Shown in pieces: positions 1 to 64,000 of a stretch of DNA of 64,000 nucleotides. The stretch covers positions 62,001-126,000 of the forward strand of contig NZ_FXYA01000198.1 of NCBI RefSeq assembly GCF_900184965.1, given 5' to 3'. This DNA comes from Akkermansia muciniphila (GTDB taxonomy: Bacteria; Verrucomicrobiota; Verrucomicrobiia; Verrucomicrobiales; Akkermansiaceae). The stretch's first letter is position 1, and every line of letters starts with the position of its first letter. Below the pieces are notes generated by a model that was not told the DNA's origin, searched no databases, and worked only from the letters and a program-made list of their open reading frames with translations. Both the position numbers and the translations under genes were made by a program.

Positions 1-555
1 ATGACGGTGAGCGACAAATGGGGCTACAACCGCTACGACACCAACATCAAGTCCCCGGAAACCATCATTGAAAAACTGGTGGAATGCGTTACCAAGGGAG
101 GCAATCTTCTGTTGAACGTCAATCCCATGGCAGACGGCACCATTCCGGAAAAAGTGGCCGCCACCATGCGCGGCGTAGGCCGGTGGCTCAACATCAACGG
201 TGAAGCCGTGTACGGCACACGGGCATTCATTCAACTGGACCAGCCGGCCTCCATCAATCGGCAGGGGGATATCTTCGTCTTCCTGATTCCGCCGCCGGAC
301 AAGGGAGCGGCCCAGCCGCCCAGCGAAGGAACCATGAAAGAACTGACGGCGGGCGCGGAACACGCCCGCATGCAGCCGCTGGACGCCACCGGTTATGAAG
401 ATGATGAGGGAACGGCCATCACCCTGCCCGCCGGCTATTCCAAAGCATTGCTTTTGGGGGACAACGCCGTCCTTCCCGTCGTCAACGGAACGGTTCTGTT
501 CAAGGCTCATGAACATTCCAAAACACCCTGTTCCGTCATCAAACTGAGCAAATAG
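1..555 (+). CDS. Alpha-L-fucosidase (GH29), C-terminal part only
   Basis: This is the last 184 codons of a gene that begins before the window; the ATG at base 1 is probably an internal Met. The stretch WGYNRYD, followed by KGGNLLLNVNPMADGTIP and the GRWLNINGEAVYGT motif, is the end of the GH29 catalytic barrel. A small beta-rich domain of about 100 residues follows and ends at the TAG at 553-555. GH29 enzymes remove alpha-linked fucose from mucin and milk glycans, usually outside the cytoplasm. The catalytic nucleophile and any signal peptide lie outside the window, so activity and location cannot be judged. The next gene, ligA, starts 24 bases later on the same strand but is functionally unrelated. 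Confidence 0.85.
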   Translation: MTVSDKWGYNRYDTNIKSPETIIEKLVECVTKGGNLLLNVNPMADGTIPEKVAATMRGVGRWLNINGEAVYGTRAFIQLDQPASINRQGDIFVFLIPPPDKGAAQPPSEGTMKELTAGAEHARMQPLDATGYEDDEGTAITLPAGYSKALLLGDNAVLPVVNGTVLFKAHEHSKTPCSVIKLSK

Positions 556-2964
<2,409 letters not shown>

Positions 2965-3142
2965 TTGCCGCAAAACAGCGGGAACGGGAAGCAAAAACTG
3001 AAGCGCACGCACCATGCGTCCGGCTGCCTGTATCTTCACATTCCCTTCACTTTTTTTCGTGCGCCGTTTTCCGGAAATTTCATTCCTGAATCCAGCAAAA
3101 AAGCTTGCTACAGGCTGCCATCTGCCCCCTAATAAACCGCGT

Positions 3143-3751
3143 ATGCTGAACCTGCCCAATGCCATTACCCTGACGCGTATTGCCCTGGTAGTCGTCTTTA
3201 CGGCAGCAGTCAGCGTCGCGGACCAGTATTCCTGGGGATACCTGGCCGCCCTGGTCACGTTCATTCTGGCTGCCTGCACGGACTGGCTGGACGGCTACCT
3301 GGCCCGCCGCCTGAATCAGGTCACCACCTTCGGCAAGCTGATTGACCCCCTGGCGGATAAAATAGCCGTCTCCGCCGCCTTCATTTACCTGACGGAGGAA
3401 GGGCTCTGCCCCGCCTGGATTACCATTCTCATCATTAGCCGGGAATTCCTGGTCACCGGACTGCGCCAGATCGCGCAGGATCATGGCGTCATCATCCCTG
3501 CGGGGACGTCCGGCAAATGGAAAACCGCCTTCCAGCTGGCCTTCTGCATCGCCTGCCTGCTGGCCCTGACATGGACGCATACGCCGGAATACCTGCCCTC
3601 CATCGCGGACCGGCTGGCCGAGCTCTGCCTGTGGCACGGTTCCGGCGCATCCAACTTGCTGTACCAGGTTACGCTGTGGGGGTCCGTCCTCCTGACCGTT
3701 TATTCCGGAGCGGTTTACTGCGCGGGCGCCCGCAAATTCCTGCAACGCTGA
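3143..3751 (+). CDS. pgsA: CDP-diacylglycerol-glycerol-3-phosphate 3-phosphatidyltransferase
   Basis: Makes phosphatidylglycerol phosphate from CDP-diacylglycerol and glycerol-3-phosphate in the inner membrane, the first committed step to phosphatidylglycerol and cardiolipin. The CDP-alcohol phosphotransferase signature is visible around residues 46-70 as DWLDGYLARRL...FGKLIDPLADK. Several hydrophobic segments make up the rest of the 202 residues, the usual length. The frame stays open upstream to 3014, but MLNLPNAITLTRI at 3143 is the standard family N-terminus, so I start there. The gene stands alone; no terminator is obvious downstream. Confidence 0.95.
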   Translation: MLNLPNAITLTRIALVVVFTAAVSVADQYSWGYLAALVTFILAACTDWLDGYLARRLNQVTTFGKLIDPLADKIAVSAAFIYLTEEGLCPAWITILIISREFLVTGLRQIAQDHGVIIPAGTSGKWKTAFQLAFCIACLLALTWTHTPEYLPSIADRLAELCLWHGSGASNLLYQVTLWGSVLLTVYSGAVYCAGARKFLQR

Positions 3752-3978
3752 ACGTTGTCTTTTCCCCATCCGTCAGGAGGGTAAACAGCATTTTTCATTT
3801 TCCGGAACATTCCGTATCCCGGGCGCATGATTTCATTCCGCCAGGCTCCTGGATAAAAGAACGCACACGCTGAACCTTCTTCCATTGCTCTTCGTGCGCA
3901 TGCAGAAAAGTCCCGCCCCCTTGAAGCCATCCATCCTTTGTTCCGGGAGAGGAGCGCCTGTACAGGCCTCAAGCCTCT
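3752..3978. other. Intergenic, no feature seen
   Basis: A gap between the convergent ends of pgsA and the SHD1-domain gene. I see no convincing hairpin, promoter or short gene in it. Confidence 0.5.
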
Positions 3979-5220
3979 TTACCTGTCCCTGATATGACGT
4001 TCCTCAAAAATATTGAGGGGATCATCGTGCTTGGCAGTTGGTCTGCCTCCGATACTGCCTGATTTTTGTTTACCGGCCTTTTCCCATAATCTTTCCAGGG
4101 AAACAGGAGTTCCATTCAAATCATACCGGCCAAGAGCAAACTGTTTACTGTCCCTGTCAAAATAGTAATTGTAACAATCCTTTCTTGGATAACAAAAAGA
4201 CTTTTTGTTCGGGGCGGAAGCAAAAAACTGTAATGATCCCGCTTCAGAATCACGAATCGAAATCTTTCCTTCTTGATCAACGCAAAGAAACAACGAATAA
4301 AAGATACCCTTTCGAGCATCATAACTGTGCCATCGGCTCCAAGCGTCATCCCTTCCCTCCTCACCCCTTATCCCGCCAAAGAGAAGCTCCCCGTCTTCCT
4401 TCCGTTCAACAAAAGTCTGTACAATATATAAATAATCTCTGCTGTTTTCCCTGTACCACGCAACATATTTTGAATCATTCTTTGCTCTCCTATCAACACG
4501 AACACCAAAAACAACCTTTTTCTCATCATTATCAGCGTACAATGTGTCTTCCTGTTCAAGAGTTACATATCTTTCATCCAATTTGTAAAATAATTCCTGC
4601 ATGACACTCTTCCATTGAGGTTCATTGGAATATAATGGGGTTGGCAGATACTCCCCGGTAAAAAGGTTTGTACGCATGGAAATAGACTTCCTCTTTTGCA
4701 ACATTTTCTTTAAATATTTCATATTGAAAGAATTATCTTCTTTCACAAAATCCACCGGATATTTGTAATGATACGAATTTGCCTGTTCAAAAAGAGCATC
4801 AATAACATTTTGATAATATTTTATCCCTGCCTCAGGAGTAAGACGTTTTTGTTTCGCTTCAGCAAGAAATCTGACAAATGGATGCTCCTTGCCATTCCTG
4901 CCGGAATCCGGAAAACCGGCTTCCCCGCCCCGGTTTTCCTCCCGCGTCAGATTATTCAATAACCGCTGATCAGCTTCTGAAAGTTTTTCCAGTAAAATGG
5001 TTTTGACCTTTCCTCCATTCACGACCAGCTGAATTTTATTACCCACCCTTCCCTCATACGTTGCTTTTAACTGATGCCCCGTCACCGCTGTCCAAATCCG
5101 GGGCTTGCTTAAATCCGCCCTTTCTTCCGATTGGAAATCCGCAAAGAGAGGACTGCCGCAACATACGGCCAATACGGAAAAAATGACCATTCCATTCTTT
5201 ATTTTTGTTTTCAGGGGCAT
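3979..5220 (-). CDS. Secreted SHD1-domain protein of unknown function
   Basis: The 413-residue product starts with a signal peptide (basic MPLKTKIK, then a hydrophobic stretch ending near GSPLFA). Residues about 40-90 match the SHD1 (SLA1 homology domain 1) pattern common in Planctomycetes-Verrucomicrobia exported proteins: an IWT start, a beta-rich GNKIQLVVNGGKVKTILLEKL, then a final LSEADQ. The remaining 320 residues are Tyr/Arg/Lys-rich and I recognise no fold in them. Codon use is more AT-rich than the flanking housekeeping genes, hinting at a lineage-specific gene. No partner gene is adjacent. Substrate and role are unknown. Confidence 0.75.
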   Translation of the reverse strand: MPLKTKIKNGMVIFSVLAVCCGSPLFADFQSEERADLSKPRIWTAVTGHQLKATYEGRVGNKIQLVVNGGKVKTILLEKLSEADQRLLNNLTREENRGGEAGFPDSGRNGKEHPFVRFLAEAKQKRLTPEAGIKYYQNVIDALFEQANSYHYKYPVDFVKEDNSFNMKYLKKMLQKRKSISMRTNLFTGEYLPTPLYSNEPQWKSVMQELFYKLDERYVTLEQEDTLYADNDEKKVVFGVRVDRRAKNDSKYVAWYRENSRDYLYIVQTFVERKEDGELLFGGIRGEEGRDDAWSRWHSYDARKGIFYSLFLCVDQEGKISIRDSEAGSLQFFASAPNKKSFCYPRKDCYNYYFDRDSKQFALGRYDLNGTPVSLERLWEKAGKQKSGSIGGRPTAKHDDPLNIFEERHIRDR

Positions 5221-5798
5221 AACTCATTTAACATGGTTTATCCAGTGAATAAGTATACGGATAAGGAATCCGCTGATTGGAATATGTTGTCTCTAACATG
5301 GCGGTCTGCATCCCTGATGCAGATGAACCCTGAATTGGAACAGGAACAGGACCTCTTGGACGTTTCCCCTAAATTGTTCACCAAAAAATGAATCAGGCCA
5401 TTCATACGCAGAATTTAGGGTTGACGGCGGATTCCTTACCCGCTTCATCCAATAATCCGTTTATACTCAGTTCCTATAAAAAATTCATGACGAAAACTGT
5501 TTCCAAAGCGGAGGGGAAAAGGAGCTTCCAGGAACCAGCCGGTACCGGAATATGGAGCCATGACAGAGCAGGCGTTTTTATTTTTCTTGACAGATGCTCT
5601 TCGTCGTGTTCTGATGAATCCGTTCCCGCCGAATGGTGTTTGGTTGTTGATTGTTGATAGTCATTTGCGGTTGGCGGAATACGGGCGTCCCCGTCTTGAC
5701 CTTTTCAGTATCGCTTCTGCGGGCTTTTTGGTTCCGTTATTGTCGTGATTCCGTCAGTTCATTGCAGCCGGGGCGCATTCACAGACACACCCACAGAC
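5221..5798. other. Long intergenic region before the helicase
   Basis: About 580 bases without a gene I can support. A 53-codon frame from ATG 5233 has no recognisable features. A promoter-like TTGACA (5587-5592) with TCTGAT 17 bases later lies about 180 bases before the helicase start, which would give the helicase mRNA a long 5' leader. Cold-shock helicases often have such leaders, but that is inference. Confidence 0.4.
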
Positions 5799-7088
5799 AT
5801 GGTATCGACTACATTCAGGGAGCTTGGCTTGTCGGCTCCCATTCTCCGCCAACTGGAGAACCTGGAGTACAAGACCCCCACTCCCATCCAGGCCGCCAGC
5901 ATCCCGCTGCTGCTGCGGAACAAGGACCTGCTGGGGCTGGCGCAAACCGGAACCGGCAAAACGGCCGCGTTCGCCCTGCCCCTTATTCAACATCTTTCAG
6001 AACGTCCCGAAAAACCGCCGGGCCGCCGGGTGAGGGCGCTTATTCTGAGTCCCACCCGGGAACTGGCCGCGCAAATTCATGAAAACATCCTCGCCTACGC
6101 CAGAGGGCTGCACCTGTCCACCGCCGTCATTTTCGGAGGCGTGGGGTATGCTCCCCAGTTCAAAAAGCTGGCGGACGGTCTGGATATTCTCGTAGCTACG
6201 CCCGGCAGACTGATTGACCATCTGGAACGCCGGACTGTCAGTCTGGACAGCGTAGAAACCCTGATTCTGGATGAGGCGGACCATATGCTGGATATGGGAT
6301 TCGCTCCGGCCCTGAAAAAAATCGTCTCCAGAATCCCGGAAAAACGCCACACGCAAATGTTTTCCGCCACAATGCCGGAAAATATCCGGCAACTGGCCCA
6401 GACCCTGCTTCAGGAACCGGAAACGGTGAGGGTCTCCCCTCCCTCCTCCACGGCGGACAAGGTGGAACAGTTCCTTTGCATGGTCGGCTCCCAGGCGGAA
6501 AAAAGGCCCCTTACCCTGAAACTGCTGAAACAGCAGGAGTTGCCTGGCCGCACGCTTATCTTTACCCGGACCAGGCACGGAGCCGACCGCCTGGCCTCCT
6601 TCCTGTCCGGAAAGGATTATCCGGCTTCCGCCATTCACGGAGATAAAAGCCAGGGCACGCGCGAACGCATGCTCCGTGAATTCCGCTCCGGGGAAACGCC
6701 CGTCCTCGTCGCCACGGACATCGCCGCCCGCGGCATTGACGTGAAAGACGTGCAGCTCGTCATTAACTATGACCTGCCGGAAGAACCGGAGGTCTATGTG
6801 CACCGCATCGGCCGCACGGCGCGCGCCGGAGCCGCCGGGCAAGCCATCGCCCTCTGTTCCCCGGAAGAAATCAGAAAAGCCAGGGATGTGCACAAGCTGC
6901 TGGGACGCCTCATTCCCGTGCACGCTTCCAGCGCTTCCGTTCCTGATGAATTGCGTACGGTTCCGGGCGCGTGCAGGAAAAGGAGCAACTCTATGCAGGA
7001 AAAACGTTCCTCATTCCGCAGGGGGCCGCGGAAAGGATACGGAAGACGCAACTCCGCCGGAAGGCACGGCAGCCGTTCGGAGGCATGA
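5799..7088 (+). CDS. DEAD-box ATP-dependent RNA helicase (RhlE type)
   Basis: Unwinds RNA in ribosome assembly or mRNA turnover in the cytoplasm. All core motifs are present in order: Q motif (FRELGLSAPILRQL...TPTPIQ), motif I AQTGTGKT, PTRELA, TPGRLID, DEAD, SATMP, then the second RecA lobe with ATDIAARGID and HRIGRTARAG. The helicase core ends near residue 375; the tail is short and rich in Arg/Lys/Ser (about 50 residues), as in RhlE/CsdA-like proteins, and likely binds RNA. The ATG at 5799 begins the conserved MVSTTFRELGL; the frame opens earlier but upstream residues do not look conserved. It has a long upstream non-coding region and stands alone. Confidence 0.94.
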   Translation: MVSTTFRELGLSAPILRQLENLEYKTPTPIQAASIPLLLRNKDLLGLAQTGTGKTAAFALPLIQHLSERPEKPPGRRVRALILSPTRELAAQIHENILAYARGLHLSTAVIFGGVGYAPQFKKLADGLDILVATPGRLIDHLERRTVSLDSVETLILDEADHMLDMGFAPALKKIVSRIPEKRHTQMFSATMPENIRQLAQTLLQEPETVRVSPPSSTADKVEQFLCMVGSQAEKRPLTLKLLKQQELPGRTLIFTRTRHGADRLASFLSGKDYPASAIHGDKSQGTRERMLREFRSGETPVLVATDIAARGIDVKDVQLVINYDLPEEPEVYVHRIGRTARAGAAGQAIALCSPEEIRKARDVHKLLGRLIPVHASSASVPDELRTVPGACRKRSNSMQEKRSSFRRGPRKGYGRRNSAGRHGSRSEA

Positions 7089-7200
7089 TTTTAATCATTC
7101 AAAAAAACTTTTGAACGGAATCGGAGCCTGCCCGGTCTCACTTGCTGCAAACGGTTCGCCGGACCGTTCCAGTCGGGAAGCTTCAACCGGAGTTTCAATC

Positions 7201-7809
7201 ATGAAAATAATCTCGTTCATCATCAAGACACTGTGCGCGGGCACCGTCGGTTCCCTCGCCTGCCAGGCCGCCATGCAGGCTTACGCGGATGACGTTCCCT
7301 CCACCTTCGTGGAAGGAAACTATTCCCCGGAAGTAGCCAGCTACGTGCAGAGCATCGCAGGCGTGGCGCTGGCCTCGGGCATTCATGATGATGACGAAAA
7401 CGCCACCGGCAGTTATCAGGTTCTGGTCCAGGTCCTCAACAGCGGCAATGTAACGGAATTGCCGGAAGACCTGAAACGGGCCATTGAGATGCTGACCGAC
7501 TACGTTCCCGACCCGAACGCGATCATCCAGCCGGTTCTGTCCAAAAAGCAGATCGAAAGGATGAGGAAAATGGCGGACCGCATTGAAAACCTGATGGAGG
7601 AAAAATACGGAGTGGACCTGGAAGACTGCATGAACATCATGAAGCGTGCGCTGGCCCCGTCCATCCCGGACATCCTCCGCTCCTGCGGCATGGAAGGCTC
7701 CCGGCTGCCCGCCACCACCGCTTTCCGCCCCAGGCTGGGCAAGGCTCTGAATGAGGCCTATGCCAGGCTTGCGGCTCCACAACTTCCCGCCGCCGGCATG
7801 GCGCCATAA
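7201..7809 (+). CDS. Small secreted protein, unknown function
   Basis: A 202-residue protein with a clear signal peptide (MKIISFIIKTLCAGTVGSLA, probable cleavage after the AYA before DDVPSTF). The mature part is mostly helical and acidic in the first half and has a Lys/Arg/Met-rich middle (around residues 115-140). I recognise no domain. It lies 112 bases after the helicase on the same strand, and the spacing suggests a separate transcript. The open frame extends back to 6769 but that part overlaps the helicase in another frame, so ATG 7201 is the sensible start. Confidence 0.65.
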   Translation: MKIISFIIKTLCAGTVGSLACQAAMQAYADDVPSTFVEGNYSPEVASYVQSIAGVALASGIHDDDENATGSYQVLVQVLNSGNVTELPEDLKRAIEMLTDYVPDPNAIIQPVLSKKQIERMRKMADRIENLMEEKYGVDLEDCMNIMKRALAPSIPDILRSCGMEGSRLPATTAFRPRLGKALNEAYARLAAPQLPAAGMAP

Positions 7810-8304
7810 CCGGACCATCTACGGATGATCGGGAAGATGATTCCGATTCCACGGCATGCGGGCCCCAGCCAAGGGCCCCCTGGATAGAAGCCGCAGGAAA
7901 CGGAATGATCTTCCCCTTCTCCGGGAACGGAAACGGCAGCCAGCGTCGGCGGCAACAAGCAACACCCTCCGGATGTCCTCCGATGCAGGGCCGATCCTTC
8001 GGAACGCGGAGCGGCGATACGCCCGCTCCCCTGCTTTATTCCCAAGCAACGGCATGCAACATCGGCACAACCGGATAATGCCCTTACAAGCCCCGTCCTT
8101 CCTGCTCTGCGGCAGGGACGGGGCTTTTTCCATGTCCGGGATTTTCAGAAGGCGGCGGCCTTCCCTCCTGATTCCCTCCCGGAATCAGGAACGCTCCTTT
8201 TTGACAGCGGAATGCATTTTTTTCACCATCCGTGAAAGAAAGATTCTCAAGCCGCAGTACCTGTGGTAAACTGAGAATTCAAATCTTTCATATAATTACC
8301 ATTC
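7810..8304. other. Intergenic with possible small RNA
   Basis: Nearly 500 bases with no supported CDS, but rich in GC-rich self-complementary stretches (for example GGGCCCC near 7862 paired with GGGCCCC near 7875) and closed by a strong terminator at 8090-8129. It could be a long 3' UTR of the preceding gene or an independent RNA. Nearer GH109, ATTCTCA (8243-8249) is repeated inverted as TGAGAAT (8272-8278). Confidence 0.35.
8090..8129 (+). terminator. Rho-independent terminator
   Basis: A perfect 9-bp stem GCCCCGTCC (8090-8098) with GGACGGGGC (8116-8124), followed by five T. It ends whatever is transcribed from the 7.2-8.1 kb region and insulates the GH109 gene. Confidence 0.85.
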
Positions 8305-9750
8305 ATGGATCATTCATCATCACGCCGTCGTTTTCTTCAGACTCTGGGCCTGGCTACTGGCGCCCTGGCTGCCGGTCCCTTTGCCAACGCCCAGGAAGTC
8401 GCCCCCCTGGCTCCCAAGAAAATCACCATTCCGGACCCGAATAACATCGGCCCCATGACCACCTGGCCGCCGCGCAAGCCCGGCGCCATCTACATGGGCG
8501 GCTTCAGGGCACCCAAGCTGGACAAGGTGCGCGTAGCCTTTGTCGGCGTGGGTGAGCGCGGCTCCATGCACGTGGGCCAGATGGCCGTTATAGAAGGCGC
8601 GGAAATCGTCGGCATTTGCGACCTGTATGAAGACTGGGCCAAGCGCAACGCGGACGTCGTGGAAAAGAAGACGGGCAAGCGCCCCCCCATTTTCACGAAA
8701 GGACCGGAAGACTACAAGCGCATGATGAAGGAAGTCAAGCCGGACGCCGTCATCGTCTGCCCCAGCTGGGAATGGCACTGCCGCGTTACCTGCGACGTGA
8801 TGAAGATGGGCGCCCACGCCTTTGTGGAAGTGCCTATGGCCGTCTCCATCAAGGAACTCTGGGAAATCGTGGATACTTCCGAAGAAACCAGGAAGCACTG
8901 CATGATGATGGAAAACGTCAATTACGGACGTGAAGAACTCCTGTACCTGAACATGGTGCGCCAGGGCGTCATCGGCGATCTGTTGTACGGAGAAGCCGCC
9001 TACATCCATGAACTGCGCAACCAGATGAAGCAGGTGGAACGCGGCACCGGTTCCTGGAGAACCTACCACTACGCCAAGCGCAACGGAAACGTGTATCCCA
9101 CGCACGGCCTCGGCCCCATCGCCCAGTACATGAATCTGGCCCGCAAGGACGACTGCTTCGGCCGTCTCGTGTCCTTCTCCAGCCCGGCCCTGGGCCGTCC
9201 CGCGTACGCCAGGAAGAATTTCCCGGCGGACCACAAGTGGAACAAGCTGGACTTTGCCTGCGGCGATATGAATACCTCCATCATCAAGACCACCATGGGC
9301 CGCACCGTCCTGGTGGAATGGGATGAAACCAGCCCGCGCCCCTACTCCCGCCTGAATCTCATCCAGGGAACCCTGGGCACCCTGGCCGGCTTCCCGACCC
9401 GCGTAGCCGGCGAAAAGCTGGGCAATGGAAATTATCACGAATGGATTGAGGGCAAAGAAAAGCTGGCCCCCATTTTTGAAAAATACGAACACCCGCTCTG
9501 GAAGCGCGTCGGTCCGCTGGCCCTGAAGATGGGCGGCCACGGCGGCATGGACTTCGTGATGCTCTTCCGCATCATCGAATGCCTCCGCAACGGCGAACCG
9601 ATGGACCAGAACGTTTATGAAGGAGCCTTCTGGTCCTCCGTCTCCGAGCTTTCCGAATACTCCGTGGCCCAGGGCGGCATGCCCCAGGTGTTCCCGGACT
9701 TCACCCGCGGAGACTGGAAAACGACCGCTCCGCTGGGCATTGTCCAGTAA
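8305..9750 (+). CDS. GH109 family glycosidase (alpha-N-acetylgalactosaminidase-like), Tat-exported
   Basis: A 481-residue member of the Gfo/Idh/MocA fold. The N-terminus SSRRRFLQTLGLATGALAAG is a twin-arginine signal, expected for a protein exported with bound NAD(H). The dinucleotide site is VAFVGVGERGSMHV with ICDLYEDWA closing the Rossmann unit. The GNVYPTHGLGPIAQYM segment with its conserved His is the GH109 hallmark. GH109 enzymes hydrolyse terminal alpha-GalNAc (blood group A, mucin cores) by an NAD-dependent redox mechanism; several Gfo/Idh paralogs do other reactions, so the substrate is inferred. It is monocistronic, with terminators on both sides. Confidence 0.85.
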   Translation: MDHSSSRRRFLQTLGLATGALAAGPFANAQEVAPLAPKKITIPDPNNIGPMTTWPPRKPGAIYMGGFRAPKLDKVRVAFVGVGERGSMHVGQMAVIEGAEIVGICDLYEDWAKRNADVVEKKTGKRPPIFTKGPEDYKRMMKEVKPDAVIVCPSWEWHCRVTCDVMKMGAHAFVEVPMAVSIKELWEIVDTSEETRKHCMMMENVNYGREELLYLNMVRQGVIGDLLYGEAAYIHELRNQMKQVERGTGSWRTYHYAKRNGNVYPTHGLGPIAQYMNLARKDDCFGRLVSFSSPALGRPAYARKNFPADHKWNKLDFACGDMNTSIIKTTMGRTVLVEWDETSPRPYSRLNLIQGTLGTLAGFPTRVAGEKLGNGNYHEWIEGKEKLAPIFEKYEHPLWKRVGPLALKMGGHGGMDFVMLFRIIECLRNGEPMDQNVYEGAFWSSVSELSEYSVAQGGMPQVFPDFTRGDWKTTAPLGIVQ

Positions 9751-9833
9751 CAGCCGGTGACCTTCCCCGGCCCGGAGCTTTTCCGCCTCCACGGCGCGCT
9801 TCCAGGCCGGGGCAAATGCCCTCTTTGCAAAAA

Positions 9834-9866
9834 AACAGGCCCAGCTTGCAAGCGGCCTGTTTTTTA
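9834..9866 (+). terminator. Rho-independent terminator after GH109 gene
   Basis: Stem AACAGGCC (9834-9841) with GGCCTGTT (9854-9861) and a T run continuing to 9865. The rest of the 9751-10082 gap shows nothing else I can name. Confidence 0.8.
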
Positions 9867-10082
9867 TTGCGTCAATGACATCCAATTCCAGAAGTTGAAA
9901 AACGCTGCAAGCGCCCCACTTGTCCGGAAAGGCTCCGTATGGCGCCAAAAAGCGGAATTCCATGAAATTTTTTTCCTCTCCCGGAACGTATACAGGATTG
10001 AAAAACGTTTAACGGGGCATGTTTTCCGCCCTGTCCCTCTCCCATAGGGGAATGCCGTTTCCTTTACATCGCACACGCCTCC

Positions 10083-11225
10083 ATGCTTTCCTACTGCACC
10101 AATATTCATCCCGCCGAATCCTGGGCGGAAACCAGGGAAGCCCTTTTCACCTGCGTTCCCCGCATCAGGCAGGAACTCGCGGCAATGGACTCCCCTTTGA
10201 AGAATCTCCCGCTGGGCATCGGTCTGCGCCTGTCCGCCAGGGCGGCGGCGGAACTTCTGGAAACGCCGCACGCCGTGGAAGCCCTGAAATCATGGCTGGA
10301 TGACCAGGGCGCGCGCGTGGAAACCCTCAACGGTTTCCCTTACGGTAATTTTCACGGGCAGCGCGTAAAAGAGCGCGTTTTCCAGCCGGACTGGACTACG
10401 CCGGAACGTTTTGAATACACCTGCAACCTGTTCCGCATTCTGGCGCTCATTGGAGACGAACAGGCTGACAGGCTGACCGTCAGCACGCTCCCCGCCTCAC
10501 ACAGCTGGTTTCATGCGGATGAAGAACGCCTCTTTTCCCGGCTGGACGCCATGAGCGGATTCCTGGATATGCTGGGCAGGCAGACCGGCCGCCTGATGCA
10601 GCTGGGGCTGGAGCCGGAGCCATTCGGGCATTTTCACGATACGGAAGGAGCCATCCGTTTCTTCAACGGCCTTCGCAACTATTCCCGCCGTCCCGAACTG
10701 ATCGAACGCCACCTGGGGCTGACATACGATACCTGCCATTTCGCCATTCTCCGGGAAGAGCCGGAAGCCACTCTTTCCGCCTGGGAGGAGAACAACATCG
10801 CCCTCTGCAAGGTTCAATACTCCAACGCCCTGGAATGCCGCGTACGCGGTGAAGAAGACCTGGAACGCCTGCGCCAGTTTGACGAAGGCGTTTATTTCCA
10901 TCAGACCAGCATCCGCAACCAGAACCGCACCATGCTTTTCCCGGACCTGCCCAATGCTCTGGCCTATGGACGGGACTATGCGGAGGAAACGCGGGATTCC
11001 CAATGGCGTATCCATTACCACATTCCCCTGTACGCTTCTCCGGAACCACCCTTGAAAGGCACGGAAGAATTCATCCTGAAAACGCGCCATTTCCTCCGGG
11101 ACCGCCAAGGCCCGCAGCCGCACCTGGAGGTGGAGACCTATACCTGGAGCGTCCTGCCGGACCACATGAAGATGCTCCTGGCAGCCCAGATTGCCCGTGA
11201 ACTGCATTACATTGAAACCCTGTAA
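10083..11225 (+). CDS. eboE: EboE-like metabolite traffic protein (xylose-isomerase-type TIM barrel)
   Basis: 380 residues. The start LSYCTNIHPAESWAETREA, then GIGLRLSARAAAEL, then ETLNGFPYGNFHGQRVKE with DWTTPER, and STLPASHSWF are the conserved blocks of EboE. The His and Glu residues through the barrel (for example EPEPFGHFHDTEG and TYDTCHFA) look like a divalent-metal site of the AP-endonuclease/xylose isomerase superfamily. EboE is known from eboABCDEF clusters implicated in moving precursors such as scytonemin intermediates to the periplasm. Here none of the partners is adjacent. The next gene starts 4 bases after its stop, so the two are probably co-transcribed. Confidence 0.85.
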   Translation: MLSYCTNIHPAESWAETREALFTCVPRIRQELAAMDSPLKNLPLGIGLRLSARAAAELLETPHAVEALKSWLDDQGARVETLNGFPYGNFHGQRVKERVFQPDWTTPERFEYTCNLFRILALIGDEQADRLTVSTLPASHSWFHADEERLFSRLDAMSGFLDMLGRQTGRLMQLGLEPEPFGHFHDTEGAIRFFNGLRNYSRRPELIERHLGLTYDTCHFAILREEPEATLSAWEENNIALCKVQYSNALECRVRGEEDLERLRQFDEGVYFHQTSIRNQNRTMLFPDLPNALAYGRDYAEETRDSQWRIHYHIPLYASPEPPLKGTEEFILKTRHFLRDRQGPQPHLEVETYTWSVLPDHMKMLLAAQIARELHYIETL

Positions 11226-11229
11226 CGCC

Positions 11230-12189
11230 ATGACGCCCCGCATGCATCCCTACGCCGTCCTGTCCTCCGGATTCCTGCTGTTGTCCACCGGTCTTTTCTC
11301 CTGCACGCTGCTTTCCACGGTTTCCTCCGGGGGACCGGAAACGCCGCGGACCCTGGGCGCGCGCATGGAAAAACACACGGAAGTCCTGCAAAAAGACATC
11401 GGGGTCAGAGACGCCGGCCAGCCCAAATCCATGGAAGCCGCCGCCAAATACATCGCCGGGAACTTCTCGGACATGGGGTACGCCGTCACCATGCAGCCGG
11501 TATCCGGAGGAAACGCGGAAAAAGGAGAGGCCATTTACAACATCCTGGTCTACAAGCCCGGCCTGTATTCCAGCAACCAGAGCATCGTCGTGGGGGCCAA
11601 TTACGATTCCAGCGGACGGCGCAACAACGGCAGCGGAACAGCCCTGCTGCTGGAGACGGCGCGAGGCCTGAAGGACATCCCCACCAATCACAATATCTAT
11701 TTTGTCGCGTACGCGAATGGAGCGGAACCCACGGGGAAATCCATTCCTTCCGGCGCCTGCGTGCATGCCGGCGCCCTGAGCGGCAGCATCGGGGCAGCCA
11801 ACATCCTGGGAATGATCAATCTGGAACCCCAGAAGCCGGATGCCGGAGGGGAACGAAAACAGCCGGCCCCGGAATCCTCCCGGGAAGCCGTTCTGTTCGT
11901 GACCACCCCGCACGGCAGGAAATTCGCAGGCCAGTGCACCGCCCCCTTCGCCAAATCCTGGGATCAGGCGCCCACAACCTTTTACCGGGAACCTTCCGCC
12001 CTCACAGGCAATGACCGCCATTACGCGGTCCTGGGCATTCCCACGGTCTCCTGCCGGTGCAGGTATCCCGTCACGGATGCCCGCACGGAAGAGTATGTGC
12101 AGGCGCTGACGGACATGATCCACCAGGTAGCGGACAACGACGCGCCCGAACCGGCAAAAAACGCCGATCAGGACGGGAAAACATCCTGA
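11230..12189 (+). CDS. M28-peptidase-like lipoprotein with lost metal ligands
   Basis: 319 residues. The N-terminus (MTPRMHPY, hydrophobic run, LFSC) looks like a lipoprotein signal. The fold follows M28 zinc aminopeptidases: AAKYIAGNFSDMGYAV, then IVVGANYDSSG, NNGSGTALLLETAR, IYFVAYANG and GIPTVSC. Key ligands are altered. The usual HYD is NYD, the bridging Asp of the NDN block is Asn, the catalytic GEE is NGAE, and the NLD Asp is Glu. It is therefore probably not a working peptidase; a binding or regulatory role is possible. It starts 4 bases after eboE and should share its transcript. The convergent MFS gene ends 18 bases beyond. Confidence 0.72.
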   Translation: MTPRMHPYAVLSSGFLLLSTGLFSCTLLSTVSSGGPETPRTLGARMEKHTEVLQKDIGVRDAGQPKSMEAAAKYIAGNFSDMGYAVTMQPVSGGNAEKGEAIYNILVYKPGLYSSNQSIVVGANYDSSGRRNNGSGTALLLETARGLKDIPTNHNIYFVAYANGAEPTGKSIPSGACVHAGALSGSIGAANILGMINLEPQKPDAGGERKQPAPESSREAVLFVTTPHGRKFAGQCTAPFAKSWDQAPTTFYREPSALTGNDRHYAVLGIPTVSCRCRYPVTDARTEEYVQALTDMIHQVADNDAPEPAKNADQDGKTS

Positions 12190-12207
12190 CGTTTCCCTCC
12201 CTCCCCG

Positions 12208-13362
12208 TTACCGGGACAGCTTTCTCCTTCCGTGGCCCCCGCCCAGCACCAGCACGGGCATGAAGGAAAGAGCCACCAGCGCAATAACCATAGGCATCCA
12301 ATTGTCGGAATACCTCTGCATCAGGAACGAAGTCAGGGACGGGCCGGCCAGTGTGCCGACGGAATAACTCAACAGCAGAAGCTGGTTCATGGTCACCAGT
12401 TCATCCCGGGAGGCTTCCTCGCATCCCCAGGCCATGGCAACAGGGTACAGGGAAAATCCGGCCAGCCCCAGAGCAATCAGGGAGGGAGCCATCAGCCCTC
12501 CCTTCAGCATCAGCCCGGCACAGGCCGCCGCCACCAGCAGGGACTGGCATTTCATGACGAAAGCGCGGCCGTACCTGTCCGCCAGCCTCCCCATGGGCCA
12601 CTGCCCCAGAATGGCAGCGGCAATCAGCAGGGCCATCCAGTATCCCACGGAAGAGTGGCTCATGCCCTGGCGCTTCAAAAACAGGGGCATCAGGCAATAA
12701 ATAGTACCCAATACCACACCGGAAATCACACATCCCACAATGCCCAGAAAGACGCTGCGGCGCCTCAGCAGTGTCCGGATCTCCACATGGGAGGAAGATG
12801 AAATCTCCCCATTGCCCGATTCCAGACGCGCAAACATCAGCGGAACCATGCCCGCTACTGATAAAATGCACACTTCCGTTGCAATCAGAGACATATCGCT
12901 GGGGAACCAGCCCAGAAGCAGCTGCCCCAGCACCGTACCCAGATAATAAACCACCATGTAGGAAGCCAGAAGAATGCCGCGGGTTTGCAGCGTTCCGGCC
13001 CTCAGCAGGGCGCTCTCCACCACCACCCAGACCAGGGCGCAGCTGATCCCCGCCAGCAGCCTGAGGCCGCTCCAGGCCGGCACGCCGGGAAACACAGGCA
13101 GCAGAACGGTGGACACCGCGCACAAAAGGCATGCATATTGGTAACTTCCTTTGAATCCGGCCCTTCGGATCACGCCGCCAGCCAGCAGCGTGCCGGCCAG
13201 GTTCCCGAGAAAAAAGAAAGCCCCCACCAGCCCCGCCTCCCAGGTGGCGGCATCAACTTGCTCCATCCACAGGGGAACAACCGTATTCAACACGGCAAAC
13301 GCCACTGTCTGGAAAAAAAGCCCCGCCAGCAGCAGGGCAATAGGCCAGGTAAATGTACGCAT
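12208..13362 (-). CDS. MFS transporter
   Basis: 384 residues, almost entirely hydrophobic, with about 12 membrane segments. The loop GRLADRYGRAF between segments 8 and 9 is the second-half MFS signature, and GGVIRRAGFKG occupies the equivalent first-half loop. I start at ATG 13362 (MRTFTWPIALLLAG) because the 12 upstream in-frame residues have no transporter character. The shape resembles the YcaD/sugar-efflux subgroup, but the substrate cannot be read from the sequence. It is convergent with the M28-like gene and shares no operon. Confidence 0.85.
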   Translation of the reverse strand: MRTFTWPIALLLAGLFFQTVAFAVLNTVVPLWMEQVDAATWEAGLVGAFFFLGNLAGTLLAGGVIRRAGFKGSYQYACLLCAVSTVLLPVFPGVPAWSGLRLLAGISCALVWVVVESALLRAGTLQTRGILLASYMVVYYLGTVLGQLLLGWFPSDMSLIATEVCILSVAGMVPLMFARLESGNGEISSSSHVEIRTLLRRRSVFLGIVGCVISGVVLGTIYCLMPLFLKRQGMSHSSVGYWMALLIAAAILGQWPMGRLADRYGRAFVMKCQSLLVAAACAGLMLKGGLMAPSLIALGLAGFSLYPVAMAWGCEEASRDELVTMNQLLLLSYSVGTLAGPSLTSFLMQRYSDNWMPMVIALVALSFMPVLVLGGGHGRRKLSR

Positions 13363-13511
13363 CACGATAAAGCGGGGACTATAGCACCAAAGCCGCACCA
13401 GTCAACCGCCTCTTCCGCCGGAAAGAAAAACAAGAAAAGCGCCTCAAGAACAAAAGACACATTTTATTGAATGTGAATTATTAACAAACAATTCAAAAAG
13501 ATAGGAAACTG

Positions 13512-14900
13512 TCATATTCCCCGGCGCAGGGAAGCGGGCAGTATCTTCATCTGCTCCCGGTATTTGGCCACCGTCCTGCGGGCGATGTTCACCCCTTTTT
13601 CCCGCAGCGCAGCCGCCAGCCCGGCGTCACTGAGGGGTTTGGAAGAATCTTCCTCCGCAATCAGCCGCCGCATCATCTCCTGGACGGCGCCGGAAGCCAT
13701 GGTTCCGGAGGCCGCCCCATCCAGAGAAACGCCGCTTTCAGAAGGAACTCCCGCACTGAAAAAGGACCTCAGTTCTTTCATCCCCCACCTGCACAACAGG
13801 TACTTGTCCCGGCACGCCCGGGAAACCGTGGAAACGTGAACGCCCATCTCCTCCGCCACCTCTTCCATGCCCATGGCCTTCAGGCGGGAGGGACCGGACC
13901 TGAAAAAATCCTCCTGCCTCCGCACGATGACGCGGGCCAGGCGCAAAACGGTCTCCTGCCTCATATCCAAAGCCCGCAACAGCTCCTGGCCCTCCCGGAA
14001 CGCCCTGCGGAGATACTGCCTCAGCTCCCGGCTTCCGGAACCCTCCGACATCAGCTCCATATACCGTTCATTCATGGACAGGCGCGGAAGATACTCGGAA
14101 GTGAGGGCAACCTCCAGCACGCCGGAAGGGTTTTCCTCCACAATGACGTCAGGCAGCAGATGAGGGTTGCCGCCGGGGGCGTAGGCCCCCCCCGGATCAG
14201 GAGTCAGACTTCTAATCACCTCCAGGGCTTCCGCCACGGCACCCGGTTCCACGTCCAGCAGGTTCGCGGCTTCCTCATATTTGTGCGCCGCCAGTTCCCG
14301 CCAGCAGCGCTTGACCAGGCGGAAAGCGAGCGAACGCTTCAAACCGCGCTGTTCAAGCTGAATCAGCAGGGAATCCCTTAAATCCGCAGCCCCCACTCCG
14401 GGCGGGTCCATTTCCCTCAGCGCAGCCAAAGCTTCCCCCATGTCCCGCATGCTGAAACACCCCAGCTCTTCCAGCTCCTGCGGAGACTCCGTCAGAAATC
14501 CGCGTTCGTCCAGAACGTCAATCAGCAGGAACAGGGCGTCCCGGGCGCGCCCCGTCAATGCGGAATGCTGCGCCTGGTCCATCAAATGGGTTTTCAGGGA
14601 TTCCGGAGCCACTACGGATTCATACATGAAATCACGGCGTGCGGCCGCGTCCTCAGAAAGGCGGCCTTCCGCCGTAAACTCATTCCACCCGTCTTCCCGT
14701 TCATTCCTGTCATCTCCGTCCTCCAGAGCTTCCGGGGAAGCGTCCGGCAATTCCTCAAGCATGGGATTGGTTTCCAGCGCCTGGCGGACAATCTGCCTCA
14801 ATTCCAAAGCGGAGGCCTGGAGAATCTGCATTCCCGTCTGCATGGACTGGGAGACGGCCATCTGACGCGTCATTCCATGCTGCAGGGATACCTCACTCAT
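13512..14900 (-). CDS. rpoN: RNA polymerase sigma-54 factor
   Basis: Directs polymerase to -24/-12 promoters with the help of AAA+ activators. Region I is at the N-terminus (QSMQTGMQILQASALELRQI, ending ETNPMLEELPD). The core-binding region follows. The C-terminal RpoN box appears as ARRTVAKYREQMKILPA, which fits the family's DNA-binding signature. 462 residues is a normal length. ATG 14900 (MSEVSLQHG) is preferred over a GTG at 14909. No hpf/raiA or ptsN homologue, frequent rpoN neighbours elsewhere, is next to it. A weak hairpin (13458-13475) followed by a T-rich stretch could be its terminator. Confidence 0.96.
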   Translation of the reverse strand: MSEVSLQHGMTRQMAVSQSMQTGMQILQASALELRQIVRQALETNPMLEELPDASPEALEDGDDRNEREDGWNEFTAEGRLSEDAAARRDFMYESVVAPESLKTHLMDQAQHSALTGRARDALFLLIDVLDERGFLTESPQELEELGCFSMRDMGEALAALREMDPPGVGAADLRDSLLIQLEQRGLKRSLAFRLVKRCWRELAAHKYEEAANLLDVEPGAVAEALEVIRSLTPDPGGAYAPGGNPHLLPDVIVEENPSGVLEVALTSEYLPRLSMNERYMELMSEGSGSRELRQYLRRAFREGQELLRALDMRQETVLRLARVIVRRQEDFFRSGPSRLKAMGMEEVAEEMGVHVSTVSRACRDKYLLCRWGMKELRSFFSAGVPSESGVSLDGAASGTMASGAVQEMMRRLIAEEDSSKPLSDAGLAAALREKGVNIARRTVAKYREQMKILPASLRRGI

Positions 14901-15042
14901 ACGGCCCACAAGCTACACCACCCCCCGGAATCTGGCAAGGGGGAACACCCTGCCGCAAAAGCTGCCCGCACACCGCAACAGCGAAAAAAAGGCCATCACT
15001 TTCATGTGGCGTTTTTGGAAAGCTCCCGTACAATAAATGCCC

Positions 15043-15753
15043 ATGAAGATTTTACATATACTTGCTTTCTCCCTGCTGGCCTCTCTTCTCTCCACGGCTG
15101 CGCCGTCCCCTCTGGTTCCGCTGCCGCGGGAACAGCCCCAATGGTGGAGAAAGCAATATGAACAGCAGGTGGAACAAATAAAGAACAACCCCTGCGGCGT
15201 CCTTTTCCTGGGAGATTCCATTACGGACTACTGGAAAAGGGAAGGAAAACCAATATGGGAAAAGGCGTTCGCCCCCTATCATCCCTGCAATTTCGGCATT
15301 TCCGGGGACCAAACCACCAATCTGATTTACCGCATCACGGACTCCGGCATCCCGGCCCAGACGGATCCCAAACTCTGCATCGTCATGATCGGCACCAATA
15401 ATACCGGTCATTTCAAAGGAGGGGAAGCGCCGGAACAAACGGCCATGGGCATTCTGGGCGCCGTTGAACACCTGCTGGTCAGGTTCCCGGACACCCACGT
15501 CCTTCTGCTGGGCATCTTCCCGCGCGGCACAGGACCGCAGGACAAGCTGCGCCAGCATAACGACCGCATCAACGCCGTTCTGGCCCAGTGCAAGCTGCCC
15601 CGCACCACGTACGCCAACATCAACAGGCGTTTCCTGGATTCCGCCGGAAAACTGCTCCCCGGCATCAGCAGGGACAATCTGCACTTTACGGAAAAAGGCT
15701 ACGCCATCTGGGCGGACGCCGTGCTGCCCTATATCAAAAAATACTGCAAATAG
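15043..15753 (+). CDS. Secreted SGNH/GDSL esterase
   Basis: 236 residues with a signal peptide (MKILHILAFSLLASLLSTAA). SGNH blocks are clear: block I LFLGDSITDYW with the catalytic Ser, block II Gly in FGISGDQTT, block III GTNN, and block V DNLHFTEKGY with the Asp-His pair. The arrangement matches the PAF-acetylhydrolase/sialate-O-acetylesterase-like subgroup, so removal of acetyl or acyl groups from host glycans or lipids is a reasonable guess, but the substrate is not defined by sequence. An alternative ATG lies two codons upstream (15037). It is divergent from rpoN. Confidence 0.85.
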   Translation: MKILHILAFSLLASLLSTAAPSPLVPLPREQPQWWRKQYEQQVEQIKNNPCGVLFLGDSITDYWKREGKPIWEKAFAPYHPCNFGISGDQTTNLIYRITDSGIPAQTDPKLCIVMIGTNNTGHFKGGEAPEQTAMGILGAVEHLLVRFPDTHVLLLGIFPRGTGPQDKLRQHNDRINAVLAQCKLPRTTYANINRRFLDSAGKLLPGISRDNLHFTEKGYAIWADAVLPYIKKYCK

Positions 15754-15964
15754 CTTTCTTTCCCATCCTCAACGCATGGCTGCCGGAAGACGTCTTTCCA
15801 TCAGTCATGCGTGCGGTCCGGAAACATGCATGCAGGAGACATGCCTCCCCGGCTGAAAGATGGAATCAAGCCTCCACCGCCTGTGACGCATCCGGAACCC
15901 GGAAGAAACGCAAGGAACATAAAAATTGCTTTTTGCCGGGGATGCCCTAGAGTGCCTCTCCGCA

Positions 15965-16564
15965 ATGAGCATGCCGCTTGCCGACTTGATATTCCTGGCT
16001 TTTGCCCTCTCCGTGGACGCTTTCGTCGTGGCGTTCTCCTACGGTTTGCTCATTAAGCAAAAGCGTTTGAGCAACGGAATCAGGCTCTCCCTGTCCACCG
16101 GGGCCGGCCAATTCCTGATGCCCGTGCTGGGCTTTTTGCTTACAGGCTCCGTGCACCGGTATATTGCGGCCTGGGATCACTGGCTGGGCTTCGCCGTGTT
16201 CACGTTCCTTGGAGTTAACGTCCTCCGCGAAGGATGGAATCACCGCAATGGAGAAGAGGATATGCCCCACGTCGCCAGCCTGACGCTTCCTACCCTTATG
16301 GCCGTGGGAATCGCCACCAGCATCGACGCGCTGGTGGCGGGCGTCAGCATTTACCTTTCATCCGCCCAGTGCGGAACCGGCCCCACCCTTCATGCGGTGC
16401 TTCTCCCCGCCGCCGCAATCGGCCTCACCACGTTCCTGTGTACGGCGGCTGGCTTTTTTCTGACCGGACGGCTGCACCGCTTCCCGACCTTTCATCTGGA
16501 AGCGGGCGCCGGGCTCATCCTCATCGGCCTGGGCGTCAAAATGCTCTGCGACCATTTGTGCTGA
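15965..16564 (+). CDS. mntP: Manganese efflux pump MntP
   Basis: 199 residues with six hydrophobic segments. The two internal-repeat signatures typical of MntP are present: FALSVDAFVVAFSYG near the N-terminus and GIATSIDALVAGVS in the second half, each with the conserved Asp in the membrane. MntP exports excess Mn2+ across the inner membrane. MntP genes elsewhere are often controlled by a Mn riboswitch; I looked in 15754-15964 and could not recognise one. ATG 15965 (MSMPLADL) fits the family start. Confidence 0.9.
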   Translation: MSMPLADLIFLAFALSVDAFVVAFSYGLLIKQKRLSNGIRLSLSTGAGQFLMPVLGFLLTGSVHRYIAAWDHWLGFAVFTFLGVNVLREGWNHRNGEEDMPHVASLTLPTLMAVGIATSIDALVAGVSIYLSSAQCGTGPTLHAVLLPAAAIGLTTFLCTAAGFFLTGRLHRFPTFHLEAGAGLILIGLGVKMLCDHLC

Positions 16565-16672
16565 AATGTACCACGAAGGATGATAAAAACGCTCCTCCGG
16601 CACCGTAATAAGCAGAAAAACGCACTGGCTCTCTCCCCGCTCTTTCTGCTATTATCAAGTAATCCTTTCCAC

Positions 16673-18901
16673 ATGAATATTTCACACCTTTTTCTCTGCA
16701 CCTCCCTGCTCGCGGCGCCCGTCTGCGCGGCGCAGGGCCTGACGGAACCTGAAACGGAAACGCCGGCCTCCGCCAGCCGTCTGCCGGCGCCCCTGGCACA
16801 AAAAATTGCCTCCGGAGACTTTGACGGTCTGCAGACGGAACTGCGTTCCACCCTCCTGAAGGCAGGAGAACAGACGAAATCCGGACAAAAACTGCTCCAG
16901 AACAGGCAGTACCGCCATTTGCTGGACATTCACGAACTCCTGCGCGTCACGGGACCGGACAAGGTGAAAGCCGTGTTCTCCAAAAGCGCACAGGATGCCG
17001 CTTTCATCAAAACCTTTTTACAGGATCCGGCATGGATAGAGCTTTACCTTGGAGCGGGCCTGATTCCGGAAAATTCACCGGAAGGTCTTCAAATTCTTTC
17101 CGACATCTGGAAAGCGGACGGCAAGAGCCCGGATTTCCGGAATTACCAGTCCCTGGCCACCGGGCTGGCCTCTGTCTTTTCCACCGGCCCCATGGCGGGA
17201 AGGCTCAAAACCAACTCCGCCAACAGCAATCCGGTGCGCCGCTACCGGATTTTCAAGAAACTGCATCAGGAAAACAAGCTGCATCCGGGATTCATCAAGC
17301 TGCGCCCATGGGAAATGCGCTTCGTCGTGGGAAGTCCCTGGGACGATAAATCCTACGAATGGAGCAATGAACACGTCAACCTCCCCTGGCGGCGGTACAC
17401 GGCCGCCTGCTGGGCCGCCCCTTATACGGGCCATAATTTCTTTGGCGATACCATTCAGGGACCGCTTTTCTACGTGCCGTGGAGGGATCTTCACACAACT
17501 GCGGAAAACACTCAGATCATCGGCGGCGTCTGCGGCGGCCTCTCCTACTTCGGCACCATGGCGGCCCAAGCCCACGGCATCCCGGCCTATCCGGTAGGGC
17601 AGCCCGGCCACTGCGCGTACGCCGTGCGCGTGAAGCGGGGGGAATGGAAAGGCGGCTTCGGAGGACCGGACGGAGGCATGCACAACCATATCTTCGGCTC
17701 CCAGGCCCCAACTTCCTACCTGCTGATGGAAAACGTCTTTGCTGACAACGACAAGGCGGACCAGGCCTACCTGTGGGCCGCCCAGGCCCGGCTGGACGAA
17801 GCTTCCGGCAATAAGGACAAGGCCATCCAGGCATGGGAGGAAGCGCTCAGGCAAACCCCTCTGCACCCGTTCTTCCGCACGGAACTCCAACGCCTGCTGA
17901 TGGAAAAGAAAGGCATGCAGCCTATCGACTGGTACGTTTACGCCAAGGATGCCCTTTCCCACTATCAGGGCAACGGCTTTGCCGCATTCGACATCCTCAA
18001 GGACGTGCAGAATAAATTCCTGATGGATATTCCGGCGGAAGACCGGATTGCCTGGTTCCGGGACCTGCATGAAGCCATCGCCACCACCCCCACATCCTGG
18101 GCAGTGAAATTCCAGCCCGTGCTGGACGCCCAATCCGCCTTCCTGGTCAATCCGCAGGAAAAAGCGGCCTATCTGGAAACAGTCCTCTCCACCCACCTGA
18201 AAACGGGAGACGGCACCAATTTTGGCCAGGCGTTGGAATGGGGAGTGAAAAACTTCGTGGAAAACGGCCAGGCGGACGTCTTCTCCAACGCATTCGCCAA
18301 GGTAGCCCAGCAAACGGAAAAAACCGGAACCTCCGGAAAAGCCCCCGACCCCAAAAAGCTGAAGGAAGCCTACGGCACAGCCATCTACGCCACGGAAACG
18401 GCCCGCTCCATTCCGGCCTTCCAGGCCTTGAGCAAAGCGGCGGCCACTTTCTCCGGCGCCAATATGGCGAGCAATACGGTCAAGGCGGCCGTTCCGCAGG
18501 GCTGGAAACTGGTGCCCGCAGACGGCATGGTCCGGTGCTCCACCACAAGCCGGTGGGACACTCCCTGGGATCATATCAACCTGCTGCGTCCCTGCGGGGG
18601 CGCCCAGCATACGGACAAGGAAGCCAGTCCGAACGTCATTGTAGAACTGAAAAACGGCGTAAACCTGGCCGGGCTGGTAATCACCAAGCGCAACGGCAAT
18701 GAAGACCGGATGAAGAAGATGGAGGTTTCCACCTCCACGGACGGAGCCACCTGGTTCCCCCTGTCCGCCACGGAAAACATGCCCAAGGAATGGGTGATCA
18801 CCGCCCCGGAAAGCGCCAGAGCCAAGTGGATCAAGGTGGAAGCCAAAAACGCACAGCCGGAATTCATGCATCTGCGCCATATCCTCGTTTACGAAAAATA
18901 A
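16673..18901 (+). CDS. Secreted transglutaminase-like protein with C-terminal discoidin-like domain
   Basis: 742 residues with signal peptide (MNISHLFLCTSLLAAPVCA). Residues about 240-360 look like a transglutaminase/papain-like core: IIGGVCGGLSYFGTMAAQAHGIP with candidate nucleophile Cys287, then PVGQPGHCAYAV with His313, and an Asp-containing GGPDGGMHNH. A helical TPR-like stretch follows (LWAAQARLDEASGNKDKAIQAWEEA). The last 150 residues, with VIVELKNGVNLAGLVI and KMEVSTSTDG, resemble an F5/8C (discoidin) carbohydrate-binding domain. It may process or bind host glycoproteins outside the cell, an inference. The next gene starts 16 bases after the stop, so the two form a pair. Confidence 0.65.
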   Translation: MNISHLFLCTSLLAAPVCAAQGLTEPETETPASASRLPAPLAQKIASGDFDGLQTELRSTLLKAGEQTKSGQKLLQNRQYRHLLDIHELLRVTGPDKVKAVFSKSAQDAAFIKTFLQDPAWIELYLGAGLIPENSPEGLQILSDIWKADGKSPDFRNYQSLATGLASVFSTGPMAGRLKTNSANSNPVRRYRIFKKLHQENKLHPGFIKLRPWEMRFVVGSPWDDKSYEWSNEHVNLPWRRYTAACWAAPYTGHNFFGDTIQGPLFYVPWRDLHTTAENTQIIGGVCGGLSYFGTMAAQAHGIPAYPVGQPGHCAYAVRVKRGEWKGGFGGPDGGMHNHIFGSQAPTSYLLMENVFADNDKADQAYLWAAQARLDEASGNKDKAIQAWEEALRQTPLHPFFRTELQRLLMEKKGMQPIDWYVYAKDALSHYQGNGFAAFDILKDVQNKFLMDIPAEDRIAWFRDLHEAIATTPTSWAVKFQPVLDAQSAFLVNPQEKAAYLETVLSTHLKTGDGTNFGQALEWGVKNFVENGQADVFSNAFAKVAQQTEKTGTSGKAPDPKKLKEAYGTAIYATETARSIPAFQALSKAAATFSGANMASNTVKAAVPQGWKLVPADGMVRCSTTSRWDTPWDHINLLRPCGGAQHTDKEASPNVIVELKNGVNLAGLVITKRNGNEDRMKKMEVSTSTDGATWFPLSATENMPKEWVITAPESARAKWIKVEAKNAQPEFMHLRHILVYEK

Positions 18902-18917
18902 ATTCTCCATTAACGCC

Positions 18918-20135
18918 ATGCTTCATCATATCCATACCGTTTCCGGCCTGCTGGCCGCAGCTCTCCTCCTGTCCGCCCCCGTCCAGGCGGCCCTCCCCGC
19001 CTACAGCGCCGTGAAAGACGAGGCGAAAACCGTCAATAAATACATGATCGTCGTGTGGGCCGGCACGGACTGGTCCCCCAAGTCACGTGAAATCACCCGC
19101 GCAGTGGAACACCTGGCCAAGAACTCCCCGGAACCCGTGCTCTGGTGCATCCAGGACGAACGTGAGGAAATGACGGAAGAAGAGCAGAAACTGCCCAAGC
19201 CCCCCGGGGAAATCTGGAACATCCCCGCCATTCAGGTGGTCTCCCCCACCGGAAACATGGTATTCCTGTCGGAAGGCGTCTCCAGGGAAACATTGCCAGC
19301 CGTCATGAAGCAGGCGATGGAAGCCGTAAAACAGCAAAACAAAGCCAATGCCCTGTGGGAAAAAGCCGCCGCTTCATCCGGAACGGCCGCGGCCCTTCTT
19401 TACGGAGAAGGGCTTCAGCAGCTTCCTCCTTATGCGGCCTCATCCAGAAAGGATATTCTGGAAAAAATCAAGAAGGCGGACCCGGAAGATACCAAGGGCG
19501 TGCACTTCAAATCCACCTTCAATCATCTGCCCTACATTGAAAAAGTGCAGAGAATGGTGAATGATTCCGCCAAAGACGGCGGGCCAAAGGATTACAAAAT
19601 CGCCCATGCCTATGTAAACAAACAGCTCAAAATCCCCGGCCTGACGCCCCTTCAAAAACAACAGGTCATGGCGGCCAGGTTCTGGCTCTACCGCCATGAG
19701 GGGAAAAAGGACCAGGCGCTGAAGACCCTGACGGACATCGCCAGGATATCCCCTAAAACCCTCATGGGAATAGGCGCCCAGAACTACTACCGCTACCTGA
19801 CGGAACCCGTCACCCTGAAAAGTCCTCACTTCACGGGCTACGACCTGCGTCCGGAACTGACGCCTACCCGCGTTAACGTCAGCAGCATGCTCGACGGCCC
19901 CGGAAACTACAAGATCACCTTCAAGATGAACAACGGAGGCTGCAATATCCGCAATCCCCGCTTCATGAAGGGCAACCGCGTAGTCAGCGAACTGCCCAAG
20001 GACCGTCAGGACAAAAACGGGCGCGAATTCACCCTGCGCCTCTCCGGTTCGGAAAAGCCGGACCTGGTTTTCGACTGCCAGGGACACGGATGGTTTGATG
20101 CGGACTGCGACATCATCGTGACCAAGGAATCCTGA
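18918..20135 (+). CDS. Secreted thioredoxin-fold-like protein, partner of preceding gene
   Basis: 405 residues with a signal peptide (MLHHIHTVSGLLAAALLLSAPVQA). Residues about 40-140 follow a thioredoxin-like pattern (YMIVVWAGTDWSPKSREI, then IPAIQVVSPTGNMVFLSEGV) but the CxxC redox pair is replaced by DWSPKS, so it cannot act as a classical disulfide enzyme. The middle is helical; the final 120 residues are beta-rich (GNYKITFKMNNGGCNI, PDLVFDCQGHGWF). It lies 16 bases behind the transglutaminase-like gene and ends at a terminator, which suggests a two-gene operon making a secreted pair. Function unknown. Confidence 0.65.
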   Translation: MLHHIHTVSGLLAAALLLSAPVQAALPAYSAVKDEAKTVNKYMIVVWAGTDWSPKSREITRAVEHLAKNSPEPVLWCIQDEREEMTEEEQKLPKPPGEIWNIPAIQVVSPTGNMVFLSEGVSRETLPAVMKQAMEAVKQQNKANALWEKAAASSGTAAALLYGEGLQQLPPYAASSRKDILEKIKKADPEDTKGVHFKSTFNHLPYIEKVQRMVNDSAKDGGPKDYKIAHAYVNKQLKIPGLTPLQKQQVMAARFWLYRHEGKKDQALKTLTDIARISPKTLMGIGAQNYYRYLTEPVTLKSPHFTGYDLRPELTPTRVNVSSMLDGPGNYKITFKMNNGGCNIRNPRFMKGNRVVSELPKDRQDKNGREFTLRLSGSEKPDLVFDCQGHGWFDADCDIIVTKES

Positions 20136-20181
20136 TTCTTGCCGGCAAACAAACACGCCGCCATATCACAACCTTCACAGA

Positions 20182-20216
20182 GGCAGGATATTCCCAGGGG
20201 ATTTCCTGCCTTTTTT
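20182..20216 (+). terminator. Terminator of the secreted pair
   Basis: Stem GGCAGGA (20182-20188) with TCCTGCC (20204-20210), followed by six T. It lies about 45 bases after the stop at 20135. Confidence 0.8.
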
Positions 20217-20366
20217 CCGGAGAGGGAAGCATTCCCAACCGGCGCTCAAGCGGAAGCCGCCCCACTCTCCCTGCCCTTTGCCGGCCCAGGCCGAACAACA
20301 TTCCCGGCAGCTTCAAGGGAGCAATAAGAGAAACATTCTTCTCATTCCCGCGTCTTCAAGGGAGGA

Positions 20367-21746
20367 TTACCCCTTCTTCCCGTCTTCCCTCGCGTTCTCC
20401 GCCAGTTGGCGTCGGTACTCCATGCGCTCCCTGATCCGCAGTTCCAGTCCGTTTCCGGTGGGAGTGTAATACACGCGGCCTTCCGGGAGGTAGGCCTGGG
20501 GAACGTAATGTTCCGGATAGTCGTGGGAATACAGGTATTCCAGCCTGGCGGCATCCGCGCCTCCGGCAGCGGCCAGCTTCTTGCGCGTGGGCGTCCGGAG
20601 GTGCTCCGGCACGGCCAGCGTTTTCCCATTGCGCACGTCATCCATGGCGGCGTTGATGCCCATGTAGGCGGAATTGCTCTTGGGAGCCGTCGCCAGGTAA
20701 ACCGCAGCATGCGCCAGCGGGATGCGGGCTTCCGGCATGCCGACCATTTCCGCGGCGCGCGCCGCATCCAGAGCCACGCGCAGGGCGTTGGAGTCCGCCA
20801 GCCCTACATCCTCCGACGCGGCGATGACCAGCCTTCTTCCGATAAAGCGGATATCCTCCCCGGCTTCCAGCATCATCCCCAGCCAATACAGGGCGGCGTC
20901 CGGGTCAGAGCCGCGCATGGATTTGATGAAAGCGGAAATCGTATCGTAATGGGAATCCCCCAGGCGGTCGTACCTGATGGCCTTGCGCTGGATGGATTCC
21001 TCCGCGACGGAGATGTCCACATGAATGACGCCGTCTTCCCCCGCGGGAGTGGACAGGACAGCCACTTCCAAAGCCGTGAGCGCCTTCCTGGCGTCTCCGT
21101 CCGCCTTGGCGGCCAGATGGTTCAGGGCATCCTCCTCCATATCCACGCGGAATGCGCCCAGCCCGCGCACCTCATCCGCCAGGGCGCGCTTCAGCAGGGC
21201 GGCCAATTCCTCCTCCGGCACCGGTTCCAGCGGAAAGACCTGGGAGCGGGACAGCAGGGGGGAGTTAATCGCAAAATAGGGGTTTTCCGTGGTCGCTCCA
21301 ATGAACCTGACCGTTCCCTTTTCCAGATGGGGTAGCAAAACATCCTGCTGGGCCTTGTTGAACCGGTGCAGTTCATCCACGAAGAGGACGGTTTTCCGCC
21401 CGTGCATGCTCATCCTCATCTGGGCCTGGGCTATTTTTTCCCGGATGTCCGCTACATTGGATTCCACGCCGTTGAGCATCATGAAATGGGCATTCGTCGT
21501 CCGGGCGATGACGGCGGCCAGAGTAGTCTTCCCGCAACCGGGAGGCCCGTAGAAAATCAGGGACGTGAACCGGTCCGTCTCAATGGCCCGTCTCAACAGC
21601 TTGCCCGAAGCCAGCAGATGCCTCTGCCCGGCCACTTCATCCAGGGCGCGCGGACGCATGCGCGCGGCCAGCGGCATGGCGGAAGTATCCGCTCCGGGCT
21701 CAAAACCTTCCCGCGCTTCCGCTTCCTGTAAACTGAACAAATCCAT
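20367..21746 (-). CDS. rarA: Replication-associated recombination protein A (RarA/MgsA ATPase)
   Basis: Clamp-loader-related AAA+ ATPase acting at stalled replication forks. PLAARMRPRALDEVAGQRHLL is the conserved entry, Walker A is GPPGCGKTT, Walker B FVDELHRFNK, sensor 1 GATTENPYF, then the C-terminal tetramerisation part (HAAVYLATAPKSNSAY, VPEHLR, GYLPEGRVYYTPT-type end). 459 residues, normal length. The frame is open to 22055, but ATG 21746 gives MDLFSLQEAE, the usual RarA start and a possible clamp- or SSB-binding peptide. It is followed on the plus-strand side by no obvious partner. Confidence 0.94.
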   Translation of the reverse strand: MDLFSLQEAEAREGFEPGADTSAMPLAARMRPRALDEVAGQRHLLASGKLLRRAIETDRFTSLIFYGPPGCGKTTLAAVIARTTNAHFMMLNGVESNVADIREKIAQAQMRMSMHGRKTVLFVDELHRFNKAQQDVLLPHLEKGTVRFIGATTENPYFAINSPLLSRSQVFPLEPVPEEELAALLKRALADEVRGLGAFRVDMEEDALNHLAAKADGDARKALTALEVAVLSTPAGEDGVIHVDISVAEESIQRKAIRYDRLGDSHYDTISAFIKSMRGSDPDAALYWLGMMLEAGEDIRFIGRRLVIAASEDVGLADSNALRVALDAARAAEMVGMPEARIPLAHAAVYLATAPKSNSAYMGINAAMDDVRNGKTLAVPEHLRTPTRKKLAAAGGADAARLEYLYSHDYPEHYVPQAYLPEGRVYYTPTGNGLELRIRERMEYRRQLAENAREDGKKG

Positions 21747-21853
21747 CGGAAACACTTTACCCGGTTGAAAGGCTGGAGAAAAGGCCAATCCCCGGAATCC
21801 TGAAAGTTTGGCGGAAGAGACACCGTTTCCCCCCTCAGGAAAGAAAGGCGCCT

Positions 21854-22249
21854 TTATCCCAACCTGGACCAGAAGGACAGCATGAAAACCATGCTGACAG
21901 GGGCCAAAATACTGAACAGCAGCCCCGCCACAGCCAATCCCCTGCGGTTCACCTCCCAGTAATGAAGGGAGGCGATCAGCATCCAGATGGGAATCACAAC
22001 CATGTGGACGAGAGCCAGAAGCCCCCAGCCTGCCAGCACCAGCAAAAAGAGCCATGACTGCGAGCCGTCCGCATTATTGCTCGGCATGACAAGGCCAAAG
22101 AAGCGGTACACAAACAAAAAGAAGACGAATACGGCAAAAGGTATCCATCCCCAGCGGGCTTCCTCCTTCCGGCGGGCCAAGGCCAATTCGAAACAGGGAT
22201 CTTTAAACGCAGGCCATTGCTTGGCGGAAGAATCTCTGAAGAAACGCAT
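21854..22249 (-). CDS. Small membrane protein, unknown
   Basis: 131 residues: a charged 33-residue N-terminus (MRFFRDSSAKQWPAF), then three hydrophobic segments (WIPFAVFVFFLFVYRFFGLV; SWLFLLVLAGWGLLALVHMVVIP; LAVAGLLFSILAPVSMVFML) separated by short loops. It precedes rarA on the minus strand by about 107 bases. I recognise no family; the hydrophobic pattern and good coding character make it likely real. Confidence 0.6.
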   Translation of the reverse strand: MRFFRDSSAKQWPAFKDPCFELALARRKEEARWGWIPFAVFVFFLFVYRFFGLVMPSNNADGSQSWLFLLVLAGWGLLALVHMVVIPIWMLIASLHYWEVNRRGLAVAGLLFSILAPVSMVFMLSFWSRLG

Positions 22250-22460
22250 ATCGCCCGAAGTCTCTATTATCGCGCCTTTCTCCCGTCAATGATATTCAAT
22301 GCCAGTCCGGCTTTTTCCCGCAGAAAATTTTTTCCTCTAACAAATACGGGACATCGGCTTCAGCCAATTACCTTATTGTCAAACCAAAGGACTGTGAAAA
22401 TTCATGAAAAACTTTTGACCATAAATCATTTTTTCATTCTTCCTCCCCCCCGCTCTTCTT

Positions 22461-22481
22461 CTTTTCCCATGATGGGAAAAG
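22461..22481. repeat. Perfect 21-base palindrome
   Basis: CTTTTCCCAT and its reverse complement ATGGGAAAAG around a single central base. A T-rich stretch follows on the plus strand. It lies about 210 bases upstream of the small membrane protein gene and beyond the terminator of the sugar operon, so it may be an operator or a bidirectional hairpin. Confidence 0.5.
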
Positions 22482-22544
22482 TCTTTTTGCATGGTCCAAA
22501 TTTCAACACCCGTCCAATTTGTCATACACATCCCCAATTTCCCA

Positions 22545-22582
22545 TAAAAAAGACTGCCTCCGCCACAGGAGCGGAGACAGTC
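22545..22582 (-). terminator. Terminator of the amino-sugar operon
   Basis: Minus-strand stem GACTGTCTCCGC with GCGGAGGCAGTC (22552-22582, one mismatch) followed by a run of T (22545-22551 as A on the plus strand). It sits 33 bases after the epimerase stop. Confidence 0.8.
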
Positions 22583-22614
22583 CGGAGTAATATAAAACCG
22601 GAAATTACGGAAGG

Positions 22615-23541
22615 CTACCTGCCCAGAATTCCCTTGAAGTATTCCAGCGTCGTCGCCAGGCCTTCCGGCAAAGTATGCCTGGGCTGCCATCCGGCATTGC
22701 GGAGCTTGTCCGCACAGGCGCGGGAATGCTTGACGTCTCCCGGACGTTCCGGCGCATGAAGCACCTTGGAGGAAGATCCCGCAGCCTTGATGATGTTCTG
22801 CGCCAGCTCTTCAATGGTGATCTGGCCGCCGTAACCGGCATTGAACACGCCAGTGACTTCCGGGTGTTCCGCCACAAAGGTCAGGGCTCCTACAATGTCT
22901 TTCACATAGATGAAATCGCGCGTCTGGGAGCCGTCCCCATACACGGTGATGTCTTCCCCCTTGACAGCTTTTTCAATGAAAATGGGCACGGCCGCGGCAT
23001 AGGCGCCCTTGGGGTCCTGCCGGGGGCCGAAGACATTGAAGAAGCGCACGGCCGCCGTATTGATTTTTCCTTCCGCCCGGAACATGTTGAGGTAGTATTC
23101 CCCGTCCAGCTTGGTAATGGCATAGGGGCTCTTGGGTTCCGGGTACATGGTTTCCAGTTTGGGCACCGTAGGATTATCTCCATAAATGGCGGCGGAAGAC
23201 GCCAGCACGATTTTTTTGACTCCGGCGGCGGAAGCTTCCTCCAGCACGTTCAGCAAACCGTTGACGTTGATGTCGATGCATTCGCCGATCTTGCTCATGG
23301 ATTCCGGCACGGAGACGAGCGCGGCCATATGGAAAATATAGTCCACCCCCTGCACCGCCTGGCGCACCAGCTCCCGGTCGCAGATGGAACCTTCGATGAA
23401 TGTGTGCCTGAGCCCTTCCAGGTTTTTGAGATAGCCCGTGCGCAGGTTGTCCAGCACACGGATTTCTTCCGCCTTATCCTGATAGTGTTCCACAATATGG
23501 GAACCGATGAATCCGGCGCCGCCGGTTACGAGAATCTTCAT
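22615..23541 (-). CDS. NAD-dependent UDP-hexose 4-epimerase family protein
   Basis: 308-residue extended SDR enzyme. GGAGFIGSH binds NAD, LASSAAIYG supplies the catalytic Ser, and YAITK is the Tyr-x3-Lys pair. FNVFGPRQDP and RDFIYVKDIV are the substrate-binding blocks of GalE/WbpP-type epimerases. The likely reaction is UDP-GlcNAc/UDP-GalNAc (or UDP-Glc/UDP-Gal) interconversion. It is the last gene of a minus-strand operon behind a sugar nucleotidyltransferase and an N-acetylhexosamine kinase (26 bases after the kinase stop), which favours N-acetylated substrates. The exact substrate is inference. Confidence 0.88.
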   Translation of the reverse strand: MKILVTGGAGFIGSHIVEHYQDKAEEIRVLDNLRTGYLKNLEGLRHTFIEGSICDRELVRQAVQGVDYIFHMAALVSVPESMSKIGECIDINVNGLLNVLEEASAAGVKKIVLASSAAIYGDNPTVPKLETMYPEPKSPYAITKLDGEYYLNMFRAEGKINTAAVRFFNVFGPRQDPKGAYAAAVPIFIEKAVKGEDITVYGDGSQTRDFIYVKDIVGALTFVAEHPEVTGVFNAGYGGQITIEELAQNIIKAAGSSSKVLHAPERPGDVKHSRACADKLRNAGWQPRHTLPEGLATTLEYFKGILGR

Positions 23542-23567
23542 GTTCTTCCGATGTTGGTAAATATTGA

Positions 23568-24662
23568 TTAATAGCGGTCCACAATGGCCTTCATTTCATC
23601 CATCTGCGCCTCAATGGATTCCACCAGGGCCATCTGCGTACGGCAACGGTCCAGGTTGTGTTCCGGACGGTGGATTTTAAAATACACGTCACCGGACAGG
23701 TAGTCCGTCAGGAAGCGGATGCCGCATTCCATCGTGAGCAATTTGCCGGAGAACGGCAGCAGGCTCTTTTCCAGAGGCGTCAGGAAACTCTTGGCGGAAC
23801 TCAGGTAACCCTGCACCAGAGCTTCAAACATGAACATGCGCATCGTGACCTTGGAGACGTCCTTTTCATCTTCCGCGGCGGGAGACGTGGCCGTCCGGAT
23901 CATGTCGCCGAAGTCGTAAATGGCGGAACCGGGCATCGTGGTATCCAGGTCAATCACGCAAATGCCTTCTCCGGTGACATCGTCCAGCATCACATTGTTC
24001 AGCTTGGTATCATTGTGCGTACAGCGCAGGGGCAATTCCCCGGATTTCAGGTAATCCACCACCATGTGGCAGTCCGCCTCGCGGGAAAGATACCAGTCTA
24101 TTTCCTTCTGCACCTCTTTCACGCGCCCCAGGGGGTCGGACTGGATGGCTTCTTTCAGAGCCGCCAGGCGGGAAGTAGTATTGTGGAAATTGGGAATGGT
24201 TTCGAACAGGGGCTCTCCGGGCAGGTCTGCCGTGAGCTTCTGGAACTCGCCGAAGGCGCGCGCCGCTTCCTGGCACTGCTTGGTAGTTTCAATCTGGTCA
24301 TACGTGCGTGCGCGTTCAATGAACGGGTACACGCGCCAGCAGTTGCCGTCCGAATCCAGGGCGTACGGCTTGCCGTCCACGGAGGGAACCAGCGTGAGAG
24401 TGCGGCGGTAAGCTTCCGGGCACTGTTCCTCTTTCAGGCGCTTCAGAGCGTGGTCCGTTACGCGCTTTACATTCTCCATCAGGGGGATGGGCTGCTTGAA
24501 CACATTATGGTTCACGCGCTGGAGGATGTAACGGATACGCTGTCCCGCCTGATCCACCCAGATGCAGTAGGTGTCGTTGATGTGGCCGCTGCCGTAGGAG
24601 TAACCGTGGACAAAATCGCCGCGGAGATCGAACAGGGTTGATACAGCCTTGAGATCGTGCAT
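23568..24662 (-). CDS. N-acetylhexosamine 1-kinase-like phosphotransferase
   Basis: 364 residues with the aminoglycoside-phosphotransferase fold. The catalytic loop is CTHNDTKLNNVML and the Mg-binding Asp is in VIDLDTTMPG. The N-terminal GYSYGSGHINDTY and YILQRVNHNVF blocks fit the NahK family of bifidobacteria, which phosphorylates GlcNAc and GalNAc at C1 using ATP in the cytoplasm. It sits 12 bases after a GalU-like nucleotidyltransferase and before a 4-epimerase, the set needed to turn free GalNAc/GlcNAc from mucin into UDP sugars. Family assignment is solid; substrate is inferred from context. Confidence 0.85.
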   Translation of the reverse strand: MHDLKAVSTLFDLRGDFVHGYSYGSGHINDTYCIWVDQAGQRIRYILQRVNHNVFKQPIPLMENVKRVTDHALKRLKEEQCPEAYRRTLTLVPSVDGKPYALDSDGNCWRVYPFIERARTYDQIETTKQCQEAARAFGEFQKLTADLPGEPLFETIPNFHNTTSRLAALKEAIQSDPLGRVKEVQKEIDWYLSREADCHMVVDYLKSGELPLRCTHNDTKLNNVMLDDVTGEGICVIDLDTTMPGSAIYDFGDMIRTATSPAAEDEKDVSKVTMRMFMFEALVQGYLSSAKSFLTPLEKSLLPFSGKLLTMECGIRFLTDYLSGDVYFKIHRPEHNLDRCRTQMALVESIEAQMDEMKAIVDRY

Positions 24663-24674
24663 AGGAAAAAAGGC

Positions 24675-25586
24675 TTAGTTGAGCTTTTCAGGGTATACGC
24701 CCTGCTGGATAAGTTTGTTGATGCCTTCCACAACCATGGGCTTATCCCCCGGATAGGTCATGCCGAACCAGGAGGAAGAAGTGGGAAGAACGGCGCAATC
24801 GGCCCGGTCCGCATGAATCAGGGCGTCCACCACGGTGGGAATAAAGCATTCGCTCTTGGGTTCCTGGCCGTGTTCTTTCAGGAAGTCAATGAAATGATCC
24901 TCCGTCAGTTCAATGAAGGAGGGGGAGAACAGCCAGAAATTCATGGAAACCAGTTCTGAGGGATCCACCGGCAGGCGTTCGCCCTTCAGGTTGTTGCCGC
25001 GCACGACGCCGTCTTCGTCAGCCTGGATTTTCACGAATTCCTCCACGCCGTCCAGCAGGCCGTCCTTGATGGAGCAAATGCCGCGGTTCACGTCCCCGTT
25101 GTCGGAGAGGGTGTTCTTCAGCGGATAGCCGATCATGCCGTAATGGGCCTTGCCGGGTTCATCCGTAGTGGAGGTCAGGAACTTGGCGGCCTGCACAAAA
25201 GCATCCGCACCGTAAAAGTCATCCGCATTCACTACGGCAAAGGGTTCCTTCACCACGTGGCGGGCGGCACGCAGGGCGTGGGCGGTGCCCCAGGGCTTTT
25301 CCCGGCCTGCCGGCACGGAGAAGCCTTCCGGCAGGTCGTCCAGAGACTGGAAAGCGTAATCCACCTCAATCTTGCCGGCAAAACGGCTGCCGACCTTTTC
25401 CTTGAAAATATCTTCAAAGTCACGGCGGATAATGAATACCACTTTTCCGAAACCGGCCCGGATGGCATCATAAACAGAGTAGTCAAGAACGACTTCCCCG
25501 TTGGGGCCCATCGGATCAAGTTGCTTGAGACCGCCGTAACGGCTGCCCATGCCAGCTGCTAAAACAAGAAGTGTAGGCTTCATCAT
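24675..25586 (-). CDS. Sugar-phosphate nucleotidyltransferase (GalU-like)
   Basis: 303 residues. LAAGMGSRYGGLKQLDPMGP is the nucleotide-binding signature of sugar-1-phosphate nucleotidyltransferases; VVNADDFYG supplies the metal-binding Asp pair, and SMNFWLFSP the sugar site. It would join UTP (or another NTP) to the sugar 1-phosphate produced by the kinase downstream. It is the first gene of the three-gene minus-strand operon. Two adjacent ATG codons are possible (25586 or 25583). Confidence 0.88.
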   Translation of the reverse strand: MMKPTLLVLAAGMGSRYGGLKQLDPMGPNGEVVLDYSVYDAIRAGFGKVVFIIRRDFEDIFKEKVGSRFAGKIEVDYAFQSLDDLPEGFSVPAGREKPWGTAHALRAARHVVKEPFAVVNADDFYGADAFVQAAKFLTSTTDEPGKAHYGMIGYPLKNTLSDNGDVNRGICSIKDGLLDGVEEFVKIQADEDGVVRGNNLKGERLPVDPSELVSMNFWLFSPSFIELTEDHFIDFLKEHGQEPKSECFIPTVVDALIHADRADCAVLPTSSSWFGMTYPGDKPMVVEGINKLIQQGVYPEKLN

Positions 25587-25658
25587 ACGCAGACCATTAT
25601 GACCAAGCCTCCCCGTTTGGCAACAGGAAAATGCCGGAAAGCCGGAGAAATCCGCCCG

Positions 25659-26378
25659 TTAAAAAACGTAAGAGCACCAAAGCCCCAGCACTACTTTTTT
25701 GAAATCGTCCCGCCCGTAGCCACAATACCATCCCAGGAAAGGCTCCACCCGCAGACCGCCGGAAACGGCCCACAGCGCCCCCGTGCGCACCATCAGCTCT
25801 TTCAGGCCGTTCCTTCCCAGATAATCATGGACAAAGCCCAGGGAAACCGTATTCACCATGGCGACGGATTCGCACAGCAGGGGCTGCCAGGTAACGCCCC
25901 ACTGGGAATACACCCCCTCCTGGCCGGAATCATACAGGAGGGAGCCGCGGAAAGACCAGGAAGGAGTGGGGTTCCATTTAAGGGAAAATCCCGGCTCCGC
26001 CCCGTTCTTCAGAGGGCAGGAATCATACCGCTGTCCGTTGACAAAAAAACCGGCCGTGCATTCGTCCGCCAGATAATACTGGACTTCTCCGTGCAAGGTG
26101 GTCTGGCTGAAATGGCGGCGCTGCCAGTTGCGGATGGCGAAAAGTTCCCCGCTCACCGCCCAGGAATCCGACAGGGAGGCTCCGCCGGAAATCTGGCCCT
26201 CCAAGGAATCCCCCCCCATCTTTTCTCCCCGGTGGACATAATAGGAACGGTAGCCGCCAAGCATCTCCCCGCCCATGCGGATGGGGGAACGGCCGTCCAC
26301 CTCCGTCAGGGGCGGCGGCCCGTCATACCCCAGGACGGCCTGCACGGCACAGCACGGAATGATGAAAAACAGCCTCAT
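25659..26378 (-). CDS. Probable outer-membrane beta-barrel protein
   Basis: 239 residues with a short signal peptide (MRLFFIIPCCAVQAVLG). The mature part alternates hydrophobic and polar residues in strands ending in aromatic residues (for example TTLHGEVQYYLADEC, WSFRGSLLYDSG, LRVEPFLGWYCGYG), and the last residue is Phe preceded by LGLWCSYV, as expected for an outer-membrane barrel assembled by BAM. No family is recognised. Its minus-strand stop lies just upstream of the sugar operon start, 72 bases away, so co-transcription is possible but unproven. Confidence 0.6.
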   Translation of the reverse strand: MRLFFIIPCCAVQAVLGYDGPPPLTEVDGRSPIRMGGEMLGGYRSYYVHRGEKMGGDSLEGQISGGASLSDSWAVSGELFAIRNWQRRHFSQTTLHGEVQYYLADECTAGFFVNGQRYDSCPLKNGAEPGFSLKWNPTPSWSFRGSLLYDSGQEGVYSQWGVTWQPLLCESVAMVNTVSLGFVHDYLGRNGLKELMVRTGALWAVSGGLRVEPFLGWYCGYGRDDFKKVVLGLWCSYVF

Positions 26379-26481
26379 GAAAACCGTTTAACACAATTCG
26401 CTGCGCCTCTCCAACGCCAAAACGGGGCATGCACATTCTCCGGGCTTGGCAAAACGGGAATCTGCCCTTACCCTCTCGCGC

Positions 26482-27174
26482 ATGGTTCATTTCACCCTGT
26501 TCGGGATACCTGTTTACATCCGCCCCAGCTTCTGGGTGGTGCTGGCCATTTTCGGCGGCGCCCTCAGCATCAGCAGCGTGGAAGATCTCATTTATCCGGC
26601 CCTGTTCGTCATTGCCGGCTTCATCGCCATCCTGTCCCATGAAATGGGGCACGCGCTGGTGGGACGCAGGCTGGGCGGCGGCCAGCAGACGATTGTTCTG
26701 GAACTCTTCGGCGGCCTGACAAGCAGCCACGGCATGCAATTGACGCGCGGAGGCAGGGCCCTCATGATTCTGGCGGGCCCCATGATGACCCTGCTGCTGG
26801 GCATCATCAGCCTGTGGCTCACCTGGAACATCGTCGCTCCCGTCATGGCCTCTCACAACCTGGACTTCTGGGACCTGGCCATCAGCCCCTTCACAGCGGC
26901 GCTCATCTCCCCCAAGCTGTACATCCTCTCCTGCCTCATCATGATTGGAGAATGGTGGACCCTCCTGAATCTGCTGCCCATCTATCCCCTGGACGGCGGC
27001 CAGCTGATCGCCCAGTACATCCGCTCCCCCAGGAAAGTATTCATGACCGGCTTCATCACGGCCATCCTCATCGGACTGCTCAGTTTTCAGCTCTTCCACG
27101 GCTACTTTATCCCCATCTTCATGGCCCTCTTCGCCTACAGCAATTACCGGGAATACAAAAACGCCCCCTTTTAA
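26482..27174 (+). CDS. Site-2 protease family (M50) intramembrane metallopeptidase
   Basis: 230 residues, about six membrane segments. The zinc motif HEMGH is in segment 2-3 and the second metal site is NLLPIYPLDGGQ, where the Asp is a ligand. This is the compact S2P type (SpoIVFB/YwhC group) without PDZ or CBS domains. It cleaves membrane-embedded substrates; no anti-sigma factor or other clear target is adjacent. ATG 26482 (MVHFTLFGIPVYI) fits the family start better than the upstream ATG at 26446. proS follows 57 bases later. Confidence 0.88.
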   Translation: MVHFTLFGIPVYIRPSFWVVLAIFGGALSISSVEDLIYPALFVIAGFIAILSHEMGHALVGRRLGGGQQTIVLELFGGLTSSHGMQLTRGGRALMILAGPMMTLLLGIISLWLTWNIVAPVMASHNLDFWDLAISPFTAALISPKLYILSCLIMIGEWWTLLNLLPIYPLDGGQLIAQYIRSPRKVFMTGFITAILIGLLSFQLFHGYFIPIFMALFAYSNYREYKNAPF

Positions 27175-27231
27175 CAGCATTCCGAATTTCCTTTGCGGGC
27201 TCCGCCCGTTCTATTCAACAAACCATCCAAT

Positions 27232-28752
27232 ATGTCTCAACAAACCGCAATCTCCCCTACCCGCGCCCAGGATTTCCCCGAGTGGTACCAGCAAGTCATC
27301 AAGGCCGCCGACATGGCGGAAAATTCCGAGGTTCGCGGCTGCATGGTCATCAAGCCATGGGGTTACGCCATCTGGGAACTCATTCAGAAAGACCTGGACC
27401 AGCGCTTCAAGGACACCGGCCACACGAACGCCTATTTCCCCCTCCTGATTCCGATCTCCTATCTGGAAAAGGAAGCGGAGCATGCCGAAGGCTTCGCCAC
27501 GGAATGCGCCGTAGTCACCCACCACAGGCTGGAAGCGCAGAAGGATGAAACCACCGGCAAGACACGCATGATTCCCACCGGGGAGCTTACGGAACCCTTC
27601 GTCATCCGGCCCACTTCGGAAACCGTCATCGGCGCGGCTTTCGCCCGCTGGACCTCCAGCTACCGCGATCTGCCCCTCAAGGTCAATCAGTGGTGCAATG
27701 TGATGCGCTGGGAAATGAGGCCCCGAATCTTCCTGCGCACGGCCGAATTCCTGTGGCAGGAAGGACATACGGCCCATGAAACCCGGGAGGAAGCCATTGA
27801 GGAAACCCTCACCATGCACAAGGTTTATGAGGAATTCCAGCGGGACGTGCTCGCCATTCCCACCATTCCCGGGGAAAAGACGGAGGCGGAACGCTTCCCC
27901 GGCGCGGAGCAGACCTACACGGTGGAAGCCATGGTGCAGGACCGCAAGGCCATCCAGGCCGGGACCTCCCACTTCCTGGGACAGAACTTCTCCAAATCCC
28001 AAAACATCTGCTTCGCCGGACGGGACAACACCCAGCAATTCGCATGGACGAGCTCCTGGGGCGTTTCCACCCGCATGATCGGAGCGCTCATCATGATGCA
28101 CTCCGACGACGACGGACTCGTCTGCCCGCCCCGCGTCGCTCCCCAGCAAATCGTCATCATTCCCGTCACGCCCAAGGAAGAAAGCCGTCAGGCCGTTCTG
28201 GACCACTGCGAGGAGCTGGCGCGCACCCTCCGGGCCAAAACCTTCCATGGCCAGCCGTTGCGCGTGCTGGTGGACAAGCGCGATCTGGGCGGCGGCGCCA
28301 AGAAATGGGAATGGGTGAAAAAAGGCGTGCCCGTGCGCCTGGAAATAGGCCCCCGGGACTTGGAAAAAGGCTCCGTCTGCCTTCAGCGGCGTGACCGGCC
28401 CGCCAATGAAAAATCCTTCGTCCCGGAAACGGAACTGATCGATACCGCTGCGGATATCCTCCAAAACATCCAGGACGCCCTGCTTCAGCGGGCCATTTCC
28501 TTCCGGGACTCCCATATCCGCCCTGCCTCCACGCTGCGGGAATTGGAAGAAAACTTCTCCGGTGAGGGAGACGCAGACTGGCTCCAGGTGCCGTGGGACG
28601 GGTCTCCGGAAGAAGAAGAAGCACTGGCTAAACGGCTGCGCATCTCCATCCGCTGCATCCCGCTCGGCGAACTGGGCCAGGGCGAACCGGCTCCCTGCAT
28701 CCTCACCGGACGCATGACGACACGCCGCGTTCTGTGGGCCAGAAGCTACTGA
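27232..28752 (+). CDS. proS: Prolyl-tRNA synthetase, short archaeal/eukaryotic type
   Basis: 506 residues; charges tRNA-Pro. Class II motif 2 appears in RTAEFLWQEGHTAHET, motif 3 in the HSDDDGLVCPPRVAPQQ region with the anticodon-binding domain following. There is no editing (INS) domain between motifs 2 and 3, and the protein ends in a C-terminal Tyr (VLWARSY), both marks of the ProS type-3 form rather than the long bacterial form. ATG 27232 starts MSQQTAISPTRAQDFPEWY, the typical N-terminus. A terminator follows within 21 bases. Confidence 0.95.
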   Translation: MSQQTAISPTRAQDFPEWYQQVIKAADMAENSEVRGCMVIKPWGYAIWELIQKDLDQRFKDTGHTNAYFPLLIPISYLEKEAEHAEGFATECAVVTHHRLEAQKDETTGKTRMIPTGELTEPFVIRPTSETVIGAAFARWTSSYRDLPLKVNQWCNVMRWEMRPRIFLRTAEFLWQEGHTAHETREEAIEETLTMHKVYEEFQRDVLAIPTIPGEKTEAERFPGAEQTYTVEAMVQDRKAIQAGTSHFLGQNFSKSQNICFAGRDNTQQFAWTSSWGVSTRMIGALIMMHSDDDGLVCPPRVAPQQIVIIPVTPKEESRQAVLDHCEELARTLRAKTFHGQPLRVLVDKRDLGGGAKKWEWVKKGVPVRLEIGPRDLEKGSVCLQRRDRPANEKSFVPETELIDTAADILQNIQDALLQRAISFRDSHIRPASTLRELEENFSGEGDADWLQVPWDGSPEEEEALAKRLRISIRCIPLGELGQGEPAPCILTGRMTTRRVLWARSY

Positions 28753-28772
28753 GCCCTCTGATTGTCCCTTTC

Positions 28773-28829
28773 AACGGGATTGTTCCAAGGCAGGCCCAAA
28801 CGGGCCTTTACGGAACAATCCCGTTTTTA
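28773..28829 (+). terminator. Terminator of proS
   Basis: 14-bp stem AACGGGATTGTTCC (28773-28786) with GGAACAATCCCGTT (28812-28825) and a T run. An inner GGCCC/GGGCC helix fills the loop. Confidence 0.9.
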
Positions 28830-28977
28830 TGCGCCCCTCCACTGTTTTCCCAAAAACGGCATCAACAAAGAACGGAACAACATGTATCGCAGACCAGAAC
28901 TCTTTCTTCTCCTGTGTCCCCATGCCGGCGGCGACATCCTTATTCCGGGAAAACAGGATTTTTTCTCTAAAAAAATC

Positions 28978-29005
28978 TTGCCAAGACCGGAAAACCTTAT
29001 ATACT
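28978..29005 (+). promoter_or_regulatory. Promoter of tRNA-Gly
   Basis: TTGCCA (28978-28983), 16-base spacer, TATACT (29000-29005), about 40 bases before the tRNA. The same TTGC-type -35 box precedes two other tRNA genes in this window. Confidence 0.6.
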
Positions 29006-29044
29006 CCTCGGCACACGGACGCCGTAAGGCTCCAATCATTTAAA

Positions 29045-29116
29045 GCGGATGTAGCTCAGGGGTAGAGCGCAACCTTGCCAAGGTTGATGTCGTGGGTTCG
29101 AATCCCATCATCCGCT
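29045..29116 (+). tRNA. tRNA-Gly (GCC)
   Basis: Complete cloverleaf: acceptor GCGGATG with CATCCGC, D arm GCTC...GAGC, anticodon stem CAACC/GGTTG around TTGCCAA (anticodon GCC), T arm GTGGG TTCGAAT CCCAT (one mismatch-free stem). Discriminator base T and an encoded CCA at 29117-29119. It marks the left edge of the RHS block, a common site for accessory DNA. Confidence 0.97.
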
Positions 29117-29137
29117 CCAACTTTTTTATAGCAAAAG

Positions 29138-29170
29138 ACCCGCACAAATCTTGATGATGTGCGGGTTTTA
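29138..29170 (+). terminator. Terminator after tRNA-Gly
   Basis: Stem ACCCGCACA (29138-29146) with TGTGCGGGT (29158-29166) followed by T. Confidence 0.85.
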
Positions 29171-29371
29171 TATGACGGCCCGTACAGAAAAAACTGTCTC
29201 CCCCCTATTGCAAAACCGTTACAGGAAACATTTTCATCTGCCTTGGTGAAGCCCTCCGGACGATCATCCTTCATGGCAGACGTTACCGGTTTTCACAGGC
29301 ATGTCCTGCCTTATTGTTTAATGACTTAGCGTTTATCCTCTGAAACCTAGGAGGACTTAATGATCACCGTA

Positions 29372-29701
29372 TCAAGAACCTGTCGCGAACCCTATGGTCA
29401 TGATGACAAGCCATGTACCTGACAATATAAGTGCAATAAGATCGTCTTTTCTATTCGAATTCACGATGATACCACACAATCCCCAAAACAGGCTTGTAAA
29501 TTGACCGATGAACATTGCCAATCCTAATGTTATAGATAGAGAAACAGGAAAGCTAATGTTTTTGTCGAATAGCGTTACACAAGCTGTAGGAAACAGCGCT
29601 ATCCATCCGATGAGTGAAGAGTGTAAGATTTCATGATTAATGCTGGCGCATGCCTGAAATAATTTTATACCGCTTCTTTCATCAGTTGCCGCAGGAAGTT
29701 A
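29372..29701 (-). pseudogene. Remnant of a multi-spanning membrane protein (copy A)
   Basis: An open minus-strand frame of about 109 codons without a usable start, closed by a TAA just upstream (about 29702) and ending at TGA 29372-29374. It reads as three hydrophobic segments, including LIGWIALFPTACVTLF, SITLGLAMFIGQFTSLFWG and DLIALILSGTWLVIMTIGFA. Its last 24 codons recur at 32418-32490 with only transition differences, mostly synonymous or conservative, showing that this frame was once protein-coding. I take it as a 5'-truncated gene left at the end of the RHS block. An unusual start codon cannot be excluded. Confidence 0.55.
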
Positions 29702-29796
29702 GTCGGCAACGAGAACATATGGCTCCATCCATCAAGAATTAGAAAAAGATGAACCAAAAAGAGCGATTCCCGTAGAAATAGGAAACATAATTCCGC

Positions 29797-30225
29797 ATTT
29801 ATCTAATAGAAAAGTCTCCACGGAAAATATATTTTTTCGCAATAAGTAGTGTAAGGATAACCATTGCTCGGAGGGGCCATGATTTGTACTTCGATACGGC
29901 AGCCTTTCACGAGGTCTGGGTTGTTTAACAGATACTCCTCAACTTCCGGAGGAATCCGGGCATTCGTTCCGTCTTCGACAACGAAACAGATCTGACAAGT
30001 TTTACTTCTCCAGGAAGCTCCATCGTCTGTTAATTTCATTCCATGCCGGGCAAATATCTTATGGAGTTCCAAATCCTTTTCCACTGTTTCCAACAGAGTT
30101 ACACTCCTCTCATAACCGTCTCCCGTATCTATGGCCGACCAGAAGAGGGAGAACGGTAAATAAATGAAGTAAAGAGCAGCTATTCCTATGACGATCCACA
30201 TTTTCTTTTTCATCTTAAATAACTT
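29797..30225. repeat. Direct repeat 1 of the duplicated candidate immunity gene
   Basis: Imperfect repeat of 30897-31324, from just after the stop codon to about ten bases before the ATG. Both copies share the ATTTAAG sequence immediately upstream of the start. Confidence 0.8.
29803..30213 (-). CDS. Membrane-anchored small protein, candidate RHS immunity (paralog 2)
   Basis: 136 residues: N-terminal anchor MKKKMWIVIGIAALYFIYLP, then an extracytoplasmic domain with two or three Cys (KTCQICFVVEDG, VKGCRIEVQI, TTYCEKIYFPW). It is a diverged copy of the gene at 30901-31314, identical over long stretches such as RIPPEVEEYLLNNPDLVKGC, with changes concentrated around residues 25-35, 60-75 and 110-125. 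Copies with a variable face are typical of immunity genes that have followed different toxin variants. No toxin tip is directly upstream, so it is an orphan immunity candidate. Function is inferred from position only. Confidence 0.65.
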   Translation of the reverse strand: MKKKMWIVIGIAALYFIYLPFSLFWSAIDTGDGYERSVTLLETVEKDLELHKIFARHGMKLTDDGASWRSKTCQICFVVEDGTNARIPPEVEEYLLNNPDLVKGCRIEVQIMAPPSNGYPYTTYCEKIYFPWRLFY

Positions 30226-30430
30226 GTCGGCATTATTTACTTTAGTCTTACTTCATTGATCTTTCCGATTTTTCATCGAATCAATTTACTGAATATCAAT
30301 ATTCAGAATATTCTAGAAATCTTACAGCAAAATTATTCTATATAATTCCGAAATTAAATAACGGAATCAGAAAAAATATTAAGCCTGTTTACGCAATTAA
30401 ATAATTGGCATAAATTTATATTCATACCCA
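30226..30430. other. AT-rich spacer in RHS block
   Basis: About 200 very AT-rich bases with several ATATTC inverted stretches near 30290-30320 and no gene. Confidence 0.4.
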
Positions 30431-30826
30431 TTATTGTTTGGGATGATGTTTCCCCTCAAAAGGAATAAATGTCTTACCTGACTCCCATGTCCCCTTTATT
30501 ATAGGAGATATATTTATATAATATGACCCGGGCGAAAGGAAGATCTTCTCCTCTTCATCTCGTTTTGCGTATAAAATACCTTTACGCAAAACAAAATCGA
30601 TGCCAAAGAAATTTACAGGCTGATTTTCTTTAAGTATAATTTCTTGTTTTCTCCGGGAGGGATGACCAAATGTTACAATAACTTGTAAATTTTTAGTCAA
30701 ATCTCTCAAGATAATCCGATCTGGATCCATATGTTGATTTTTATTTTCTTCTGATATTGCACAATCAGCTAATAATATTGAAAATAAAATGATAAAGACT
30801 ATTGAAATATATTTATTGATTTTCAT
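30431..30826 (-). CDS. Putative lipoprotein in RHS block
   Basis: 131 residues. The N-terminus MKINKYISIVFIILFSILLADC ends in a lipobox-like LADC, so the mature protein would be lipid-anchored. The remaining 110 residues are beta-rich and charged (LQVIVTFGHPSRRKQEIIL, FVLRKGILYAKRDEEEK). I start at ATG 30826; the frame opens slightly earlier at 30859. AT-rich codon use matches its neighbours rather than the chromosome. It lies between two copies of the candidate immunity gene and may be another immunity or accessory protein. No family recognised. Confidence 0.6.
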   Translation of the reverse strand: MKINKYISIVFIILFSILLADCAISEENKNQHMDPDRIILRDLTKNLQVIVTFGHPSRRKQEIILKENQPVNFFGIDFVLRKGILYAKRDEEEKIFLSPGSYYINISPIIKGTWESGKTFIPFEGKHHPKQ

Positions 30827-30896
30827 CGCATGGACATTCGCTATTTTTTTTAATAGCATCTATTTCATGTTGATTGGCTTTTCCATAATATGCCCT

Positions 30897-31324
30897 TCAT
30901 TTAATAGAAAAGTCTCCATGGAAAATATATTTTTTCGCAACAAACCCTGTAAGGCTCTTCTTTTGATTCAGGGGGAATTTTGATTTGCACTTCGATACGG
31001 CAGCCTTTCACGAGGTCAGGGTTGTTTAACAGATACTCCTCGACTTCCGGAGGAATCCGGGCATTCGTTCCGTCTTCGACAACGAACCAGATCTCACAAG
31101 TTTTACCTCTCCAGGAAGCTCCATCGCCTATTAATTTCATTCCATGCCGGGCAAATATCTTATGGAGTTCCAAATCCTTTTCCACTGTTTTCAACAGAGT
31201 TACACTCCTCTTCATACCGTTTCCCTTATCTATGCCCGACCAGAAGAGGGAGAACGGTAAATAAATGAAGTAAAGAGCGGCTATTCCTATGACGATCCAC
31301 ATTTTCTTTTTCATCTTAAATAAT
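30897..31324. repeat. Direct repeat 2 of the duplicated candidate immunity gene
   Basis: Second copy of 29797-30225, about 1.1 kb away in the same orientation. Confidence 0.8.
30901..31314 (-). CDS. Membrane-anchored small protein, candidate immunity for the orphan RHS tip
   Basis: 137 residues with the same MKKKMWIVIGIAALYF anchor as its paralog at 29803. The start at 31314 lies 29 bases after the stop of the orphan RHS tip (31344); an upstream ATG at 31353 would make the genes overlap by 10 bases. A gene directly behind a toxin tip is the usual place for immunity. Anchoring with the domain outside the cytoplasm would suit a toxin that acts in the periplasm, in line with the amidase-like appearance of the tip. 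This is inference; no known immunity family is recognised. Confidence 0.68.
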   Translation of the reverse strand: MKKKMWIVIGIAALYFIYLPFSLFWSGIDKGNGMKRSVTLLKTVEKDLELHKIFARHGMKLIGDGASWRGKTCEIWFVVEDGTNARIPPEVEEYLLNNPDLVKGCRIEVQIKIPPESKEEPYRVCCEKIYFPWRLFY

Positions 31325-31343
31325 TTATTAATTCCCTTTTTGT

Positions 31344-32363
31344 TTATTTGCAAGGCACTCTTCCTTCGCCATAGCCTCTATGCCCTTGAGGAGCTGGAGC
31401 CAGAAGAGAAGTATCGGGGACAAACGGGGCTACAAAACCAGCTCTTTCCACGATTTCACACGCCCATCCGCAGCAATTTCTTGCTCCCGAGTTGTATAGT
31501 GAATATTGAGGAACATTCTTTTCATCTTCCCGGATCTGTTCTTCTACTTTACTTACTGACTCAGGACAGGCTTTATAAGTGTAGGAATTTCTAGGATCGG
31601 CAGCTCCTTCATTATGGGCATCATCCTGAATTTCTCCGGCTCCAACGCCTAAAGCGCCTTTGTGCCAACTTCCGGGGTAGAGGCCTCTCTGCATATTGGG
31701 CGTTTTGACCCAAGCATGTCCTACATTTCCTAGCAAATTCCTGAATGGTTTAACCAGAATAAAAATTTCCTGTATTTCATATTCGCAACATTCCCTTCCT
31801 GCGTCATCCGCAATTTTAGAGTATTTTACACCATCCTTGCAACATTCCGTTTCAGCATCTTCAGAAAGTCCAAGCGTATCAGAGTACAGGCATGTATTGT
31901 TCTTGACAAAGATATAAAGATTCCATCCGCTCTGTTCATCGACAGGATCTCTGCTGATCCACCTTCCATCTTGGGGATTATAGTAGCGGTAATTGTAATA
32001 AACCAACCCCAGCTCGTCATCAGCATACTCGCTGGAGAAGCGGAAGGGATTGATTTCTGCCGCATTGCCTTCCATCTTGAGAACATTCCCATACGGGCCG
32101 TATTCGTACAAAGCTCGCCGGCCCGCCTTGATGCCGAAGAGCGCCGTTGTGTTCTTCAACGCGTCATGCGTGTAATAAAGATCTTCCACATAGGTTCCCG
32201 TTTCATCAAAGACGCTCATCGCCAGGACGCGCGTGGCTATCGGCTCCAGGGGATCCCACAGGTACGTTTTACGCAGGACGGGGTCAGCGGATTCCGAAGC
32301 GTCCGCAGCATCCAGTTCCGCGATTTGCAGGTAACCCTGGTAAATAAACCGTTTCCTTGACAT
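31344..32363 (-). CDS. Orphan RHS C-terminal tip with papain-like toxin domain
   Basis: 339 residues. Residues 1-165 duplicate the end of the RHS core (FIYQGYLQIAELDAADASE, INPFRFSSEY, RYYNPQDGRWISRDP, closing DTLGL). Residues 167-339 are a different tip from that of the full-length gene. It has GHAWVKT (His216), a GLYPG turn and NCCGWACEIVERAGF (Cys297/298), the His-before-Cys order seen in permuted NlpC/P60-like peptidase folds. There is a stop codon in frame 5 codons before the ATG, so it is cut off from any RHS N-terminus. GAAGGGGAA upstream of the ATG could act as a ribosome site, but it may be a silent cassette activated by recombination. Confidence 0.8.
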   Translation of the reverse strand: MSRKRFIYQGYLQIAELDAADASESADPVLRKTYLWDPLEPIATRVLAMSVFDETGTYVEDLYYTHDALKNTTALFGIKAGRRALYEYGPYGNVLKMEGNAAEINPFRFSSEYADDELGLVYYNYRYYNPQDGRWISRDPVDEQSGWNLYIFVKNNTCLYSDTLGLSEDAETECCKDGVKYSKIADDAGRECCEYEIQEIFILVKPFRNLLGNVGHAWVKTPNMQRGLYPGSWHKGALGVGAGEIQDDAHNEGAADPRNSYTYKACPESVSKVEEQIREDEKNVPQYSLYNSGARNCCGWACEIVERAGFVAPFVPDTSLLAPAPQGHRGYGEGRVPCK

Positions 32364-32389
32364 GAGCGCTTCCCCTTCATAGACGGATT
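32026..32389. repeat. 364-bp direct repeat, copy in orphan tip
   Basis: About 97% identical (some 11 differences) to 34457-34820, same orientation and reading frame, offset exactly 2431 bases. The identity stops abruptly at both sides: on the left the encoded RHS core is still similar at protein level, on the right the sequences are unrelated. Confidence 0.95.
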
Positions 32390-32417
32390 AATAAAAGTTT
32401 GCTAGCTATTTCGTGTT

Positions 32418-32490
32418 AAGAACCTATCGCGAACCCTATGATCATGATGGCAAGTCATGTACCCGATAACATAAGCGCAATAAGATCACC
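32418..32490 (-). pseudogene. Fragment of the same membrane protein (copy B)
   Basis: Matches 29374-29446 at about 85%, all visible differences being transitions. It encodes the last 24 codons of the membrane protein but with a TGA in place of the Trp codon of copy A. It lies immediately downstream of the orphan cassette boundary, between the secreted gene at 32509 and the orphan tip, and so marks a former end of the RHS block. Confidence 0.7.
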
Positions 32491-32508
32491 TCTAATAAAT
32501 TATATTTA

Positions 32509-33015
32509 TTATTTTTTTGAATCAATCTGAAAATAGATTATTTTCTCTCCAGAATTTCCTTCTTCAGATTTACTCTTTAAAATAATACAATTTTCCCTCC
32601 AATCATATACTTCCCAAGAAACACGGTCTTTATTGTTTTTTGGAGTTTGGTATATTTTTCTTAAATAAGGTTCTTTATCCAGAAGTTGATAGATCGTAAG
32701 GACATTTTCTTTGGAAGCATAATTATTACAAATAACAAAATGATTCTTATCCAAAGAAGATAAATAAATCGTAAAATTCCTGATATTGCCATCAAGAATA
32801 ATCTGAAATGAATCATCAATTTTAGAAAATATTACATATTCATCACATATATTTTCGCTTATATACTTGTCCAACGAGGCTATCTTTTTAACATAAAATA
32901 AAGAATCGGGTATTCCAATCTTTTTATTAATCCGCATTAATTCACATGCAAATGTTGAACAATAGACATTGTGAGATAATAGAAAAAAGAAAGTAATAAC
33001 AAAAATGAATTTCAT
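32509..33015 (-). CDS. Small secreted protein in RHS block, unknown
   Basis: 168 residues with a signal peptide (MKFIFVITFFFLLSHNVYC). The mature part is beta-rich with Ile/Asn/Lys-heavy AT-rich codon use (DDSFQIILDGNIRNFTIYLS, SWEVYDWRENCIILKSKS). No family recognised. Its ATG overlaps the stop of the small upstream frame by four bases (ATGA), which points to translational coupling. From position it could be an orphan immunity protein whose toxin tip has been lost. Confidence 0.6.
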   Translation of the reverse strand: MKFIFVITFFFLLSHNVYCSTFACELMRINKKIGIPDSLFYVKKIASLDKYISENICDEYVIFSKIDDSFQIILDGNIRNFTIYLSSLDKNHFVICNNYASKENVLTIYQLLDKEPYLRKIYQTPKNNKDRVSWEVYDWRENCIILKSKSEEGNSGEKIIYFQIDSKK

Positions 33016-33197
33016 ATGATTTTATGCGTAGAACTATGATTAAGGACCACACTACAACATGCTCCAGCACCTGCCTGTACACGTGAATTCCCGCACCACA
33101 ACTTTAAATAACAACAACACGTTTCCCTATCAGCAACTCCGTTGATTATTTGCTTGCCATATAAAAAGCAAAAATGACTATATAAAAAAATAATCAC
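33012..33197 (-). CDS. Short Cys-rich frame coupled to the next gene
   Basis: 61 residues from a GTG: a hydrophobic start (IIFLYSHFCFLYG) then a Cys-rich tail (RETCCCYLKLWC, GAGACCSVV). The frame is open without a start for about 35 more codons upstream and reads as a longer hydrophobic stretch, so it may be the 3' end of a degraded gene. The ATGA overlap with the gene at 32509-33015 is the best argument for translation. No family recognised. Confidence 0.35.
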   Translation of the reverse strand: MIIFLYSHFCFLYGKQIINGVADRETCCCYLKLWCGNSRVQAGAGACCSVVLNHSSTHKII

Positions 33198-33349
33198 TAA
33201 TAATATAGTGAGTGATATTTTCCAGCTTTTAAAAATTATACAGTTAGCAATAAACTCAATTTTCTGGGAATCTAATTTAAGAATCGGAAAATTTAATTAT
33301 TCATCAATTGACCAATCTAATTAGACAATCCATTTACTCATGTTTTGAA

Positions 33350-33766
33350 TTATTCTTTTTCAATTACCCTGGAACTGTTGTTTTTCAGAATCCTTTTTTT
33401 CATATTTTCCCAATATTGATCCACGTTAGAATCATAAATTTCATGATCATCCTCCCAACCATAGATTTTTTTTATGATGGCAATGGCCTTCATTTTTGTG
33501 AGGATACAGCTTACTTCACCAACCGATATAATAAAAGGAACTATTTTCTTTCCCTGCTTAATGATTTCCTTCGCTTCCTTAGAACCAAGTGAAGGATTAG
33601 TTGTTGCTTTGTTAAGCACTCTCCTCATATCTATATTTGATCCCAAATTTGGATCCCAAAGACCCAAATATTGCTGCCATAAATATTGATAGTATACATT
33701 TTCGTTAGAAAATGACAATTTAACTGCAATCAAACTCAAAATTGCGATTATTACTATTGATTTCAT
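33350..33766 (-). CDS. Exported small protein, candidate immunity for the full-length RHS toxin
   Basis: 138 residues; the ATG lies two bases after the RHS stop codon. N-terminal signal or anchor MKSIVIIAILSLIAVKLSFS, then a helical domain (MRRVLNKATTNPSLGSKEA, EIIKQGKKIVPFIISVG, KMKAIAIIKKIYGW). AT-rich codon use contrasts with the GC-rich RHS core. Its location directly behind the toxin tip, in the same transcript, is the standard arrangement for an immunity gene. Export suggests the toxin acts outside the cytoplasm. No known immunity family recognised. Confidence 0.68.
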   Translation of the reverse strand: MKSIVIIAILSLIAVKLSFSNENVYYQYLWQQYLGLWDPNLGSNIDMRRVLNKATTNPSLGSKEAKEIIKQGKKIVPFIISVGEVSCILTKMKAIAIIKKIYGWEDDHEIYDSNVDQYWENMKKRILKNNSSRVIEKE

Positions 33767-33768
33767 AC

Positions 33769-36700
33769 TTATTGTTTTCTGTCGCAACAACAATATCTTT
33801 TTGTTTTTTTATCATCAATTATCAAAGGCGTTCCACCAAGATCTTGCATACACTTATTATAAAAGGCATTTGTATGAACCTGCGGGTCTTTAATTTCTGA
33901 AACTATTCCTAGGCTCCCTACAGCTGCAGACCAGTTTCCATTAGGATCTTGACGAACTACATGATAACTATCAGGATCATCTGCATTAGGTTCGAAACCA
34001 TATAGCATAACAGCGTGCTCATTTTCTAAACAGTTGCCATCAGGCACTTCACGACAATCTTGAGCTAATTCTTTAACAGCTTGATCATAGGTAGTACCAA
34101 TTGGCTTTTGACAACCTATTGCATGAGCCAGACAATTGGGGGGAATCTCTTCTGGATAATCGTCATAAAACTCTTGCGACATCAATGCAGCTGGATGAGC
34201 TTTGTATTGACCGCTACCTTGAAATTTACTAAGGCAATCATTAATCATTTTTTCAAATTGTTTTGTTTGCCTCTTTGTTTCCTCATCGTATTCGTACATT
34301 CCTAAAAGATCGAATCTAAATATTGCGTGATTTTTCATAAACGCATAACTATTTTGAGTATACATCTCTCCTAAAATATCACGCGATAACCATCTCCCAT
34401 CCTTCGGATTATAATATCTAAAATTGTACTGCACAAGCCCGGTTTCCTCATCGAAATACTCGCTGGAGAAGCGGAAGGGATTGATTTCTGCCGCATTGCC
34501 TTCCATCTTGAGAACATTCCCATACGGGCCGTATTCGTACAAAGCTCGCCGGCCCGCCTTGATGCCGAAGAGCGCTGTCGTGTTCTTCAACGCGTCATGC
34601 GTGTAATAAAGATCTTCCACACAGGCGCCCGTTTCATCAAAGACGCTCATCGCCAGGACGCGAGTGGCTACCGGTTCCAGGGGATCCCACAGGTACGTTT
34701 TACGCAGGACGGGTTCAGCGGATTCCGAAGCGTCCGCAGCATCCAGTTCCGCGATTTGCAGGTAACCCTGGTAGATAAACCGTTTCCCTGACATGAGCGC
34801 TTCCCCTTCATAGACGGATTTTTCTACCCTCCTGTTCAGATAATCGTAAACGCACTCAATACGCCTGTCCCCCTGCGTGAAGCTGACCGCCTGATTCAAC
34901 GCGTTGTAGGCGGCTTCCCATTCTCCCGTGGACGTCTGAATTTTCGTCTGGTTGCCGTCGGCGTCATAGGTGGGAACAAAGGGCGGCTCCGTACCCTCGG
35001 TGATATCCGTGTATTGATTAAGCCGGTTGGCAACGTATGTGGCGGGAAGGGAATCCGTTCCCTCCCGGGAGGTTGTGCGGTTGCCGATGTTATCGTAGGC
35101 GTAACTGTATATGCCGCCCCGGCTCATCGCGTCGCTCACAAGTTCATTCCTGTCATTGTAGGCGTAGGCGTGGGTGAGGTCGGGCGCGGACGTGTTGAAA
35201 TAGTCTTTCTTCGTGACGGGACGCCCCAGCACATCGTAAGAGTAGTCGGTTTTGGCCGGGTAGTTGGCGCTGCCGGGGCGCAGGTAGTCAATATTCACCG
35301 GGAGGTCGCGCTTTTCTTCCAGAGTGCGCCGCCATTTCAACGTGTTGGGGTAATCAAGAGTGTCCAGCAGGCCGCTTTCCGCATTGTAGCCGTAGGTGAA
35401 GGGCTTCGCGACGGCGTTCAGCGAGACGGTGGAAAGCCTTCCGGAGGCGTCATGCCCCCATGCCGTCTGCAAGGCGGCGGCGCCCGCATAGTCCAGGCAG
35501 TAGCCCGAGGGCCTCCCCACTCCGTCACGGCGGAGGGTCAAGACGCTTGCCGCAAGGCCAGCCGTCGTTTCCGTTTCCTGTTCGTTATACTGATTGTACG
35601 TGAACGTGCGCGTTCCGGAAGCGTCTTCAATTTGCGTCAGCTGCCCCAGATGATTGTAGCGGCTGCTGATGGAGGGGGTAAAACCGTCGTCATTAAAGGT
35701 AATGGAGGTAAGCTCCCCGGTAAGGGGGGCGTAGGAGCGGGAGGCAACGGTTCCCCGCGCGTCCGTCGTAGCGGAAACGCGGTTGAGCGCATCATAAGCG
35801 GTATCCACATGGGTGGCATTGGCATAGGTCTTGCGGACAACCAGCCCCGTAGCGACATCGTACGTCCAGGTGGTGATGTCCCCATCCGTCCGGAGGCGGG
35901 GATCAGTAGTGATGACATCCCCGGGATCACGGAAGGTGGAAAGGCTCACTATATGGCCGGCGGCGTCATAAGCATATACGGCGGGCTGTATGGCCGTCCC
36001 CCATTCGGCTTCCTTGCGGCCCCGGATATCATAAACGGAACAGGCTGTTTTACCAAGGGCATTGGTAACGCAGGTAGGCAGATCAAAGGGCTGGGCATAA
36101 GCGTAGGTGGTCGTGTTGCCCGCGGCATCCGTGCCGGAAATGATGCGGCCGGCGATGTCGCAGACGGCGGTAAAAACGTTACCGCGCACATCTGTGTCCG
36201 CATAGGTGATGCCCGTTTCCGTATAAGTGCGCTGCCGGCGGGCGGTCGCGCCGTCAAAGCCCGTAACCGCCGTCGTGAATCCGTCCACGACGCGCGTGAG
36301 GGCAACGCTCCCGACGCCGGGCACGGTTTTCTTCTGCAGACGGACAGAACCGCCGCCATACTCCGTCCACTCCACGGTATCCTGGCCGCGGGGATCCGTC
36401 ATGACAGTTTTGCCGGCAAGAACAGAACTCAGAGCAGAGAGCAAGGACGCCTGCTTTTGAAGAACGGGAGTACCTGAAGAAGTATAACTTGTTATGGAAA
36501 CAAGTCTGTAGATGCCGTCTTCACGGCTCTCGGCCACATAAGCGTAGTCAGTAATGCGGGAGTTCAGGATGGTCGGTTCATCCTCCAGGGCGACGATTGC
36601 CCTTGTCCTGTTCCCAAAGGCATCATAGGCATAGAGTGTCGGCGCCATGTCCGCCAGCTGTTCCCTGATAAGGCGCCCCTTGTCATCGTATGCAAGAGTG

Positions 36701-39633
36701 CGCACGTTTTCCCTATTCAGGGTATTGGCGGCAGCAATCCGTACAAGCTCGCCAAAGCCGTTGACGGTGGAGCTTCCCGTCACGACGCGGGGCTCTCCCC
36801 CCTCCCCGCCCGGCACAGCCTCCGTCGTGCGGATCCCTTCCGCCGTGGCCTCAACGGTATAAAGGATATCCTGCTGCCCGGTGCCGTAACGCCGCACTAC
36901 TGTTCCGGAAGGGCTTTTCCGGGTGATGAGCGTAGCGCCGGCGGGCGTGGTAACAGTTTCTACCAAGCCATCCCCGCTATAAGAGCGGACGGTGGTGCGC
37001 CCCAGAATATCGGTTTCTCTTATCAGGCGCCCCAGCAAATCGTATTCCCGGCTTTCCACCGTCGTCATTGGGCCTGCATCCCTGCGCAGGGAGGTAATTT
37101 TACCGAGGGCATCACGGGTATAGCTCGTGATGGTTTCCGGAGTGATCATGGTTTCCCCGTCCGTAACGGCTGAACGGATGGTTTCCACCAGCTGGCGGGC
37201 CGTATTGTAGGAATAGGAAGTGGTCACTCCATTTTCATCCCTTTCCCACAACGGGCCGCAGCAGGTCATCATGCGCTCGGAAACGCGCCCATTGGCGCGG
37301 GTGCGCTTTACCCAACGGTTCTCAACGTCATATTCATAAGAAGACGCGTCCGTCATGGACCAGGCGCCATCGGCCAGCCGGGCGTATTGCTCATAACGCA
37401 TGTTATTGCCCTGGCCGGAGACGTAAGTAACCTTCCGCGAGCTCAGGCCGGGGACGCTCTCTCCCGCTATCCGCGTTTCCGCGGTCACTTTGTAAAGGGC
37501 TCCGTACTGGTCCGTCTCTTCATAAAAATAATGCGTCTGAATGCCGTCCATGCCCTGTTTCATCTTCAGGCGTCCGCGGGCATAAACATTGGGAGCCGTG
37601 CCGAGCCAGGATTCCTTCACTTCCAGACGCACGTTTTCTTCCCCCAATGCGGTGGTGCGTTTTTCCACGCGCCGCACATGATTTTCCTCAACGTAGGTGT
37701 AATCCGCGCGCCAAAGTTCCGCCGCAGTGGCTGTCAACGTCACCCATTGGGTGAGGATATCCGGATCCGCCTGCGTCTGGTCCCGATACGTGGTGTAAGT
37801 GACCTTATCGCCGGCTTCCGCCCAGGGGACGCTGGACACGATTTCACGGCCGAAACGGTCGTATGCCCACGTCTTGACACTTCCGTCAGGAGCAGTTTCC
37901 TTCGCGATTTTTCCCATGCCGGTGTACTCGTAAGTCGTTTCCCGGGCGTAGTCCGTTCCGTAGCCTTCAATACGGCTGGTGCACAAATTGCCATTGCGGG
38001 TGACGGCATAAGTCTCACAGACGCGGGAGATGGGAGCGCCGTTTTCCCCCCGCTGGATGGTGGTGATGAGTTTCCATGTGCCGGACGAAACGATCTGCTT
38101 TTCTTTCAGAGTGAATATGGCGTCTTCTCCTTCCCCCTGCGCCATGTTCCATGCTCCGTCGGCTCCCTGCCAGTAGCGGGTGGTGTAGGGCGCGCGCCCG
38201 GCGGTCTGTTCGGTAACGGAGAGTCTGCCCGCAGCCGCGTCCCCGGTAATTGTGAAGGTTTTAAAGGGGTCGCCCGTGACGGAATAAAGGCCGGTGGAAC
38301 TGTTTTTCCCTCCCACCTGTTCGGGGAGATAGAGGGCGATGCGGTAACCGGACTCCGTGACATTTTCGATGTTGGCGAGCCCGTCCCACAGGTTCCATAT
38401 CTGCCGGATGCTTCCATCCGAAGCCCGCACAATATCCAGCTTTCCGTCAAATTCTTCTCTTGTGTAAGCCGCGCCGTTTTTAGCGGTGTAGCCGGTGGCG
38501 TATTTCAAGGAAGAGGCCGAACCTGCGGTATAGTTAACGGTATTGCCCGCGTTTGAACGGATACTGAGGCAGAATTCTCCCGCCCTTGCCGAAGAAGTGG
38601 AGCTCCTCCCGAACCACGCCGAGCCCCCGCGCTTGGCGGATCCTGCAATGGGGGCCACGCTGTCCCCCCTGCTGCCGTCTCCATCCGCGTAACAGTAGTA
38701 GTTAATGGCAGTTCCGCCGCTCCTGATTTGGAAAGCGGTATTCGCCCCGATGCCCGATGATGGCGCCGAGATGATTTCACGAGTCATCGGATGCCAGTAA
38801 TGAAGCGCACGTGGGGACCAGAGCTCAGCCGAGAATGTGTATCCTACCATTTCCAGCAATCCCTGAGGCAGCCCCGTCATGCCCCGGAAAGAGCCGAAAT
38901 TGGTACGCCAGATCATTTCCGTCTTGAGCGTCCGGGCAACCACGCGCCTGCCGGCGGCCGACGAACCGTAAAGGGTGGAGGAAGAGCGCGCGCCGCGCGC
39001 CGAAGAGCTGCTGCTGCCGCCCTCATTGTTTTCACAGGTGCAGGGATCCTCATCTTCACCGTTATCCCCTTCTCCGTTGTCTTCCTCCGGACAGGGAGAA
39101 CTGGAACTGCTCTGGGAGCCATTGCCGCCAGCAGCCTCCTCCCCGCATTCACACGGCACGTCTTCCCCCTCATCTTCCGTACTTACGGGTTCCGGATAAC
39201 CTTCATCCGGCTGATAGGAGGATGAAGAGGTTCCATCCGAAACCATGACTTCAATGGAATAATTAAGGATGGCGAGATTAGTCCATTCAGGAGGAACAGC
39301 CACGTTCTCATAAGTCATGTGCACGCGGTGCGGTCCCGGTTCAATGGGGAAGCTCAAGCTTTTTTCCCTATAAGACCCTCCATGGTATTTGCCCTCCCCA
39401 GGAATGAAAATTCCCTCGCCGTCAACAGTAAGAGAGCCGTTATCATCCACCCCCAGCATCAGACGGCACTCCGCCGTTTCCCCCGGGCCGAGCGGATCAA
39501 CGACAATCCCCCAGTCCCAGCTGCCGCTGAACGCCCCGGCCTCCTTGTTAAACGGGACCGGCACACCTCCTGACGCTGTTAGGGAATTATCAGACAGAGA
39601 ATTCGCATGACGCTGAACCTGTTGATCTTTCAT
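33769..39633 (-). CDS. RHS/YD-repeat polymorphic toxin, full length
   Basis: 1954 residues. Residues about 30-131 form a beta-sandwich-like domain (VDDNGSLTVDGEGIF), then a Ser/Asp/Glu/Cys-rich linker (134-228), then a very long YD-repeat shell (repeats such as YDRFGREI, YDLLGRLIRET, YDALNRVSATT). The core ends with INPFRFSSEYFDEETGLVQY, RYYNPKDGRWLSRDI and DLLGM near 1778. The last 176 residues are a distinct AT-rich tip: PPNCLAHAIGC (Cys1834), NEHAVMLYGF (His1873) and YHVVRQDPNGNW, a Cys-then-His order suggesting a papain-like fold. No signal peptide, PAAR or VgrG-type domain is seen, so the export route is unknown. Candidate immunity gene follows at 2 bases. Confidence 0.93.
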   Translation of the reverse strand: MKDQQVQRHANSLSDNSLTASGGVPVPFNKEAGAFSGSWDWGIVVDPLGPGETAECRLMLGVDDNGSLTVDGEGIFIPGEGKYHGGSYREKSLSFPIEPGPHRVHMTYENVAVPPEWTNLAILNYSIEVMVSDGTSSSSYQPDEGYPEPVSTEDEGEDVPCECGEEAAGGNGSQSSSSSPCPEEDNGEGDNGEDEDPCTCENNEGGSSSSSARGARSSSTLYGSSAAGRRVVARTLKTEMIWRTNFGSFRGMTGLPQGLLEMVGYTFSAELWSPRALHYWHPMTREIISAPSSGIGANTAFQIRSGGTAINYYCYADGDGSRGDSVAPIAGSAKRGGSAWFGRSSTSSARAGEFCLSIRSNAGNTVNYTAGSASSLKYATGYTAKNGAAYTREEFDGKLDIVRASDGSIRQIWNLWDGLANIENVTESGYRIALYLPEQVGGKNSSTGLYSVTGDPFKTFTITGDAAAGRLSVTEQTAGRAPYTTRYWQGADGAWNMAQGEGEDAIFTLKEKQIVSSGTWKLITTIQRGENGAPISRVCETYAVTRNGNLCTSRIEGYGTDYARETTYEYTGMGKIAKETAPDGSVKTWAYDRFGREIVSSVPWAEAGDKVTYTTYRDQTQADPDILTQWVTLTATAAELWRADYTYVEENHVRRVEKRTTALGEENVRLEVKESWLGTAPNVYARGRLKMKQGMDGIQTHYFYEETDQYGALYKVTAETRIAGESVPGLSSRKVTYVSGQGNNMRYEQYARLADGAWSMTDASSYEYDVENRWVKRTRANGRVSERMMTCCGPLWERDENGVTTSYSYNTARQLVETIRSAVTDGETMITPETITSYTRDALGKITSLRRDAGPMTTVESREYDLLGRLIRETDILGRTTVRSYSGDGLVETVTTPAGATLITRKSPSGTVVRRYGTGQQDILYTVEATAEGIRTTEAVPGGEGGEPRVVTGSSTVNGFGELVRIAAANTLNRENVRTLAYDDKGRLIREQLADMAPTLYAYDAFGNRTRAIVALEDEPTILNSRITDYAYVAESREDGIYRLVSITSYTSSGTPVLQKQASLLSALSSVLAGKTVMTDPRGQDTVEWTEYGGGSVRLQKKTVPGVGSVALTRVVDGFTTAVTGFDGATARRQRTYTETGITYADTDVRGNVFTAVCDIAGRIISGTDAAGNTTTYAYAQPFDLPTCVTNALGKTACSVYDIRGRKEAEWGTAIQPAVYAYDAAGHIVSLSTFRDPGDVITTDPRLRTDGDITTWTYDVATGLVVRKTYANATHVDTAYDALNRVSATTDARGTVASRSYAPLTGELTSITFNDDGFTPSISSRYNHLGQLTQIEDASGTRTFTYNQYNEQETETTAGLAASVLTLRRDGVGRPSGYCLDYAGAAALQTAWGHDASGRLSTVSLNAVAKPFTYGYNAESGLLDTLDYPNTLKWRRTLEEKRDLPVNIDYLRPGSANYPAKTDYSYDVLGRPVTKKDYFNTSAPDLTHAYAYNDRNELVSDAMSRGGIYSYAYDNIGNRTTSREGTDSLPATYVANRLNQYTDITEGTEPPFVPTYDADGNQTKIQTSTGEWEAAYNALNQAVSFTQGDRRIECVYDYLNRRVEKSVYEGEALMSGKRFIYQGYLQIAELDAADASESAEPVLRKTYLWDPLEPVATRVLAMSVFDETGACVEDLYYTHDALKNTTALFGIKAGRRALYEYGPYGNVLKMEGNAAEINPFRFSSEYFDEETGLVQYNFRYYNPKDGRWLSRDILGEMYTQNSYAFMKNHAIFRFDLLGMYEYDEETKRQTKQFEKMINDCLSKFQGSGQYKAHPAALMSQEFYDDYPEEIPPNCLAHAIGCQKPIGTTYDQAVKELAQDCREVPDGNCLENEHAVMLYGFEPNADDPDSYHVVRQDPNGNWSAAVGSLGIVSEIKDPQVHTNAFYNKCMQDLGGTPLIIDDKKTKRYCCCDRKQ
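34457..34820. repeat. 364-bp direct repeat, copy in full-length RHS gene
   Basis: Partner of 32026-32389. It covers RHS residues around 1605-1726, just before the toxin tip, the place where tip exchange is expected. Confidence 0.95.
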
Positions 39634-39703
39634 AAAATCCAGATAATTGACGATTGAGGGACGAACATCAAAGAAGACAACGCTTCTCTATATTCACTGT
39701 TCT

Positions 39704-39732
39704 TATGTATCTCGGAAAACGGAACAGAGCAA
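39704..39732 (-). promoter_or_regulatory. Candidate promoter of the RHS gene
   Basis: On the minus strand, TTGCTC (39727-39732), 17-base spacer, TACATA (39704-39709), giving a leader of about 65 bases. The -35 box resembles those of the tRNA genes here. Confidence 0.4.
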
Positions 39733-40049
39733 TGATTCATTTTTGAATAATTGTTACTAATTACAATAAATTATTATCAATCAATATTCTTTTAAAATAT
39801 ATATTTATTTCCAACAACCGGAGGGAATAACCATGTTTTTCCGCGCTGCCTGACATCCCCCGCATCCACTGCCGGCCAAATGGCCATGTGGACGGGCTGA
39901 ACAACTTCCCCGGCCCCCGTTAAGACAAACTCCGGCAGCTCTATCTGCATCATCCCTTCAACGAAAGGGTCTCCCGTCTGGTCGTCCAGATAAGGCCGGT
40001 GTGGGCACTTTCTTTACGCCGTCCCAATTCTCAACCCGGAAATAAACCA
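39733..40049. other. Intergenic between RHS block and permease
   Basis: An AT-rich half (to about 39820) then an abrupt change to GC-rich sequence with a small GGCCAAATGGCC palindrome near 39885. I see no gene. The composition change probably marks the right edge of the accessory block. Confidence 0.4.
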
Positions 40050-41618
40050 ATGAATAATACGACTCAACCAGGGGCCGCTCCAACAGGCCCCGCAGCAACA
40101 AGTAACGCTCCGGCGGTAAAATCCGTCCTCCGCATGGGAGTATTTACGCTCGCCATGATCAACGTTTCCGCCATTGTCAGCCTGCGCGGCATGCCTGCGG
40201 AAAGCACTTACGGACTAAGTTCCGTTTTTTATTACATTTTCGCTGCGGTTTTCTTTCTGGTGCCGGTTTCCCTGGTGGCCGCGGAACTTACTACCGGATG
40301 GCCTCAAAAAGGCGGCGTTTACCGCTGGGTAGGCGAGGCTTTCGGAAAGAAATGGGGGTTCCTGGCCATCTGGCTGCAATGGATTGAAAGCACCATCTGG
40401 TTCCCTACCGTTCTGACATTCGCCGCCGTTTCCCTGGCTTTCATGGGGCCCGGGCAAAGATGGGATGAAGCTCTTGCCGCCAATAAATGGTACGTTCTCA
40501 TCGTGGTGCTGTGCGTGTACTGGGCGGCAACTCTGCTTAACCTGCGCGGCATGAAGACTTCCGCAGGCGTCACCAAATGGGGAACCATCATCGGAACCAT
40601 TGTTCCCGGAGCCATCCTGATCCTCCTGGGCCTGGGCTATTGGGCCGGAGGCAATCCGATCCTGCTGGATATGAGCTGGGACAAGCTGGTGCCGGACATG
40701 AGCAATTTCAACAACCTCGTTCTGGCTGCCAGCATCTTCCTGTTTTACGCGGGGATGGAAATGTCCGCCGTTCATGTGAAGGATGTAGATAATCCCGGAC
40801 GCAATTATCCGCTGGCCATTCTGATTTCCGCCATCATTACGGTGCTTATTTTCGTTCTGGGCACGCTGGCCATCGGCTTCATCATTCCCAATTCCCAGAT
40901 TAATCTGGTGCAGAGCCTGCTGATTACTTATGACAGCTACTTCAGCTTCTTCGGCCTCGGCTGGATGAACTGGATTCTGGCGCTTGCGCTGGCCGTAGGC
41001 GTTCTGGCCCAGGTGACCGCATGGGTGGGAGGCCCTTCAAAAGGCCTGTACCAGGTGGGCCTGGCCGGCAACCTTCCGCCCGTCATGCAGAAGCGGAACA
41101 AGAATAACGTCCAGATGGGCATCCTGCTTATTCAGGGGGGAATCGTCACCCTGCTCTCCATCATGTTTGTGATCATGCCTTCCGTGCAATCCGCCTACCA
41201 GATTATTTCCCAGTTGACCATCATTCTGTACCTCATCATGTACATGCTGATGTTCGCGTCCGGCATTTACCTGCGCTACCGGGAACCGAATACGCCCCGC
41301 ACCTTCCGCATTCCCGGGGGCAGAACCTTCGGCATGTGGGTTGTCGGGGGCCTCGGCCTTCTGGCCAGCCTGGCGGCTTTCCTAGTGAGCTTCATCCCGC
41401 CGAATCAAATTACCGTAGGCAGCAGTACCATGTACATTCTCCTTCTGGTGGCGGGCACCTTCATTTTCGCGGGTATTCCCTTCATCATCCATGCCATGGC
41501 CAAACCCTCCTGGAAACGGCCGGTGGATCCCGAAGACGCCTTTGAACCCTTCGGATGGGAAAAAAACAATGATTCCCATTCCACCGCAACCCCTAGCCAC
41601 ACCATATCCCATGAGTAA
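40050..41618 (+). CDS. gadC: APC-family amino-acid permease, glutamate/GABA antiporter type
   Basis: 522 residues with about 12 membrane segments. The start ([27 protein letters not shown]) and [20 protein letters not shown] match the GadC-like group of the APC superfamily; [13 protein letters not shown] lies in the middle. A glutaminase gene overlaps its 3' end by eight bases, which supports glutamine/glutamate exchange. In E. coli the same pair forms glutamine-dependent acid resistance: glutaminase frees ammonia and the antiporter swaps glutamate for glutamine. No glutamate decarboxylase is in the window, so the GABA branch is not shown here. Confidence 0.82.
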
Positions 41619-42552
41619 CATTCCTTCCAATGAGCAAATCCGGACGGCCCTGGATAACGCGTACGCCTACGCCAAAACCGTCCAGGGAGGCAAAAACGCC
41701 TCGTACATTCCCGCCCTGGCCCAGGTGCCTTCCGACCTGCTGGCGATTGCCGTGGTCACCGTCAACGGAGACCTGCTGACCGCAGGCTCCGCGGACACGC
41801 CCTTTGCCATTGAATCCATCTCCAAGGCATTCAACCTGGCTTATGTCATGGATTTGATCGGCATGAAGCAGCTGCGCGCGAAGATCGGAGCGGACCCCAC
41901 CGGGGAACCCTTCAACTCCGTGATGGCGGTTGAGCTGCACGGCGGCAAGCCCCTCAACCCCCTGGTCAACGCAGGGGCTATGGCGACGGTCAGCCTGGTC
42001 AACGGTTCGGATTCCGATGAAATATGGGGAAACATGATCCATAATTTCAATAACTTCGCCAACACGGCCCTGACCGTGAACCAGGAGATTTACAAGTCGG
42101 AAAGCGCTACCAACCAGCACAACCGCGGCATCGCCTGGCTGCTGGACAGCTACGGCTATTTTTACAATACGCCGCCCATGATTGTGGATTTGTACACCCG
42201 CATGTGTTCCCTGAACATCACCGCGTCCCAGCTGGCCCTGATGGGCGCCTGCTACGCCAACGGCGGGATCAATCCCGTCAGCAAGAAGCGTGTGGTAAAG
42301 GAGGAAAATGTTCCCCCCATTCTGGCGGAAATGTGCATGTCCGGCCTCTATGATTCCACAGGGGACTGGATGTACAATGCAGGCCTTCCGGCCAAGTCCG
42401 GCGTGGGAGGCGGCCTGGTGGCCGTAGCTCCCGGCAAGCTGGCTATGGCGGCCTTTTCGCCTCCCCTGGATCCCGCAGGGAATACCGTCAAGGGGCAGGC
42501 AGCTCTTCAATCCATGATCAGGGAATTGAATCTCAACCTTTTCCGGAGCTGA
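41611..42552 (+). CDS. glsA: Glutaminase A
   Basis: 313 residues; converts glutamine to glutamate and ammonia in the cytoplasm. The Ser-x-x-Lys catalytic pair is Ser69 and Lys72 in ESISKAF, followed by the beta-lactamase-fold blocks [20 protein letters not shown] and the Gly-rich [17 protein letters not shown]. The ATG (41611) overlaps the end of the permease gene, as ATGAGTAA, so the two are translationally coupled and should act together. A terminator follows 17 bases after the stop. Confidence 0.95.
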
Positions 42553-42568
42553 TCCGGGATGAGAAGGT

Positions 42569-42609
42569 AAACCCGCGGAGCCAAAATCCGAAAGGATTCC
42601 CGCGGGTTT
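42569..42609. terminator. Terminator between convergent genes
   Basis: Ten-base stem AAACCCGCGG (42569-42578) with CCGCGGGTTT (42600-42609); A and T at the two ends let it work in both directions, for glsA and for the GNAT gene. Confidence 0.8.
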
Positions 42610-42650
42610 ACTGTACCCTGGCCAGGAAAAACGCTCCGAGGCAGCCCGCA

Positions 42651-43061
42651 TCAGCTCCTGTTTGAAAAATTGCACAGCTGCATGGCTACGCCGTCTGCCA
42701 TAACCCGGAAGCCGTGCTTCTCATAAAAAGAGGCGTTTCTGCTCTCCTCCGGCATGATTTCAAGATACAGGTAGTCCCTGTATTTTTCCTTAACCATTTC
42801 CACCATTTTTCCAGCAATCCCCCTGCCCTGATAGGCGGGATGCACCAGAACATAATGCATGTAGGCAACCATCTCGCTGTCGTCCAGCACCCGCACCAGC
42901 CCTGCCAGGCGGTCGCCATCCCAGGCCGTCACAACAGTGGACGAATTCATGAGCGCTTTATACAGACGCCCCGGATATTGTCCGGAAATCCAGCCAACGG
43001 ACAGAAACAATTCTTGAACATCTTCCCTGGAAAATTTCTTTTCTTCCGTAAAAACAATCAT
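42651..43061 (-). CDS. GNAT family acetyltransferase
   Basis: 136 residues with the acetyl-CoA-binding signature VHPAYQGRGIAGKMVEMV and a closing NASFYEKHGFRVMADGVAM. The strand before it (LAGLVRVLDDSEMVAYMHYVLV) completes the N-acetyltransferase fold. Substrate not predictable. ATG 43061 gives MIVFTEEKKFSRED; the frame is open to 43223, but those residues show no conservation pattern I recognise. Confidence 0.85.
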   Translation of the reverse strand: MIVFTEEKKFSREDVQELFLSVGWISGQYPGRLYKALMNSSTVVTAWDGDRLAGLVRVLDDSEMVAYMHYVLVHPAYQGRGIAGKMVEMVKEKYRDYLYLEIMPEESRNASFYEKHGFRVMADGVAMQLCNFSNRS

Positions 43062-43508
43062 TTTCTTCTTTAATTGATTATTGATGATCCGCCTGTACTG
43101 TCGCGGCCACATCACCGCCTGAGTGGAAAACGCCTTTCCCCCGGCCGGATGAACACCTTGTTTCAAGGTTTTATCTGCTCCTGCCGGCGCAGTCAACACC
43201 GTCTGTCCGAGGACTTTGCCCATTCCAAAACATGGCGGAGCTTATGATAAGAACGCGCGCGCCGGGAACAAGACCCTCCCTTTTCCCAGTCAGCAACTCG
43301 TTCGCTCCTGCCTCCATCCTCTTCCGGAGGGAAGAAGAGCCGCACTCAGAACACACATCTTCTATCAGGGAAACGGCATTTTTCCTGGAATCGATTCCCC
43401 CAAAGCGGAAAAACTCCGGTCCAGGATTCATAACATCGCGAAAAACCTTTCTCCGTCATCTGTTTAAGGGCTTGTCACCACGTTACTTTTCCCTAGAATC
43501 CCTCCGGT
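43062..43508. other. Intergenic, no feature seen
   Basis: About 450 bases between divergent GNAT and symporter genes. Frames here lack coding character and I see no repeat or hairpin. Confidence 0.45.
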
Positions 43509-44918
43509 ATGCCTGATGCCCTCCAAAATGCCTTTTTCCAGGCCGGTGACGCTCTCACGTCCTGGCTATCCGCTTTCAGCAGCTTCCTGTGGGGCTGGCC
43601 CCTGCTCATCATGTTGCTGGGCACGCACCTGTACCTCACCGTCATCCTGCGGTTTCCGCAGCGTTATCTGCTTAAGGCCCTGAAATTGTATTTTGTGAAA
43701 GATCATACGGACAAGGGGGATATCTCCCCGTTCAGTTCCCTGATGGTGGCCCTGGCCGCCAACATCGGAGCCGGTAATATCATCGGCGTGGGCGTGGCGA
43801 TTGCCGCCGGAGGCCCCGGAGCCGTTTTCTGGTGCTGGCTGACGGGAGTTCTGGGAATGGCAACCCGTTATTCGGAAGGATTGCTCGCCATCAAATACCG
43901 GGTGGAGAACAAGGACGGCAATATGAGCGGAGGCCCCATGTTCGTGCTGGAACGCGGACTGAACAGCAAATGGCTGGGTACGGCCTTCGCCGTCTTCACG
44001 GCCATTGCCGCCTTCGGCATCGGAAACCTGACGCAGGGGAACGCAGCTGCGGAACAGCTCCACCATGCCTTTTCCATTCCTTCCTGGGGCACAGCCATTG
44101 TACTGACGGCGTTGACGGCGCTGGTGATGCTGGGAGGCATCCGGGGCATTGCCAGGGTATGCGCTTTCTTCGTGCCGTTCATGGCCGTCATCTACATCCT
44201 GGGATGCCTGTATATTCTGACCGTACAGGCGGAGTACATTCTTCCTGCCGTCCGGTATATTCTGGATTGCGCCTTTACGGGAGAAGCCGCCGTCGGGGGC
44301 GCGGCAGGGGCGGCCGTCATGGCTGCCATGAGAACCGGTGTGGCCCGGGGCCTCTTTTCCAATGAGGCCGGCCTGGGGTCCGCAGCCATCGCCTCCGCCG
44401 CCGCACAGAACCGCAACCCCGTCAGGCAGGCGCTCATCTCTTCCAGCGGCCCCTTCTGGGATACCGTCATCATCTGCGCCCTGACAGGAATTGTCCTGAC
44501 CACCAGCATCATCGCGCATCCGGATATTTCCTGCACGGACGGCCCCAGGCTTACTACGCTGGCATTCAGCAAAATTCCTTACCTAGGCTCCCCTCTGCTC
44601 ACGCTCAGCCTAGTTACTTTTGTAGTTTCCACCATTCTGGGCTGGTCCTACTTTGGAGAAAAAGCGCTGGAATACCTGGGCGGCATCCGGCTGATCACGC
44701 CTTACCGCGTCATCTGGGTGGCGGCGGTTTTCATCGGCTGCGTCTCTAAAATAGAACTGGTATGGATTTTTGCAGACTGCGCCAACGGCCTGATGGCCCT
44801 GCCCAACCTCATTTCCCTGCTGGCACTTTCCGGCGTGCTTGTCCAGCAAACGCGGCACTACCTCTGGCAACACAGGCTGGACGATTACGACGAATCCCAC
44901 ATACCGGAAGGAAAATAA
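43509..44918 (+). CDS. Alanine/glycine:sodium symporter (AGCS family)
   Basis: 469 residues, about 10-11 membrane segments. AGCS signatures: ISPFSSLMVALAANIGAGNI with the Na+-binding stretch, GNMSGGPMFVLERGL, TGVARGLFSNEAGLGSA and ILGWSYFGEKALEYL. Takes up alanine or glycine (possibly serine) with Na+ through the inner membrane. It stands alone with tRNA-Glu downstream. Confidence 0.92.
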   Translation: MPDALQNAFFQAGDALTSWLSAFSSFLWGWPLLIMLLGTHLYLTVILRFPQRYLLKALKLYFVKDHTDKGDISPFSSLMVALAANIGAGNIIGVGVAIAAGGPGAVFWCWLTGVLGMATRYSEGLLAIKYRVENKDGNMSGGPMFVLERGLNSKWLGTAFAVFTAIAAFGIGNLTQGNAAAEQLHHAFSIPSWGTAIVLTALTALVMLGGIRGIARVCAFFVPFMAVIYILGCLYILTVQAEYILPAVRYILDCAFTGEAAVGGAAGAAVMAAMRTGVARGLFSNEAGLGSAAIASAAAQNRNPVRQALISSSGPFWDTVIICALTGIVLTTSIIAHPDISCTDGPRLTTLAFSKIPYLGSPLLTLSLVTFVVSTILGWSYFGEKALEYLGGIRLITPYRVIWVAAVFIGCVSKIELVWIFADCANGLMALPNLISLLALSGVLVQQTRHYLWQHRLDDYDESHIPEGK

Positions 44919-45005
44919 CGATTTTTTTAACTCGGATTCAAATAATTCTTGCCTTTCGGCCTCCGGTAGTATTTACTTCGCCGCGCAGTCCCTGCAAACC
45001 TAAAA

Positions 45006-45078
45006 GTCGCGTTCGTCTAGCGGTCTAGGACTCCCGCCTTTCACGCGGGCAACACGGGTTCGAGTCCCGTACGCGATG
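45006..45078 (+). tRNA. tRNA-Glu (TTC)
   Basis: Acceptor GTCGCGT with ACGCGAT (one G-T pair), anticodon stem CCCGC/GCGGG around CTTTCAC (anticodon TTC), T arm ACGGG TTCGAGT CCCGT, discriminator G and encoded CCA at 45079-45081. Confidence 0.96.
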
Positions 45079-45315
45079 CCAGCTTTACCGCCGCGGCAGT
45101 TACGATGATTCCGCTTTTCCCTTTTTCAGGAAAGCATATCGGAAAAACGTAATGGCTGCGGTTTTCTTTTGGCCCGGTTTCCCGGATTCAGGAAAGCGCG
45201 GCAAAGGCGCCGGAAGCGGCCCTCCTTCTTTTAAATGCCGGAATTGTCTTACATTTCCCGGATTTGGCTTTCAGAAAGCCCTGCCATCTTTTAAAATTCT
45301 TTACACGCAAACGCC

Positions 45316-46392
45316 ATGGATTACACACCTCTCATTGAAAAACGCCGCCAGCGCCTGGAAGAATTGGAAACAGTCATTGCCGAACCGGCCTTTTTCAATG
45401 ACCAGAAAAAGGCCTCGGAAATCATGAGAGAACACCGCCGCCTGAAGGAACTCATGGAAACATGGGATTCCCTGAACGCCACGGAACAACAGCTGGCGGA
45501 CAATCAGGAACTGGCCAAGACGGACGATCCGGAACTGGCGGAACTGGCCTCCCTGGAGATTCCGGAACTGGAAGCCGCCCTGGAAAAACTGCGCAGCGAC
45601 GTGCAGTACAGCCTGCTTCCCCGCGACACGACGGAAGACCGGGACGCCATTATTGAAATCCGCGCCGGAACGGGCGGGGATGAAGCATCCCTGTTTGCCG
45701 GAGACCTGCTGCGGATGTACCAGCGTTTTGCGGAAGAACGCGGCTGGCGCTTTGAGCATCTGGAAAGCAGCCCGTCAGACGTGGGGGGCTTCAAGGAAGT
45801 CGTCTGCCGCATTGCCGGGGAAGAAGTGTTCCGCTTCCTGAAATATGAAGGTGGCGTACACCGTGTGCAGCGCGTTCCCGCTACGGAAACCCAAGGACGC
45901 ATCCATACCTCCACCGCCACCGTGGCCGTCATGCCGGAAGCGGAGGAAGTGGACATAGAAATCCGCCCGGAAGATCTCCGCATCGAAGTATGCCGTTCCG
46001 GCGGAGCCGGGGGCCAGCATGTGAACAAAACGGAATCCGCCGTTCAGATATGGCACCTGCCCACGGGAGTTTATGTCCGGTGCGAGGAAGAACGCAGCCA
46101 GATGAAAAACCGGGAAAAAGGCATGAAAATCCTGCGCGCCAAGCTCTTTGAAGCCAAAAAACGGGAAGAGGCGGAAAAATATTCCGCCGCGCGCCGCAGC
46201 CTCATCGGCTCCGGCGGCCGTGAAGAAAAAATACGCACATACAATTTCCCGCAGAACCGTCTGACAGACCACCGCATCGGCTACACCTCCCACAATCTGG
46301 ACGGTATCCTGATGGGGCAGCTGGAAGACCTGATTATGGCCCTCCAGCACGCGGAAATGCAGGAACGCCTGGCGGAGGCCGGAATGTCCTAA
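45316..46392 (+). CDS. prfA: Peptide chain release factor 1
   Basis: 358 residues. The tRNA-mimic contains the stop-codon-reading PAT tripeptide (RVPATETQGRIHTS), which reads UAA/UAG, and the GGQ motif is at residues 232-234 (GAGGQHVNKTES), whose Gln is the substrate of PrmC. The prmC gene follows 15 bases later, making a natural modification pair, and priA overlaps prmC; the three are likely one transcript. Confidence 0.97.
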   Translation: MDYTPLIEKRRQRLEELETVIAEPAFFNDQKKASEIMREHRRLKELMETWDSLNATEQQLADNQELAKTDDPELAELASLEIPELEAALEKLRSDVQYSLLPRDTTEDRDAIIEIRAGTGGDEASLFAGDLLRMYQRFAEERGWRFEHLESSPSDVGGFKEVVCRIAGEEVFRFLKYEGGVHRVQRVPATETQGRIHTSTATVAVMPEAEEVDIEIRPEDLRIEVCRSGGAGGQHVNKTESAVQIWHLPTGVYVRCEEERSQMKNREKGMKILRAKLFEAKKREEAEKYSAARRSLIGSGGREEKIRTYNFPQNRLTDHRIGYTSHNLDGILMGQLEDLIMALQHAEMQERLAEAGMS

Positions 46393-46407
46393 CCCCTTTT
46401 CCCTTGC

Positions 46408-47313
46408 ATGAAAACTTTACTGGAAGTCCTTCAGTCCGGCACGGATTATCTGGTCCGCCAGGGGTGCGACGAAGCGCGCGCCACCATGCAGCATTTGCTG
46501 GCCCATGTCCTGCACTGCAACCGCACGGCTCTTTACTCCCAGTTTGACAGGCCCGTGGAAGAAGCGGAACTGGCCCCTCTGCGCGAATTGCTGAAACGCA
46601 GGGCAGCGGGAGAACCGTTGCAGCACTTGCTGGGCGTCACGGAATTTTTCAGGAGGGATTTCCTGACGGATGCCCGTGCCCTGATTCCCCGCCCGGAAAC
46701 TGAGGAACTGGTGGAAATGGTGCTAAGGAAAATCCCGGATCATCCGGTACGCATCCTGGACATGGGCACGGGTTCCGGCGTTATCGGCGTCACGCTGGCG
46801 CTGGAGCTCAAGGAGCGCGCCAGGGAAGTTGTGCTGGCGGACATCTCCCCGCAGGCTCTTGATCTGGCTCTGGAAAATGCCATGCGGCTGGGAGCCAGAG
46901 TCTCCACCATCCAGACCGACCTGTTCGCCAACATTTCCCCGGAAAAAACGGGTCTGCCCCCAGAAGATGCCGATTCCGCCCCGGAAGGGGAAAAAGGGGA
47001 AGACGGGAGGAACATGCTCTTTGACGTTATCGTGGCCAATCTGCCATACATTGCGGAGGGGGAAAAACTTGCCCCGGAAGTTATGAAAGACCCCCATACA
47101 GCCCTGTTCGGAGGGCCTAAAGGCTGGGAAATCATTGAACGCTTTCTGTCCCGCGCCCGGGATTACCTGAATGAAGACGGCTTTGTAGCCCTGGAAATCG
47201 GGTACGACCAGGCATCCGTCGTAACACAAATCATGGATGGATACGGCTACAATTATATTGAAGTTCTGAAAGACATGAGCGGCGTCGCCCGTTTCCCCTT
47301 CGGCTACCGTTAA
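46408..47313 (+). CDS. prmC: Release factor glutamine methyltransferase PrmC
   Basis: 301 residues; methylates the GGQ glutamine of release factors with S-adenosylmethionine. An N-terminal helical domain (to about 85) recognises the factor, IPRPETEELVE opens the catalytic domain, and ILDMGTGSGVIGV binds AdoMet. The catalytic tetrapeptide, normally NPPY, reads NLPY here (VIVANLPYIAEG). An acidic, low-complexity insert (ISPEKTGLPPEDADSAPEG) precedes it. The stop codon overlaps the priA ATG by one base (TAATG). Confidence 0.94.
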   Translation: MKTLLEVLQSGTDYLVRQGCDEARATMQHLLAHVLHCNRTALYSQFDRPVEEAELAPLRELLKRRAAGEPLQHLLGVTEFFRRDFLTDARALIPRPETEELVEMVLRKIPDHPVRILDMGTGSGVIGVTLALELKERAREVVLADISPQALDLALENAMRLGARVSTIQTDLFANISPEKTGLPPEDADSAPEGEKGEDGRNMLFDVIVANLPYIAEGEKLAPEVMKDPHTALFGGPKGWEIIERFLSRARDYLNEDGFVALEIGYDQASVVTQIMDGYGYNYIEVLKDMSGVARFPFGYR

Positions 47314-49553
47314 TGTTTATCCCTTCTTTTCATTCCATGCAGGCGGCGCGCATTCTGGTTGACGGACAAAGCGATCTGGTACTGGATTACGGCATTCCTC
47401 CGGAAGCGGGAGACGTCAGGCCGGGCTGCCGCGTACAGGTTCCCCTGCGCAACAGAACGGCTACCGGAACCGTGCTTACGCTGTCGGAACCGTCTCCGGC
47501 CTGGAAGGACAGGCTCAAACCCATTCTGAAACTGATTGATCCGGAGCCTCTGATTTCCCCGGTGATGATGAATCTGGCCTCATGGGCGGCGGACTATTAC
47601 TCCGTGGCTCTGGATCAGATGATCCGGTGTCTGCTCCCGGAAACCGTCCGTCAGGAAAATACGGCGGAAAAACTGCGCAAAATGGTGTATCTGGAAAAAA
47701 CTCCGGCACGGGAGGAACTGGATGCCCTGTACCGCAAAGCGCCCCGACAGGCCCAAATGCTGGATTATTTCTCATCCGCGGGACAACAGGCCGTCCCCCT
47801 GGCAGCATTCGGCGCCGGAGCCCTGAACGTTGCCCGTAGCCTGGAAGCCAAAGGCTTCATCTCCCTGAAGGAAGAGGCCGTGCACCGGGACCCCAGCACC
47901 GGGGAGCAATTCGTCCCCACCCAGCCCATGAAGCTGAACAGCCAGCAGCAGAAAGCGCTGGAAGAAATCACGGCCATGTGCGCGGCAGAGCACAAAAAAC
48001 CGATCCTGCTGCAAGGGGTTACCGGTTCCGGCAAGACGGAGGTTTATTTACAGGCCGTTTCCCAAATAGTAACATCCGGAAAATCCGCCCTGATCATGGT
48101 GCCGGAAATTTCCCTGACGCCCCAGACGGTTCAGCGTTTCAAATCCCGTTTCGCGGAACTGCCTTCCTCCGTGGCAGTGCTGCACAGCCTCCTTTCGGAC
48201 GGAGAGCGCTTTGACGAATGGCATGCCATCCGTTCCGGAAAGGCCCGCATCGTCATCGGCCCCCGTTCCGCCGTCTTCGCCCCCCTTCAAAATCTGGGCC
48301 TGGTGATTGTGGATGAAGAACACGACGCCTCTTACAAACAGGAAAGTTCCCCCCGCTACCACGGGAGGGATCTGGCCGTGCTGCGCGCCCATCTGGAAAA
48401 CTGCGCCGTGCTTCTTGGCTCCGCCACTCCCTCCCTGGAAAGCATCCATAACGCCCTGATTGGAAAGTATTCCCTGGTAAAACTGACGGAAAGGGCGGAC
48501 GGCCAGCAGCTGCCGCTCATTCGCATCCTGGACATGAAAACGGAAGGGAAAAATAAATCCGGTCCCAACGTTATCTCCGAACGCCTCAGAATGTCCATTG
48601 ACCGGCGTCTGGACAAAGGGGAACAGGTTATCCTGCTGCTCAACAGGCGCGGATTCGCACGCTCCATCCAATGCCCGGACTGCGGCCACGTAGTCACGTG
48701 CATGCACTGCTCCCTGCCCCTGACCTACCACCGTACGGAAGACCGCCTCATGTGCCACCTGTGCGGATTCAAAGCCCTTCCGCCCCGTTCCTGCCCGGAA
48801 TGCCGGTCCGCCAACATTCTGCTCCAGGGGTACGGAACCCAGAAGGTGGAAGAAATCCTGCGCCGCACTTTTCCTGCGGCGCGCATCACGCGCGTGGATG
48901 CGGACGTGGCCCGGCGGAAAAACGCCGTCCGGACCATTCTGAACCAGTTCCGCGCCCATAAGATAGATATTCTCCTGGGCACCCAGATGATCGCCAAAGG
49001 GCTGGACTTTCCCAACGTGACGCTGGTAGGCGTGCTGAACGCGGACCTGGGGCTCCACATCCCGGATCCCCGTGCAGGGGAACGCACATTCCAGCTCCTG
49101 ACGCAGGTAGCGGGCCGCGCCGGCCGCGGTGACCTTTCCGGAGAAGTCATTATCCAGACTTTTACGCCCCAGTCCCCCTCCCTGCAATACGCCCGACACC
49201 ATGATACGGACGGCTTCGCAACTCAGGAACTGGAAATGCGGCGCGCGTTCGACCTGCCCCCCTTCACCCATATCGCCGTATTGACCATACGGTCCCAGCA
49301 TGAAAGCATGGCGGAATTCGCCACGCAAACCCTCGCGTCCCGCCTGCGCGGCATGCTTCCCCCTCCCGCCACGATGACCGACCCCATGCCCGCCCCCATT
49401 CCCCGCGCGCACGGACAGTTCAAATTCCAGATTACGGTCAAGGGACCTTCCGCCCGCATCCTCTCCCGCACCCTACGGAAACTGGTGCAGGAAGCCGGAC
49501 TGGGGGAAGACCTGACGGCCGTAATCGACGTGGATGCCATGTCATTCATGTAA
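47313..49553 (+). CDS. priA: Primosomal replication protein N' (PriA helicase)
   Basis: 746 residues; restarts stalled replication forks by 3'-5' unwinding and primosome assembly. Order: 3'-DNA-binding domain (ILVDGQSDLVLDYGIP), helicase lobe 1 with Walker A GVTGSGKTEVY (Lys241) and DEEHDASYKQ, eight-Cys zinc domain (CPDCGHVVTCMHCSLP, CHLCG, CPEC), lobe 2 with GTQMIAKGLDFPNVTLV and VAGRAGRGD, then a C-terminal domain. Translationally coupled to prmC. The ATG at 47313 is used; a second ATG nine codons on (MQAARILVDG) could be the true start. Confidence 0.96.
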   Translation: MFIPSFHSMQAARILVDGQSDLVLDYGIPPEAGDVRPGCRVQVPLRNRTATGTVLTLSEPSPAWKDRLKPILKLIDPEPLISPVMMNLASWAADYYSVALDQMIRCLLPETVRQENTAEKLRKMVYLEKTPAREELDALYRKAPRQAQMLDYFSSAGQQAVPLAAFGAGALNVARSLEAKGFISLKEEAVHRDPSTGEQFVPTQPMKLNSQQQKALEEITAMCAAEHKKPILLQGVTGSGKTEVYLQAVSQIVTSGKSALIMVPEISLTPQTVQRFKSRFAELPSSVAVLHSLLSDGERFDEWHAIRSGKARIVIGPRSAVFAPLQNLGLVIVDEEHDASYKQESSPRYHGRDLAVLRAHLENCAVLLGSATPSLESIHNALIGKYSLVKLTERADGQQLPLIRILDMKTEGKNKSGPNVISERLRMSIDRRLDKGEQVILLLNRRGFARSIQCPDCGHVVTCMHCSLPLTYHRTEDRLMCHLCGFKALPPRSCPECRSANILLQGYGTQKVEEILRRTFPAARITRVDADVARRKNAVRTILNQFRAHKIDILLGTQMIAKGLDFPNVTLVGVLNADLGLHIPDPRAGERTFQLLTQVAGRAGRGDLSGEVIIQTFTPQSPSLQYARHHDTDGFATQELEMRRAFDLPPFTHIAVLTIRSQHESMAEFATQTLASRLRGMLPPPATMTDPMPAPIPRAHGQFKFQITVKGPSARILSRTLRKLVQEAGLGEDLTAVIDVDAMSFM

Positions 49554-49612
49554 GCCGCCTTGCCAAAACCGGCCGGGAACATTAGAATTCCGGCACAACA
49601 CAACTTACTATT

Positions 49613-50437
49613 ATGCTGCTTCATTTCTACAAAATGACGGGAGCCGGCAACGACTTTGTCATGGTGGACAATCGTGACCTGAGCCTTTCCTCCGTGCTGG
49701 ATAAAGAAACCATAGAAGCCCTGTGCGACCGCCGCTTCGGCATTGGGGCGGACGGGTTGATCGCCGTGGAACCTTCCCAGGGCAAGGGGGGAATTGTCCG
49801 GATGCGTTATTACAATGCGGACGGCGGAGAGGCGGAAATGTGCGGCAATGGGGCCCGCTGCTTCGGCAACTTTGCCGCCGCCCTGCTTCATCACGACAAG
49901 ACAACGCCTCTTCCTTTTGAAACAATGGCCGGCGTCGTCACCGCCACCTTTGAAAAAGACGGCAACGTCACCGTCAACCTGACCAATCCCCACTCCATGC
50001 AGCTCTTCGTGCTGAATGCCGACCCGGCTGTGGGAGCGGATGTCCATTTCCTGAACACGGGCGTTCCCCACGCCGTAGCGTTTCTGGACAAGCTGGACGG
50101 CCTGGACATTGCCAAACTGGGGGCCTATCTGCGTTACCATGATGCCTTTTCACCCAAAGGCACCAACGCCAACTTTGCCAGAATCCTGTCTCCGGGGCAC
50201 ATTGCCATACGCACTTACGAACGCGGCGTAGAGGATGAAACGCTTGCCTGCGGAACGGGGATGACCGCCTGTGCGCTGCTGCATGCCGTATTGACGGACG
50301 CTCCCTCCCCCATTCAGGTGGACGTGGCGGGTGGAGACACGCTTAAAGTCGGATTCCAACGCACAGGGGACCGTTTCACTGACGTGACGCTGACCGGACC
50401 GGCAGACCTTGTGTTCACCGGAGACATTCAGATCTAG
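49613..50437 (+). CDS. dapF: Diaminopimelate epimerase
   Basis: 274 residues; converts LL- to meso-diaminopimelate for lysine and peptidoglycan. The two catalytic cysteines are Cys77 in AEMCGNGARCFG and Cys213 in ETLACGTGMTA, and the N-terminal MTGAGNDFVMVDN is standard. It follows priA by 60 bases on the same strand. Nothing unusual. Confidence 0.97.
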   Translation: MLLHFYKMTGAGNDFVMVDNRDLSLSSVLDKETIEALCDRRFGIGADGLIAVEPSQGKGGIVRMRYYNADGGEAEMCGNGARCFGNFAAALLHHDKTTPLPFETMAGVVTATFEKDGNVTVNLTNPHSMQLFVLNADPAVGADVHFLNTGVPHAVAFLDKLDGLDIAKLGAYLRYHDAFSPKGTNANFARILSPGHIAIRTYERGVEDETLACGTGMTACALLHAVLTDAPSPIQVDVAGGDTLKVGFQRTGDRFTDVTLTGPADLVFTGDIQI

Positions 50438-50477
50438 ATCTGAGCCTCCCCGGCCAGAAAAAACAGCCTCTCACCCA

Positions 50478-51266
50478 TCAGCGGGACTGCCTGTTCAGCA
50501 GGGAACATTCCGCCCTAACGTAACCGCCGTAATTATTGCAGAACGCCTTGTACACGGCAGGGCCCATATTCGTTTCGCAATAATATTTCACGGTAATACA
50601 GCCGTTTTCACGCTCCATATTCAGAAAATGGCTGGACAGAAGAACCAGATTATTCTGGTAATTCCACAGGGCCATGTCACGCGCCATTTCCTCATGAATC
50701 CTCTCACATATAAAACTCTCCGGAGGGGGAAACAGAATGGCACAGACAATACTGATCAGGCAGATTCCCGGAATGACCCCTACGGCAAGCCCCCTGTGGC
50801 ATTTTCTGATCAAGGGGAGGTGATTCCTGAATTTCCGAAAAACGGTAAAACGGAACAAATACCCCGCCAGCAACGCCACCGGAAAGAAGACATTGACGTA
50901 TTCGAAAGCCAGACTCATTCCTCCAAGAACAAAAAACCCGATTCCCTTCCACACCTTCCGGTAAACCGGAATGCAGGCGCAAAGGAACACGTACAGAATA
51001 TAGCCCAGCAGACAGAGGAAAGGCAGAAGCGTTCCCGTAAAAACATGCTCCATCATGCGGTCCCACGGATATTCCCGGCTGGGAGAGCTGGCCTCCTGAA
51101 AAAACATGCATACCATGATCATCAACACCAGCCCGACAAGAAGAAAAGCCTTTGATTTTCTTGACTCGTACAAAAGCCACAGCAAAACAGCCCCTAACGG
51201 CAATAAATAGCAACCTATACTGTTGAATACAGTAGACAGCATGGGAATATGAGGAAAGAAATTCAT
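50478..51266 (-). CDS. Multi-spanning membrane protein, unknown
   Basis: 262 residues. Six hydrophobic segments occupy the first 175 residues (for example LLPLGAVLLWLLYESRKS, AFLLVGLVLMIMVCMFF, LLPFLCLLGYILYVFLCAC); the last 85 residues are soluble with several Cys (FICERIHEE, CITVKYYCET, AFCNNYGGYVRAEC). No family recognised. It is convergent with dapF and divergent from the small gene at 51463. Confidence 0.65.
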   Translation of the reverse strand: MNFFPHIPMLSTVFNSIGCYLLPLGAVLLWLLYESRKSKAFLLVGLVLMIMVCMFFQEASSPSREYPWDRMMEHVFTGTLLPFLCLLGYILYVFLCACIPVYRKVWKGIGFFVLGGMSLAFEYVNVFFPVALLAGYLFRFTVFRKFRNHLPLIRKCHRGLAVGVIPGICLISIVCAILFPPPESFICERIHEEMARDMALWNYQNNLVLLSSHFLNMERENGCITVKYYCETNMGPAVYKAFCNNYGGYVRAECSLLNRQSR

Positions 51267-51462
51267 AGATCGGATACAGATGAGAGGCCGGTTAACAACT
51301 AAAATGCAGCAGCGACTGCGGAAACAGTAATTGGAAATAAAATAAATTCAAACATTCGTTTTCAAACAACTCATAAAAAATCATGTCCTTTTCACAAAAA
51401 TCCGCTTATCCGGACTCTCCAACTTGACAAAACAACTCTCCGAAAAGGATAATAATATCCTT
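51267..51462. other. AT-rich divergent intergenic region
   Basis: Presumably carries promoters for the divergent genes on either side; no box stands out. Confidence 0.35.
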
Positions 51463-51711
51463 GTGAAGCCCTCCCTTTTCATCCAGATCGTCCTCCTTCC
51501 GGTTCTTTTCTTCTTCCCCCAATGCGGCCGCAAACCGCTCCTTCCGGAATATACGCCGCTGTGTTCCGGAATGATACCGGGAGAGCACGCTTCCCACCGA
51601 GCCCTCCGGGCGCGGGAAAACAGGACCTACCGGGTCGGCCCGAAAGGCGGCATATACTACATCAATCCCCATAATAAAAAAGTTTACATCAAATCCAGGA
51701 GGGTGCAATAG
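51463..51711 (+). CDS. Small exported protein with PBCV basic-adaptor-like domain
   Basis: 82 residues from a GTG start: signal or lipoprotein-type N-terminus (KPSLFIQIVLLPVLFFFPQC), a short linker, then RTYRVGPKGGIYYINPHNKK and VYIKSRRVQ. That C-terminal stretch fits the PBCV-specific basic adaptor domain, first noted in chlorella viruses and found in scattered bacterial proteins: a small basic beta unit with a GPKGG turn and YYIN strand. Its role here is unknown; binding to DNA, polyanions or cell wall is possible. A TTG at 51424 would add 13 residues. Confidence 0.65.
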   Translation: MKPSLFIQIVLLPVLFFFPQCGRKPLLPEYTPLCSGMIPGEHASHRALRARENRTYRVGPKGGIYYINPHNKKVYIKSRRVQ

Positions 51712-51831
51712 AAGATCACACAGGTTCTCCGCAATTTTCCAAAGAGGAAACAAATAACCGCCCCGGCATGCTCTTATTGTATTATTGAGAAAATATTCCA
51801 TTCAAAAAAACTCATTAAACTTATTTTCTTC

Positions 51832-51860
51832 TTGCCAAAATGGAAGAGAGCGGGTAATGT
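51832..51860 (+). promoter_or_regulatory. Promoter of tRNA-His
   Basis: TTGCCA (51832-51837), 17-base spacer, TAATGT (51855-51860), 22 bases before the tRNA. Confidence 0.6.
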
Positions 51861-51882
51861 CTGCCGCACCACAACACTAAAT

Positions 51883-51955
51883 GGTGTCGGTAGTTCAATG
51901 GTAGAGCCCCAGATTGTGATTCTGGTTGTTGCGGGTTCGAGCCCCGTCCGACACC
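51883..51955 (+). tRNA. tRNA-His (GTG)
   Basis: Acceptor GTGTCGG with CCGACAC plus the extra G(-1) facing C73 that is specific to tRNA-His. Anticodon loop TTGTGAT gives GTG. CCA is encoded at 51956-51958. Confidence 0.97.
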
Positions 51956-51972
51956 CCATCCCTTTCCTTTAT

Positions 51973-52000
51973 AAAAAGAGCACTTACGGTGCTCTTTTTT
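51973..52000 (+). terminator. Terminator after tRNA-His
   Basis: Stem AAAGAGCAC with GTGCTCTTT and a T run, ending 21 bases before menG. Confidence 0.85.
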
Positions 52001-52021
52001 ACTATCCCCAGCCCTTTCCGC

Positions 52022-52693
52022 ATGCGTAATCCAGAATTCGTCAAAGCCGCTTTTTCCGCTATTGCACCGCGCTATGTGGCTACCAACCATGTGCTGAGCA
52101 TGGGCGTGGACCTGCTATGGCGCCGGCGCGTCGTTCAGCTTGTCTCCGAATGGAAGCCGGAGAACCTTCTGGATCTCGCGACCGGAACGGGAGACCTGGC
52201 CCTGGCCATCCTGAACGCGATGCCGGAAATCCGCCTCACCGGGTCCGACTTCTGCCAGCCCATGCTGGACATAGCGGCCAGGCGCGGGCTGGATCATCTG
52301 GTTTGCGCAGACGCCATGAACCTGCCCTTCCCCTCCGCCTCCTATGATGCGGTCACTGTCGCCTTTGGCCTGAGGAACATGGCCAGTTATCCGGACGCCC
52401 TGCGGGAAATGGGCCGAATGCTGCGCCCGGGGGGCCATCTGCTCATTCTGGATTTTTCCCTGCCTGAAAGCCTGTTGAAAAGCCCTTACCGGTTTTATCT
52501 GCACCGCATCCTTCCCGTCATTGCGGGCTGGATGACCGGCCACCGGGAAGCATACGACTACCTGGCGGACAGCATTGAAGCCTTTCCCTGCGGGCAGGCC
52601 ATGAAGGCCCTGCTGCGGGAATGCGGCTACAGCAATATCACGGCGGAACCTCTGAACGGGGGAATTGCCAGCATTTACACGGCTCAGCGATGA
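52022..52693 (+). CDS. menG: Demethylmenaquinone methyltransferase (UbiE/MenG)
   Basis: 223 residues; final methylation of the quinone ring with S-adenosylmethionine. LLDLATGTGDLALAIL is motif I, GSDFCQPMLDIA and DAMNLPFPSASYDAVTVAFGLRN are UbiE signatures, and MLRPGGHLLILDFS closes the fold. Start at ATG 52022 (MRNPEFVKAAFSAIAPRYV) just after the tRNA-His terminator. It overlaps the MATE gene by four bases (ATGA). Confidence 0.92.
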   Translation: MRNPEFVKAAFSAIAPRYVATNHVLSMGVDLLWRRRVVQLVSEWKPENLLDLATGTGDLALAILNAMPEIRLTGSDFCQPMLDIAARRGLDHLVCADAMNLPFPSASYDAVTVAFGLRNMASYPDALREMGRMLRPGGHLLILDFSLPESLLKSPYRFYLHRILPVIAGWMTGHREAYDYLADSIEAFPCGQAMKALLRECGYSNITAEPLNGGIASIYTAQR

Positions 52694-54195
52694 GTGCGGG
52701 GGACGCAAGAGAAGGAATCATACGCGGCAAGGCGGCACGCGCCCGCCTGGGCGGCAAACTTGCCGGACTGTCCCTGCCCCGGCAAATCGCCGTCATTGCT
52801 TTCTGGCCTTTCCTGGAGCAGCTGTTGAGCTTTTTCGTCACTTCTTCCGACCTTTTCATCGCCACTAAGATAGGGGTGGACGCCCAGGACACCATCAACA
52901 TCTCTGACGGCATGGGCGCCGTCGTCTTCATCATGTGGTTCGGCTTCGTTATCCAGGGGGCCATCATGATGGGAGCCACAGCCATCGTTTCCCGCATGAC
53001 GGGCGCCAGAGACTATCCCCAGGCGCAGCATGGCCTGCACCAGGCCGCCATGCTGGGGCTCCTGGCCGGCGTCGTTTCCTGCGGCCTTCTCTTCACCTGC
53101 AGCGATTTCCTGGTCACGCACGTATTGACCATGAATGAAGCCGCCCGGGCCTACGCCCTGCAATACGTTTATATGGCCGCCTTTGCCGCCCCGTTCAGCG
53201 GCGTGGTCTTTGCCATCAATGCCGCGCTGCGAGGCTCCGGAGACACGCGACTGCCCTTCTGGATTATGATGAGCGTAGGCATCCTCAATGTCATCTTCAG
53301 CGTCATCTTCGTCTTTGCGGACGCTCCTTTGGGCGGCTGGCGCATTGGAGGAATTGCGGCGGGAACAGTCTGCGGCTACGGCATCAGCATGAGCATCCTC
53401 CTGTTCATCATGCTGCGGCGCAGAAAAAAAATCTTCACGGGCAGGAACAATGAATCCCTGGAAGAACTCGTCCGGGAACGGGGAGAGCACTATGCTCCGC
53501 CCCTGTACCTCAGCTTTTCCCATCTGCGGCCGGACATGGGCATGCAGAAGCGCATCCTGAAAATCGGGCTGCCGCAGGCCGTGGAAGTCTTCGGAATGTG
53601 GGGCATTCAGATGTTCTGCCTTTCCATCATCAGCGAACTGCCTGTTCAAGGCGTGCTGGGCGTCCACAACATCGCCGTCCGCATTGAATCGCTCAGTTTC
53701 CTGCCAGGCTTCGCCATCGGCATGGCCGCTTCCACGCTCGTGGGGCAATACCTGGGCGCCCGGAACGCGCTTATGGCCCGCATCACCATCTGGAAATGCA
53801 TGCGGTACGCCATCATATTCATGACGGGCCTGGGAGTGCTCTTCTGCGCCTTTCCCGCCCTGTTCATGGAGATATTTTCCAACGGCAGCATGACTCTCAT
53901 TGATACCGGCATTCCCGTGCTGCGCACCATGCTGGTGGTGGAGCCCTTCTTCGCCGCCTGCATCGTGATGAAAATGTCCCTGCGCGGCGCGGGAGATACC
54001 CGGAGAGTCATGCTCATTTCCTACGGCATTATGGGCTTTTTCCGTGTCGTCTGCACCTGGGTATGGTTCAGGCTGGCACCGGAAACCATGACCCTGTGGG
54101 GCATCTGGCTACTCTTCGCCTTTGAAATGGCCGTCCAATCCGCCATCCTCTATAAAATCGTCAAGGGGCGGAGCTGGACGAAACTGCAAGTCTGA
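52690..54195 (+). CDS. MATE family efflux transporter
   Basis: 501 residues with 12 hydrophobic segments in two similar halves (first half IAVIAFWPFLEQLLSFFVTS, second half ILKIGLPQAVEVFGMWGIQM). A loop insertion of about 50 charged residues (RRRKKIFTGRNNESLEELVR) lies between the halves. MATE proteins export cationic compounds or metabolites in exchange for Na+ or H+. Coupled to menG by an ATGA overlap, though a functional link is not evident. Confidence 0.9.
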   Translation: MSAGDAREGIIRGKAARARLGGKLAGLSLPRQIAVIAFWPFLEQLLSFFVTSSDLFIATKIGVDAQDTINISDGMGAVVFIMWFGFVIQGAIMMGATAIVSRMTGARDYPQAQHGLHQAAMLGLLAGVVSCGLLFTCSDFLVTHVLTMNEAARAYALQYVYMAAFAAPFSGVVFAINAALRGSGDTRLPFWIMMSVGILNVIFSVIFVFADAPLGGWRIGGIAAGTVCGYGISMSILLFIMLRRRKKIFTGRNNESLEELVRERGEHYAPPLYLSFSHLRPDMGMQKRILKIGLPQAVEVFGMWGIQMFCLSIISELPVQGVLGVHNIAVRIESLSFLPGFAIGMAASTLVGQYLGARNALMARITIWKCMRYAIIFMTGLGVLFCAFPALFMEIFSNGSMTLIDTGIPVLRTMLVVEPFFAACIVMKMSLRGAGDTRRVMLISYGIMGFFRVVCTWVWFRLAPETMTLWGIWLLFAFEMAVQSAILYKIVKGRSWTKLQV

Positions 54196-54264
54196 ATCTT
54201 CCCGTTTTTTCCTGCTTCCCGCACCCGTTCGCCAATCCAAAACGTTTACTGCAGGATAAAAACT

Positions 54265-54293
54265 TTGCTTTCCTTCTCCAATTCTGCTAGCAT
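54265..54293 (+). promoter_or_regulatory. Promoter of tRNA-Met
   Basis: TTGCTT (54265-54270), 17-base spacer, TAGCAT (54288-54293), 21 bases before the tRNA. Confidence 0.6.
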
Positions 54294-54314
54294 TCTTCCA
54301 CGTTGTTCTGCAAC

Positions 54315-54387
<73 letters not shown>

Positions 54388-54394
54388 CCAGATA

Positions 54395-54435
54395 ATCCCC
54401 TGCAAGTTTTTAACTTGCAGGGGATTTCCTTTTTC
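54395..54435 (+). terminator. Terminator after tRNA-Met
   Basis: Twelve-base stem ATCCCCTGCAAG (54395-54406) with CTTGCAGGGGAT (54414-54425), then a T-rich tail. Confidence 0.85.
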
Positions 54436-54542
54436 AGTGCAGAAGAAAAAGGCTTCTGTTGAAGATGCCTCTGCTTCCCCATACAAATACAACAATCATC
54501 CGGAAATTCCGTGGGGAACTTCCGGACAGCGGAAGTTCATTC

Positions 54543-55697
54543 TTAAAGGGAGTCCACGAGGGCGGCTAAATCATCATCATACACGAACTTGCATTGGTCC
54601 CCCTGTTTCTTGAACAGTTCAAACAGGCGCGGCATATCCGTATCCGGAACGGAGAGGCCCAACGCACGCAGACGCATGTTCACGGCATGTCTGCCGGAAT
54701 GTTTGGTCAGGGGAAGTTCCGTGGTTCCCCAGCCTATTTCCTCCGGGTCCAGAACTTCGTAAGTGCTCCGGTTCTTCAAAACGCCGTCCTGGTGAATGCC
54801 GGAACCGTGGGCAAAGGCGTTCGCCCCCACTACGGCCTTGGAACGAGGAACGGCCAGGCCGCTCATGGCGGCCACCATGCGGCTGGTGCGCACCAGTTCA
54901 TTCGTTCGTATTCCGGTCCACACTTCGGAAAAGAAATCCCGCCGGGCATGCAACGCCATAATGACTTCCTCCAGGGCGGTATTTCCGGCCCGTTCCCCGA
55001 TGCCGTTGATGGTTCCCTCTACCTGCCGCGCCCCGGCCCGGATGGCCGCCAGCGAGTTGGCCACGGCCATCCCCATGTCATCATGGCAATGGACGGACAG
55101 CCGGACGCGGTCCACATTGGGAACATGTGACTTCAGATGGGAAATCAGGCGAAAATATTCCTCCGGCATCGTGTACCCCACCGTATCCGGAATATTGATG
55201 ACGGCGGCGCCCGCGTCAATGACAGACTCTACAATCTCCGCCAGGAATTCCGGCTCCGTGCGGGAAGCGTCCTCTGCGGAAAACTGCACTTCCCCGCACA
55301 AATCGGAAGCCATGGCAACGGATTTTACGGCCATGTTCCTGATTTGTTCCCGGCTTTTTCCCAGCTTGTATTTCCGGTGGATGGGGGAGGTGGCCACCAC
55401 CAGATGGATGCGCTCCCGTTCCCCGGCGGCCTTCAACGCTTCATGGGCGGCAATGATATCCTTTTCCACGCAGCGGGCCAGTCCGCAAACGCGGCTTTTT
55501 TCCGTGCATTCCGCCACGGCCCGGACGGCTCGGAAATCGCCGTCCGAAATAACGGGGAAGCCCGCTTCAATAATATCCACCCCCAGCGTTTCCAGCTGCA
55601 TGGCCACCTGTATTTTCTGCTCCACGTTCATCGCCGCGCCGGGGCACTGTTCCCCGTCTCTCAGCGTCGTATCAAAAATGTGTATATGTTCTTTCAT
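54543..55697 (-). CDS. leuA: 2-isopropylmalate synthase without regulatory domain
   Basis: 384 residues; condenses acetyl-CoA with 2-ketoisovalerate, the first step of leucine synthesis. FDTTLRDGEQCPGAAM, IEAGFPVISDGDF, SVHCHDDMGMAVANSL and NGIGERAGNTALEE are the catalytic barrel signatures; HGSGIHQDGVLKN and TKHSGRHAV belong to the linker subdomains. The protein stops there, without the C-terminal domain of about 120 residues that binds leucine in most LeuA. Homocitrate synthases share this short form but the motifs fit LeuA better. Start ATG 55697 (MKEHIHIFDTTLRD); 55709 is an alternative. A leucine-rich leader precedes it. Confidence 0.85.
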   Translation of the reverse strand: MKEHIHIFDTTLRDGEQCPGAAMNVEQKIQVAMQLETLGVDIIEAGFPVISDGDFRAVRAVAECTEKSRVCGLARCVEKDIIAAHEALKAAGERERIHLVVATSPIHRKYKLGKSREQIRNMAVKSVAMASDLCGEVQFSAEDASRTEPEFLAEIVESVIDAGAAVINIPDTVGYTMPEEYFRLISHLKSHVPNVDRVRLSVHCHDDMGMAVANSLAAIRAGARQVEGTINGIGERAGNTALEEVIMALHARRDFFSEVWTGIRTNELVRTSRMVAAMSGLAVPRSKAVVGANAFAHGSGIHQDGVLKNRSTYEVLDPEEIGWGTTELPLTKHSGRHAVNMRLRALGLSVPDTDMPRLFELFKKQGDQCKFVYDDDLAALVDSL

Positions 55698-55846
55698 TAC
55701 AATAATCATGTTAAGGGTTCGTTCCTCAGGAAACTGCGCGCGGAAAAATATTCCGATGAAGGAGCCATTCCTTCTGCGCACAACTATCAAGACCAGCCGT
55801 TTACTTCCCTCGCGCCGGAACGGCCCGCCGGCGCATATCAAGATAT

Positions 55847-55870
55847 CTTCTCGGACTACCGTCCGAGAAG
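55847..55870 (-). promoter_or_regulatory. Hairpin overlapping the leucine codons of the leader
   Basis: Ten-base stem CTTCTCGGAC (55847-55856) with GTCCGAGAAG (55861-55870) and a 4-base loop. On the leuA mRNA its 5' arm covers the last Leu codons and the leader stop, so a ribosome stalled there would prevent it forming. A second GC-only hairpin (GCGCCGG/CCGGCGC, about 55812-55834) lies between it and leuA and could be the alternative structure. Confidence 0.65.
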
Positions 55871-55906
55871 CAGCAATAGACGACCTTGAAGGAACAGGGT
55901 GTTCAT
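55856..55906 (-). CDS. Leucine leader peptide of leuA (attenuator)
   Basis: A 16-residue reading frame, MNTLFLQGRLLLLLGR, with seven Leu, five of them consecutive and each using a different Leu codon (CTA, TTG, CTG, CTT, CTC). It lies about 40 bases after a consensus promoter and 150 bases before leuA on the same strand, with a hairpin starting at the Leu run. Leader peptides of this form control leu operons in enterobacteria: scarcity of charged tRNA-Leu stalls the ribosome and changes mRNA folding. Ribosome-site sequence before the ATG is weak. Function is inferred from this architecture. Confidence 0.75.
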   Translation of the reverse strand: MNTLFLQGRLLLLLGR

Positions 55907-55952
55907 CTTGCTTGTTTTACCGTAATCACCACAAAAGGGAGAACCTTTATGG

Positions 55953-55981
55953 AGGATATCCTTTTAGAACATTACTGTCAA
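55953..55981 (-). promoter_or_regulatory. Promoter of leuA leader transcript
   Basis: On the minus strand, a perfect TTGACA (55976-55981), 17-base spacer and TATCCT (55953-55958). Expected transcription start near 55945. Confidence 0.65.
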
Positions 55982-56042
55982 GTCTTCTAAATTGATATGG
56001 CTTTGTTCTACTGTCCTCTAAGACAAGACTATAGAAGCAAAA

Positions 56043-56090
56043 CTGCCCATCTGATTAATCAGATGGGCAGAATATTTTTCTTTTTTATTC
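56043..56090 (+). terminator. Strong palindromic terminator
   Basis: Perfect 28-base palindrome CTGCCCATCTGATT/AATCAGATGGGCAG (56043-56070), followed on the plus strand by a long T-rich tail. TTTTG on the other strand could let it work both ways. What it terminates is unclear: only short frames lie before it on the plus strand. Confidence 0.7.
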
Positions 56091-56104
56091 GTGTCTTCCA
56101 ATAA

Positions 56105-56194
56105 GTTTCAATCCACACACCCGTCAAAGGTGCGACATCACCCTCTATACTCACTATAGATAAGTTATTTACCACGCAACTGTAGAGATGCGAC
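56105..56194. CRISPR. Relic of a type I-C-like CRISPR array, two degenerate repeats
   Basis: Repeat 1 (56105-56136, 32 bases) begins GTTTCAATCCAC and ends GGTGCGAC, close to type I-C repeats that run GTTTCAATCCACGC...GGGTGCGAC. Repeat 2 (56164-56194) is more decayed but keeps GTT, CCACGCA and TGCGAC in register. The 27 bases between may be a shrunken spacer. No cas gene is in the window and no third repeat was found. A minus-strand frame here reads VAPLTGVWIET, the usual false peptide from such repeats. Confidence 0.6.
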
Positions 56195-56385
56195 AAATTT
56201 CGAAGCCAGCCGGTACACAAGCAAGATAGAAATACTCTCTGTTCATGTAAAGCAATTATGCTTGGTATACAAAAAATTGTCACCCCCCTTGAAATAATTT
56301 TTTTCTTATTAGAAGATATGATACACCCCAATTTTCCATTGACAAGAATATCTGTATTTGCCATAAATATCCCACCGGAACAAAA

Positions 56386-56417
56386 GAGGGAAAGATTACC
56401 CTAATAATCTTTCCCTC
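56386..56417. other. Perfect 13-bp hairpin
   Basis: GAGGGAAAGATTA (56386-56398) with TAATCTTTCCCTC (56405-56417), loop of six. On the minus strand CTTTTGTT follows, so it may be a terminator in that direction; on the plus strand it lies 117 bases before the DUF3892 gene. Confidence 0.6.
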
Positions 56418-56533
56418 CTATTTCTGATTAACAGCCTCGTACAGAAGTTGGCATCAGTTTGCTTCTCAGCAAACGCCTTATATAGGTTCATTACGATGAT
56501 GTCAATCCGGGAAGCGAGGCAACCTATAACACA

Positions 56534-56815
56534 ATGACTAAAGCAACCAAAATAATGCTTAAACCGGGATGCGCTAATCCGCAATCCGCAGTAGAAATCG
56601 ATAAAATTTACCTCGTTTGGGCAAATAATGAGGGATACTTCTATGATAAAGAAGTCGTCCATGATTTTGTCAAGGAAGGTAATATCGTACATGTAGACAT
56701 CAGTCCGCACTACCCAAAGCTCATTGATGCTATCAGCTCAAGAGGAGAAAAATACGTACGTTCCGAACCCAATGACACTCCTAACGACAATCTGTTAAGA
56801 TTGCCCAGGGTCTAG
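56534..56815 (+). CDS. DUF3892-domain small protein
   Basis: 93 residues. The C-terminal KYVRSEPNDTPNDNLLRLPRV, with Tyr-(Leu/Val)-Arg and DNLL-LP, and the middle KEVVHDFVKEGNIVHVDI match the DUF3892 pattern of small stand-alone proteins. Function of the family is unknown. Codon use is AT-rich compared with recJ next door, suggesting a recent arrival. It has its own terminator. No partner is adjacent. Confidence 0.72.
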   Translation: MTKATKIMLKPGCANPQSAVEIDKIYLVWANNEGYFYDKEVVHDFVKEGNIVHVDISPHYPKLIDAISSRGEKYVRSEPNDTPNDNLLRLPRV

Positions 56816-56840
56816 ATTTCATAAATTATTTATAATTTTG

Positions 56841-56875
56841 CGGCTTATTGCTATTCAACGCAATAAGCCGTTTTT
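56841..56875 (+). terminator. Terminator after DUF3892 gene
   Basis: Ten-base stem CGGCTTATTG (56841-56850) with CAATAAGCCG (56861-56870) and five T. Confidence 0.88.
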
Positions 56876-56913
56876 ACTTGGTTATAGACAATTCTTTTCT
56901 TTCGCGGTTCTCC

Positions 56914-58653
56914 TTACATTTCCCGGTGGGAACGTATTTCCTGAATGGAAATGGACAGGGAGGCGCGGCCGCGGTACACGTTGCGGTCAATCGTAAAAGC
57001 GATATCCCAAGGGGGATTGGGAAGTTCCCGTTGCGCTCCGTTGAAGAAAATAGCGTCGCGCTCCACGATGCCCTGACGCATGAAAAGCTTCAGATGATTG
57101 GTTCCCACGCGCTTGGGCGGTTCCGTGGGAAAAACGTCGGAACTCATGAAAAGAGGCTGAGGATTGGAGTTGCCGAAGGGTTCCAGTTTTTCATAGCTGT
57201 CCAGCAAATCCAGCGTCAGCGCCTGGAAGGACACTTCCATGTCAATGTTGAGTACGGGGCAGCGCTGTTCCTCCGTCGTGGTTTCGGACACATAACGGTT
57301 GAATGCCCGGCGGAAGTCGTCCATGCGGGATTCTTCAATCACCAGCCCCGCCGCCATATCATGGCCGCCGCCGGAAACCAGCGTATCCGCGCAGTGGTGG
57401 ATGGCCTGCACCAGGGATACGCCGGGAATGGAACGGCCGGAGCCCTTCCCCACGCCGCTTTCATCAAAGGCGATGACGAAAGTCGGCTTGTGGTACCGCC
57501 TCATCAGCTGGGAGGCCACAATGCCCACCACGCCGGGATGCCACGCGCGGGAACCCAGCACAATAACGTTGTCCCGCTCCGGGTCAAAGGAGTTGTGAAG
57601 CATTTCCACCGCATCCGTCCGGATGGCCTCCTCTTCCTCCTGCCGCTTGCGGTTGTGGGAATCCAGCATTTGGGCAAGCTGCACGGCCCTCCTGGCGTCC
57701 ATGGTCAGCAGGAGTTCCAACGCATCCATAGGGGAATCCATGCGCCCGGCGGCATTAATGCGCGGGCCTATCCTGAACCCCACGTGGGCGGCGTTCAGGA
57801 AGCCCGCGTGGTTGACGGAGTCGGAAGGGCGGATGCCCGCTATTTCCGTCAGGGTTTTGAGCCCCGTATGGCGGCTGTGAGCCAGCCTTCCCAGGCCGTG
57901 GCGAACCAGAATCCTGTTTTCCGCCACCAGGGGAACGATGTCCGCCACAGTAGCCACAGCTACCAGGTCCAGATAAAGTTTCAGGTCAAAGGTTTTCAGC
58001 TTCCGCTCCTTCAGGAGGGCATGCGCCAGCTTGAAGACGACGCCCGCGCTGCACAGATAAGTATACGGGCTGTTTTCCTCAATTTTGGCATTGACCACCG
58101 CCACCGCGTCCGGCCGCCCCAAAGGGCCCGCCTCATGGTGGTCCAGAATGATGACGTCTATCCCCAGGCCGTTGAGCATGTCCACCTCTTTTACGGAGGA
58201 AGTGCCGCAGTCCACCGTAATGAGCAGGCTGGGAGGGTCCGCACATTCGCAAAGGCAACGCTTGATGCCGGCCTCGCTGAGGCCGTAGCCTTCCCGGGAA
58301 CGAACGGGAATAAAATACTGGGGATCCAGGTCATAAGCCATCAAAATGGCCCGAAGAAGCGCCACGGAGGTAACTCCGTCCACATCATAGTCCCCATAAA
58401 TGCACACGGTTTCCCCTTCATCCACGGCCCGGAAAATGCGGTCCACGGCTACCCTCATTTCCCCCATCAGGAAAGGGTCGCTCAGGTGGGAAAGCCTGGG
58501 TTCCAGAAAGAGTTCCGTTTCCGTTCCCCCGGTGAACCCGCGCTGCAGCAGAAGCTGCTTGACCAGCAGAGGCAGTTCCGCAGGAAACGCTTTCAAGACC
58601 GGATCATCCTCCTTCACGGAAGGGCGTAGAGTCCAATGAAAACCCGGTGTCAT
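56914..58653 (-). CDS. recJ: Single-stranded-DNA-specific exonuclease RecJ
   Basis: 579 residues; 5'-3' exonuclease for recombination and mismatch repair. DHH-family motifs: CIYGDYDVDGVTS (motif I), LITVDCGTSS, VIILDHHEAG (DHH), then DHHA1 motif SGGGHDMAAGLVIEE and a C-terminal OB-like domain (PLFMSSDVFPTEPPKRVG). Metal ligands are intact. The length is typical. Start ATG 58653, MTPGFHWTLRPS. It is followed across an intergenic gap by GH84 in the same orientation, but the GH84 terminator separates them. Confidence 0.96.
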   Translation of the reverse strand: MTPGFHWTLRPSVKEDDPVLKAFPAELPLLVKQLLLQRGFTGGTETELFLEPRLSHLSDPFLMGEMRVAVDRIFRAVDEGETVCIYGDYDVDGVTSVALLRAILMAYDLDPQYFIPVRSREGYGLSEAGIKRCLCECADPPSLLITVDCGTSSVKEVDMLNGLGIDVIILDHHEAGPLGRPDAVAVVNAKIEENSPYTYLCSAGVVFKLAHALLKERKLKTFDLKLYLDLVAVATVADIVPLVAENRILVRHGLGRLAHSRHTGLKTLTEIAGIRPSDSVNHAGFLNAAHVGFRIGPRINAAGRMDSPMDALELLLTMDARRAVQLAQMLDSHNRKRQEEEEAIRTDAVEMLHNSFDPERDNVIVLGSRAWHPGVVGIVASQLMRRYHKPTFVIAFDESGVGKGSGRSIPGVSLVQAIHHCADTLVSGGGHDMAAGLVIEESRMDDFRRAFNRYVSETTTEEQRCPVLNIDMEVSFQALTLDLLDSYEKLEPFGNSNPQPLFMSSDVFPTEPPKRVGTNHLKLFMRQGIVERDAIFFNGAQRELPNPPWDIAFTIDRNVYRGRASLSISIQEIRSHREM

Positions 58654-58778
58654 GGCAGTATTTTAGCCCCGCATCCAACAGGGTCAAGGTTGTTTCCACA
58701 GCAGGCGGCCAAAGCGGAGAAAAGAGGTTTCCGCTTCCGTTTCCGGGAAACGGCCTGCACGCAGCGCCCCCGTCCCTT

Positions 58779-58816
58779 TCAAAATAAAACTCCGTCCGGA
58801 ACGTACCGGACGGAGT
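58779..58816 (-). terminator. Terminator of GH84 gene
   Basis: Minus-strand 11-base stem ACTCCGTCCGG with CCGGACGGAGT (58789-58816), followed by TTTTATTTT. Confidence 0.9.
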
Positions 58817-58841
58817 AAGATGCCAGCGGCGTCTGAGACGG

Positions 58842-61703
58842 TTATTTCCGGGAGGAAAAAATGACTTCATTAATGATCGCCTCCGGCTGGGGAGCCTTAT
58901 AGGTCAGGCGCACGGCAGAAGTTCCGGCAGGGATGGCAAATTCAGAGACACCGGGGCCGGCGTTCCGTTTGCCGACCGGCGTCCAAGCGCCTTCTCCGCG
59001 GCGGGCCTGGATGGCGAAGGCGGCGGATCCCACCACGATTACTTTGGTGGCCTTGGGATTGTCCAGATTGGGAACGACTATGTCCAGCGGCTTGTCGGCA
59101 CGGTAAACCGTTTTCAGGTTTCTGTCGCTCAGGGAAACCAGACTGGTGCCGGGGTCCGCGGGAGGAACGTCAAATTTGAACATGTTCAGAACAATATCCT
59201 GCTCCCTGCCGCTTTTATTAACCAGCTTCATCCCCTTGATTCCCTTGGGAAGCTGGTTGCCCCTGGCAATGAAGTTTTTGCCCTGTTTGTCCAGCTTCTG
59301 GACTACGGGCTTGGAAGAACCTTCCACGTCCAGCACCACTTCCGCCCAGGAGTTGACGTCATCCCGTTCCAGGTTGACTTCCAGCCAGGTAGCGTCCGTG
59401 GGGCCATCCAGCTGCAGGGAAATAAATTCCCCGGGTTTCATCTTATGCGTTTCCATCACGCGGTTGATCCGCACGATTTTATCGGATTTCTGCACGGAAA
59501 CGCCCTCCAGCCCCGCCACATTGGAGGAAGCCATAGCGGAAGGAGGCGTATTGACGGCTATTTCCCGCACGGCAGTCCAGACAGACCGGCCATTGCCTGT
59601 TTTTTTCGGTTCAATGACGCGGTAGCGCACGGCACGGAGCAAAACCGGCTTGGGAGCCTTCCAGACCACCTGCATGCCGGAAGTTTCCGGCCCCAGCGGT
59701 TTCCAGGTTTCGAGGTCGCGGGAGCCTTCCAGCTGCCCTTTTTCTACATAGTCGCCGTCCTTGTCATTGCGGCCCATCAGCACTTCCACGCTCCGCACGG
59801 GGATGGGCATCCCGTAATCCACGCCATACCAGTCGCCCGGCTGGCCGTAGGCGCCGGAGTGCCAAAAAGAGCCGCGATCCCCGTCACAGAAGAGTTCCGC
59901 CTTATCCATGCTGCCCCCCTTGACCAGGGGCTTGGGAGAAAGGGCCGGCGCGCCGGCAATGGCCGGAAAAACTTTTTTGGAGACAATATCCGCCAGTTCA
60001 TTGACGGCGGGGGCCATCACACGGGAACCGGTCTTTACCGCAGAACGATACAACTGTCCTTCCTGGTTGTGGCGGCGGGAAATTCCATCCATGGCCGCCA
60101 GAGCCTGCGTAGCCTGCACCAGCCGGGTCGCGGCTTCTCTGGCGTTGTTTTCCTCCAGCGCCGCTACAGCGTGCTGACCGGCATGCCCCAGCTGCTCAAA
60201 GGCATCCACCCACGCGCCTATTTCCTTCATCAGCCGCGGATTGTTCGCCCTGGCACGGATGACGGGCGCAGCGGCGGCCATACGGGCAAATTCCTTTTTG
60301 AGCAGGGCCGTATCCTTCTTCTCAATCTTGCCTTCCCGGGCGGCTTCCAGCACGCGCTTGACTACGGGCTCTATTTCCACGGATTCCTCACGCCGGTAGC
60401 CGTGACCGTTAGGGCCCTGGTCGGAGTTGTGGTTCACAAAAACCTGCATGGCTTCCGCCGCTTTCGGGAACAGGCGCCTGACTCCTTCCTTCCAGGCCTC
60501 ATCAGACTTGAACCCGTTGATGTTCCAGGAGTAGTCCGCAAGGCCGAAGAGGGAGACCTTGGAGGCCTCCGGCTTATCCATGGGGTTGGAGACGAAACCG
60601 CCCATGGATTCCTTCGCTCCCGGTTCCGAGGCAACGCCATACACGCGGCCCATGCAGAGGTTGGAACGGCAGTAGTCCGTGACGGGGAAGTTCCACCAGA
60701 CGTAGGAAGGGCGCTTGATTCTTCTGTTCACCCATTGCTGGCCTTCCAGCGTAATGTCATGGCAAACGGAGTTCCCCGTCCACATGACGTGGATGGAGGG
60801 GTCCAGACGGTCCCCCAGAATGTCCAGATAGGTTCCCGGCTTGGGATCGGCCCAGCCGCGGTTGTACTCCGTGGGGCACATGACCAGGGGGGTGACGTCC
60901 TTCTTCACCTTGACAAATTCGTCATTGATCTTGTTCAGCAGAAGGGCCTGCATGTCCCCGCGCTTGCCTTCGCCGAAGATATCGTCAAAAAACACGGCAA
61001 AGGAACGGACGCCCAGCTTGTACATCATCTCAAACTTTTTGATGACGTTGTTCATGTCTTCTTCCGTCCACTTGATATCTTTGCCAGGATGGATAGCCCA
61101 CACAAAATCCACGTGGTTTTCCTTCGCCACCTTCACCAGTTCCCTGATCTGGGCGGCCTGGTCCGCGGGATAGGGGTCCCGCCAGTGGGGGGAGGAGTGG
61201 TAGGGATCGTCCTTCGGCCCGTAGATGTATGTGTTCATCTTGTTCTGGCCGTAAAAGCGCAGCTGGCTCAAACGGGCTTCATGGCTCCAGGGGGTGCCGT
61301 AAAAACCTTCCACCGTTCCGCGGAATTCGATGTCCGGCCAGTCTATGATTTCCCCAACGGGCAAAATCACGCCTTCCCCGCCGGCCTTCGTTCCCAGCTG
61401 CCGCAGCGTCTGCATGGCGTAAAACGCCCCCCGTTCGTCATGGGCTCCTATGCCCACCTTTCCCTGCGGAGAAATCACCAGTTTGTAGGCTCCGGATTTC
61501 TCCGGAACTCCCTCCAGCAGCTTGCTGCCGCCCGCCTTGGCGGAACGTATGGTCACGGACGGCTTCCCGGAGAAAGCAACCGTCTGGGTGGTAAATTTGG
61601 ACTGTTGGGGAGACGGATATACGGCAGGAGTCGCCGCCAGGGCGGAACCGGCCAGAAAGGCCGCCACGCTCAAGCCACATTGGAGAAGTTGAAAACCATT
61701 CAT
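58842..61703 (-). CDS. Secreted GH84 beta-N-acetylglucosaminidase with C-terminal binding domains
   Basis: 953 residues with signal peptide (LSVAAFLAGSALAATP). Residues about 25-120 are the GH20b-like N-domain; the TIM barrel begins EFRGTVEGFYGTPWSHEARL and carries the substrate-assisted catalytic pair Asp240-Asp241 in FAVFFDDIFGEGKRGD. A helical domain follows (about 430-590), then F5/8C-like and further beta domains to the end. GH84 enzymes remove beta-linked GlcNAc, including O-GlcNAc and mucin or hyaluronan ends. In a mucin degrader this fits trimming of host glycans outside the cell. Divergent from the znu operon. Confidence 0.92.
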   Translation of the reverse strand: MNGFQLLQCGLSVAAFLAGSALAATPAVYPSPQQSKFTTQTVAFSGKPSVTIRSAKAGGSKLLEGVPEKSGAYKLVISPQGKVGIGAHDERGAFYAMQTLRQLGTKAGGEGVILPVGEIIDWPDIEFRGTVEGFYGTPWSHEARLSQLRFYGQNKMNTYIYGPKDDPYHSSPHWRDPYPADQAAQIRELVKVAKENHVDFVWAIHPGKDIKWTEEDMNNVIKKFEMMYKLGVRSFAVFFDDIFGEGKRGDMQALLLNKINDEFVKVKKDVTPLVMCPTEYNRGWADPKPGTYLDILGDRLDPSIHVMWTGNSVCHDITLEGQQWVNRRIKRPSYVWWNFPVTDYCRSNLCMGRVYGVASEPGAKESMGGFVSNPMDKPEASKVSLFGLADYSWNINGFKSDEAWKEGVRRLFPKAAEAMQVFVNHNSDQGPNGHGYRREESVEIEPVVKRVLEAAREGKIEKKDTALLKKEFARMAAAAPVIRARANNPRLMKEIGAWVDAFEQLGHAGQHAVAALEENNAREAATRLVQATQALAAMDGISRRHNQEGQLYRSAVKTGSRVMAPAVNELADIVSKKVFPAIAGAPALSPKPLVKGGSMDKAELFCDGDRGSFWHSGAYGQPGDWYGVDYGMPIPVRSVEVLMGRNDKDGDYVEKGQLEGSRDLETWKPLGPETSGMQVVWKAPKPVLLRAVRYRVIEPKKTGNGRSVWTAVREIAVNTPPSAMASSNVAGLEGVSVQKSDKIVRINRVMETHKMKPGEFISLQLDGPTDATWLEVNLERDDVNSWAEVVLDVEGSSKPVVQKLDKQGKNFIARGNQLPKGIKGMKLVNKSGREQDIVLNMFKFDVPPADPGTSLVSLSDRNLKTVYRADKPLDIVVPNLDNPKATKVIVVGSAAFAIQARRGEGAWTPVGKRNAGPGVSEFAIPAGTSAVRLTYKAPQPEAIINEVIFSSRK

Positions 61704-61983
61704 GATGATGCGCGATAATGGAACCAGAAAACACTTTCCACCTCAAGAAAAAACCTCTCTCCGCCATCAGACCGTCGTCACCAGTGGAAGAAAGCCCCCG
61801 GAGCCCGCACGGGAACCCCGGCCGGGCTGGACGCCAAGGGCGCCGCATCCCCCTTCCCCTGCCAGGAGTTCACCACAACGCTGAAAAACAAAAAAAGAGC
61901 CGTGCGGACTCCCTGAAAAGTCAGCGTCATCCTGCTTTAGAAGACAAATTTGACCATTGCATCACTTGAAGGGAAGGTTCATC

Positions 61984-62925
61984 ATGCGGAACATGCTCCG
62001 GCGCATGTTGATTCCTTTTCTGTGTCTTCTGGGCCTGTTCTGTTCTCTTCAGGCCCAGGATGCCCCAATATTGAAAATCGCGGCTCTGCACCCCGTTCTG
62101 GGAGACATGGCCCGCTCCATTGGCGGCAGCCGCGTGCAGGTGACGGATCTGCTGCGCCCCAACGGCAACCTGCACAGTTTTGAACCCGCGCCGCGGGATA
62201 TTGCCGCCGCGGGACAGGCGCGCCTGGTGCTGGCCTCCGGCAAAAACCTGGAGCCGTACCTTCCCAAATTAAAGGACGCCCTGGGAGGCAATGTGCAAAT
62301 TCTGGATCTTGGAGCCTCCGTTCCGGACGTTCCCGTGGAGGAAGACACCGCAGACCATGACCATAAACACGACGGAGACTGCTGCGCCCACGGCCCCAAC
62401 GACCCCCACTGGTGGCACACCCCGGCCAATATGAAACGCGCCGCCCGCACCCTGGCCGCAACGCTCACGCGGCTGGACCCGGCCCATGAACAGGACTACA
62501 AAGCCGGCCTGGCCCGGTGGAACAGAAAGATGGACCAGCTTTCCTCCTGGGCCAGAAAGGAGCTTGCGGACATTCCGGAAAAGGAGCGCGTCCTGGTTAC
62601 GGGGCATGCGGCCATGAACCATTTCTGCCGGGAATTCGGCTTCCGCAGCATCAGCATCCAGGGAATAAGCCGTGAAGACGAAGGCAACTCCGCCCAGCTG
62701 GCCTCCACGCTGAACAAGCTGAGGTCCGCCGGGGTCAAGGCCCTGTTCCCGGAATACTCATCCAACCCCAAGAGCCTTGCGGAAATCGCCAAATCCCTGA
62801 ACATCCCCGTTGCCAGGCCAATCAATACCGACGGGCTGGCCCCTGAAGGCCACACGTTCGAATCCATGTTCAGACAAAACACAGGCATCATCAAGGAAGC
62901 CCTTTCCCCGTCTCCCAGACCATGA
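61984..62925 (+). CDS. znuA: Zinc ABC transporter substrate-binding protein
   Basis: 313 residues with an export signal (MLIPFLCLLGLFCSLQA). Cluster A-I family: HSFEPAPRDIAA gives the first His ligand, PHWWHTPANMKRAA the second, TGHAAMNHFCREF the third, and the C-terminal PINTDGL a carboxylate position. A His/Asp/Cys-rich loop (DHDHKHDGDCCAHG) is typical of ZnuA rather than manganese-binding relatives. ATG 61984 begins the signal; two upstream ATGs are less likely. It overlaps the next gene by four bases. No Zur box was identified by eye. Confidence 0.92.
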   Translation: MRNMLRRMLIPFLCLLGLFCSLQAQDAPILKIAALHPVLGDMARSIGGSRVQVTDLLRPNGNLHSFEPAPRDIAAAGQARLVLASGKNLEPYLPKLKDALGGNVQILDLGASVPDVPVEEDTADHDHKHDGDCCAHGPNDPHWWHTPANMKRAARTLAATLTRLDPAHEQDYKAGLARWNRKMDQLSSWARKELADIPEKERVLVTGHAAMNHFCREFGFRSISIQGISREDEGNSAQLASTLNKLRSAGVKALFPEYSSNPKSLAEIAKSLNIPVARPINTDGLAPEGHTFESMFRQNTGIIKEALSPSPRP

Positions 62926-63356
62926 CCAGCACTCCCCTGCGGCAGTTTTTTCCCACTCTGGGAGTCGTCATCCTGCTGGGATTCTTCCTTTACAACATGA
63001 CGGCGCCTTCTCCGGGAACACAGGGAACGGCGCATGCCGCCCCTGCGGCGCCAACCGCGGATGTTCCCACGGTCATCACGGTCAGATGCGCCCACCGTCC
63101 GGAAGCCCTTTCCATATCCTGCGGCGGCCGCCTTCTCTGGCAGCCAGAAACGCCCGGGCTGCATGAAGAAACGGAATGCGGCCTGCCGTTGAAAGACGGC
63201 TCCGTGATCCTCACCGTTTCCGCCCGCTGGCCGGAAAACACGCCGGACACCCCCGTCACGCTGGAACTGGAACCGGAGGGGAAACCTACCGTCTCCGCCA
63301 CCCGCTGGTCCTTCGGCCCTTCCCTGAACGACAGCTACTCCTTCTCATGGAAATGA
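62922..63356 (+). CDS. Membrane-anchored small protein inside the znu operon
   Basis: 144 residues: one N-terminal membrane segment (FFPTLGVVILLGFFLYNM), an Ala/Pro-rich linker (TAHAAPAAPTADVP), then a beta-rich extracytoplasmic domain with three Cys (VRCAHRPEALSISCGGRLLW, EECGLP-like). It overlaps znuA by ATGA and the ATPase gene by ten bases, so it is fully embedded in the operon. No known zinc-uptake component has this form; it may help deliver zinc or support the permease. Family unknown. Confidence 0.7.
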   Translation: MTSTPLRQFFPTLGVVILLGFFLYNMTAPSPGTQGTAHAAPAAPTADVPTVITVRCAHRPEALSISCGGRLLWQPETPGLHEETECGLPLKDGSVILTVSARWPENTPDTPVTLELEPEGKPTVSATRWSFGPSLNDSYSFSWK

Positions 63357-64000
63357 ACAGCCCAGCCCCACCCTGCACCCGGGATCACATCTGCTGGGGC
63401 GCGCACGCCATCCACCCGGACCGCCACCGCCTGGAAGTGGACAGCCTCAGCGTTTATTATGGTAGTCTTCTTGCGCTCAACGGCATCAGCTTTTCCATCA
63501 CCTGCGGACACACGCTGGCTCTGATGGGTCCCAACGGCGCAGGAAAATCCACGCTGATCAAGGCTCTGGCCGGGCTGATCCGCCCCGATTCCGGAAAAAT
63601 CCTGTGGAACGGACGCCCCCTGCACGACACGCCGGGAGAAATAGCCTACCTGCCCCAACGTTCCGACGTTGACTGGTCCTTCCCCATCACCGTCCGCGCG
63701 CTGGTGGAAATGGGGCGTTATCCTTCCCTGGGCCTGTGGAAAAAATTCGGGAGGCATGACCGGGATATTGTGGAAAAGTCCCTTCACGCTCTCGGTATGG
63801 AATCCCTGGCGGACCGCCAGATTTCAGAACTTTCCGGCGGCCAGCAGCAACGGGCCTTTCTGGCGCGGGCTCTGGCGCAGGAGGCCCATGTCCTCCTGCT
63901 GGACGAACCCTTCACGGGCCTGGACGCTCCCGCCAGCCAGTCCCTGGGAAGGCTGCTGGATTCCCTGGCGGCGGAAGGGCGTCTGGTCATCGCCTCCCAT
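63347..64000 (+). CDS. znuC: Zinc ABC transporter ATPase, 3' end outside window
   Basis: The first 218 codons of an ABC ATPase. Walker A GPNGAGKST, Q-loop AYLPQRSDVDW, signature LSGGQQQRAFLARAL, Walker B HVLLLDEPFTGLD and the H-loop His at the last codon (IASH) are all present. AYLPQRSDVDWSFPITV is typical of the metal (Zn/Mn) ABC group. It has an N-terminal extension of about 30 residues (CTRDHICWGAHAIHPDRHR) with several His and Cys before the usual start. The ATG at 63347 overlaps the previous gene; 63353 is an alternative. The permease gene is expected just beyond the window. Confidence 0.9.
   Translation, partial: MEMNSPAPPCTRDHICWGAHAIHPDRHRLEVDSLSVYYGSLLALNGISFSITCGHTLALMGPNGAGKSTLIKALAGLIRPDSGKILWNGRPLHDTPGEIAYLPQRSDVDWSFPITVRALVEMGRYPSLGLWKKFGRHDRDIVEKSLHALGMESLADRQISELSGGQQQRAFLARALAQEAHVLLLDEPFTGLDAPASQSLGRLLDSLAAEGRLVIASH

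Follow-up and report, generated by a model that had tools for sequence, protein, structure and literature searches.

The EboE protein encoded in the window (the whole stretch of 64,000 nucleotides that was analysed) probably acts, as one predicted enzyme, in an ebo pathway that is complete but dispersed; the lipoprotein encoded directly behind it is best read as a clade-specific, non-catalytic derivative of peptidase family M28.

The eboE gene is located on the forward strand at 10083..11225 (ATG at 10083, stop codon TAA at 11223-11225) and its product of 380 aa is predicted to be a xylose-isomerase-like TIM barrel. The protein was confirmed as EboE by its match to NF035939, which reached 369.6 bits against a curated cut-off of 250 and aligned residues 2-377 to profile positions 1-378 of 379. 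The AlphaFold model of the protein has a pLDDT of 96.5. When it was compared with solved structures by re-alignment of Foldseek's own matches, the closest structure was 2zds (Z 22.9), and all 50 rows shown had Z scores of 20-23 and were mostly sugar isomerases/epimerases with 11-16% identity. The barrel fold is shared with ketose 3-epimerases and xylose isomerases (Z 20-22, 2.5-3.5 A over 244-273 residues); however, identity to these enzymes is only 11-16%, and a PDB search with the EboE profile gave no significant sequence match and two chance-level rows. The conserved residues E177, D216 and E349 sit at the ends of predicted strands, and we infer that they are the likely place of the EboE metal.

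In the first-pass annotation this eboE was described as solitary. We rejected that description because candidates for eboA, eboB, eboC, eboD and eboF are present on other contigs of the same genome (G000); eboE is alone only within the window, where no second ebo gene was found among ORFs of at least 90 aa. Pfam searches of the genome covered the superfamilies of those further Ebo proteins that PMC5133447 names and gave two UbiA loci (one of them MenA), two sugar-phosphate cyclase loci, three TatD loci and seven phosphodiesterase loci. We then compared the ORFs that these loci and the window contain with the genes beside eboE in relatives, notably L064-L067 from the same class; in L064 the genes stand in a row in the order A-B-E-C-D-F. 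In these relatives, A is labelled by size and place, and the labels B, D and F come from superfamily together with place.

The eboA candidate (about C7:7344-7712) exhibits 30-49% identity over 65-92 aa and has the eboB candidate (C7:7718-8530; 59-61% identity) immediately behind it. The eboF candidate (C210:42219-43661) shares 54-56% identity with its counterparts, and the eboD candidate (C2:183698-184879) shares 39-48%, far ahead of the true AroB. The match for the eboC candidate (C210:162685-163413) is weak, with 26-34% identity over 121-233 aa; its best NCBIfam model is EboC at 47.5 bits, below the cut-off of 250, and three eboE-adjacent EboC genes in relatives also fall below that cut-off (79.9-98.3 bits). 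No Ebo-specific NCBIfam model matched A, B, D or F, and EboA matched no NCBIfam family whatever. Judged by these sequence comparisons, the genome carries likely copies of all six ebo genes, spread over five places: A together with B, and C, D, E and F each by itself. They lie on different contigs or at distant places, and a clustered ebo operon was not found.

At the level of the phylum, an EboE match was present in 115 of 288 sampled genomes and exceeded the cut-off in 113. Within the genus, EboE was over the cut-off in 15 of 76 genomes, with one further chance-level row (G308), and EboF (E<=1e-20) was found in the same 15. EboB (14/76), the EboD type (14/76 at >400 bits; other rows <117 bits) and the 14 strong EboC rows all fall within these 15 genomes. 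None of the 61 eboE-less genomes contains EboB, EboF or the EboD type, and one of them has a 19.2-bit EboC row. Among the carriers, G290 (82% complete) was without B and D, and no eboC was found in G096. This co-occurrence was at first read as strong evidence. That reading was dropped when an aroB tree that covered 60 of the 76 genomes (left out were G290 and G302, neither with an aroB match, G299 with a split match, and 13 more) placed 14 eboE carriers in one clade with support 100/100. Since the carriers form one clade, the co-occurrence is weak as independent evidence, and by this tree it amounts to about one evolutionary event.

The dispersal itself is not an assembly artefact, because the genes from eboB to eboF are apart in six single-contig genomes: in G113, G024, G021, G033 and G220 the nearest pair among B, C, D, E and F is more than 119 kb apart, and in G231 the closest pair, B and F, is 18 kb apart. 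Among the best 80 eboE loci of at least 582 relatives in GTDB, 60 have one or more other ebo genes within at most 6 kb and 20 have none, as determined by tblastn with 14 Verrucomicrobiota queries for A, B, C, D and F (E<=1e-5) on contigs some of which are short. Dispersal as such is already known from Planctomycetes, where ebo genes are present yet unclustered in three species according to PMC5133447. This genus resembles them in its unclustered ebo genes and differs in that the dispersal is seen in six single-contig genomes and with conserved non-ebo neighbours. The words 'Verruco' and 'Akkermansia' are absent from the main text of PMC5133447. The word Akkermansia was likewise absent from the ebo-gene papers matched in our literature search. 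For the presumed locus tags Amuc_0017-0019, the matched literature mentions Amuc_0017 and neither Amuc_0018 nor Amuc_0019.

The scattered genes have neighbours of their own. The eboA and eboB genes are adjacent in all six loci examined. In 7/7 loci, from 7 of the 14 genomes with eboC, a TolQ/ExbB-family gene begins 53-65 nt behind eboC on the same strand, the distances being based on longest-ORF starts; the copy in G000 matches Pfam MotA_ExbB at 66.1 bits. Two small gene families follow the TolQ/ExbB-type gene, also in the deep lineages G231 and G290 (the last two were not displayed in L135 of G113). They gave no family match, and by eye we take them to resemble ExbD and TonB. The whole run in G000 spans C210:162685-165359 (L037:8186-10860), and its order is shared by L299, L302, L306, L131 and L144. 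The eboD gene is located 13-45 nt behind one or two HtrA-like genes in 7/7 loci, deep lineages included, and the G000 copies of these preceding genes encode trypsin-like and PDZ domains. This run covers C2:183698-188412 (L089:4699-9413), and similar runs occur in L298, L301, L305, L134, L130 and L142. Among 118 eboE loci, no TolQ-type gene was found, and one locus (L207) contains an HtrA-like match 5.6 kb from eboE. The lipoprotein behind eboE fits the envelope-neighbour pattern of eboC and eboD, only in a group of 12 genomes.

This lipoprotein gene (11230..12189, forward strand) encodes 319 aa with a degenerate M28-like domain, that is, a putative pseudo-peptidase. Its first 25 codons (11230..11304) encode a signal peptide-like stretch that ends in GLFSC25, which we take to be a lipobox-type motif; C25 is present in 12/12 orthologs and in 24/24 other family members. 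We aligned these 12 orthologs with the 24 more distant members. In the alignment of the family profile to solved M28 enzymes, the zinc ligands are placed at motifs of the types GAHYD, GANDNASG, NEE, LETLG and YHETSDT. That these motifs contribute the zinc ligands of M28 peptidases is established. All five motifs are retained in a paralog in the same genome (L136:3179-4270). In the protein of the window, the first ligand His is replaced by N124 (11599..11601; GAHYD to GANYD), with N in 12/12 orthologs and H in 23/24 others. The bridging Asp is replaced by N132 (11623..11625), with N in 12/12 orthologs and D in 24/24 others. The catalytic Glu and a ligand Glu are replaced by G164 and A165 (11719..11724; NEE to NGA), with GA in 12/12 orthologs and EE in 23/24 others. 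The C-terminal His motif has no counterpart, its column being gapped in 12/12 orthologs and H in 23/24 others. E199 (11824..11826) is the sole ligand position retained, and it is E in 12/12 orthologs. As read from this alignment, the eboE-linked lipoproteins have lost four of the five zinc ligands together with the general base.

The first-pass annotation had proposed an M28 lipoprotein with altered zinc ligands. The altered ligands and the lipid-anchor cysteine hold in all 12 orthologs, and the M28 fold itself is inferred: the protein alone matches Pfam M28 at 19.7 bits, just below the gathering threshold of 21.3; its family profile, in which 14 of 20 rows are paralogs, matches M28 aminopeptidases with an E-value of 2.2e-17; and a single-sequence fold model has a pLDDT of 36.5. 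The family thus aligns to peptidase family M28 (e.g. aminopeptidase 2ek8), but the eboE-linked branch differs from it by the loss of those ligands and the general base. The 12 orthologs group on a single branch when 43 family proteins are placed in a tree, and the stem of this branch measures 3.3 changes per column, as expected after the loss of an enzyme's constraints. The family profile also matched nicalin (1.1e-5), which we take to be an M28-fold pseudo-peptidase; it resembles the lipoprotein in having M28-like sequence without a working metal site, but nicalin-type pseudo-peptidases are eukaryotic membrane proteins. Another degenerate M28-like protein is encoded at L111:1399-2424 in a genome without eboE (G193). 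It has S, D, G, Q, R and R at the six sites, is the one exception among the 24 more distant members, and indicates that the metal site may have been lost more than once in the family.

A second M28-like lipoprotein gene is located 1.6-5.3 kb from eboF, not adjacent to it, in nine of the 12 group genomes (L287-L295). Its zinc ligands are intact in the seven sequences printed, and its frame is short in G220 (L288). It was not found beside eboF in G000, G024 and G113, the window's own subgroup. An association of the family with eboF, attractive at first, was set aside because the paralog is not adjacent, reflects one inherited arrangement and was not found beside eboF in that subgroup.

The coordinates of the pair and its close coupling were as first described, with a spacer of 4 bases (11226..11229) between the eboE stop codon and the lipoprotein ATG at 11230. 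The coupling exceeds what chance would give: over the 12 orthologous loci, window included, the spacing is 4 nt in six, 3 nt in three and a 4-nt ATGA overlap in three. Both genes are under purifying selection. Against 11 orthologous loci (including L038, the nearest, which has very few changes), the dN/dS of eboE in the window is 0.11-0.23, mostly 0.11-0.15, and that of the lipoprotein gene is 0.22-0.33, mostly 0.25-0.30, so that the lipoprotein evolves faster. The check proposed earlier, whether the pair is conserved in Verrucomicrobiota, came out positive within the genus, where 12 of the 15 eboE genomes carry it as a coupled unit, and negative outside the genus, where the lipoprotein is absent at 25/25 fetched eboE loci of other genera and at all of the best 80 GTDB loci (of at least 582 relatives). 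The pair is a clade-specific coupled unit and no phylum-wide module. A promoter and terminator scan found no promoter-like sites, which says little, and two terminator-like sites against 3.3 expected.

Whether the lipoprotein belongs to the Ebo pathway is a separate question. We put it at about even that it is a passenger, sharing a transcript with eboE and having an envelope role apart from Ebo; this would be compatible with our preferred reading of eboE. In line with it, the lipoprotein is present only in the 12 genomes, it evolves faster than EboE, and its family has weaker matches in many eboE-less genomes, some match being found in 44 of the 76. However, the ortholog-level copies (>400 bits; 435.9-721.3) number 12 in the 76 genomes and all 12 are directly behind eboE, the next best match being 85.2 bits; none of the 61 eboE-less genomes has such a copy, none was seen apart from eboE, and the spacing is kept at 3-4 nt or overlap.

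The reading we prefer, a complete but scattered pathway with EboE among its enzymes, and a lipoprotein that is a clade-specific M28 derivative, draws on the ebo cluster of Nostoc punctiforme. There, deletion of eboA, eboB, eboC, eboE or eboF (5/5) abolished scytonemin and the monomer accumulated, from which a role of Ebo in bringing a small metabolite to the periplasm was argued in PMC6282210. The window shares with Nostoc an EboE of the same family, and its genome has candidates for the other ebo genes; however, the Nostoc genes are together and tied to scytonemin (PMC6282210), and those of G000 are in five places. In addition, the EboC-type enzyme Ubi-297 farnesylates quinoline acids in vitro, as described in PMC9235831. 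EboE would catalyse a cytoplasmic, metal-dependent isomerase/epimerase-type step on a sugar or cyclitol. The product of the pathway would probably be a prenylated carrier, formed with EboD and EboC, and in keeping with the argument from the Nostoc mutants it would help a small metabolite reach the periplasm. More tentatively, the lipoprotein would be an exported, envelope-anchored, non-catalytic binding or docking protein that came to be coupled with eboE in the group of 12 genomes; it may receive the Ebo product, or may simply share the transcript.

We counted for this explanation the EboE score over the cut-off, the best matches in the window's own genome, the row of genes in L064, the genus profile, the dispersal in six genomes, the EboE model with its structural matches, the Nostoc deletions and Ubi-297, and for the lipoprotein the ligand loss beside an intact paralog, the long stem and the purifying selection. 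Counted against it were co-occurrence that is about one event, superfamily-based labels, the weak EboC, the gaps in G290 and G096, the eight changed EboE positions described below, the lack of anything tying the lipoprotein to an Ebo product, the scan without promoter-like sites, and the three of 15 eboE genomes without the lipoprotein (G231, G096 and G290, in whose eboE loci it is absent).

A bolder version of the same explanation, to which we give a low probability, is that in this genus the ebo operon was split and its genes were taken up into separate envelope operons: eboC beside a TolQ/ExbB-type proton channel and two small partners, eboD beside HtrA-like proteases and eboE beside the pseudo-peptidase lipoprotein. 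Acting jointly, they would provide an energised route by which a prenylated cyclitol-type molecule is made, crosses the envelope and is displayed or bound via the lipoprotein.

It is unlikely, we think, that EboE has left its partnership with other Ebo proteins and now serves, with the lipoprotein, in a new two-gene module, as was first suggested. The coupled pair, present in 12 of 15 eboE genomes, stands within the clade. The basis for an EboE that acts alone in a different role is gone, because the genome contains other ebo genes, which co-occur with eboE in the genus; moreover, three of the 15 genomes lack the lipoprotein and retain eboE along with some of the other ebo genes. The EboE sequence speaks on both sides. 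Eight of 76 near-invariant family positions are changed, the second highest number among 42 aligned sequences (median 1), of which the window's EboE is the sole member of its genus, but the other 68 are kept. Given these changes, the specificity of EboE may be altered, its substrate possibly being unlike that of clustered EboE.

A partnership of EboE with the GH109-type Gfo/Idh/MocA gene directly upstream (8305-9750; present in 12/12 group loci) in 3-keto-sugar metabolism, like that of other TIM-barrel isomerases, would agree with the sugar epimerases and the keto-glucal hydratase 8ro4 (Z 21.7) among its structural neighbours, but was rejected as very improbable on account of the 332-base gap in the window (9751-10082), a GH95 gene, divergent from eboE, between the two in 9/12 loci, and, in the eboE loci fetched for the deep lineages G231, G096 and G290, the lack of any GH109 match at E<=1e-20. 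No GH95 match was obtained for the window, G024 or G113 locus. On the other side of the pair, an MFS transporter gene (12211-13362, reverse strand; NCBIfam PRK03633, 535.6 bits, cut-off 361) is convergent with the lipoprotein gene, and a terminator-like stem at 12167-12190 on the reverse strand is no more than chance expectation.

The ebo candidates in the same genome correct the idea of an orphan EboE. Ebo genes are spread over many phyla, and a complete unlinked set in a gut-type genus would allow gene-by-gene deletion with few polar effects. The conserved neighbours, namely the proton-channel run, the proteases and the lipoprotein, direct attention to the envelope, and if the ebo operon was indeed broken up into an energised envelope route, this would mean an envelope role for Ebo outside phototrophs.
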